Shown piece by piece: positions 1-34,458 of a stretch of 34,458 nt of DNA. The number at the start of each line of letters is the position of its first letter. Position 1 is the stretch's first letter. The translations under genes and the position numbers were made by a program. The DNA comes from Holophagae bacterium (GTDB lineage Bacteria; Acidobacteriota; Holophagae; Acanthopleuribacterales; Acanthopleuribacteraceae): NCBI GenBank assembly GCA_029263455.1, contig JAJCXM010000013.1:1-34458 (forward strand). The letters are read 5' to 3'. The notes under the pieces were generated by a model. The model was given only the letters and a program-made list of their open reading frames with translations, had not been told where the DNA came from and did not search any database.

Positions 1-62
1 CTGCCGTCAACCCATCGGACTACCCAGCGCTGATGCCCAATCAGCCACCCGTCTCGGCTTAA
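1..62 (+). CDS. possible C-terminal tail of a gene cut by the window start
   Basis: Frame 3 reads 19 codons (AVNPSDYPAL and onward, ending PPVSA) before a TAA at 60-62. It has no start inside the window. The proline-rich tail looks like the end of a protein, but 19 codons is too little to identify anything and it could be chance. No function can be proposed. Confidence 0.2.
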   Translation, partial: AVNPSDYPALMPNQPPVSA

Positions 63-825
63 ACACGCGTTCCACTTCCACATCCCGTGATTGTGGCCGA
101 ATACCCGCGCCCTGAATAGGTGCAGTTAAGCTCCCGCTTACAGTTTTTTTGCGCCGCCACATTCGTGTCTGTAGTTTTGCTTTGAATATATGAGATTGAA
201 AGTGTGTGCATGTTGCCCGTGCCCAAGGTCTGTCTAAGTGTATTCATCAATGCCATCACGTCAAATGGTCGGTGCGATGGGCTCATTTATATTGATAATA
301 AATCTTAAATATAACTGAATTATGACTGTATTATCAATAGTTAGATAAGTAACCATAGCAGAACGATTGAACTCAACGAACGGATTGTTTTGATTAGGTT
401 TGTGCCGACAACTGTGCGTAACCCCAGGCTAGCGAAACTAAGAAAGCGGGAATGAGGCTGCAGTTACAGGACATTTCCCTGTCCCTTTCGGTTCTGAGTT
501 GCATAGAAAAGACCTAATTGTTCTTGGATTACCGCTAGTTTTGACAGCAACAATTTACAGCCCTATCCTTTTTGGCGCAAATCTAAATGCTATCTCGCGC
601 GAGCGAGTTTGGACTCGCCATTTCTAGGCTTTCGAGTCGGCCAGTCTTTTTTTGGTCGCGTAGGTACAGATCCTAGCTTTTGTTTTGTGAAGCTTTTCTG
701 GAACTGGAATGGAATTGAAGAACAAGGGCTTGATTGAAATCTTCTTGCGAAGCGAATCCCGAGCGTTGACTGAACACGATATCGCCTTGACGGGAAAGAC
801 TGGAACTCAATTGCCACCTCTCTCC
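63..825. other. long intergenic stretch, no supported gene
   Basis: I see no convincing coding sequence here; the short open frames lack ribosome sites and recognisable composition. The stretch at about 285-345 is strongly AT-rich. A small inverted repeat (GGACA at 469-473 with TGTCC at 480-484) lies inside. The right end leads into the heptamer array upstream of the peptidase gene, so a promoter or upstream regulatory region is likely there. Confidence 0.5.
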
Positions 826-866
826 TCAAGACTTTGGTCAAGACCTGGCCAAGACCGCATCAAGAC
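826..866 (+). promoter_or_regulatory. array of four TCAAGAC heptamers, about 11-bp period
   Basis: TCAAGAC occurs at 826-832 and 838-844, CCAAGAC at 849-855 and TCAAGAC at 860-866. Start-to-start spacings are 12, 11 and 11 bp, so all copies fall on nearly the same DNA face. A heptamer plus a 4-bp spacer is the geometry of OmpR/PhoB-class response-regulator sites, although the sequence itself is not a PhoB box. The array ends 125 bp before the M3 peptidase start. The same motif and spacing occur upstream of the convergent small gene at 2956-3318. Confidence 0.65.
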
Positions 867-991
867 TAAGGTGGGCGTCAGAAAATGTTTATTTCAAGGG
901 ACTTATGCTGATTGTCGGCATGCCGACTTTAAGTCGCCTCCTGTCGGGGAAGGGTTTGATATACTCCCTTGCATTGGATGAGAGGTGTGAG

Positions 992-2938
992 ATGAATCCT
1001 TTTGCTCGTTGTGGCAATGAGCCATTGCCATTTGCGTCACTGGACAGTGCCCTGGTGCCCGAAGCTGTCGAGTTAGTGCTCGAAAATGTCGCTAAGAAAC
1101 GAGCACTGATGTTGGCATCGGATGAAGACGATAAACGTTCTCGACTGCATGGATTCGACGAGATTCATGAGACGTTAACAAGTCTGCTCTCGCCTCTTTA
1201 TCTGATGGCTGAGACCCATCCTGATTCGAGTTTGCGTGAGGCCTGTCGAAATGGCGTGCAGCGGCTGATGAATTGCGCCCATGAACTGCAAATGGACGTA
1301 GAGATGTTTAATATGTTTTTGGCATATACGCATGCACCAGTAACGATGGTGCCGGTGGAAATGCGCATGGCGCAGATATTGTTAGAGTCCTTTCAGCGCA
1401 ATGGCTTGGCGCTGGACCAAGCAAGTCGTGATCAGTTATTGCTATGGAGTAATCGATTAAGCGAGTTGGAGCTGACTTTTGGGCAGCATATTTCTGAAGA
1501 TAAGTCGTCGATTCGCATAGACGAGAATGAAATGGCCGGGTTACCAGAGGATTTCCGTGCGCGGGTGCGTGAGGAAGATGGTTCGTTGCTTGTACCCTGT
1601 CATTTCGTTAACTACACCATCTGCATGAAATATGCGGAAAGTGAATCCGTACGCAAGCGCATGTATGTGGCCTACCTCAATCGCGCCAGGGAGAGCAACC
1701 TGCCCGTGCTGAAGGAAATACTTGATACGCGGGTAGAAAAGGCTAAGTTGCTGGGGTTTGAGGACTTTGCGAGCTATCAATTGGCGGACAAAATGGCGCG
1801 TAAACCAGCTGTGGTTCTTGAGTTCATGAGTGAGGTACGTTCCGCGGTTGCGGACAAGGCCGACTCTGATTATCAGGCGTTATGCGCCTTCAGCCATAAA
1901 GAGAAGATAGAACCCTGGAATCGTTTTTATGTGGCAGAGCGATTGCGGGAACAACAAACGGCCATACGAGATGAAGAGCTGAAAGCCTATTTCGGTTTAG
2001 ATCAGGTGCTTCGAGGTCTATTTCAACTGGTATTTGACTTATTCGGCGTCAATTTTCAGGCGGCTGAAGAGTTAGAAGTCTGGCATGAGGATGTTATGCC
2101 ATTCGAACTAAAGCACGACGATCGTGTTATAGGCCGCTGTTATTTGGACCTCTTCCCTCGCGACAATAAGTATTCACATGCAGCCTGTTTCGACATTCGC
2201 GGCGGCGGTGAGCGTGCTGCTGGTCGCCAATTAAGTGAATCTGCTTTGGTATGCAATTTCAGCCCTCCATCTGGTGAGCAGCCCGCCCTTTTGACACATT
2301 CAGAAGTCGAAACCTTGTTTCACGAATTTGGCCATCTCATGCATCAGCTAATGACGAAGTCATCTATTTCCATGTTTGCTGGCACCAATGTCTTGCAAGA
2401 TTTTGTGGAAGTCCCCTCTCAGCTCTTTGAACATTGGGCTTGGGATCGTACATCGTTGAAGTCGTTTGCCAAACATTGGCAAACACAGGAAACCATTAGT
2501 GACGAATTGATCGATCGCATGGTTGCCGGCCGCCACTTTGGGTCGGGGCTTCATATCCAACAGCAGCTGTTTTATGGCGCGCTTGATATGACCTACCATA
2601 CCGACGCGCAGTCAATTGGCGATCCCAGTTCAACCACACGCCGCCTGCAAGAAGCATTTACCCAATTTGACTACGTTGAGAACACGGGCTTTGAGACCTG
2701 TTTTGGTCACCTAACCGGGTACGCCGCTGGCTATTACGGGTACCTTTGGGCGCGGGTATTTGCAGACGATATGTTTTCCATGTTCGAGGAGGTAGGTGTG
2801 CGAAGTCGAGATGTCGGCACGAAACTGTGGCAGTTAGTTCTGGCTAAAGGCGGAAGTGTTGAACCCATGGATTTGATTCAAAAGTTCTTAGGTCGCAAAC
2901 CTAATCAGGCTGCATTTCGCCGTCACCTTGGGCTTTAA
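992..2938 (+). CDS. M3 family oligopeptidase (thimet/MIP-like zinc metallopeptidase)
   Basis: A soluble zinc endopeptidase of 648 residues that probably cleaves short peptides in the cytoplasm; no signal peptide is seen. The catalytic motif HEFGH is at residues 444-448, and E473 in VEVPSQ, 25 residues later, fits the third zinc ligand of the M3 family. Length and a mostly helical N-terminal half fit mitochondrial intermediate peptidase/thimet oligopeptidase relatives. I chose the ATG at 992 because AGAGG at 981-985 is a good ribosome site; an in-frame ATG at 905 would add 29 unconvincing residues. An 11-bp-phased heptamer array lies upstream, and the next gene converges 17 bp after the stop. 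The family call is strong; the exact substrate is unknown. Confidence 0.93.
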   Translation: MNPFARCGNEPLPFASLDSALVPEAVELVLENVAKKRALMLASDEDDKRSRLHGFDEIHETLTSLLSPLYLMAETHPDSSLREACRNGVQRLMNCAHELQMDVEMFNMFLAYTHAPVTMVPVEMRMAQILLESFQRNGLALDQASRDQLLLWSNRLSELELTFGQHISEDKSSIRIDENEMAGLPEDFRARVREEDGSLLVPCHFVNYTICMKYAESESVRKRMYVAYLNRARESNLPVLKEILDTRVEKAKLLGFEDFASYQLADKMARKPAVVLEFMSEVRSAVADKADSDYQALCAFSHKEKIEPWNRFYVAERLREQQTAIRDEELKAYFGLDQVLRGLFQLVFDLFGVNFQAAEELEVWHEDVMPFELKHDDRVIGRCYLDLFPRDNKYSHAACFDIRGGGERAAGRQLSESALVCNFSPPSGEQPALLTHSEVETLFHEFGHLMHQLMTKSSISMFAGTNVLQDFVEVPSQLFEHWAWDRTSLKSFAKHWQTQETISDELIDRMVAGRHFGSGLHIQQQLFYGALDMTYHTDAQSIGDPSSTTRRLQEAFTQFDYVENTGFETCFGHLTGYAAGYYGYLWARVFADDMFSMFEEVGVRSRDVGTKLWQLVLAKGGSVEPMDLIQKFLGRKPNQAAFRRHLGL

Positions 2939-2955
2939 TCCCAGGACACGATCTT

Positions 2956-3318
2956 TTAGCCCTCGACTTGGTCTGACAAGCAAAATGAACCCCAGTCGGT
3001 GCGTGTGACCAGCTGTGTCTTGTTGGCCAAATCTCGAACTACTTGATCAAGGTTGCGCCGCTCACTCGTGGGGTGATTAAGCAGCACTCGTTGGGTGATT
3101 TCATCTAGAGTCGCCTGTTTCTTTCCTTGCTGACTTAGTTCTTGCAAAGCATGCAGCACCATTTCTCGACGGGAATGACGTTGGCTGGCCGGGCCAAGCC
3201 CTGGGCTAATTCCTTGATCAAGGCAACGCAGCAAGTCTGCGCATTCTTGGACACTAGCCTCAAGTTCACACACCCAGCTACCGGCACCCACAAGTCGAAT
3301 CTTCATAATCTCAAGCAT
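2956..3318 (-). CDS. small protein with a winged-helix-like C-terminal half
   Basis: A 120-residue protein of no family I recognise. Residues ~50-115 read like a winged helix: a helix around REMVLHALQEL, a second around ATLDEITQRVL, a third around NLDQVVRDLANK, then a strand-rich end TRTDWGSFCLS that could be a wing. The N-terminal ~45 residues look like strands and one helix. A DNA-binding regulator is therefore a reasonable inference, not a proven call. Its upstream region carries seven TCAAGA-type heptamers, so it could bind its own promoter. It converges on the M3 peptidase gene, whose promoter has the same motif. Starts at 3318 and 3306 are both possible; neither has a strong ribosome site. 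Confidence 0.6.
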   Translation of the reverse strand: MLEIMKIRLVGAGSWVCELEASVQECADLLRCLDQGISPGLGPASQRHSRREMVLHALQELSQQGKKQATLDEITQRVLLNHPTSERRNLDQVVRDLANKTQLVTRTDWGSFCLSDQVEG

Positions 3319-3391
3319 ACGTCAAGATCTTGCCAAGATCAATCGCAGTGATGCTTGATATTATCTTGATACGATCTTGACACAGTCTTGA
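3311..3391 (-). promoter_or_regulatory. two opposed arrays of TCAAGA-type heptamers, exact 11-bp period
   Basis: Reading toward the small gene on the minus strand, heptamers lie at 3385-3391 (TCAAGAC), 3374-3380 and 3363-3369 (TCAAGAT), and 3352-3358 (TCAAGCA), each exactly 11 bp apart. On the plus strand a second set faces them: TCAAGCA 3311-3317, TCAAGAT 3322-3328 and CCAAGAT 3333-3339, also 11 bp apart. The innermost plus-strand copy overlaps the annotated start codon of the small gene. The arrangement suggests cooperative binding of a regulator on one DNA face, possibly autoregulation. Confidence 0.7.
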
Positions 3392-3694
3392 TGATTAAAC
3401 CTCGGTCGCTTTCCAATGATTTAACAGCCTGTCCCCTACTGTGTTGAATTAGCGCGTTAGTTTCTGTGACGGCACTTTAAGGGAGTAATCATTAAATTCT
3501 TGGCTGGTTTAGTTGACTGGGTCGCTGTAACAGCCCAGAGACACACTCAGATCTCTTCTCGGACAGAGACATGAGCAGTTTCTGGTCCCACTCGTTCTCC
3601 CGGTGCAGGAACATGATGAATCGACATGCTCACTCGCGAGATCGAACCAGTTCTAAGTTCGTCTTGATGGTTTAGGCCAATAAAGGAGATCAAC
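3392..3694. other. intergenic stretch before the secreted protein gene
   Basis: No gene is supported. One isolated GTCTTGA (3661-3667) matches the heptamer of the nearby arrays but has no phased partners. The end holds a clear ribosome site (AAGGAGA, about 3683-3689) for the gene starting at 3695. Confidence 0.4.
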
Positions 3695-4336
3695 ATGAAA
3701 TTTCTATTCTTTTTGTTAGGCACCGTTATTTCGATGGTCGCGGCGCAATCCAATGTGGTTGGGTCTGTGCCTCTTACACTTATTGACGGTGGAACCGACT
3801 GTAACGGCTTGGGACGGCTCGTTGAGATCCACGCCGATCCGACTGGCTTTAGCGGCGATGGTGGCGCCCTCGTCGGACTCAATGGCTTTGTGCTAGTCAT
3901 TAATGCCGACCAAGCCAATCTCTTCACATCGTTTCTGCCAGGCCGTAACCCGATCTCGTGGCAAACAGTAATCACCGATCACAGTTTGGTGACCAATAGT
4001 TTGGTGGTAGCTGGTTGGTCGACCGATATCAATGCACCAAATCAGTCGTACCACTTAGGCACGCTTGTACTGACGGGAAACCAAGGTAGTGTTCTTATTG
4101 GCCTTGGAAACCAAACCCAATTGGCTTCACGGTTAGTGACGATAGGCAACGGTCCAGACAACCTAAATGTCATGTTGCCATCAGACCTGAATGTGACTGT
4201 CCCGGCAACCTATAACCTGAACCTCTTAGTCGGTATTTCATCGTGGCTACAAATGGCAGCTGAATATGATTTAGCGCTGCCTGGCGGTGAAATTGACCTA
4301 CTGGATCTGGCTAAACTCATCAACTGCACGCCGTAG
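3695..4336 (+). CDS. secreted protein of unknown function with a short dockerin-like C-terminus
   Basis: A 213-residue protein with a clear signal peptide (MKFLFFLLGTVISMVAAQ, cleavage probably near residue 18). The body is rich in strand-forming segments, with short repeats such as LVVAG, LTGNQG and LIGLGNQ, so an extracellular beta-rich fold is likely. The end reads LALPGGEIDLLDLAKLINC, which resembles C-terminal or N-terminal segments of three other secreted proteins in this window. The start is fixed by AAGGAGA followed by ATG. The gene stands alone between the small winged-helix-like gene (divergent) and the decayed transporter. I do not recognise a named family. Confidence 0.75.
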   Translation: MKFLFFLLGTVISMVAAQSNVVGSVPLTLIDGGTDCNGLGRLVEIHADPTGFSGDGGALVGLNGFVLVINADQANLFTSFLPGRNPISWQTVITDHSLVTNSLVVAGWSTDINAPNQSYHLGTLVLTGNQGSVLIGLGNQTQLASRLVTIGNGPDNLNVMLPSDLNVTVPATYNLNLLVGISSWLQMAAEYDLALPGGEIDLLDLAKLINCTP

Positions 4337-4572
4337 CCGACATAATGTGACCATCATTTATGCTTGTGAAATGACGGCGGTATTTCCTCGAGGTTAAGCG
4401 ATTAATTTGCCAAGATTTGAGGTTCTGTGTCCCCCGATCAAAACGTATAGGTACAACGGTGATGGTTGATTGCCAAAACGGAAACTTCATGCCCCCAAAC
4501 GCGAGGTGTTCTAGCATGTGATGATGCCTCGAATTTTTGAGGTCCCGAGCACGGATCTAAGCTGGGGACTGT

Positions 4573-4998
4573 ATGTTTGCAACCTATCTCTTACCGTTAG
4601 GCGGCGGAACACTTATCGGCTTGGCGCCCTCGATGATGCTTTTGTACAACGGTCGTATCGCTGAAGTGAGCGGCATTCTTTCGGGGCTATTTGCACGCCG
4701 GCCACAGGATGGTTACTGGCGTGTTTGCTCTATTCTGGGCTTGTTAGTTGGGGGCGGCCTTTTCTTTGTCACAACGTCCTCCGCATCAAGACTTGAGGCA
4801 CCTATCCCGATGGTTATGATCGATGTTGCTGGTTTTCTTGTCGGTTACGGGTGTCGTTTGGGAAATGGATGCACAAGCGGCCAGGGCGTTTGCGGCATGG
4901 GCTGATTCTCGTTTCGTTCGTTTATGGCCATGTTGATTTTCATGGCAAGTGGAATTATGGCGGTATTTCTGACTAACTTATGCATCAAGGGTGCCTGA
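4573..4998 (+). pseudogene. YeeE/YedE sulfur-transport family protein, first half, nonsense mutation
   Basis: The frame opens at ATG 4573 and shows the membrane-protein hallmarks of this family: LLPLGGGTLIGLAPSMMLLYNGRIAEVSGILSGL split over the first segments, then GYGCRLGNGCTSGQGVCG near residue 107, the conserved cysteine region. A TGA at 4903-4905 stops it, but the same frame continues in register (FSFRSFMAMLIFMASG and on) to TGA 4996-4998, which restores the usual ~140-residue length. The stop sits where relatives have arginine, so a CGA-to-TGA change is the simple reading. The partner half begins at an ATGA overlap. The family imports thiosulfate or related sulfur species across the inner membrane. 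Confidence 0.85.
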
Positions 4999-5407
4999 TG
5001 AAACAGAATTTGGCAGCGTTGCTATCCGGCTTGGTGTTTTCCTTGGGTTTATCTATGTCGGGAATGATCTATCCTGAAAAGATCATCGGTTTTTTAGAAA
5101 TTTTCGGTCAATAGGATCCAAGTTTGGCGTTCGTGATGCTGGGTGCAGTGGTTACCTATATGGCTCTCTTCCGAGTTATCACGCGAAGGTGACGTCCTAT
5201 TTTTGCCAAGAAATTTTATATACCCGAACCTAAAGATATGGATGCGAGGCTCGTCATGGGCGCGCTTATTTTCGGGTTGGTTGGGGATTGGCAGGACTTT
5301 GCCCTGGTCCTGCTTTAGTGACCATGGCGACAGGTTTGCCTTTCGTTTTGCTATTTGTCGGTTTTATGTCGTTAGGCATGCTGATGGCTCGTAGGATCCA
5401 CAAATAA
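4998..5407 (+). pseudogene. YeeE/YedE partner (DUF6691-type) half, multiply disrupted
   Basis: The second membrane subunit starts at ATG 4998, overlapping the stop of the first half. Conserved pieces remain: LLSGLVFSLGLSMSGMIYPEKIIGFL, DPSLAFVMLGA, RPIFAKKFYIPEPKD, DARLVMGALIFG, then in another frame GWGLAGLCPGPALVTMATGLPF, ending at TAA 5405-5407. Two in-frame stops interrupt it: a TAG where relatives have tryptophan (before DPSLAFVM) and a TGA before RPIFA. A one-base loss near 5273-5276 shifts the last part. With four lesions across both halves this transporter is most probably dead. Confidence 0.85.
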
Positions 5408-5529
5408 CAGAACATTCGGCTTGAAAGTTTCGAATATGAAAGAAAAGCGGAGCATGCTTAATGACGACCCGGTTGGAAAGTCTTTGACACATCGTTGCTT
5501 GTCTTTTCAGTCTCCGTTTAGAATAGCCC

Positions 5530-6177
5530 ATGAAAATACATGAAATCGGCTGGACTAAAGAATGGGGTGGCGTACGTTTAGGTGCTGTTTTACATTTAGA
5601 TGCGGTGCCCTGCTCGTCGGCACAAATTAGGCAAGTAGTACAAGTACACGGCAACCATGTAGTTGATATTGATGACGACAGTGGCTTCCCTGAACAAGAA
5701 GCAGATGCTCTATGGACGGCTGAAACCGGCGTCGCCTTAGTCATTCGCACGGCAGATTGTGTACCTGTTCATTTAGTTGACAAGGTCGGTGTTGCGACGA
5801 TTCATGCAGGATGGCGCGGAGCTCGGGCTGGAATCCTTCAATCCGCATTACAGAGATTTGAGGTAGACGAAACGATCGCCGTCATTGGACCATGTATCTG
5901 CAAACACCATTACCAAGTGGATGAGGATTTGTACGGCGATTGGCTGGTTGAGGATCCGCATTTAGGTGGTTTTCTCGAGCCTTCTGGCGACCATCCCAGC
6001 AAACGCCAACTAGATCTGGCGGGTTTCGTTCGTCACCTGCTCATGCGTGAAGGCCTAACCAGCGACCATATTCATTCGGTAGACAAATGCACCTACAATT
6101 CCGCAGCGCTACCTTCATACCGCAGAGACAAAAGCAAAGCACGTATTTATAACTACACCATGAAATTACCGAAATAA
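5530..6177 (+). CDS. pgeF: YfiH/PgeF/LACC1 family multicopper-like purine nucleoside enzyme
   Basis: A 215-residue protein of the family once called polyphenol oxidase or laccase domain, named peptidoglycan editing factor in E. coli. LACC1 (FAMIN) and bacterial YlmD act on purine nucleosides (phosphorolysis and adenosine deamination). Metal ligands are visible: H40 in VHG, C77 in RTADC and H92 in HAGWRG; GPCIC with YQV near residue 120 and LDL further on are also typical. It is somewhat shorter than the usual 240-260 residues, lacking part of the N-terminus. Its stop is 5 bp before the adenosine deaminase start, which favours a nucleoside-catabolic role. Cytoplasmic, with no signal peptide. 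Confidence 0.9.
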   Translation: MKIHEIGWTKEWGGVRLGAVLHLDAVPCSSAQIRQVVQVHGNHVVDIDDDSGFPEQEADALWTAETGVALVIRTADCVPVHLVDKVGVATIHAGWRGARAGILQSALQRFEVDETIAVIGPCICKHHYQVDEDLYGDWLVEDPHLGGFLEPSGDHPSKRQLDLAGFVRHLLMREGLTSDHIHSVDKCTYNSAALPSYRRDKSKARIYNYTMKLPK

Positions 6178-6182
6178 TTATT

Positions 6183-7178
6183 ATGGACTTCCGCTCGTCT
6201 CCAAAAATTGAGCTTCATTTGCACTTGGACTGTTCTCTTAGTTATGACTTTGTTGCGAAATACAAAGGGGGTCTGACATTTAAGCAGTTTGAAGAAGATT
6301 ACGCTCTGAATCAATCCTGTGGAGATCTGTCCGATTTCTTGGCTCGTGTCCCGCGCAGCCTTGAGCTTTTGCAGACCCAAAGCCAACTAACCCATGCTGT
6401 GAGCGATGTTTTTGGGCAGCTGGCGGCAGATCACGTGATCTATGCAGAGTTGCGTTTTGCACCTCTTCTGCATGTCGAACAGGGTCTGGACCCAGCATTG
6501 ATCGTGGAGACCGTATGCCGTGCAGTAAAGCATGCGTCTGAGCAAACTCAGATCCACGCCGGCATTATACTTTGCACCCTGAGACATTTTTCAGCTCAAC
6601 AGAGTTTGACAACGGCACAACTGGCTAGTGATTTCGCAATTCATGGCGTCGTCGGTTTTGATTTAGCAGCTGACGAAGCCGGTTATTCGTTGGATGCGCA
6701 CGTGCCCGCGTTTGAATTCGCCCACAGAGCGGGCGTGTCGTGCACCGCTCACGCAGGTGAAGCTGTAGGTTCGGAATCGGTACATGAAACTCTATCAAAA
6801 CTTCAGCCGCAAAGAATTGGTCATGGGGTTCGAGCAGTCGAAGATCCCGAGTTGGTTCGCTTTCTGGCCAAATCACCAATCCATTTAGAGGTCTGTCCCT
6901 CCTGTAATGTGATGATTAATGTTTTTCCTAGTCTGCAAAACCACTCAGTTGATCGACTCAGCCAAGCAGGCGTATCGGTTGGCATAAATACGGATGGGCG
7001 CACCATTCCACTGCTCAATCTGAGCGGCGAATACCATCGACTTCATGAAACATTTGCTTGGCAGCCTATGCAATTCTTGACCTGTAACCTCAATGCTCTG
7101 GATGCCGCTTTTTGTACACCTAATTTGAAAGATGAGTTGAAACCTAAATTGATTGCCGCATATCAAGCCATGGCTTAA
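6183..7178 (+). CDS. add: adenosine deaminase family enzyme
   Basis: A 331-residue amidohydrolase that should convert adenosine (or a close analogue) to inosine and ammonia in the cytoplasm. Zinc and catalytic residues are present: H12 and H14 in ELHLHLD, H190 and E193 in TAHAGE, H214 in RIGHG and D271 in INTD. The usual second aspartate after that (DDP) is replaced by glycine, as in a TDxRT subtype, so substrate preference may differ. HLHLDCS has cysteine where glycine (HLDGS) is usual. Directly downstream of pgeF with a 5-bp gap, so almost certainly one transcript. It converges on the sigma factor gene with only a few bases between stops. Confidence 0.92.
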   Translation: MDFRSSPKIELHLHLDCSLSYDFVAKYKGGLTFKQFEEDYALNQSCGDLSDFLARVPRSLELLQTQSQLTHAVSDVFGQLAADHVIYAELRFAPLLHVEQGLDPALIVETVCRAVKHASEQTQIHAGIILCTLRHFSAQQSLTTAQLASDFAIHGVVGFDLAADEAGYSLDAHVPAFEFAHRAGVSCTAHAGEAVGSESVHETLSKLQPQRIGHGVRAVEDPELVRFLAKSPIHLEVCPSCNVMINVFPSLQNHSVDRLSQAGVSVGINTDGRTIPLLNLSGEYHRLHETFAWQPMQFLTCNLNALDAAFCTPNLKDELKPKLIAAYQAMA

Positions 7179-7182
7179 GCGC

Positions 7183-7776
7183 TCAATCGCAGCAAAGCTC
7201 GCGAGCCCTTTTGGCCTTCTTTTTCTTTGGCTTTTGGCACTCCGGGAACTCAGACTCTCGTGGGATGCAGGCCATTAAACGCCCTTCGCCGTCAAAATCT
7301 AGTTCACAAAATTTTCGCACCTTATCGGCCAATAGTCGCCGAGCCCTTTGGATCCTTGATTTTGTGCCGGACAAGGTCAGGCCAAGTATGTCTGCAACCT
7401 GCTTTTGAGGTAGTCCGTCCAGATCCGCCAATGTAAGCGGGTCACGGTACTTGGCAGGAAGTTCAGTAATGACGGAACGCAACCAAGGCGCAACACGAGC
7501 TTCAGCTTCAGTGACCGAACCCGGTTTTATCTCAGTTTCCATCGGCAGGATATTCTTAACACGTGCGCGGTAATAGTCGATTGCCATATTGCGAGCCATC
7601 ACGCGCAGCATCGCTTCCGACTTCCGTGGTTGCGCACCGTCCGCGATCTGCTGCAAGAATTTCAGGGCGCAGTCATGGGTAAGATCGCGCGCATCGTCCT
7701 GGTTGTGGACCATGCGCGCGAAAACACCATAAAGCCATACAAGCAGGGCTTCGAATTCAGCAGCAGGCGCCGGCAA
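7183..7776 (-). CDS. ECF-type RNA polymerase sigma factor, SigZ-like, with cysteine-rich tail
   Basis: A 197-residue sigma-70 family factor. Region 2 lies at residues ~10-80 (DDARDLTHDCALKFLQQ, ARNMAIDYYRAR) and region 4 at ~105-155 (LPAKYRDPLTLADLDGL, QKQVADILGLTLSGTKSR). The tail after region 4 (KFCELDFDGEGRL) matches SigZ-type factors and holds five cysteines, ending RELCCD. The start is TTG at 7776: an in-frame TGA lies two codons upstream and AAGGTGA gives a ribosome site. It overlaps the 3' end of the ArsI/CadI gene by 20 bp, so the two are translationally coupled. No anti-sigma gene is adjacent, which makes the cysteine tail a candidate sensor. Confidence 0.88.
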   Translation of the reverse strand: MPAPAAEFEALLVWLYGVFARMVHNQDDARDLTHDCALKFLQQIADGAQPRKSEAMLRVMARNMAIDYYRARVKNILPMETEIKPGSVTEAEARVAPWLRSVITELPAKYRDPLTLADLDGLPQKQVADILGLTLSGTKSRIQRARRLLADKVRKFCELDFDGEGRLMACIPRESEFPECQKPKKKKAKRARELCCD

Positions 7777-8176
7777 GGCTCACCTTACTACTTCCGATCG
7801 ATTCTGAATCGGCTTCTACTAAATAGACTTCCCATGCGTTGTTGTCTGGATCCGCAAGCCAGAACTTACTCTGTTTGGCATAACAACAAACGCCTTCCTC
7901 AGGATCTACGACCAATCCCGTTTTCTGCAATCGGTCCTGCCAGGCGCGTAAATCTTCCTGGCTTTCAACTTGAAAGCCAAGATGCGAAAGAGCCCCTTTG
8001 CCTAGCGCTTGGTTGCTTAAGTTAAGTGAAAGATTCATACGTGGTGTTTCCGATTCAAATTTGGCGTAGTCCTCTTTGAGTTTGACCGGTTCGCTGCCGA
8101 ATAGTTTGCTGTAGAAGCTAACAGACGCTTCGATGTTACTAACATTAAGTGAAATATGTAGTCGATTGGTGTTCAT
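7757..8176 (-). CDS. ArsI/CadI family organoarsenical or heavy-metal resistance lyase
   Basis: A 139-residue vicinal-oxygen-chelate protein. HISLNVSNIEASVSFYSKLFG at the N-terminus, the HLGFQVES strand with its metal-binding histidine, and WEVYLVEAD with the metal-binding glutamate match ArsI/CadI. The vicinal cysteines in EEGVCCYA fit the trivalent arsenical site of ArsI, which cleaves the carbon-arsenic bond of compounds such as methylarsenite using ferrous iron. The C-terminus ends GACC, a second cysteine pair not usual for the core fold. The ATG at 8176 is preferred over the GTG two codons upstream because AAGGAGG sits just ahead of it. First gene of a two-gene unit with the sigma factor. 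Confidence 0.88.
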   Translation of the reverse strand: MNTNRLHISLNVSNIEASVSFYSKLFGSEPVKLKEDYAKFESETPRMNLSLNLSNQALGKGALSHLGFQVESQEDLRAWQDRLQKTGLVVDPEEGVCCYAKQSKFWLADPDNNAWEVYLVEADSESIGSSKVSLAGACC

Positions 8177-8354
8177 TGCCACCTCCTTCTACCCATAAAG
8201 ACGTGGAATCACAAAAAGGACGCAAAAAAAGTTTAGAGGGATCACTTTGTTTATACGTCGGGCATGGCAAGGACGACCTTCCGTCAGATGCTGTGAGCGC
8301 GTGTAATCGATTTAACCTAGTAATGCGCTTCGTAGACTCTGATTCGGTGCTGGC

Positions 8355-8780
8355 CTAGAAATAGTCGTGGATGTCTTTCAAGTCTAGGTTTGGTAGCCCT
8401 AGTTTGGCCAGTTCGCTCAATAGCTCAGGTTCGGAGAACGGACCGAATATTGCCTCATCATTGACGTCCACCACCCAATGAGCAAAGGCTCCCGGAGACT
8501 CGCACCAATAGCCCTTTTGATAAGGCTGCTTCAGTTGCTTCGCGATAATGACGGACTTGTCAAACGCCATCTCCACGATTTGGGGCGGCACGAATTGCTT
8601 CGCTTTGGTCTCGTCCTTGTGTCGTATGTGAATGGCGTTCTCGCCAGCGAACGTCATAAGGTCGTAAGGACCCGGAAGTTCAAACGGATAGGGTGAACGA
8701 ACACAGGCAACCTGCATCAAAAGGAACACAAGCCAAATGCCCGCAGAACACTGAGCACAGGTGAAACGGTTGACCATCAT
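8355..8780 (-). CDS. hypothetical small protein, possible lipoprotein
   Basis: A 141-residue protein with a hydrophobic N-terminal segment (GIWLVFLLMQVAC, residues ~14-26) that ends in cysteine, a weak lipobox candidate. The rest is soluble, with YPFELPGPYDL, an FSEPELLSELAKLGLP helix and an acidic end. No family is recognised. Two adjacent ATG codons are possible and no strong ribosome site is seen. It lies behind the arsI promoter region on the same strand and divergent from the XRE regulator. Membrane-anchored or secreted location is an inference from the N-terminus. Confidence 0.6.
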   Translation of the reverse strand: MMVNRFTCAQCSAGIWLVFLLMQVACVRSPYPFELPGPYDLMTFAGENAIHIRHKDETKAKQFVPPQIVEMAFDKSVIIAKQLKQPYQKGYWCESPGAFAHWVVDVNDEAIFGPFSEPELLSELAKLGLPNLDLKDIHDYF

Positions 8781-8910
8781 GAAGCAAGTATAGCTTTAGA
8801 GCCGAGGTTGAGGTGGTTCACATAGTTCTTGCTATTCCGCACATCTCATTTGATCCAGTCATGTAGGATAAGAGCCAAGGGAAATGAGGATAAACTGAGA
8901 GGTAAGGGAA

Positions 8911-9711
8911 TTGAGAAGTGGTTTTGGAAGTCTACTCAAACAGATCCGCCAGCAATATGGTTTAAGCCAGTTGGCACTGGCATTAGACGCCGAAATATCT
9001 GCGCGACACTATTCGTTCTTAGAAACGGGAAGGTCCAACCCAAGCCGCGAAATGGTTTTACGTATTTGCCGAACCCTTGACCTATCGCTTCGTTTGTCAA
9101 ACGAACTGTTACATGCGGCAGGATTTGTGCCCGTTTTTCCAGAACGTCAATTAGCAGACACCGAGTTGCAAACCGTTAAGCGGTCATTGTCCCTGATCCT
9201 CAAGTCACATGAACCCAACTCAGCATTTGTATTAGATCGGCATTGGAATATCATCATGTGGAATCGCACCCATGAACTGGTCTTAAAGAGATTCTTGCCT
9301 GATTGCGATATGGAACAGCTAAATGCATTTGACTTGGTTTTTGATCATAAATTGTTGCGTCCCCATATTGAAAACTGGTCGGTTGTTGCGCCCTTGCTTT
9401 TACGCCGACTCAAGCGACAGAGCCAACGATTCACAAGAGATGATCAGCTACAGCAAATGATCACAACCGCTACCCAAGAGTTGAAACGCGAGGGTCATGA
9501 CATGGGTTTTGTTTTCGATTATCCGGAAGTTGTTGTTCCATTCCAACTACGAGATGGCGATAACTGTCTATCTTTCATAAGTACGCTAGCTTTCTTTGGC
9601 ACGGCTGTCGATGTGACGGTAGAGGAACTTGTTGTCGAGTGTTTTTTCCCGGCGTCCGCCTACACATTAGAAATGGTCAGAAACCTGCAAGAAACATTGC
9701 CGATGGGTTAG
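8911..9711 (+). CDS. XRE-family regulator with MmyB-like ligand-binding domain
   Basis: A 266-residue transcription regulator. Residues ~5-62 form a Cro/CI helix-turn-helix (LLKQIRQQYGLSQLALALD, ISARHYSFLETGRSNPSREMV). The remainder (FVLDRHWNIIMWN, NAFDLVFDH, LRPHIENW, the ATQELKREG helix) matches the PAS-like MmyB domain found after such HTHs. It starts with TTG at 8911, after GAGAGGTAAGG and an in-frame TGA, so no longer start is possible. A 15-bp palindrome at 9841-9855, between this gene and the SnoaL-like gene, is an obvious candidate operator. The effector ligand is unknown. Confidence 0.88.
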   Translation: MRSGFGSLLKQIRQQYGLSQLALALDAEISARHYSFLETGRSNPSREMVLRICRTLDLSLRLSNELLHAAGFVPVFPERQLADTELQTVKRSLSLILKSHEPNSAFVLDRHWNIIMWNRTHELVLKRFLPDCDMEQLNAFDLVFDHKLLRPHIENWSVVAPLLLRRLKRQSQRFTRDDQLQQMITTATQELKREGHDMGFVFDYPEVVVPFQLRDGDNCLSFISTLAFFGTAVDVTVEELVVECFFPASAYTLEMVRNLQETLPMG

Positions 9712-9840
9712 TTTAACTTGTACAACCTGCCGAAAATAAGTCTGCTGCGTACTTAAAGCTTTGGTCTAAACAGCAAGCACTCTTTGCCCCAGTTGGGCGC
9801 GGCTGAGTATTCAGCTGAACATTCGAGATTTAACATTGTG

Positions 9841-9855
9841 TTACCTCTGAGGTAA
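9841..9855. promoter_or_regulatory. 15-bp perfect palindrome, candidate operator
   Basis: TTACCTCTGAGGTAA is a perfect inverted repeat (7-bp arms around one central base). It lies 68 bp before the start of the SnoaL-like gene and 130 bp after the XRE regulator stop. Size and symmetry suit a dimeric HTH protein. Binding by the neighbouring regulator is inference. Confidence 0.55.
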
Positions 9856-9923
9856 TTGATTCCAGTCGGCAGGCTTCATACGATGGGTTTGTGAGTAAAT
9901 ACATCGTTTGGAGGCAAGATTCC

Positions 9924-10433
9924 ATGTTAAAAATATTAATCGTCTTAATGTCAGTCAATAGCTTATTCGCTGCAGGTCCAACCAATTCGGCTGACGTTAT
10001 CGACCGTTTCTTCAAGGCGTACCAGTCTCAATCAACTGAAGCCATGTTGGCCTGCTACGCTCCCGATGCGGTGCTCGAGGACATCAATCAACGACACCAT
10101 TTTGAAGGCCATGATCAAATCGCACAGTCACTTCAAAAACTAACTCAGATGCATGTTTCGATGGCAATCGTTGAAATACGCCGAATGGTCAAGGATTCAA
10201 ATGTAGTTGTCGAATACGAATATGTTGGCACGCTCTCTGGGCTCGCCCTTAGCCAAATCTCCGGTAAGAGTGGTTGCCCCGACGTAGACTATCGTTTGAG
10301 AACGATGTCCTGGTACGTCATTGACAGCGGACTCATCAAGCAGCAAGTTGATTTTACAGATCTGGCCACGATCCTGGAAATACGCGAGCGATTGCTCGCT
10401 CAAAATGACGGCGCAGATCCCTCCCAAAACTAG
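9924..10433 (+). CDS. secreted SnoaL-like (NTF2-fold) protein
   Basis: A 169-residue protein with a signal peptide (MLKILIVLMSVNSLFAA) and a SnoaL/NTF2-like body: VIDRFFKAYQSQSTEAMLACYAPDAV with the following EDINQRHHFEGHDQI is the classic helix-strand pattern, and VDYRLRTMSWYVIDSGLI with VDFTD ends the sheet. Such domains bind small ligands or act as hydrolases or isomerases; the substrate is not evident. The ATG at 9924 is chosen because GGAGG at 9910-9914 precedes it and the signal peptide starts there; an upstream GTG at 9891 adds 11 unlikely residues. Possibly controlled by the XRE regulator through the palindrome upstream. Confidence 0.82.
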   Translation: MLKILIVLMSVNSLFAAGPTNSADVIDRFFKAYQSQSTEAMLACYAPDAVLEDINQRHHFEGHDQIAQSLQKLTQMHVSMAIVEIRRMVKDSNVVVEYEYVGTLSGLALSQISGKSGCPDVDYRLRTMSWYVIDSGLIKQQVDFTDLATILEIRERLLAQNDGADPSQN

Positions 10434-11116
10434 TTGGCAGATCCGTCTGAACCGAAACCCATTAATCGAAAAGTTGAGCAAGCGCTGGTATTGCGCACCG
10501 GTATTCGATACGAAAAGGCCCTCACGTATACCACTGCGCCCCCCTCCGGTTAGCATATGCGTGCTGCACGAGAAGACGACGTATTAGACGAATGTCCGCC
10601 ATTACTCGGGCGCCAACAGGTGAATATGAATCCCTGCCTGTGCGTAGGGTCGGTACCGAATGCGCCCGCGATTGCGGCGGCCCTGTGAACAGGCCCCGTC
10701 TAGAATCGAACGCGTAGTGGTCGTTGAGGGCGGGGTTTCCTAGGTACCCACATCGAGCCCTGAACGGGTAATACGATCAAGAGTCATTTTCAAAGTATGA
10801 AGAACATTGAATCGCTGATGCAGCGTCGTCAAACGAAAAAGCCGGGCGCACCGAGCGAGTCGCGACGCGTTTGATTAACTGCGACTTCAGACGACGAATT
10901 TAGGATGAATTCCTCTTTACAAATAGGGAGAATGTTGATGACTAAAACCAGCGTACTATGTACCAAAAAAGGCAAGTTCAATAAGTCATCCATTCCCAGT
11001 GACGAATTCAAGAATGGGTGCTAGGCTAGCCATAGCGACAACCTGCCCGCACATACCGATTCCAAGTCCGAAGATAAGCATTTTGATAGAAGTCTTTTTT
11101 TGGGAAGGGAGCACCC
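10434..11116. other. 683-bp stretch with no confident gene
   Basis: No recognisable protein or RNA gene. One frame from ATG 10797 reads MKNIESLMQRRQTKKPGAP, meets TGA at 10872-10874, and then stays open to TAG 11022-11024, with internal starts at 10905 and, after a GGGAG ribosome-like site, at about 10938. This could be a decayed or very small gene, or chance. The right end carries the ribosome site of the leucine-rich-repeat gene (GGGAGC before ATG 11117). Confidence 0.35.
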
Positions 11117-12070
11117 ATGAAAACAGTACTGATCATGATCTGTACTCAAGCGAGTTGGACGGTTCTGGCGCAAAACGTCGCCATCCCTGACGCCATTTTC
11201 AAAATGTATTGCGTCAACAACTTCGACGGTATCGACGGCTCTCCTGCCGATGGCGAAATCAGCTTTGATGAGGCGGCACAAGTGCTAACGATCACTTGCT
11301 TCAATCTCGGAATAAACGACATAACGGGTATCGAAGCCTTCGTCAACCTTGAAACGTTGGTCGCTTCTAACAACCAATTAACGGGCTTCCCCAGCTTGCC
11401 GCCCAGCCTGATCGTACTTTATTTCAGTAACAATAACGTCACGTCCGTGCCGGACCTCAATTTGCTACCTAACCTCAGCAATCTCGATTACTCTCACAAT
11501 ATCATTTCAGACGCACCTGACCTATCCGCGGCCAATCTGTCCCTTATAGATTGCTCTGGAAATCCGGCTCCCTTGCCTGATCTATCGAATCAAAACGCGC
11601 TCCTGTTCTTTTTTGCCCGTTTCATGAAGCTCACAACCTTTCCCGATTTTTCCGGCAATCCTCTTTTGGTCGGTATTTACCTTGAGTTCAACGAGTTCAC
11701 AGATATTCCACCTGCAAGTGCGTTCCCTGCAAACGTTGAGCTGATCCGGCTCGACGGCAACCTGCTGACAGGGATCCCTGATCTTTCATCCCTTTCCAAC
11801 CTAAATACCCTATGGCTTGAATTCAATTGGTTCACGGTCGTGCCCGATTTTACTGGCTACCCTGAATTCAACTTAAGAATAGAGCACAACTATCTAGATC
11901 TAAACGATTGTGCCGACCTGCTGGCCCTAAGCACCTTGAACATCAATGTTACCTATGATCCTCAGGGAATTAACTTTGAGAGGTATTACAGTTGGCCCCG
12001 CATCGACACCTCGCAACTTGCCATGGCCATTAATCACAATTGGTCTGTCTATACCCTAACCTGTGATTGA
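11117..12070 (+). CDS. secreted leucine-rich-repeat protein
   Basis: A 317-residue protein with a signal peptide (MKTVLIMICTQASWTVLAQ) and a run of leucine-rich repeats over residues ~55-275. Recurrent units are LETLVASNNQLTGFP, LIVLYFSNNNVTSVP, LSNLDYSHNIISDAP, GIYLEFNEFTDIP, LIRLDGNLLTGIP and LNTLWLEFNWFTVVP, about 20-23 residues each. The C-terminal section YYSWPRIDTSQLAMAINHN followed by a terminal TCD resembles the WP..LDL..N.C ending of other secreted proteins here. LRR domains usually bind proteins; the partner is unknown. Stands alone, convergent with the MocR gene. Confidence 0.85.
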   Translation: MKTVLIMICTQASWTVLAQNVAIPDAIFKMYCVNNFDGIDGSPADGEISFDEAAQVLTITCFNLGINDITGIEAFVNLETLVASNNQLTGFPSLPPSLIVLYFSNNNVTSVPDLNLLPNLSNLDYSHNIISDAPDLSAANLSLIDCSGNPAPLPDLSNQNALLFFFARFMKLTTFPDFSGNPLLVGIYLEFNEFTDIPPASAFPANVELIRLDGNLLTGIPDLSSLSNLNTLWLEFNWFTVVPDFTGYPEFNLRIEHNYLDLNDCADLLALSTLNINVTYDPQGINFERYYSWPRIDTSQLAMAINHNWSVYTLTCD

Positions 12071-12225
12071 TTACACTTGGGCTGAGAACTTTCCCATCTA
12101 TTTCATGCTGCGTTCAAGATGCACCCAGCAAGACACGATTGTGAGACAGTAATCAATCGACCTCATTTGATTGACGTCGCATACGATGTTCTTCTTGTCG
12201 TGAACGAACCGGCCTGGCACTGTCT

Positions 12226-13644
12226 TTATGTTGCCGATTTTGCCAGTTGGCCGAGGGTCGTTAGTTTTCGTTCCACTTCATCATCGAAAGGCATCGCATA
12301 CGTCAACCTGATGTAATTGCGATACTCGTCACGCGCAGAAAACAAGGGTCCGGGAACGAAGCTGATGTGATGGGCTTTTGCACGCTGGTACAGTTGAAAA
12401 CTATCGACGTGGGATGGTAATTGTAACCAGAGGACAAATCCTCCCTGCGGTTGGCTCACTTTGGTGCCAGCAGGGAATGTGTCCGCAATACACGCGCTGA
12501 ATTTACACAGTGATTGGCGTAGGGTCTGACGCATTTTTCGTAGATGGCGCCGATAATGCCCACTCTTTAAAAAATCGGCCACTACCCACTGGGATGGACT
12601 CGAAAGAGCCAAAGTCGACATGAATTGCAATTTCTTAATGCAATCGGAATATCGTTCACTGGCAACCCAGCCTACTCTCAGTCCCGGAGAAAGCGTTTTG
12701 GAATAACTTGAGCAGAGCAAGACCCAACCGTCTCGGTCATAAGACTTTAGCGTTCGGTGTCGTTGATTTTGTAAGTGTATGTCGCCGTAGACATCGTCTT
12801 CGATGATAGGAATTTGATATTTACTTGCCAACTCTACAAAGAAGGGTCTTCGTTCTTCCGGAATCGAACATCCAAGAGGATTATTGAAACTGGGAATCAA
12901 TAAGCAGGCTTTAATCGACTTGTTCTTTAGCGTGTGCTCAAAAAGAGCAGGGTCAATACCTGACTGAGGGTCCGCCGGTAGTGCGACTGCCTTCAGACCC
13001 AAGTTTTCCAATGTCTGCAAAACATTAAAATAGGTAGGAGACTCAATCAACACAGCGTCACCTGGTTTTGTTACCGCCCTTAAACTGAGATTCAGTGCCT
13101 CCATGCAGCCATTGGTTGTGACCACGTCTTCGGCCGTAAACGTACACTGATGTTCCCACGCCTGCAGCGTGATTTGGCGACGAAGGTCCTCAAGTCCAGG
13201 TGGGAAGGCGTAGTTGAGGATGCGGTGCTCTTCCCTACGGCACAAGCTGCCGATCATACGTGACAATTTCGACAGCGGTAACATTGATGGATGGGGTGAA
13301 GCGCAGCCAAACATATAGGCGTCCGGATCTAGCAGCGACTCCATGAACGACATGATGATTTGACCCTTGTCGACAAAACACTCACAGGGTTCAGCATCGT
13401 TCTCATTGAGTTGGATAGGTTGATTCTCAAGTCGATGGGTCACGAAATAGCCAGATTTGGGACGAGACTCGATGTAGCCTTGATCCTCAAGCACGCCATA
13501 AGCGCGCATAACCGAGGTCATACTCACGTTCAATCGTCGGCTCAATCCCCGCAACGAGGGCACCTTATCGCCAGGTTTGAGGCTGCCATCAAGAATGCGT
13601 GCAGCGACACGGTCAACCAAATCTTCATAGACAAATTGCGGCAT
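12226..13644 (-). CDS. MocR-type regulator (GntR HTH fused to class I aminotransferase-like domain)
   Basis: A 472-residue PLP-dependent regulator. Residues ~5-68 are a GntR winged helix (FVYEDLVDRVAARILDG, KPGDKVPSLRGLSRRLNVS, GVLEDQGYIESRPKSGYFV). The rest is a fold-type I aminotransferase: NGCMEALNL, ESPTYFN, PSFNNPLG, IEDDVYGD, and the PLP lysine K316 in SSYSKTLSPGLRVGW. The ATG at 13644 suits the start of the GntR domain better than a TTG six codons upstream. Divergent from azlC-azlD with 114 bp between, so it is probably their regulator, responding to PLP or an amino acid. Regulation of azlCD is inference. Confidence 0.92.
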   Translation of the reverse strand: MPQFVYEDLVDRVAARILDGSLKPGDKVPSLRGLSRRLNVSMTSVMRAYGVLEDQGYIESRPKSGYFVTHRLENQPIQLNENDAEPCECFVDKGQIIMSFMESLLDPDAYMFGCASPHPSMLPLSKLSRMIGSLCRREEHRILNYAFPPGLEDLRRQITLQAWEHQCTFTAEDVVTTNGCMEALNLSLRAVTKPGDAVLIESPTYFNVLQTLENLGLKAVALPADPQSGIDPALFEHTLKNKSIKACLLIPSFNNPLGCSIPEERRPFFVELASKYQIPIIEDDVYGDIHLQNQRHRTLKSYDRDGWVLLCSSYSKTLSPGLRVGWVASERYSDCIKKLQFMSTLALSSPSQWVVADFLKSGHYRRHLRKMRQTLRQSLCKFSACIADTFPAGTKVSQPQGGFVLWLQLPSHVDSFQLYQRAKAHHISFVPGPLFSARDEYRNYIRLTYAMPFDDEVERKLTTLGQLAKSAT

Positions 13645-13668
13645 GCGATCAGCATACCGCAAACCTAA

Positions 13669-13706
13669 TCTGTTATCACCTATTTTCTAATATCTGTGTC
13701 TGTTAT
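13669..13706. promoter_or_regulatory. pair of TCTGTTAT direct repeats in the mocR-azlC divergent promoter
   Basis: TCTGTTAT occurs at 13669-13676 and again at 13699-13706, 30 bp start to start (about three helical turns), within an AT-rich stretch between the two divergent genes. MocR proteins such as GabR bind spaced direct repeats, so this is a plausible site for the adjacent regulator. Confidence 0.5.
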
Positions 13707-13758
13707 TTATTTTTCATAACCACTATCTTAGAGATTGTTCACTGTAGGAGGCCCGCTC

Positions 13759-14490
13759 ATGGATCAAGTTAGCGTTCTTAAACACGCCGATATGGCCGCA
13801 CCACAGTCAACTAAATCGCAGGCAACCATGCAGGGCTTGATACGTGTTTCCCCTCTCTTGCTGGGCGTCTTCCCTTTCGCCCTGATCGCTGGAACCACCG
13901 CCATTTCTAAGGGTCTGAACCTACCTGAGGCCTTTGGGTTTTCGTGGATTATCTTTGCCGGTGCGGCTCAGTTGGCAGCATTGGAGTTGATCGGACAACA
14001 GGCGCCCTTGTTTGTCGTGCTCATGACCGCTTGGATCATCAATATTCGCATGATCATTTACAGTGCCGCCATCGCACCTCACTTTCGAGATGAGTCCATC
14101 AAATGGCGTGCACTTTTGGCCTATTTACTGACAGACCAGGCCTTCGTCCTGTCAGCCGATGAATTTGAGAAGTTCCCCGAGCGAAATCACAAATCTTTCT
14201 TTTATCTTGGAGCCGGTATGGGTTTGTTTACCACCTGGCAGATTGGTAGCGCGATTGGTATTTTGGTGGGTGGACAGTTGCCGCCAGCGCTCTCTCTGGA
14301 TTTTGCCATCCCACTAACCTTCATTGCTCTGCTGGTTCCGGCACTAAAGAACAAAGCCACATTGATCGCCGCGTTGAGCGCGGGAATCGCTGTGGTGGTG
14401 CTGGCTAGCGTACCCTTAAACTTGGGCTTTGTTGCCGCTATCGTGATAGGTATTGTCAGCGCTTGGACGTGGGAAAGGAGTCAATCGTGA
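13759..14490 (+). CDS. azlC: AzlC family branched-chain amino acid exporter, large subunit
   Basis: A 243-residue inner-membrane protein of the AzlC family, which with AzlD exports branched-chain amino acids or analogues. Typical segments are LLLGVFPFALIAGTTAIS, FSWIIFAGAAQLAALELIG, LMTAWIINIRMIIYSAAIAPH, and four further hydrophobic helices to the end. The ATG at 13759 follows AGGAGG (13746-13751) with 7-bp spacing; a TTG 24 bases earlier is in frame but less likely. Overlaps azlD (GTGA). Divergent from the MocR regulator. Confidence 0.92.
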   Translation: MDQVSVLKHADMAAPQSTKSQATMQGLIRVSPLLLGVFPFALIAGTTAISKGLNLPEAFGFSWIIFAGAAQLAALELIGQQAPLFVVLMTAWIINIRMIIYSAAIAPHFRDESIKWRALLAYLLTDQAFVLSADEFEKFPERNHKSFFYLGAGMGLFTTWQIGSAIGILVGGQLPPALSLDFAIPLTFIALLVPALKNKATLIAALSAGIAVVVLASVPLNLGFVAAIVIGIVSAWTWERSQS

Positions 14491-14819
14491 GTCATCTATC
14501 CATATGGACAATAATTTTCGGCGCTGGTTTGGTGACGTATCTGATGCGCTTATCTTTCGTGGTTGCCGTTGGTAGAATTCCAGAGCCAAAGAACCTCACT
14601 CAGATCTTAAGATTAGTACCCGCTGCCGTTCTATCGGCTTTGGTCATTTCGAGCCTCTTCGTTAAGTCACAGCATGTCTCGATAAACATCACCGATGGTC
14701 GACTATTGGCTGCGTTGCTAGCAGCGGCCGTCGCTTGGAGGACAAAAAACCTCTTTTTAACCATCACTTGCGGCATGATTTCTCTGTGGATCTTTCGATA
14801 TTTGATCACCCTGTGGTGA
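14487..14819 (+). CDS. azlD: AzlD family branched-chain amino acid exporter, small subunit
   Basis: A 110-residue membrane protein with about four hydrophobic segments. WTIIFGAGLVTYLMRLSFVVA and RLVPAAVLSALVISSLF match AzlD. The GTG start at 14487 overlaps the azlC stop (GTGA) and follows AAGGAG (14475-14480), so translation is coupled. It is expected to form the export complex with AzlC in the inner membrane. Confidence 0.9.
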   Translation: MSHLSIWTIIFGAGLVTYLMRLSFVVAVGRIPEPKNLTQILRLVPAAVLSALVISSLFVKSQHVSINITDGRLLAALLAAAVAWRTKNLFLTITCGMISLWIFRYLITLW

Positions 14820-14844
14820 AGGGTTATGATCGACCATCCTCTAT

Positions 14845-15609
14845 ATGGATGGAATTGTGACTCAAAAAACAGATGTGCTTGTCATTGGGGCTGGCTATAC
14901 CGGTCACCGACTTGCCCAAAAGCTAAGAGCATCTGGCAAGTCAGTGGTTGAAACCACGCGCTCGGGACGTCGCGATACACTTGTATTTGATCAAAGTCAT
15001 GCCACTGACTGGGCGAAATTACCCGATGCGGGCACCTGCTATTGGTTATGCGCGGCGCAGCCTAACGGGCTCGCTGAAAACCTAGACCATCATCGACAGC
15101 GCTTGGGTAAATTAGTGGTGGTTGGCAGCACGTCGTCCCTTTGTGCCGATGAACAGCATGAAGTTTACGAGCATTCACCACGACAAAATTCGCCACGGGC
15201 CATAGCCGAAGAAACGTTTCGTCGTACAGGAGCATGTCTGCTATTGGCGGCGGGTATTTATGGGCCTGCGCGCAATCCTTTGGATTGGCTCGCGAGCGGC
15301 CGAGTGGCCGTTTCTGACAAGTGGCTTAATTTGATACACGTCGAAGATCTTGTGTCCTTATTGCGCGTGGTCGCAGACAAGGGTCGACCTGGCGCGACCT
15401 ATGTCGCAGCAGATGGCAATCCCAACCGCTGGCGGGCGTTGGCTGCTGATTGGCAGAGAGAATTTGGCTTGCTTCTTCCGCCCGACGCCAGGGTTTCCAA
15501 GCGAGAAAGTAAACGGGTAAATACTAGCTGGACCTTAGATCAACTGGATTTCAAGCCGAGCATCGCAGACGTCAGACAAGGGGTCCGGGCCCTGATGATG
15601 CAGGATTAG
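14845..15609 (+). CDS. SDR-like NAD(P)-binding protein (YeeZ/epimerase type)
   Basis: A 254-residue Rossmann-fold protein. The nucleotide loop GAGYTGHRLA follows VLVIG at residues ~10-25, and VVVGSTSSL, IYGPAR and IHVEDLVSLL are typical of extended SDR epimerases. The catalytic YxxxK of classical SDRs is not obvious (VYEHSPRQ sits where it would be), so it may be an atypical enzyme or a sensor. About 25 bp after azlD on the same strand, so it may be co-transcribed, although no functional link is known. The ATG at 14845 is taken as the start; a GTG 4 codons later is possible. Confidence 0.78.
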   Translation: MDGIVTQKTDVLVIGAGYTGHRLAQKLRASGKSVVETTRSGRRDTLVFDQSHATDWAKLPDAGTCYWLCAAQPNGLAENLDHHRQRLGKLVVVGSTSSLCADEQHEVYEHSPRQNSPRAIAEETFRRTGACLLLAAGIYGPARNPLDWLASGRVAVSDKWLNLIHVEDLVSLLRVVADKGRPGATYVAADGNPNRWRALAADWQREFGLLLPPDARVSKRESKRVNTSWTLDQLDFKPSIADVRQGVRALMMQD

Positions 15610-15679
15610 TACATTTGCTGTTAACCCTTTACGGCAATTATGAAAGAATGGGTGTAGCCTTTATTTTGGAGACGAACAC

Positions 15680-16051
15680 ATGTGGAAAAAGGCCAAATTC
15701 CATGGCTGGCTGGCGAGCGCCATCCTATTCATAACCGCTCTCTTTCATGGCTCAGGCTACCCGTCAGTGATGCGTGAAATCCAAGCGTCAAATCTCGACG
15801 CAGATTTTGGTCGGGTCGTAGGCGTTCTTTGGCTGTTTGCGTCCGTGCAGTGGATCACAATGGCCATTATCGCCCTGTATGCCAGCTATCATGAAGGTCG
15901 AGTTGCCAAAATAGTGCTCTTGGGCATTAGCCTCTTAATCATCATCGATGCGTGTCTCATTTATTGGGCTGTCGGGCCATTTTTAGGTGAACTCATGCTT
16001 GTCATCAGCGCGACCTTCTATGTGATGTCCGTGAGGCGATTCAAAGCATAG
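15680..16051 (+). CDS. small integral membrane protein
   Basis: A 123-residue protein with four hydrophobic helices (near residues 10-22, 45-68, 77-97 and 100-117) and charged loops. The first helix contains FHGSGYP. It resembles small DUF-type membrane proteins without a known role. Start at ATG 15680 after TGGAGA. No named family is recognised. Confidence 0.72.
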   Translation: MWKKAKFHGWLASAILFITALFHGSGYPSVMREIQASNLDADFGRVVGVLWLFASVQWITMAIIALYASYHEGRVAKIVLLGISLLIIIDACLIYWAVGPFLGELMLVISATFYVMSVRRFKA

Positions 16052-16132
16052 ACCGGTAATAGTTCAATCAATCGCTTGTTCGTTTTTTGCCTTCTCATTC
16101 GTTACCTCTAATACATACTTTGGAGGCAGACA

Positions 16133-17917
16133 TTGATTCGGATTATTGCGCTATTAATTGGAATTGTTTGGGTTTACGGTCAAGAACCATGCAGTTGGGA
16201 TTGGATAAATCCATTGCCACACGGTCAGCTTTTGGGCGGCATCATCCATGACGGTACGCAATTTGTCGCAGTCGGCCAGAACGGCATGTTACAAACCAGC
16301 GTCGATGGTGTGACATGGACACAAAGTCCCATTCCGGGGGGCAACGATTACAATGCGATTGCAAATTCACCTAGTCTCTACGTAGTTGTGGGCGAGTTTG
16401 GTCATACGCGCATAAGCCCAGATCTCGTCAATTGGACCATCGTTTCCTTTACGGTTTCTCGCATTAATGACGTTGCTTTTGGCGGTGGCCTATTTGTGGT
16501 CGCAGAACAAAATGGCAATGTGTTCACGAGCCCAGATGGCACAAATTGGACCATGCGTGACCCACTAATAGCGGGTGTACTATTCGCTAGCCATTACGCC
16601 AATGGGCTTTATGTGGTGGTTGGATCAAATGGGCTTATCAGCACTAGCCCAGACGGAGTCGTATGGACACCACAAGTTTCAAATACGAGTTCTCTACTCT
16701 ATGATGTGGGCTTTTTCGCCGGCCAATGGATTGCCGTCGGCTCTGGAGGTGCCGTGGTTACCAGTCCTGACGGCGTTACTTGGACCGCGCAAACCTCTGG
16801 TATCGCTCAATCGTTATTTTTTGTCAGCCATGTAAACGGTCTATTCGTAGCTGGCGGCTTAAGCGGTCGCCACATCTCAAGCGCTGACGCGGTCAGCTGG
16901 ACCTTGGACTTGCCTCATTTGGAACAAACTCTTTATTCGGGTGTCAGCACCAACGGGTTATTGGTTTCCACCTTGTTGTATGGAGGTTTGGTCACAAGCA
17001 ATGACGGCATAAATTGGGACAAACGCTATTCTGGTGAACTCATAGACCTGCATGCCATTGTCGATATGCAAGATTTCATGGCTGTGATGGGCAGTGGCGG
17101 AAAAATTATGGTCACGACAGACGGTAACACTTGGGAAACAAGACAAACGTCAACCACGAGTAACCTTTTGGACGGTGTCTACACGGGTTCAGATTACCTA
17201 TGTGCCACTCAAAGCGGTAACTTTACTATTAGCGACAATGGCATCGATTGGATCGATGTTGATCCCGGAACGACAGGCGCCTTGCGCGGCATTGCAAAAG
17301 GACCTTTGTTGGTGGCGGTTGGGGATGGTGGATTACTTCTGTCGTCTGCCGATGGCAGCGGTTGGATGGCTGAAAATAGCCAGACAGGCGAACGGCTGAA
17401 TTCGGTTATCTACGAGATCGGTCAATACATCGCGGTCGGCAACAACGGAACCATCATAACCAGCGTTGATGGATCGACCTGGAATGTTCAAAACTCCAAC
17501 ATCAGCCAGCATATTTCGTCCATAGCGAGCGATGGTGTTCAATACATTGCTTGTGGTGACTCAGGAAGCTTAATTCAGAGTACCGATGGCGTTAGTTGGT
17601 CGACCATTACGACGGGTGTCGGGCAGCATTTGAAACGCATCCTATTTGAATCTGGCCGCTGGTGGATTGCGTCGGGTAACGGAACCATGATGTTCAGTGC
17701 AGATGGCGTGACCTTTATTGTGCGTCAAAGCGGCGTCAACCATGTCCTAGAAGGCATCGGACATCTACAAGACAAAATCTACTTTTCAGGACAAGGCGGT
17801 TGTATCCGTGTTTTTACAACCAATGACTTTGCCCATTTAGATTGGCCAGACCCCGTCAACATGCTTGATTTAGTGGGGTTCGCCAATAGCTGCCTTCCAT
17901 TCATGGCCACGCCATGA
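16133..17917 (+). CDS. secreted beta-propeller protein with 13 SxDGxxW repeats
   Basis: A 594-residue protein with a signal peptide (residues 1-16). The body holds 13 repeats of the type S-x-D-G-x-x-W (for example TSVDGVTWT, SPDGTNWTM, STDGVSWST), each ~40 residues and often preceded by VAVGxxG. This is the pattern of sialidase/Ycf48-like beta-propellers, and 13 units would suit two stacked propellers. The last repeat has F for W. The end LDWPDPVNMLDLVGFANSC carries the shared dockerin-like motif. The start is TTG at 16133, after GGAGG (about 16122-16126). Probably an extracellular binding protein; the ligand is unknown. Confidence 0.82.
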   Translation: MIRIIALLIGIVWVYGQEPCSWDWINPLPHGQLLGGIIHDGTQFVAVGQNGMLQTSVDGVTWTQSPIPGGNDYNAIANSPSLYVVVGEFGHTRISPDLVNWTIVSFTVSRINDVAFGGGLFVVAEQNGNVFTSPDGTNWTMRDPLIAGVLFASHYANGLYVVVGSNGLISTSPDGVVWTPQVSNTSSLLYDVGFFAGQWIAVGSGGAVVTSPDGVTWTAQTSGIAQSLFFVSHVNGLFVAGGLSGRHISSADAVSWTLDLPHLEQTLYSGVSTNGLLVSTLLYGGLVTSNDGINWDKRYSGELIDLHAIVDMQDFMAVMGSGGKIMVTTDGNTWETRQTSTTSNLLDGVYTGSDYLCATQSGNFTISDNGIDWIDVDPGTTGALRGIAKGPLLVAVGDGGLLLSSADGSGWMAENSQTGERLNSVIYEIGQYIAVGNNGTIITSVDGSTWNVQNSNISQHISSIASDGVQYIACGDSGSLIQSTDGVSWSTITTGVGQHLKRILFESGRWWIASGNGTMMFSADGVTFIVRQSGVNHVLEGIGHLQDKIYFSGQGGCIRVFTTNDFAHLDWPDPVNMLDLVGFANSCLPFMATP

Positions 17918-17970
17918 TTAGCTAACCAGAGATACAAGCACCTATTACTTCAGCCTCAATCACGGTCCAG

Positions 17971-20610
17971 TCACTCAAGAACGCGTGTCGCATTGCCCAT
18001 GGCTGGCTCGCTGCCATGATTGAATACAAATGTGACGCCGGTTAGGGCAACCGAATTGGATTCCGCGATCAGCACCAAGTCGCCAAATTCTGTACCTACC
18101 AGGTTATTGGCCACGGATGCGAAGGGACGGAACGGCTGCAGCGCCGCCAAGGTCTGTTGATCGTCAAGGACAAGCACACCTGAAGAGTCATAAAAACGTA
18201 AGCGAACGGCTGTTTCACTTTCAGAGAGATTGAGGATAACGGGCGCTGAGGTTAAGTTGTCGGTCACCGGCAGAAAACCGAATTCAATTCGCTGTCCGTG
18301 ATAACGATCCTGCTGGTGGGGATTAATGGCTACCGCCTGCGATGGCGATCTACCCGATTCTGTTTCCAAATTATTGGTTACCCATCTTCCGATTAATTGA
18401 CCACCCGAGCCAGTAAGTTTGACACTGTAACCACTTCCCTCACCTAGGGTCGGGAATAGTTCAGACGCTCGCATTTCCAAAAAACCGAGCGGCGGAATCT
18501 CAAAGGGACCGCTGTTCTCCTGCTCTCCATCTGCGCGTGTCGCAGTTAGTGAAACCTGCGACGCATCGGTCCCAACATTATTGGCAATGACAATGCTTTC
18601 GAATTGCTGATTGTTTGAAACCCAAGCGTAAATAAGCTCATTTTCAACCTGAGCGATGCCCAGGCTGGAGGCGTTGCCAATGGCCGTTTCACTCTGTTGA
18701 TTAAAGACGAAAACCAATCCGGCTAGTGGAGCTGTCGAGCGAGCAATCATGGTTAAGTTCGGTGACATTTCTGGGACCAGTTCGTGGGCTACACGGGCGA
18801 ATGGACGTAGCGGCTCGACTTGACTCAACACCAAATCGGCCACCTCTTGACCCGACCGATCATAAAAAGTGAGTTGAATATCTGCCGGCTCCTCACCCAC
18901 ATTTACGACCACAGGTGACGACACTAATCCGTCAGTGAGTGGTAAAAAGCCGAAATGTAGGTTGCTGCCGACGTCTGCCAATAGATCGCCATCCAGGGCA
19001 ATCGCGACCGCTTGCGAGGGAGAGGCACCCGTCGTTGTATTTAGGTTATTGGTGACCCAGCGCCCGGCAGCTCTTTGCTGGCTAGCAAACATGGTTAAGG
19101 CAAAACCACTGCCAAATTCGATATCGGGGAAAAGCTGTTTGGGCTTGGCCTTCAAGAATCCGTGTGCGTCTATTTTGATGACGTCCGATTCCCATGAAGG
19201 CCCACTTTCTCTTTGCGCCGAGAACTTGACCCACATCTCTTCATCCGCAAGGTTATTGGCGATGACAAGACTGTCATATTGGCTATTATGCGACACCCAC
19301 GGGTATAACCATCGAAACGGTAAGTCGGGGATTTGCTTACAGACGAGTTCTGGCTCAGGCACCTCGTATGTTTGCCCTTTAATTAGGTAAACCGTGCCTC
19401 GAGCTCCTAATGCGTTTGCCGCAGTAATAAGCAGATCCGGCAAGCCGTCGCCATCGATGTCGGATATACCTTTGGCGTCAAATCCAAACTGGGCCGATCG
19501 AACCGTGTGCGTAAGTGATCTGAGCAAGGAGCCATCACGTCCTGAATAGACAAATGCCTTACCTCCTTGCGCAGCCCCACTATTACTGACCCAAGCTGCA
19601 AGTACCAGATCAGCGTAGCCATCGTGATTGACGTCTTCAACCATTTCGCCCAAGCCAAACTGACCGTTACCATCACCTTGGAAAACCTGTAATAGGAAAC
19701 CATCTGCACCTGAAAAGGTGTATGCCCTGTTACCCACAAAATCGGCCACGTAGATGTCAGGAATGCCATCACATGACATATCCAATCCGCCATCAACAAA
19801 GAATTGTCCGAAGTCGCGCACACTGGCTGTTGGGTCCAATGCGAAAAGCGTCTCTGTTTTGGTTCCATCCCAAGAATAGACATACGCACGGCCTTGAGCA
19901 TTGGGACCGTCATTATCGGCACCAACGACAATATCTATGCGGCCGTCTGCGTTCACATCACCGATGGCGCTAATTGAGGTACCAAAACGGGCACCTGCCG
20001 CAGAGCCGTCAATCGTTGTCAACAGCCCGTCCTTCGAATAGATGTACACCCGTCCAGAGTCAGTTCCCAATCCGTCAAAGAGCGCAGCCGTCACAGCGTA
20101 ATCTGGCAGACCGTCACCGTCGAAATCACCTAGCCCAGCAACGCGATAACCAAAACTTGAGCCGTTAACTTCGCCTGCCAATTCCTTGATAAAATCGCCA
20201 GTTTTTCCAGAATGAATGCTGACGTTTCCCGTTCCATTCCAAGGTGCTCCGATAATTAGTTCAGTGACACCATCACCATCCAAGTCGCCGACAGCACTTA
20301 CATCATTGCCAAATTGCTCGTTAACACGTTTGCCTGTGATTCTATACAACTCTGAGCCGCTTGCTCCGCTGTAAACATAGACACGGCCAGCGTTTGTGCC
20401 ACCCGTATCGTGCTGCGTCGCAGACACATAAAAATCGGCCACCTGGTCGCCATCCACATCGCCAATCGACGCCGCTTGCCAGCCAAACAGGTCTCCGGCA
20501 TTCTCACCGTTTATCTGATAGATGGTATTACAACCTTCAAGACATTGTGAAAACCCGAGTTGAGAGAGTTGAAAAAGCATCATCATGAGTAGAACCGTGT
20601 ATCGCGCCAT
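17971..20610 (-). CDS. secreted FG-GAP seven-repeat propeller with two tandem C-terminal modules
   Basis: An 879-residue protein with a signal peptide (MARYTVLLMMMLFQLSQLGFSQ). Residues ~30-425 contain seven FG-GAP/integrin-alpha type calcium loops: DVDGDQVAD, DLDGDGVTE, DFDGDGLPD, DVNADGRID, DMSCDGIPD, DVNHDGYAD and DIDGDGLPD; seven blades suit a closed propeller. The rest is two copies of a ~220-residue module (about 435-655 and 660-879) sharing WVSxNxQxxSxVIANN, GRWVTNNL, SPSQAVAI, FGFLPxTD and FVFN. ATG 20610 is used because AACAGGAG precedes it. Convergent with the 13-repeat propeller gene. A surface-binding role is likely; the ligand is unknown. Confidence 0.85.
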   Translation of the reverse strand: MARYTVLLMMMLFQLSQLGFSQCLEGCNTIYQINGENAGDLFGWQAASIGDVDGDQVADFYVSATQHDTGGTNAGRVYVYSGASGSELYRITGKRVNEQFGNDVSAVGDLDGDGVTELIIGAPWNGTGNVSIHSGKTGDFIKELAGEVNGSSFGYRVAGLGDFDGDGLPDYAVTAALFDGLGTDSGRVYIYSKDGLLTTIDGSAAGARFGTSISAIGDVNADGRIDIVVGADNDGPNAQGRAYVYSWDGTKTETLFALDPTASVRDFGQFFVDGGLDMSCDGIPDIYVADFVGNRAYTFSGADGFLLQVFQGDGNGQFGLGEMVEDVNHDGYADLVLAAWVSNSGAAQGGKAFVYSGRDGSLLRSLTHTVRSAQFGFDAKGISDIDGDGLPDLLITAANALGARGTVYLIKGQTYEVPEPELVCKQIPDLPFRWLYPWVSHNSQYDSLVIANNLADEEMWVKFSAQRESGPSWESDVIKIDAHGFLKAKPKQLFPDIEFGSGFALTMFASQQRAAGRWVTNNLNTTTGASPSQAVAIALDGDLLADVGSNLHFGFLPLTDGLVSSPVVVNVGEEPADIQLTFYDRSGQEVADLVLSQVEPLRPFARVAHELVPEMSPNLTMIARSTAPLAGLVFVFNQQSETAIGNASSLGIAQVENELIYAWVSNNQQFESIVIANNVGTDASQVSLTATRADGEQENSGPFEIPPLGFLEMRASELFPTLGEGSGYSVKLTGSGGQLIGRWVTNNLETESGRSPSQAVAINPHQQDRYHGQRIEFGFLPVTDNLTSAPVILNLSESETAVRLRFYDSSGVLVLDDQQTLAALQPFRPFASVANNLVGTEFGDLVLIAESNSVALTGVTFVFNHGSEPAMGNATRVLE

Positions 20611-20918
20611 TTGCGGCTCCTGTTGTTTAGTGCCCCCATTCAATCAAATTTGTGCGGTAACTAACATGAGCAGAGCTTCTTATATGCGCTTGCATAGGTG
20701 AGCAACTATACCTAGTTGGATCAAGTCAAACACATTTGACTGAGCGCTTGAGGTCGAACCCCGACTAAAGGGACGAGCTATAAAGGCGCATTTACGCTGA
20801 CGTAACTGGCCACGTCTATTAAGGTGAAGCGGACAAAGGGAATCCATTAATTAGCGTAGGCCGTTATATAATGCACGGCGTTTGGCTATGGCCGACATCG
20901 TCACCAAAAGGAAGTTAC
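20611..20918. promoter_or_regulatory. divergent promoter region between FG-GAP gene and gltX
   Basis: The 308-bp region has no gene. A consensus TATAAT lies at 20867-20872, 47 bp before the gltX start; no good -35 element is visible at the usual distance. The minus-strand promoter for the FG-GAP gene must lie at the other end but is not evident. Confidence 0.4.
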
Positions 20919-22397
20919 ATGACAGTTCGCGTTCGTATCGCTCCATCGCCCACCGGTTCCCCTCACGTGGGCACCGCTTACATAGCTTTGTTTAACTATT
21001 GTTTTGCCAAGTCGCATGGCGGGCGCTTCGTTTTGCGCATTGAAGACACAGACCAGGAACGATCGGACCCTATCTATGAAAAAATGATCATGGACGCACT
21101 TAAATGGACAGGCGTTAGCTGGGATGAAGGCCCTGACGTAGGCGGCGATTTCGAACCTTACAGGCAAAGTGAACGGACGGCCATTTATCGCGACCACGCC
21201 CAACAGCTCATGGAGGCTAGCCATGCCTATCGCTGTTTTTGTACAGCCGACCAACTAAAATCCATTCGCAACGAGCGTTTCAAGCAAGGACTCTCAACCG
21301 GCTATGACGGTTCTTGTTCGCGATTAGATGCGGACGAATCAAAAAAACGAGCCGATGCCGGCGAATTGCACACCATTCGCATGAATGTCCCGGCTGAAGG
21401 TACTTGTCACATTGATGACCCTATGCGAGGCGACGTCCAGTTTGATTACAGCGTCATCGACCATCAAGTGCTGCTCAAATCAGATGGCTTTCCGACCTAT
21501 CACCTCGCCAACGTCGTCGACGACCACTTAATGAAAATCACCCACGTCATTCGTGGCGAAGAGTGGCTTTCAAGCCTGCCCAAACACATCCTCCTTTACC
21601 AGTACTTTGGCTGGCAAGCGCCCATCGTTTATCACGTTCCCTTATTGCGCAATGCCGATAAATCCAAGCTTTCGAAACGCAAGAACCCCACCTCTATTCT
21701 CTATTATCGAGAATTGGGCATTGTTCCCGAAGCCTTGCTCAATTTTCTAGGTCTGATGGCTTATTCAATGCCTGATGGACAGGAAGTCTTTACATTAGAC
21801 GAAATGGTCCAGCATTTTGATATTTCGCGCATGAGCCTAGGCGGCCCAGTGTTTGACGTGCAAAAGCTGACTTGGATCAATCAACAACACTTAGCCTCGA
21901 TGTCTAACGACGAACTGGTACAACGCGTGGTGGATTGGCGTTTGAGCCCGGCGTTTTTTGCCAAGCTGATGCCATTGGTCAATAAACGTATGCATCGACT
22001 GGGTGACTTTATGCAGCTTTGCGATTTTATGTTCTTTTCTGCTATCGACTACGATCTCGAGTCGCTTATCCCTAAAAACAAAGAACAAGACGAAACCCGC
22101 GACACGCTACAGTTATTTGTGTGGGAGCTTGAAAAACTTACTTCTTTTGAAGAGTCTCACATTGAAACCGCATTTAATCGCATCGGTGGCCTACAACAGT
22201 GGTCATTACGAGACTTGACAGGGTCCGCACGTATTGCAATCACTGGAAAAAAGGTAGCCCCACCCCTGTTTGGCGTGATGGAAATACTGGGCAGCGATCT
22301 TTGCCGCAATCGTCTGATGGAAGCCATCGAAAAGTTGGGGCCGTTGGGCAAAAAGAAGCTGGCTAAATTGGAAGAAAAATATCGATCGTCAAACTAA
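20919..22397 (+). CDS. gltX: glutamyl-tRNA synthetase
   Basis: A 492-residue class I aminoacyl-tRNA synthetase that charges tRNA-Glu in the cytoplasm. The N-terminus VRVRIAPSPTGSPHVGTA holds the HIGH-type motif (H16), LRIEDTDQERS follows, and KLSKR is at residues 250-254. The anticodon-binding half runs to the end. ATG 20919 is preferred over an ATG 16 codons upstream because AAGGAAG sits before it and the conserved N-terminus begins right after. Transcribed away from the FG-GAP gene; whether the enzyme is discriminating or not cannot be told from here. Confidence 0.97.
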   Translation: MTVRVRIAPSPTGSPHVGTAYIALFNYCFAKSHGGRFVLRIEDTDQERSDPIYEKMIMDALKWTGVSWDEGPDVGGDFEPYRQSERTAIYRDHAQQLMEASHAYRCFCTADQLKSIRNERFKQGLSTGYDGSCSRLDADESKKRADAGELHTIRMNVPAEGTCHIDDPMRGDVQFDYSVIDHQVLLKSDGFPTYHLANVVDDHLMKITHVIRGEEWLSSLPKHILLYQYFGWQAPIVYHVPLLRNADKSKLSKRKNPTSILYYRELGIVPEALLNFLGLMAYSMPDGQEVFTLDEMVQHFDISRMSLGGPVFDVQKLTWINQQHLASMSNDELVQRVVDWRLSPAFFAKLMPLVNKRMHRLGDFMQLCDFMFFSAIDYDLESLIPKNKEQDETRDTLQLFVWELEKLTSFEESHIETAFNRIGGLQQWSLRDLTGSARIAITGKKVAPPLFGVMEILGSDLCRNRLMEAIEKLGPLGKKKLAKLEEKYRSSN

Positions 22398-22551
22398 ACA
22401 CATGTGAGTTGCGGCACTTGTGCGAAGAATTGTTCGCCAGCAAAAATAGGTTAAAAGCGTGGGATGTTTAAACGCTATGTGCCGTTTCAATTGACTTTTG
22501 ACCCCTCCAGGATCCAAGTTAGGGAATGCGAGATCTTCTTGAGGTGTGCGG

Positions 22552-23730
22552 GTGCGAAACCCAAATGATTTGAGCTTGCTGATTCCTCTTTTGGAAGCGG
22601 AATCCGATGAAGTGCGAACGGCCGTTAGGCTAGCCATCATGGATTATTGCCCGTTTCTTGATGAAATGTTGGCGCAGCTAGAAATAGACCTAAGTGCCGA
22701 TCAACAGTTTCAGTTGCACTTGGTGCAAAGCGACTACATGTCTAAAGAACTTAGCCAAGTCTGGCGCCGAATACTTAGTGATGGCTGCGGTTTACATCGA
22801 CTGGAAATCGTCTTAGATTTTATGGCCAATATGCAAGTTGATGAATACCCTTACCAACCAATAGGTCGTCAGCTAGACCAATTAGTCAAAGAGTACCGCA
22901 CCCATGTTGCGGTGCCTGATGTCCTCGAACTTTCGCGTTTCTTGTTTGAAACCAAAGGCTTCGCGGGTGCCCGAAACGATTACGACAACCCCCTCAATTC
23001 CAATCTTTGTTACGTGCTCAATGAGCGCCGTGGCATTCCCATCGTGCTTTCCAGTTTGCTGATTCTGGTCGGACGCCGACTGGGCCTTCACATTGATGGC
23101 GTTAATTTACCGGGCCACTTCCTCGCCAAATCGGTCGTTGGTGGCAACAACCTTATTATTGATTGCTACAACAGCGGCCGCATACTCACGGCCGGCGAAT
23201 TGGCTTCGCTCTTTTTTACACCAGCCGTAGATTTTGTCGATCTGTTGCGCAGACCGCCAAGTCTCATTGAAATGGCACGCCGGTTAATGAAAAATCTACA
23301 TAACGCGTACGGACGCCAAGGCAACATCGACAAATTGCATCTCGTTGAATTGTTACTCAAGGATATTGAACCCAACGAATACCCTATTCGACTGGCTGAA
23401 ACGGAAATAGCCTCTCCGACTTTTAGTCCCGGTCAAATCGTACGGCACAAACGTTACGAATACAGAGGCGTGGTCGTGGCGGTGGATGTTCATTGCTTGG
23501 CGGAAGACGAATGGTACGAATCCAATTTGACCCGTCCAAAAAGAAATCAACCTTGGTACCATGTTTTAGTAGACGGTTCTAAAGCGACGACTTATGCGGC
23601 ACAGTCTAATCTTGAACTTGATAAAACACCGTCTGAAGTGAATCACCCATTAGTCCCCTTCTTCTTCTTGGGTTTCGCGGATGGTTCCTACGTGCGCAAC
23701 AACGAACCTTGGTACTGGAAAAACGACTGA
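22552..23730 (+). CDS. SirB1/transglutaminase-like protein fused to HspQ/YccV domain
   Basis: A 392-residue protein. Residues ~85-260 match the SirB1 transglutaminase-like family (FETKGFAGARNDYDNPLNSN, ERRGIPIVLSSLLILVGRRLGL, GVNLPGHFLAK). Residues ~290-385 match the HspQ/YccV hemimethylated-DNA-binding-like domain (FSPGQIVRHKRYEYRGVVVAVD, QPWYHVLVDG, TYAAQSNLE). The same two domains are combined in eukaryotic F-box protein FBXO21. The start is one of two GTG codons (22546 or 22552); an in-frame TGA lies at 22540-22542 and GAGG at 22541-22544 spaces best with 22552. No signal peptide; the biochemical activity is unknown. Confidence 0.85.
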   Translation: MRNPNDLSLLIPLLEAESDEVRTAVRLAIMDYCPFLDEMLAQLEIDLSADQQFQLHLVQSDYMSKELSQVWRRILSDGCGLHRLEIVLDFMANMQVDEYPYQPIGRQLDQLVKEYRTHVAVPDVLELSRFLFETKGFAGARNDYDNPLNSNLCYVLNERRGIPIVLSSLLILVGRRLGLHIDGVNLPGHFLAKSVVGGNNLIIDCYNSGRILTAGELASLFFTPAVDFVDLLRRPPSLIEMARRLMKNLHNAYGRQGNIDKLHLVELLLKDIEPNEYPIRLAETEIASPTFSPGQIVRHKRYEYRGVVVAVDVHCLAEDEWYESNLTRPKRNQPWYHVLVDGSKATTYAAQSNLELDKTPSEVNHPLVPFFFLGFADGSYVRNNEPWYWKND

Positions 23731-23781
23731 GTCCGGTGTCTTAAACGGTACCAGCCTCTCGGGGCAATCGCGTTACGGCTT

Positions 23782-23865
23782 CAAGCATCAAGCATCAAGC
23801 ATCAAGCGACAAGCTTCAAGCAACAAGCTGCAAGCTGCAAGCTGCAAGCGACAAGCTCCAAGCTA
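23782..23865. repeat. tandem heptamer array, 12 copies of CAAGCNN
   Basis: Twelve units of CAAGC plus two variable bases (AT, AT, AT, GA, TT, AA, TG, TG, TG, GA, TC, TA) run without interruption. Such arrays are common intergenic microsatellite-like repeats and may vary in copy number. A shorter run of the same kind is at 24181-24208. Confidence 0.85.
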
Positions 23866-23914
23866 TTGAGTCTGGCTTCTGTATGCGGCGTAGACGTCTC
23901 TCGAATGTGACATA

Positions 23915-24110
23915 AACCCTTTGTTTAAAACAGTTTGCATCCTAATTTGCCAAAGGCAAGCGGAGTGCGCGTATCGACAGGAGCCCGAGCGACTGAGGTA
24001 CCGCTTTGGACGTAATGTTGGCCATACCGGCCAGCTCACACCGGGCATCGAACGCAGTGAGGTGCTCGGGCAAGAGGCTTGCTCACGCCTCCCCAGCGCC
24101 ATAGCGCGAC
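23915..24110. repeat. dispersed repeat, copy related to the 239-bp tandem repeats
   Basis: Segments such as TTTGTTTAAAACAGTTTG, CCTAATTTGCC, GGAGTGCGCG, CGACTGAGG and GGGCATCGAACGCAGTGAGG recur in the units at 33.4-34.1 kb. The middle and right parts differ, so this is a diverged or recombined copy. Confidence 0.65.
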
Positions 24111-24119
24111 AGGGTATAG

Positions 24120-24139
24120 CCCCGACCGCTAGGTCGGGG
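24120..24139. repeat. perfect 8-bp hairpin
   Basis: CCCCGACC (24120-24127), loop GCTA, GGTCGGGG (24132-24139). Perfect stem, tetraloop, no adjacent T-run. Possibly part of the dispersed element. Confidence 0.6.
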
Positions 24140-24243
24140 TAACCACAAACAAAAATCCTGAGCCCCATCGGGCGGCACATCAAGCATCAAGCAACAAGCA
24201 TCAAGATTCCAGAATTTGAGTCCCACTTCTGCGGCGACCTTGC

Positions 24244-25425
24244 CTACGACTCAAATTCCCTTAACGTCGCCCTAGCCACCACATCTTTGTGCACTTCATC
24301 AGGACCGTCATAAATACGAGACGCCCTCTCATGCCTGTACCAAAATGACAACAACGTATCGTCGGTCATGCCCAAACCACCATGAACCTGAATCGCGCGA
24401 TCCAACACCTTCAACATGACGCCCGCCACATGGAACTTGATGATTGAGATGGCGATTCGAGCTCCTTTGCTTCCCTTTTGCGCGACTTGATCGGCCGCGT
24501 CCAAAACCATTAGCCGAGCCCCGTGAATTTCGGCTCGCGACTCCGCAATCCAGTGCCTGACAACTTGGCGATCGCGTATGAATTGGCCGGATCCCATGGA
24601 GCGGTTTACGGCTCGTTTACAGGTCATTTCCAATGCCCGCTGTGCGATACCCAGCCAGCGCATGCAATGGTGAATGCGTCCTGGCCCCAGCCTCCGTTGG
24701 GCCAACGCGAAGCCGTCGCCCTGGGCGCCTATTCGGTTTTCTTCAGGAACCACGCAGTCGTTCAGTTTTAATTCCGCATGGGAAAAATAACCCCAACCCA
24801 CGTCGCCCATGATGGATATATTGCGTATTCGTTCAAAACCTGGCGTTGAAGTGGGAACGATGATCTGACTGAATTGTTCATAGTCGTTTCGGTCTGGATT
24901 GGGCGTTTTTGCCATAACTACCGCGAACTCGGATCCTTGGGCACTGGACGCAAACCACTTATGTCCGTTAATGACATAGTTTCCGTCTTTCAGTTCTGCC
25001 AACGTCGTCAACGTTTTGGGGTTAGAGCCAGGATTATGTGGCTCCGTCATGGCAAAACAACTTCGCGTTTTGCCTTCAATAAGTGGTCCGAGGAAGTCTT
25101 TCTTTTGTCTTGAGCTGCCATGTTCCAATAACAACTCCATGTTTCCAATGTCAGGGGCCTGACAATTACAAGCATAATGGCCAAGAGGACTGCGCCCTAA
25201 TACTTCACTCAAGTAGGCAAAGACCGGTAAGGGTAAGTCCAGACCACCCCAATATTTCGGTAAATGTGGAGACCATAGTCCCAGAGTACGTGCCCTCTTC
25301 CTGATTTCACTAAGATCAGAGTCAATGGATTCAGGTCCGTCAGATAGTAGCTTATGCTCCAACGGTTGCAGTTCGTTTATTAGCGTCGTGGCTTTATGAC
25401 ACAGTTGATCCACATCTATAGACAT
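24244..25425 (-). CDS. acyl-CoA dehydrogenase, ACAD10/11-like
   Basis: A 393-residue FAD-dependent acyl-CoA dehydrogenase. It shows the mid-domain CFAMTEPHNPGSNP, NGHKWFASSAQ and the C-terminal helices with VHGGLGMTDDTLLSFWYR and IYDGPDEVHKDVVAR. The IYDGPDEVH ending is typical of the ACAD11-like branch. In that branch, enzymes act on 4-phosphorylated acyl-CoA made by a partner kinase, a dephosphorylating route for 4-hydroxyacids (ACAD10/11 in animals, LvaC in Pseudomonas). The kinase gene lies 20 bp upstream. Ribosome site AAGGGAG. The enzyme class is sure; the substrate is inference. Confidence 0.9.
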   Translation of the reverse strand: MSIDVDQLCHKATTLINELQPLEHKLLSDGPESIDSDLSEIRKRARTLGLWSPHLPKYWGGLDLPLPVFAYLSEVLGRSPLGHYACNCQAPDIGNMELLLEHGSSRQKKDFLGPLIEGKTRSCFAMTEPHNPGSNPKTLTTLAELKDGNYVINGHKWFASSAQGSEFAVVMAKTPNPDRNDYEQFSQIIVPTSTPGFERIRNISIMGDVGWGYFSHAELKLNDCVVPEENRIGAQGDGFALAQRRLGPGRIHHCMRWLGIAQRALEMTCKRAVNRSMGSGQFIRDRQVVRHWIAESRAEIHGARLMVLDAADQVAQKGSKGARIAISIIKFHVAGVMLKVLDRAIQVHGGLGMTDDTLLSFWYRHERASRIYDGPDEVHKDVVARATLREFES

Positions 25426-25445
25426 GCAAACTCTCCCTTATTCAT

Positions 25446-26504
25446 TTATGACGATATGGCATCGGATGAAATCGATTTAGCTGCCATTTCACCACATGTG
25501 CGAACAATTTCACCCAAGGCGGCAAAACGAGGGTCTTTAGTGATACCGGCCTTGTAACGAGCGTAAATCTGCTGCGCAATGCCAGCAACTTTGAACAGGC
25601 CATAGACGTGATAAAAGACTGCGTTCTCGACGCTCCTACCGCTGGTCTCTTGATAGCGATCAACCAATTGCTGTCGCGTAAAGTTTCCGGGCAAAGAGGT
25701 GAGCCCATATTGCTTGAGTCCTTCCGGGTCAGTGGCTTCTGCCCAATAGCCTAGTGTGGTGCCCAAATCCATCAGCGGGCAGCCGATGGTCGACATTTCC
25801 CAATCAAGCACGGCCCGGATTTCAGACAGATCGTCGGGATTCAATACTAGATTGTCATATTTATAGTCGTTGTGAATGAGCGTCGCACCTTGCTCGCAAG
25901 GTGCATTTATGGAAAGCCATGCAATGGCTCCTTCGAGCGCAGGCCATGAGTCGGTTTGCGCATTTCGGTAGCGGCCTGTCCATCCTTCCACTTGCCTCGT
26001 CACGTAGCCATCTGGCCGTGCCAGATCAAATAGCGCAGAGTCGTGCACAGGTAGAGCGTGAAGATGGGCGAGGTTGTCGATGAAGCTTGTCGATATTTTG
26101 CGCATTTGTGGCTCATCTAGCCGCAAACCAGGAGGCGCACGATGCCTCAATATGACACCTGCGACCCGTTCCATTACGTAAAAATCGCAGCCCATGATCG
26201 TTGGCTCGTCGCAAAAAACGAGCGGCTTGGGGACCTTTGCTCCCATGCGTGACAGTTCCGTAAGCACGCGAAACTCTCGACCCATGTCGTGGGCAGAACG
26301 GATATTGGCGCCAAACGGCGGGCGTCTCAAGACAAATTCACCCACATCGCAGCGAATTAGGTAGGTCAAATTTGAGAATCCACTTGGGAACTGTTCGATG
26401 GCAAGTATCTCAGCGTCTAGAGCTTGTTTGAGGTAGGATTGCAACGGGACTAAGGGAAGTTGTTCGCCATCGCGTACCTTAGTTGATTGATCACTCACAC
26501 CCAT
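25446..26504 (-). CDS. APH-family phosphotransferase, LvaA/ACAD10-11 kinase-like
   Basis: A 352-residue protein kinase-like fold protein. LIHNDYKYDNLVLNP holds the catalytic HxDxxxxN motif (Brenner-type), and AVLDWEMSTIGCPLMDLG gives the metal-binding DW equivalent of DFG. The N-terminal half has LEILAIEQ, a glycine-containing FPSGFSNLTYLI and EFVLRRPP. This is the kinase-like half of ACAD10/11 and resembles LvaA, which phosphorylates 4-hydroxyacyl-CoA. It is upstream of the acyl-CoA dehydrogenase and downstream of a membrane protein. Ribosome site GGGAG before ATG 26504. A role in hydroxyacid catabolism is inference from fold and context. Confidence 0.88.
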   Translation of the reverse strand: MGVSDQSTKVRDGEQLPLVPLQSYLKQALDAEILAIEQFPSGFSNLTYLIRCDVGEFVLRRPPFGANIRSAHDMGREFRVLTELSRMGAKVPKPLVFCDEPTIMGCDFYVMERVAGVILRHRAPPGLRLDEPQMRKISTSFIDNLAHLHALPVHDSALFDLARPDGYVTRQVEGWTGRYRNAQTDSWPALEGAIAWLSINAPCEQGATLIHNDYKYDNLVLNPDDLSEIRAVLDWEMSTIGCPLMDLGTTLGYWAEATDPEGLKQYGLTSLPGNFTRQQLVDRYQETSGRSVENAVFYHVYGLFKVAGIAQQIYARYKAGITKDPRFAALGEIVRTCGEMAAKSISSDAISS

Positions 26505-26525
26505 TGCTACTCCCGATAATTTAGT

Positions 26526-27401
26526 TCAATAACCGGACGGATCTTCGACGGTTTCGGCGCCTAACAACAAGGTAACAGCTAGTGCTTGAATGCCAATCGC
26601 CAGAACCAAAGCTAAACTTGTCCTAGTCCAAGCCTTCAGTTGCATGAACTTGGAAATGCGGGTCACGAACATTAGTAGCCACCCACTAGTCGAAACAATC
26701 AGAGCGTTGAGTTTGGCGTCAGCAAAAAATACCGCTAAGGCTGCAAACAAAACCAGCGCCATGCTTAATACGAGCGCTTCAGTCGAACCGCCAATGGAAT
26801 AGCCAAGCCAGCGTGCAAGCATCAAAACCGTTAACAGAGTCGCCATCACACCATAGTACTGTCCAAGAAGCACACTGCCATCAAGACTGGCAACTAATGC
26901 GCCACCTGCCATGGTAACTGTGGCCATTAAAAGTCCCAGCAGTTGCTTGCTCTCTGATTCCCATGGGCCCTTGCTGGCCAAATATAAAAGGACTACAGCA
27001 CCTGTGATTGACACAATAATGAGGCCGTACGTCAAATTGGAATAATGGTATTTTAGGGGCTGGAACAGCAGATATACCATGGCTACAACGGTCACGACAA
27101 TGGCGGAAAAACGTGTCTTTTGATGCTCAATAAATGAAAGCGCAAAAAAACTTAGACTCGCTAGCAATGGGTACCACGCAATCCATTGGGTGACGGATTT
27201 AGGCGGGAAACGGAAGCTGCCCATGACAAAATGAGCAGCTACCGCAAATCCAATGGCAACAGCCAATAAAGACCAGATCGGTGATTTCCGATATTTAGCG
27301 ACGCATTTGGGACCCAAAATAGCGAAACCAGACGCGATAACGGCTGGCACGACCGCCGATTGCAAGGCCTGCCGGATCAAAACATCGGAAGCCGCACTCA
27401 T
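26526..27401 (-). CDS. polytopic membrane protein of unknown function
   Basis: A 291-residue protein with about nine to ten hydrophobic helices separated by short charged loops, for example LLAVAIGFAVAAHFVMG, LLASLSFFALSFIE, GLIIVSITGAVVLLYLA and LALVLAIGIQALAVTLLLG. I do not recognise the family. It begins 5 bp after the yceI stop and ends 21 bp before the kinase start, so it is probably co-transcribed with them. It could transport a small organic acid or act with YceI in lipid handling; neither is shown by the sequence. Confidence 0.75.
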   Translation of the reverse strand: MSAASDVLIRQALQSAVVPAVIASGFAILGPKCVAKYRKSPIWSLLAVAIGFAVAAHFVMGSFRFPPKSVTQWIAWYPLLASLSFFALSFIEHQKTRFSAIVVTVVAMVYLLFQPLKYHYSNLTYGLIIVSITGAVVLLYLASKGPWESESKQLLGLLMATVTMAGGALVASLDGSVLLGQYYGVMATLLTVLMLARWLGYSIGGSTEALVLSMALVLFAALAVFFADAKLNALIVSTSGWLLMFVTRISKFMQLKAWTRTSLALVLAIGIQALAVTLLLGAETVEDPSGY

Positions 27402-27406
27402 CGGCG

Positions 27407-27970
27407 TTACTGCCGAACCGTTTCAAAGGCGATCGTCACCTTTACCTCATCGCTTACGCCTTCAAGCAGAAACGACATATCGTGCTCGCTACGCTTAATT
27501 ACGGCAGTACCTTGAAATCCGCGACGGAATCCACCCCATGGATCGTTTCCGGAACCGACTTCTTCAACTTCAAACGTCGTTGGCTTGGTAACGCCGTGTA
27601 GGGTTAGATCACCGCGAACTTCATAAACACCTTTATCATTCTTGGTGACGCCCTTAGCCATGAATGTGATTTCTGGAAATTGCATGACATCAAAAAAATC
27701 CACGCTCTTAAGGTGCTTGTCTCTTTTTGCATGCTGGGTTGTCACACTATTACTGTTGATCTTGAATTCCAGTTTGGTAACCGTGCCATTGGCTGGGTCG
27801 TAGTGGAATGATCCTTCGTAATCGGTGAATTGACCATACGCGTAACCTATATTGAGGTGTTTCACTGAAAACATAATGGTGGAATGGACAGGATCAATCT
27901 TATAGCTCTCTCCTGCCCAGACGATTGATGTCAAGGTGGTCAACAAGGCGACCATACAAAACTTTCTCAT
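27407..27970 (-). CDS. YceI family periplasmic lipid-binding protein
   Basis: A 187-residue protein with a signal peptide (MRKFCMVALLTTLTSIVWAG) and the YceI beta-barrel: YKIDPVHSTIMFSVKHLN, FHYDPANGTVTKLEFKINSNSV, HLKSVDFFDVMQFPEITF and LTLHGVTKPTTFEVE. YceI proteins bind isoprenoid or other long apolar molecules. The ATG at 27970 is chosen over a far upstream in-frame ATG because the signal peptide begins there and AAAGGAA precedes it. First gene of the minus-strand run leading to the kinase and dehydrogenase. Confidence 0.9.
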   Translation of the reverse strand: MRKFCMVALLTTLTSIVWAGESYKIDPVHSTIMFSVKHLNIGYAYGQFTDYEGSFHYDPANGTVTKLEFKINSNSVTTQHAKRDKHLKSVDFFDVMQFPEITFMAKGVTKNDKGVYEVRGDLTLHGVTKPTTFEVEEVGSGNDPWGGFRRGFQGTAVIKRSEHDMSFLLEGVSDEVKVTIAFETVRQ

Positions 27971-28251
27971 AAATTTCGGTTCCTTTCGGGAAGTTTTTGG
28001 CTGGCATTTACATACCAAAATCGTGTGAGGCATTGTATCACTTTGGCATTTTGTCCTTGCCGCTGAGATGAGCCTATGGCCATGCCATCCCGAGGCTTTG
28101 GCGACAATGTGAGCCAGCTCACGGTGAATAGGTGCCCAATTGATTACGCTTGTGCCGAGGGTCACTCCCACAACTCTAGGTTATTTATGCCTGAGCGACT
28201 TTGATCGATTGATAGCCAACATCGGCTCTTATCTACAAAGGAGTAGATTCT

Positions 28252-31200
28252 ATGAAACACATTTGGTGGATTCTGGGAAGTATGTGTGCGTTTACACAGC
28301 AACCCTGCGGCTTTTATGAAATAGACGGATTACCTGGACAAGTGAACGGCGATCTGGGTTACCGCGCATCTTTATGGACAACATCGTCCGCGGCGGTTGA
28401 CCTAGATAACGATGGCACCGTAACTATCCTGGACTTTATGGGACCCATAAGTTGCTTGGGTGACCTGAACCATGGTTTGTTGGGCAAATATTATGGTTTC
28501 GAAGACGGTAGCGGTAATAATATTTCTTTTCCCAGTTTTCCTGTTGCCTTTGAAGCCTCAGGCATTTTCGCTACTGAGTCTTTTAATGATTTAGATACCG
28601 GCGATATTTACTCGGGACGCGGTTTCCTTGAAACCGGTTTTTGGTCCAATTTCGGCGCGGAATATGATGGCTACTTGTATGTACCGGAAACAGCTAATTA
28701 CACGCTACATTTTTCCGGTAGCGATGGTGTGAGGCTCTTCCTGGACGGGCCAATGGTCCTTGATTATGACTCTTGGCCCTACGAGGACGAATACACGACA
28801 AATTTGACAGCCGGACTTCACACCTTACGCGTTGAGTGTTTTAACGGCTCACCATGGGGGACGATCGCCTTGGACTGGTCCAGTGACGGATCCATTATTC
28901 CTGTGACCGGCGAGATCATCGATCAGCGTTACCTCTACCATGATTCGGAAGTACGCCCCGCTTACGCAGCCACGGAGTTGAAGTTCATCGCAAATCCACC
29001 AACGGGTAGTCGAGTCACCAGCTCGACGTTGAACTTGGATGCTTTTGTTTTAAGCGCTGATTCTGATGTGCATTTGTCTTTTGAAGGCATGGAGCTGGCT
29101 TTGACCGAAGGGCGCATGCAATACGATTTCAATTTGCAACCTGGTTTGAACAAGTTGACCTTCGACTTGTCGGACGGATCAGGCCTGGCTCGAACGGTTG
29201 ATTATCACGTCTATTATGACGCCGAGTCATTAACAGGTCCGGGCCTTGTGGCTAATCTTTATTCCACTCAGTTTTGGAATACGCCACGACCGCCCATCGA
29301 TAATTTATTCCCTTTTTCGCAAGAAGTAGTCCCGGGCCCACAAATAAACATTTCTCCCTATAACGATCAGTTCATGTTGGGTTCAACCTGGCTAACAGGT
29401 CACGTGATTGGTTATGTTGAAGGTACCATCAACATCACGCAGGCGGGTGAGTACACTTTTTGGAATGAAGTCGGTGGCGGCGTCTACATTAATGGCGAAT
29501 TCTTGTTTGGTATCAACGAAACGGCCGCGCGCCAGTGGCAAAACCGTGGGACGGTCAATTTAGGCGTCGGTCGCCACCATATCTTATTGACCATGTATGG
29601 CACCTGGAACTCTCCTGCACTGGAACTGGAATGGTCGTTCGAGGGTGGCGCCACAGCCACCGTACCTAACTCTGCCTTCCAATACGGCCCTAATCATTTT
29701 CACGACACGGTTATTCCAAAACAAAGGAAAAGCGGCGGTCGAGTGAGCGGTGGCTTGCAACTTGAGTATTTGCTCAACGCAGGCTCGACACTGGAAGATA
29801 CCAGCGTGTATTCGGGCCGTGATCTTTATCCCGATCCGCGCGTTATTCATCGAGCGCCTGCTGGCGTCACGCTGGAAATCGGCGCTGGGCTTACTGCCGA
29901 ACAAGGCGGTGTGCACGCCGCACAAGCCATCAAACAATCGGGTGCCTTTAGTTTAGAGGCCGACTTTACATGGGAAGGTCCAGAACTGCCCTGGGCCCGT
30001 CGCGATATCGTTTCATTGCATGCATACAGTTGGACCGAATATGCCAGTTTAATGATTGTTGCTGACGATTTACGATTCCGGTTTAGGGACAACAATGGTG
30101 ATACACATGAATTATCAATGGACAATTTCCTGGATACATATGCTGGGCAGAGAGTACACGTGGTTGCCGGTTATAACGGTTCATTTGGCGCCATTACAGT
30201 CAACGGTGTTCAAGTAGTTTCATTATCTGTCAACCAGCCCATCACGCAGTGGGCCAACGGCATGCATGCGGTCATTGGCCACCATATCAACACACAAGAC
30301 GACGGTGCTGGCACTCAAGACGAGGTTTTTCACGGTACGATTCACGTTGCAGCTATTTACAGCACAATGCTCAACTCATCGAACGCCAATACTAATCGTA
30401 CCCAAAACCTGATCCTCAGTCCGTCACCAACCGATGACATTACGCCAGTTCCCGTCACCTTTCCGCCAGGTGGCACTTCTCAATCGGATCTGGATGAGGC
30501 CCATCATATCCTTAGCCGGATGACCTTCGGACCTAGTGCTGGTGATATCAACCATATCGTTAACATTGGTGTCAGTGCCTGGATCGCGGAACAACTAAAT
30601 CCGCAAGCCATTGATGACTCGGAACTGGATCAATACCTAACTTCAGGTGTCTTTAAACCTGAATACTCGGGTACTGATTTCGTTAGTGACGCAATGTATC
30701 GCGCCATCAAATCGAACCGTCAACTTCTAGAAGTTATGACTCAATTCTGGGAGAACCATTTCAATACCCAACTCTCGAAGGTGGAAGAGCTGCGTGAGGA
30801 ATACAAAGAGCACAATCTCTTTAGAGAAAATGCTTTGGGTAACTTCCGCGATCTGGTCATGGTCTCCGCGCTTAATACACCCATGACCATTTACCTCGAC
30901 AGCGAAGACAATCGCGTCGGCAATGCCAACGAAAACTACGCTCGCGAGATCATGGAGCTCCACTGCTTGGGTGTAAATAATGGTTATGACCAAGATGACA
31001 TCGTAGGCGTGGCCAAATGCTTCACCGGTTGGGCCGCTAGCCGCAACACCGGTCAGCTAGATTTCAGACCTTGGCACCATGATTTTGGACCCAAGAGTTT
31101 CGGCATAACGGGCTTAAACGTACCTGCCGGAGGCGGCATGTCGGATGGCATCGCGGTCATTGATCACTTGATCAATATGACCGAATGCGCCGATTTCATT

Positions 31201-31851
31201 TCCTGGAAATTGTGTCAATTGTTTGTGGGTGACGATCCACCAGCAGACGTGGTCGCAGCGGCCAGTAGCGCGTTCCAAGGTTCAAATGGCGACATTACAG
31301 TCACATTACAAGCGATCTTCAATCACGCGCGCTTTCGCACCGATACCGCTTATCGCGGCAACAAAATACGCACGCCACTTGAATTCGTAGCAGCCGCCGT
31401 TAGAGCGGTCGACGCTCACCCTGTCCCCCATTCGCTCTATCCTTGGATTGATCGCATGGGTATGCAGCTATTTGAGTATCCCTTCCCTACCGGTTTTGAG
31501 GAGTCTGGTGAATATTGGATCAATACCAACTCGCTTCTCGAGCGTTGGAATTTCTTGCACTACATCACTAGTACACGTGGCAACGGTTCAGGCACTGCCG
31601 TAAATATGGACCGCTTCATTCCCACCTACGTAACGTCGTTAGCTGGCGCACCAGCCGCTACTGACATCAGCGATTTCTTCCAAGATCTCACCTCACACGG
31701 CACAGAAGCAGCGACCGTGTACACACAACTCTATAACTTTATGACCAACAACGACCCGGGCTCTTTTGTGGTTGATGATGCTAGCTTGGATCAAGCGATC
31801 CGGCACACTTTATCGATTTACCTGAGACTACCCGAATTTAACGTCCAGTAA
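28252..31851 (+). CDS. large secreted DUF1800 protein with PA14 and LamG domains
   Basis: A 1199-residue protein. After an N-terminal signal (residues ~1-16) comes DLDNDGTVTILD, an EF-hand/dockerin-type calcium loop at ~49-60. PA14-like modules follow at ~72-225 (AEYDGYLYVPETANYTLHFSG) and ~325-475 (YVEGTINITQAGEYTFW), an Ig-like part lies between, and a LamG-like domain is at ~505-715. The C-terminal ~450 residues are DUF1800, with NENYAREIMELHCLGVNNGY and KIRTPLEFVAAAVRAV as hallmarks. It is followed 11 bp later by its usual partner DUF1501. Ribosome site AAAGGAG. The DUF1800/DUF1501 pair is often linked to surface or export functions, but its biochemistry is not settled. Confidence 0.9.
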   Translation: MKHIWWILGSMCAFTQQPCGFYEIDGLPGQVNGDLGYRASLWTTSSAAVDLDNDGTVTILDFMGPISCLGDLNHGLLGKYYGFEDGSGNNISFPSFPVAFEASGIFATESFNDLDTGDIYSGRGFLETGFWSNFGAEYDGYLYVPETANYTLHFSGSDGVRLFLDGPMVLDYDSWPYEDEYTTNLTAGLHTLRVECFNGSPWGTIALDWSSDGSIIPVTGEIIDQRYLYHDSEVRPAYAATELKFIANPPTGSRVTSSTLNLDAFVLSADSDVHLSFEGMELALTEGRMQYDFNLQPGLNKLTFDLSDGSGLARTVDYHVYYDAESLTGPGLVANLYSTQFWNTPRPPIDNLFPFSQEVVPGPQINISPYNDQFMLGSTWLTGHVIGYVEGTINITQAGEYTFWNEVGGGVYINGEFLFGINETAARQWQNRGTVNLGVGRHHILLTMYGTWNSPALELEWSFEGGATATVPNSAFQYGPNHFHDTVIPKQRKSGGRVSGGLQLEYLLNAGSTLEDTSVYSGRDLYPDPRVIHRAPAGVTLEIGAGLTAEQGGVHAAQAIKQSGAFSLEADFTWEGPELPWARRDIVSLHAYSWTEYASLMIVADDLRFRFRDNNGDTHELSMDNFLDTYAGQRVHVVAGYNGSFGAITVNGVQVVSLSVNQPITQWANGMHAVIGHHINTQDDGAGTQDEVFHGTIHVAAIYSTMLNSSNANTNRTQNLILSPSPTDDITPVPVTFPPGGTSQSDLDEAHHILSRMTFGPSAGDINHIVNIGVSAWIAEQLNPQAIDDSELDQYLTSGVFKPEYSGTDFVSDAMYRAIKSNRQLLEVMTQFWENHFNTQLSKVEELREEYKEHNLFRENALGNFRDLVMVSALNTPMTIYLDSEDNRVGNANENYAREIMELHCLGVNNGYDQDDIVGVAKCFTGWAASRNTGQLDFRPWHHDFGPKSFGITGLNVPAGGGMSDGIAVIDHLINMTECADFISWKLCQLFVGDDPPADVVAAASSAFQGSNGDITVTLQAIFNHARFRTDTAYRGNKIRTPLEFVAAAVRAVDAHPVPHSLYPWIDRMGMQLFEYPFPTGFEESGEYWINTNSLLERWNFLHYITSTRGNGSGTAVNMDRFIPTYVTSLAGAPAATDISDFFQDLTSHGTEAATVYTQLYNFMTNNDPGSFVVDDASLDQAIRHTLSIYLRLPEFNVQ

Positions 31852-31862
31852 GGAGTAAGAAC

Positions 31863-33128
31863 ATGAAAAGAAGATCCTTTTTGGCCGGTTTGGGGCTTGC
31901 AGGTATTTCACCAACGGTCTTTAGTCGCACGCAGTCAGGATTCCGCAAACGCGGAGCAATCAAGAAATTACTCGTCATCTTTCAACGAGGCGGAAATGAC
32001 GGCCTAAATACGGTGGTGCCTGTCGAATCCTCTCAACACGCGATTTATGCAGCTGCCCGCGGACCGGTCGGCTTTACGCAAGGTGGGGTAACAGCCATTC
32101 CTGGCGAGTCGTTCTTTGGACTTAATCCAGGGCTAGCACCGCTTGTTCCCATTTACTCAGCTGGACACATGGCCTTTTTACACGGTGTCAGCTATCCAAG
32201 TGCGGATCGCTCGCACTTCGAGTCTGAAAGCTATTACGAAACAGCCGTGCCAGGCAATGGTTTGTTGGATGGTTGGTTGAACCGCTACCTGCAATTGACG
32301 TCTGGGCCGGGCCTTGTGCGTGGGCTAGCAGTCGGTTGGAACCAACCTCAAAGCGTATTGGGAGCTCTTCCGGTTCCTATTAGCACCAATTTCGGCTCTA
32401 TCTCTGTGGGCGATGACACTGGAGAAGGTGGCGCAATCACCAGTCAGGTTTCCTCAATCTATTCGGGCGCTGCAACTCCGGGTAATTCAGCTATCTATCA
32501 AACGGGTCAGAGTATCTTTGACATGATTAGTAACTTTTCTAATCGGGATGCGAACTCTTATGTTCCCAGTAATGGAGCAACATACCCGGCAGGTTATTTT
32601 GGCTCTCGAATGGCGCACGCTGCTCAGATGCTTAAAGAAACCCCTACGCCACTCAATGTCGAAGTAGTGACTCTTGATCAGGGCGGATACGATACTCATG
32701 CACAACAAGTTACGGCCGGAGGTCCCACGGACCCCGCAGGAGACCACTTCGGCTTATTGAACGACCTGGCTTCTGGACTTAGTGCCTTCTACACGGATAT
32801 GGGACCAGCAGGCATGGACGATACCGTGGTGTTGGTGATCTCTGAATTTGGTCGGCGATTAGCCAATAACGACCTGGGCACCGATCATGGTATTGGCACC
32901 GTTGCCATGGTCATGGGTAACGCTGTTAACCAACAGATCCATGGAGCTGGCGCCAGCTGGCCTGGCCTGGAGCAAGGTAACCTGGAAGACGGAGTCGATC
33001 TGGCTATGGCCATCGATTACCGTGATATTTATTGGCAAATCATGTCTGATCATATGGGCGTAGACAACGCCACCTTAGCGAACATCATTCCTGGACACAC
33101 CTATTCATCACTCAATCTATTGTCTTAG
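31863..33128 (+). CDS. DUF1501 protein with Tat-type leader
   Basis: A 421-residue protein. The N-terminus KRRSFLAGLGLAGIS is a twin-arginine signal, so export as a folded protein is likely. The body has the DUF1501 (alkaline-phosphatase/sulfatase-like fold) signatures LVIFQRGGNDGLNTVVPVE, DRSHFESESYYETA, VVTLDQGGYDTHAQQ and VISEFGRRL with DHGIGTVAMVMG. Metal-binding residues typical of that fold (D in GGND, DTH, DHG) are present. Co-transcribed with DUF1800 (11-bp gap). The substrate is unknown for the family. A strong terminator-like hairpin follows. Confidence 0.92.
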   Translation: MKRRSFLAGLGLAGISPTVFSRTQSGFRKRGAIKKLLVIFQRGGNDGLNTVVPVESSQHAIYAAARGPVGFTQGGVTAIPGESFFGLNPGLAPLVPIYSAGHMAFLHGVSYPSADRSHFESESYYETAVPGNGLLDGWLNRYLQLTSGPGLVRGLAVGWNQPQSVLGALPVPISTNFGSISVGDDTGEGGAITSQVSSIYSGAATPGNSAIYQTGQSIFDMISNFSNRDANSYVPSNGATYPAGYFGSRMAHAAQMLKETPTPLNVEVVTLDQGGYDTHAQQVTAGGPTDPAGDHFGLLNDLASGLSAFYTDMGPAGMDDTVVLVISEFGRRLANNDLGTDHGIGTVAMVMGNAVNQQIHGAGASWPGLEQGNLEDGVDLAMAIDYRDIYWQIMSDHMGVDNATLANIIPGHTYSSLNLLS

Positions 33129-33151
33129 ATATTAGAGTTCCTGCCCCTTTG

Positions 33152-33210
33152 GGCCGGGACGGGACCACGGACTCCTCCTCGACCTCCAAGCTGTCTCGCC
33201 CGGCCTATTT
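33152..33210 (+). terminator. terminator-like hairpin after the DUF1501 gene
   Basis: GGCCGGG (33152-33158) and CGGGAC (33160-33165, with a one-base bulge at 33159) pair with GTCTCG (33193-33198) and CCCGGCC (33199-33205). The pairing has one G-T wobble, a 27-nt loop, and TATTTT directly after. It lies 24 bp after the stop of the DUF1800/DUF1501 unit, so a rho-independent terminator is likely, though the loop is longer than usual. Confidence 0.55.
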
Positions 33211-33393
33211 TCTGCCTGATCTCAAGCATCAAGAATGTGAGTCTGGCTGCCACGGCGCGGCGTAACTTGTGAAGCCGGCCAGCCGGAGGTTCTAGTAATC
33301 TTATTTTCAGACTAAAACAATAAATATCGATTGTCGTTATCGCCGTAACTGCAAGAAAAACTTATGAGCCAGCTTCATCTCCCTTGTGATCTA
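33206..33393. other. short intergenic stretch with repeat remnants
   Basis: No gene. TCTCAAGCATCAAGAATGTG followed by AGTCTGGCTGCC resembles the edges of the element at 23.8-24.2 kb, suggesting the same dispersed repeat once extended here. Confidence 0.45.
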
Positions 33394-33630
33394 AGTCGTT
33401 TGTTTAAAATAGTTTATTTTCCAATTTGCCGAAGGCAAACGGAGTGTGTGAGTCGACAGGAGCGCAGCGACTGAGGCTCCGCTTTAGACGAAGAGATCGC
33501 CAGACCGAAGCGCCCACCGCGGGCATCGAACGCAGTGAGGTGCTCGCGCCAATGGGTCGTACGAACGTGCATCTCCTTAGCCCGTCCAGGATGCCTTTAA
33601 GCGTGGCACAGGCGTCTCGAGGCTGTTTTG
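33394..33630. repeat. 239-bp tandem repeat, copy 1
   Basis: Unit with AATTTGCCGAAGGCAAACGG (from 33423), CGACTGAGGCTCCGCTTT, GGGCATCGAACGCAGTGAGG and CAATGGGTCGTACGAACGTG. Its right end turns into GAGGCTGTTTTGTAAGT (33619-33635), similar to an insertion-sequence end. Confidence 0.85.
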
Positions 33631-33870
33631 TAAGTAATTCGTTCAAAACAGCTTATTTCCTAATTTGCCGAAGGCAAACGGAGTGCGTGAGTCGACAGGA
33701 GCGCAGCGACTGAGGCTCCGCTTTGGACGAAGAGATCGCCAAGCCGAAGCGCCCACCGCGGGCATCGAACGCAGTGAGGTGCTCGCGCCAATGGGTCGTA
33801 CGAACGTGCATCTCCTTCGCCCGTCTCAGGATGCCTTTAAGCGTGGCACAGGCGTCTCGCCTGTGTTGTT
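33631..33870. repeat. 239-bp tandem repeat, copy 2
   Basis: Second unit, offset 239 bp from the first. Here the right-end palindrome is intact: CACAGGCG (33847-33854), loop TCT, CGCCTGTG (33858-33865). Short open frames in the repeat are not genes. Confidence 0.85.
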
Positions 33871-34096
33871 AGTATTTCGTTCATACCAGCTTTTTGCCTA
33901 ATGGGCCGATGGCAAACGGAGTGCGCGAGTCGACACGAGCGCAGCGACTGAGGCTCCGCTTTAGCCGAAGATACCGCCAGACCGAAGCGCCCACCGCGGG
34001 CATCGAACGCAGTGAGGTGCTCGCGCCAATGGGTCGTACGAACGTGCATCTCCTTAGCCCGTCTCAGGATGCCTTTAAGCGTGGCACAGGCGTCTC
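33871..34096. repeat. 239-bp tandem repeat, copy 3
   Basis: Third unit, offset 238 bp, slightly diverged at its left end (AATGGGCCGATGG). Its right palindrome arm is replaced by GAGGCTGTCGCATAAGTCCT (34097-34116). Confidence 0.85.
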
Positions 34097-34116
34097 GAGG
34101 CTGTCGCATAAGTCCT
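34097..34116. repeat. solo insertion-sequence-like end
   Basis: GAGGCTGTCGCATAAGTCCT matches 19 of 20 bases of the sequence at 34201-34220, which begins the IS1182-type element. About 84 bp of unrelated AT-rich DNA lies between the two. Confidence 0.6.
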
Positions 34117-34200
34117 GAATAATTTGAGGCAACGGTTAGAACGACTATCATGTTTATTGTATTTACCTGAATATAAACGGATTATAACCTCTGGCTAGAA

Positions 34201-34458
34201 GAGGCTGTCTCATAAGTCCTAAAGCAGAAGCCAATAGTCTGGTTTAAATTGGCTCGTTGTTGCATTTTCCTTGAGTATCTAATAGTTACTTAAACTCCTT
34301 GAAACAATAGGTTTATTCTTGATATTAATTCGAAATTGTGCTAGCTTTTGACATCCCATTTACTAAGGTTGCCATATGGACTATATCCAGGGCGATTCCA
34401 GAGAGCAGACGGTTCTGTTTCCCGAGTGCCTTGACGATTATGTAGGTGAAGATAATCC
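34201..34458 (+). mobile_element. IS1182-family insertion sequence, left end, cut by the window edge
   Basis: The presumed terminal sequence GAGGCTGTCTCATAAGTCCT (34201-34220) is followed by 155 bp of leader and the start of an IS1182-type transposase. The other end and target duplication are outside the window. Confidence 0.7.
34376..34458 (+). CDS. IS1182-family transposase, N-terminal fragment (window edge)
   Basis: Twenty-seven codons are visible from ATG 34376. They read MDYIQGDSREQTVLFPECLD and then DYVGEDN. The pattern YIQGxxRxQxxLxPxxLDDYVxEDNP is the conserved N-terminus of IS1182 transposases (DUF772-type N-terminal domain). The catalytic DDE region lies beyond the window, so integrity cannot be judged. 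Too short for the length to be compared. Confidence 0.8.
   Translation, partial: MDYIQGDSREQTVLFPECLDDYVGEDN

Follow-up and report, generated by a model that had tools for sequence, protein, structure and literature searches.

CAAGAC arrays before an M3 peptidase gene and a small winged-helix gene as candidate operators of a dedicated regulator in Acanthopleuribacteraceae

We examined a 34,458 bp stretch of DNA, here referred to as the window, and found arrays of heptamers built on the word CAAGAC in front of two convergent genes, one encoding an M3-family metallopeptidase and the other a small winged-helix protein of 116 aa. The same word precedes both genes in other genera of the family Acanthopleuribacteraceae. 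The arrays probably serve as operators for one dedicated regulator of just these two genes, and the 116-aa protein is the most likely binder. Neither this small self-regulating switch nor its regulator family is known to have been described; the operator would be common to the whole family, and the small winged-helix proteins would form a group that had no name so far, with two target genes as far as seen.

The array before the peptidase gene (826–866, plus strand) is formed by TCAAGAC at 826 and 838, CCAAGAC at 849 and TCAAGAC at 860, with spacings of 12, 11 and 11 bp. The array before the small gene has two parts that face each other. Its distal part lies on the minus strand (3352–3391) with TCAAGAC at 3391, TCAAGAT at 3380 and 3369 and TCAAGCA at 3358, spaced by 11, 11 and 11 bp, and its proximal part lies on the plus strand (3311–3339) with TCAAGCA at 3311, TCAAGAT at 3322 and CCAAGAT at 3333, spaced by 11 and 11 bp. 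The coordinates given for these heptamers in the preliminary description were confirmed, but two of the seven units of the small-gene array read TCAAGC and not TCAAGAY. The arrays are real and not due to chance. Neither the 7 CAAGA/TCTTG words of the small-gene promoter nor the 4 CAAGAC/GTCTTG words of the peptidase promoter were equalled in any of 2000 shuffled promoters. Scanning the 6.25-Mb genome for three [TC]CAAGA units at 10–12 bp returned 3 matches, all inside the window arrays, and the backwards control of the same whole-genome scan returned 0; a looser genome-wide scan (CAAGA at 10–12 bp) added one off-site match, on contig 14. The motif is not scattered through the genome, arrays of at least three phased [TC]CAAGA units being found nowhere else in it.

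The small protein is encoded in seven genomes, all belonging to Acanthopleuribacteraceae (Acidobacteriota). These are the window's own genome (G000), the genus-mate MAG HKST-UBA04 (G001), Sulfidibacter corallicola (G003), Acanthopleuribacter pedis (G006), and G002, G004 and G005. The same two genes, also convergent, were identified in the genus-mate, where the small-gene promoter carries four same-strand CAAGA units (11, 11 and 12 bp apart) facing three TCTTG units, as in the window. Alignment of the two small-gene promoters showed that the units were kept while the spacers had diverged. The peptidase promoter of the genus-mate has a shorter array, consisting of TCAAGAC and GCAAGAT 11 bp apart plus one facing TCTTG unit.

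Clusters of CAAGAC/GTCTTG were detected in the small-gene promoters of G002–G006. G003, G005 and G006 also have unphased clusters before their peptidase orthologues; no close orthologue of the peptidase was found in G002 or G004. The motif is present in 7 of 7 small-gene promoters and in 5 of 5 orthologous peptidase promoters, and its absence from orthologous loci, named earlier as a possible refutation, was observed neither in the genus-mate nor in the other genera. In a de novo word count of eight promoters from four other genera, from which the window and its genus-mate were left out, CAAGAC/GTCTTG was the top enriched hexamer, with 25 occurrences where 1.65 are expected, and all 8 of the 8 promoters contained it. 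The two S. corallicola promoters hold only three CAAGA/TCTTG words each, which are weak by themselves. A perfect DnaA box, TTATCCACA, lies within the small-gene CAAGAC cluster of G004 (contig C154; L054 10304), the only array with such a box.

In G003, G005 and G006, the small gene and the peptidase gene are 17–28 kb apart, yet the motif is kept before both; the two genes thus cannot owe their common motif to being neighbours. The intervening genes in G003 and G006 include parA, parB, miaB, dnaE, era and rarA. The isolated two-gene unit that had been proposed from the window exists there and in the genus-mate, but not in these three genomes, in which the two genes are separated around the par/dnaE block. 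The earlier suggestion of one motif before both genes has held, and the uniqueness and conservation of the motif support one dedicated regulator with a two-gene regulon.

One-helical-turn spacing, which had been regarded as the key feature, turned out to be restricted to the window's genus. There, eleven of the adjacent unit spacings are of 11 bp and two of 12 bp, whereas the hexamer is unphased in the four other genera, for which the test of helical phasing gave no significant result. The 11-bp phasing is genus-specific, and the hexamer is the feature conserved in the family.

The small gene occupies 2956–3306 on the minus strand, and its start was placed by homology at 3306, correcting the earlier 3318. 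No Pfam or NCBIfam family matched its product above the cut-off. The AlphaFold model (mean pLDDT 80) predicts a beta-hairpin and helix at residues 2–30 and a winged helix at residues 46–110. VIA-align against the PDB returned many winged helices with Z of about 8–10, including SAMD1, Fur, linker histone H1 and MecI; the PDB fold search gave generic winged helices only, none with an E below 0.001. The modelled winged-helix fold is generic and names no binder. Across the seven homologues, most of the invariant residues fall in the predicted recognition helix, which is the third helix (Q88, R91, D92, N95, K96 and T97), and in the wing (R102, G106, F108 and L110), which fits with an invariant DNA word. 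The protein was found in 7 of 61 relatives, all of one family. No convincing homologue outside Acanthopleuribacteraceae was detected among 396 genomes of the phylum, where a single match had an E of 0.001, and a second contig search returned the same six genomes without extending the family.

The linker between the hairpin-helix and the winged helix is about a dozen residues long in the genus with phased arrays. In S. corallicola, whose arrays are unphased, it comprises about 60 low-confidence, disordered residues with pLDDT near 50. Perhaps a short linker would need a fixed subunit spacing and a long one would not; as only seven genomes carry the small protein, this correlation represents one evolutionary event. 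The pairing of phased arrays with a short linker, and of unphased arrays with a long one, provides a natural test of linker-spacing co-evolution.

The peptidase gene (992–2938, plus strand) encodes an M3-family metallopeptidase resembling oligopeptidase A or Dcp (PF01432, E 1.6e-128). Its start is at 992 and not at 905, homologues beginning with MNPF or MNPL, and its translation contains HEFGH, which follows the HEXXH zinc motif of family M3. The best NCBIfam models were those of oligopeptidase A and Dcp, both below cut-off. The protein shares PF01432 and HEFGH with oligopeptidase A (OpdA/PrlC), whose model is its best match, but it scores 337 bits against an NCBIfam cut-off of 927, and its partner gene and promoter elements are confined to Acanthopleuribacteraceae.

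A consensus promoter scan of the window gave no score above shuffles. From an alignment of five peptidase promoters, TATACT at 960–965 (plus strand) is the candidate -10 element of the peptidase gene; the promoters of its relatives read TTTGnTATACT or TTTGnTACAAT, and in four of the five the TTTGn motif follows 30–36 bp after a 14-bp palindrome, GTCGGCATGCCGAC, which in the window lies at 914–927. For the small gene, the alignment with the genus-mate points to GATAAT at 3360–3365 (minus strand) as a candidate -10 element inside the third unit (CAAGATAATAT, identical in G001), with TATGCT at 3319–3314 as an alternative candidate. In most homologues, a -10-like TAnnnT precedes the small-gene ATG by 6–8 bp, with no ribosome site visible (3304–3319 in the window); the mRNA of the small gene may thus be leaderless.

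The conserved motif before the small protein's own gene in 7 of 7 genomes is what an autoregulated transcription factor with a dedicated operator would show. The positions, uniqueness and conservation of the arrays were observed and the fold was predicted, whereas we infer which protein binds, whether control is positive or negative at either promoter, the formation of oligomers and any role of ParB2. Each CAAGAC(T) unit would take one winged-helix domain, and the N-terminal hairpin-helix would join adjacent subunits, by which the bound copies would be aligned along the array. The small-gene array covers the promoter and reaches almost to the start codon, a few bases away; its occupation should therefore stop the synthesis of the small protein itself, as in negative feedback. 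The peptidase array stands farther out, about 100–145 bp before the likely start of transcription and on the far side of the palindrome; there, the small protein would act at long range, either by activating or jointly with ParB2. No sensor domain was recognisable in the small protein by domain searches or in the AlphaFold model. As a speculation, it may sense a peptide-related signal, which would fit the peptidase.

Further targets were searched for with three-unit patterns in the seven genomes and with loose clusters in samples only, 1.2 Mb from S. corallicola and 0.4 Mb from the window's own genome, a search that targets with one or two units would escape. The extra clusters and pattern matches lay in coding sequence, with two exceptions: one on contig C52 of G005, without a large frame, and one near position 582 of contig C8 of G000, inside locally repeated sequence. 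As far as tested, the regulon would consist of the two genes.

The palindrome GTCGGCATGCCGAC occurs 1–7 times per genome in six of the seven genomes of the family, and G002 has none. It was found in the peptidase promoter of all five genomes that have the peptidase orthologue, with one core base changed in S. corallicola. Besides the ParB near dnaA, the family possesses a second ParAB pair, and copies of the palindrome cluster around it. In the window's genome, copies lie on C34 at 2537 and 20542, and on that contig one stands 130 bp upstream of parA2; G005 has four copies at 64 bp (C29 503862–504067), and three copies each are found near parAB2 in S. corallicola (C1 8878977–8881855) and in A. 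pedis (C29 12495–12616). Since it is a rare palindrome clustered beside the second ParAB pair, GTCGGCATGCCGAC is a good candidate for the parS of the second ParB (parS2); the sequence was not found in the literature searched. We also considered whether it marks the main origin. This was rejected, as canonical GTTYCACGTGRAAC parS sites and another ParB lie near dnaA and the skew at the second locus has the sign of a terminus.

The second ParAB locus is situated at a terminus-type skew switch in two genera. In S. corallicola, the parAB2 locus coincides with a plus-to-minus GC-skew switch at 8.77–8.89 Mb, and dnaA with a minus-to-plus switch; in G005, a plus-to-minus switch at about 420–440 kb of C29 is 45–110 kb from the main parS2 group. 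ParABS systems normally lie near origins. The candidate parS2 would thus be a centromere-like site kept within a peptidase promoter near a terminus-type skew switch, which raises the question of its purpose there. Sampled GC skew along S. corallicola C1 ran through two cycles, with minus-to-plus switches near 4.93 Mb (dnaA) and at 11.7–0.3 Mb and plus-to-minus switches near 2.3 and 8.8 Mb, a pattern that would come from a fusion of two replicons or else from a large inversion or a misassembly.

The winged-helix protein and the terminus ParAB2-parS2 could form one device, in which ParB2 at the promoter parS2 interacts with the array-bound protein; we consider this rather unlikely, and if true it would couple peptidase expression or terminus organisation to chromosome segregation. 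The arrays could also be iteron-like or chromosome-architecture sites, left over from or still at work in the replication/partition region of a second replicon. The winged-helix protein would in that case be initiator-like or bridging, and partition would fall to ParAB2/parS2, as might be read from the second ParAB of the family, the candidate parS2 in the peptidase promoter and the position of the small gene beside parAB2 in G002. Pfam gave no initiator match for the protein encoded beside the repeats, but replication initiators too use winged helices. RctB of Vibrio chromosome II binds 11- and 12-mers and represses its own gene; ParB2 that spreads from a parS2 close by affects it, so that ParB spreading can interfere with a repeat-binding protein next to it (PMC3688505). 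Short repeats, an autorepressed gene (here proposed) and a centromere site (here a candidate) near the binding site are common to both systems. However, the protein is another one, with a single winged helix and neither an ATPase nor a second DNA-binding domain; the skew switch in S. corallicola and G005 is plus-to-minus, of terminus and not origin type; the locus is chromosomal, among the core genes dnaE, era and miaB; and conserved clusters were seen at two gene starts only. The parallel in ParB2 is an analogy only, and an iteron-like role is very improbable. It is harder still to believe that the repeats are a chance or low-complexity expansion without function. The units are short, precede two genes only and keep exact spacing in one genus, but CAAGAC was found enriched de novo, independently, in the four other genera, and the units were kept amid diverged spacers, which refutes such an origin unless all twelve promoters share another cause of CAAGAC.

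A more serious alternative, which we still regard as unlikely, is that one regulator encoded elsewhere, a CarH/LitR-like MerR protein or a response regulator of OmpR/PhoB type, two classes that use 11-bp direct repeats, controls both genes, and that the small gene is merely a target. The lack of a recognisable sensor domain in the small protein would fit, and an unlinked protein could bind CAAGAC. In OmpR/PhoB systems, a heptamer plus a 4-bp spacer gives direct repeats at one helical turn, which are bound by a winged-helix domain. This geometry and a winged helix, here predicted, are shared, with no evident phosphorylation input. OmpR/PhoB membership is not borne out, as the small protein has no receiver domain, its N-terminus being the 30-residue hairpin-helix. 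Its predicted winged helix is nearest to generic folds, and Pfam gave no OmpR-type match. No response-regulator or kinase gene was found beside the small gene; that no response-regulator gene lies beside the pair agrees with the preliminary description, and none is required. CarH binds three or four tandem 11-bp direct repeats of nnnnTnnACAn (PMC9304148), and TCAAGA reads TnnAGA in that register. The B12-dependent CarH/LitR proteins of the MerR family also have sites that overlap the promoter and the 11-bp tandem spacing, the latter here in one genus only. However, ACA is missing from all eleven units, the word being CAAGAC and not TnnACA, and domain searches of the small protein gave no B12-binding domain. 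In the related genera, neither the leading T nor the 11-bp phasing is kept. No gene for a regulator of one or the other class turned up next to the pair, and a global regulator should have more targets than the two genes, whereas the genome holds no other phased array of at least three [TC]CAAGA units. Control by the 116-aa protein encoded in the pair itself is the reading that we prefer.

The surroundings of the small gene were also inspected. It lies beside parAB2 in G002. A PgeF/YfiH-like gene is found near it at 5530–6177 in the window, at 1041–1700 of L046 in the genus-mate and at 345–1049 of L049 in A. pedis, and is divergent from it in the latter two. At 4573–4905 of the window, a short and apparently truncated frame ends in GCTSGQGVCGMG, which we take to be a YeeE/YedE-like signature, so that the frame is possibly a broken transporter gene.
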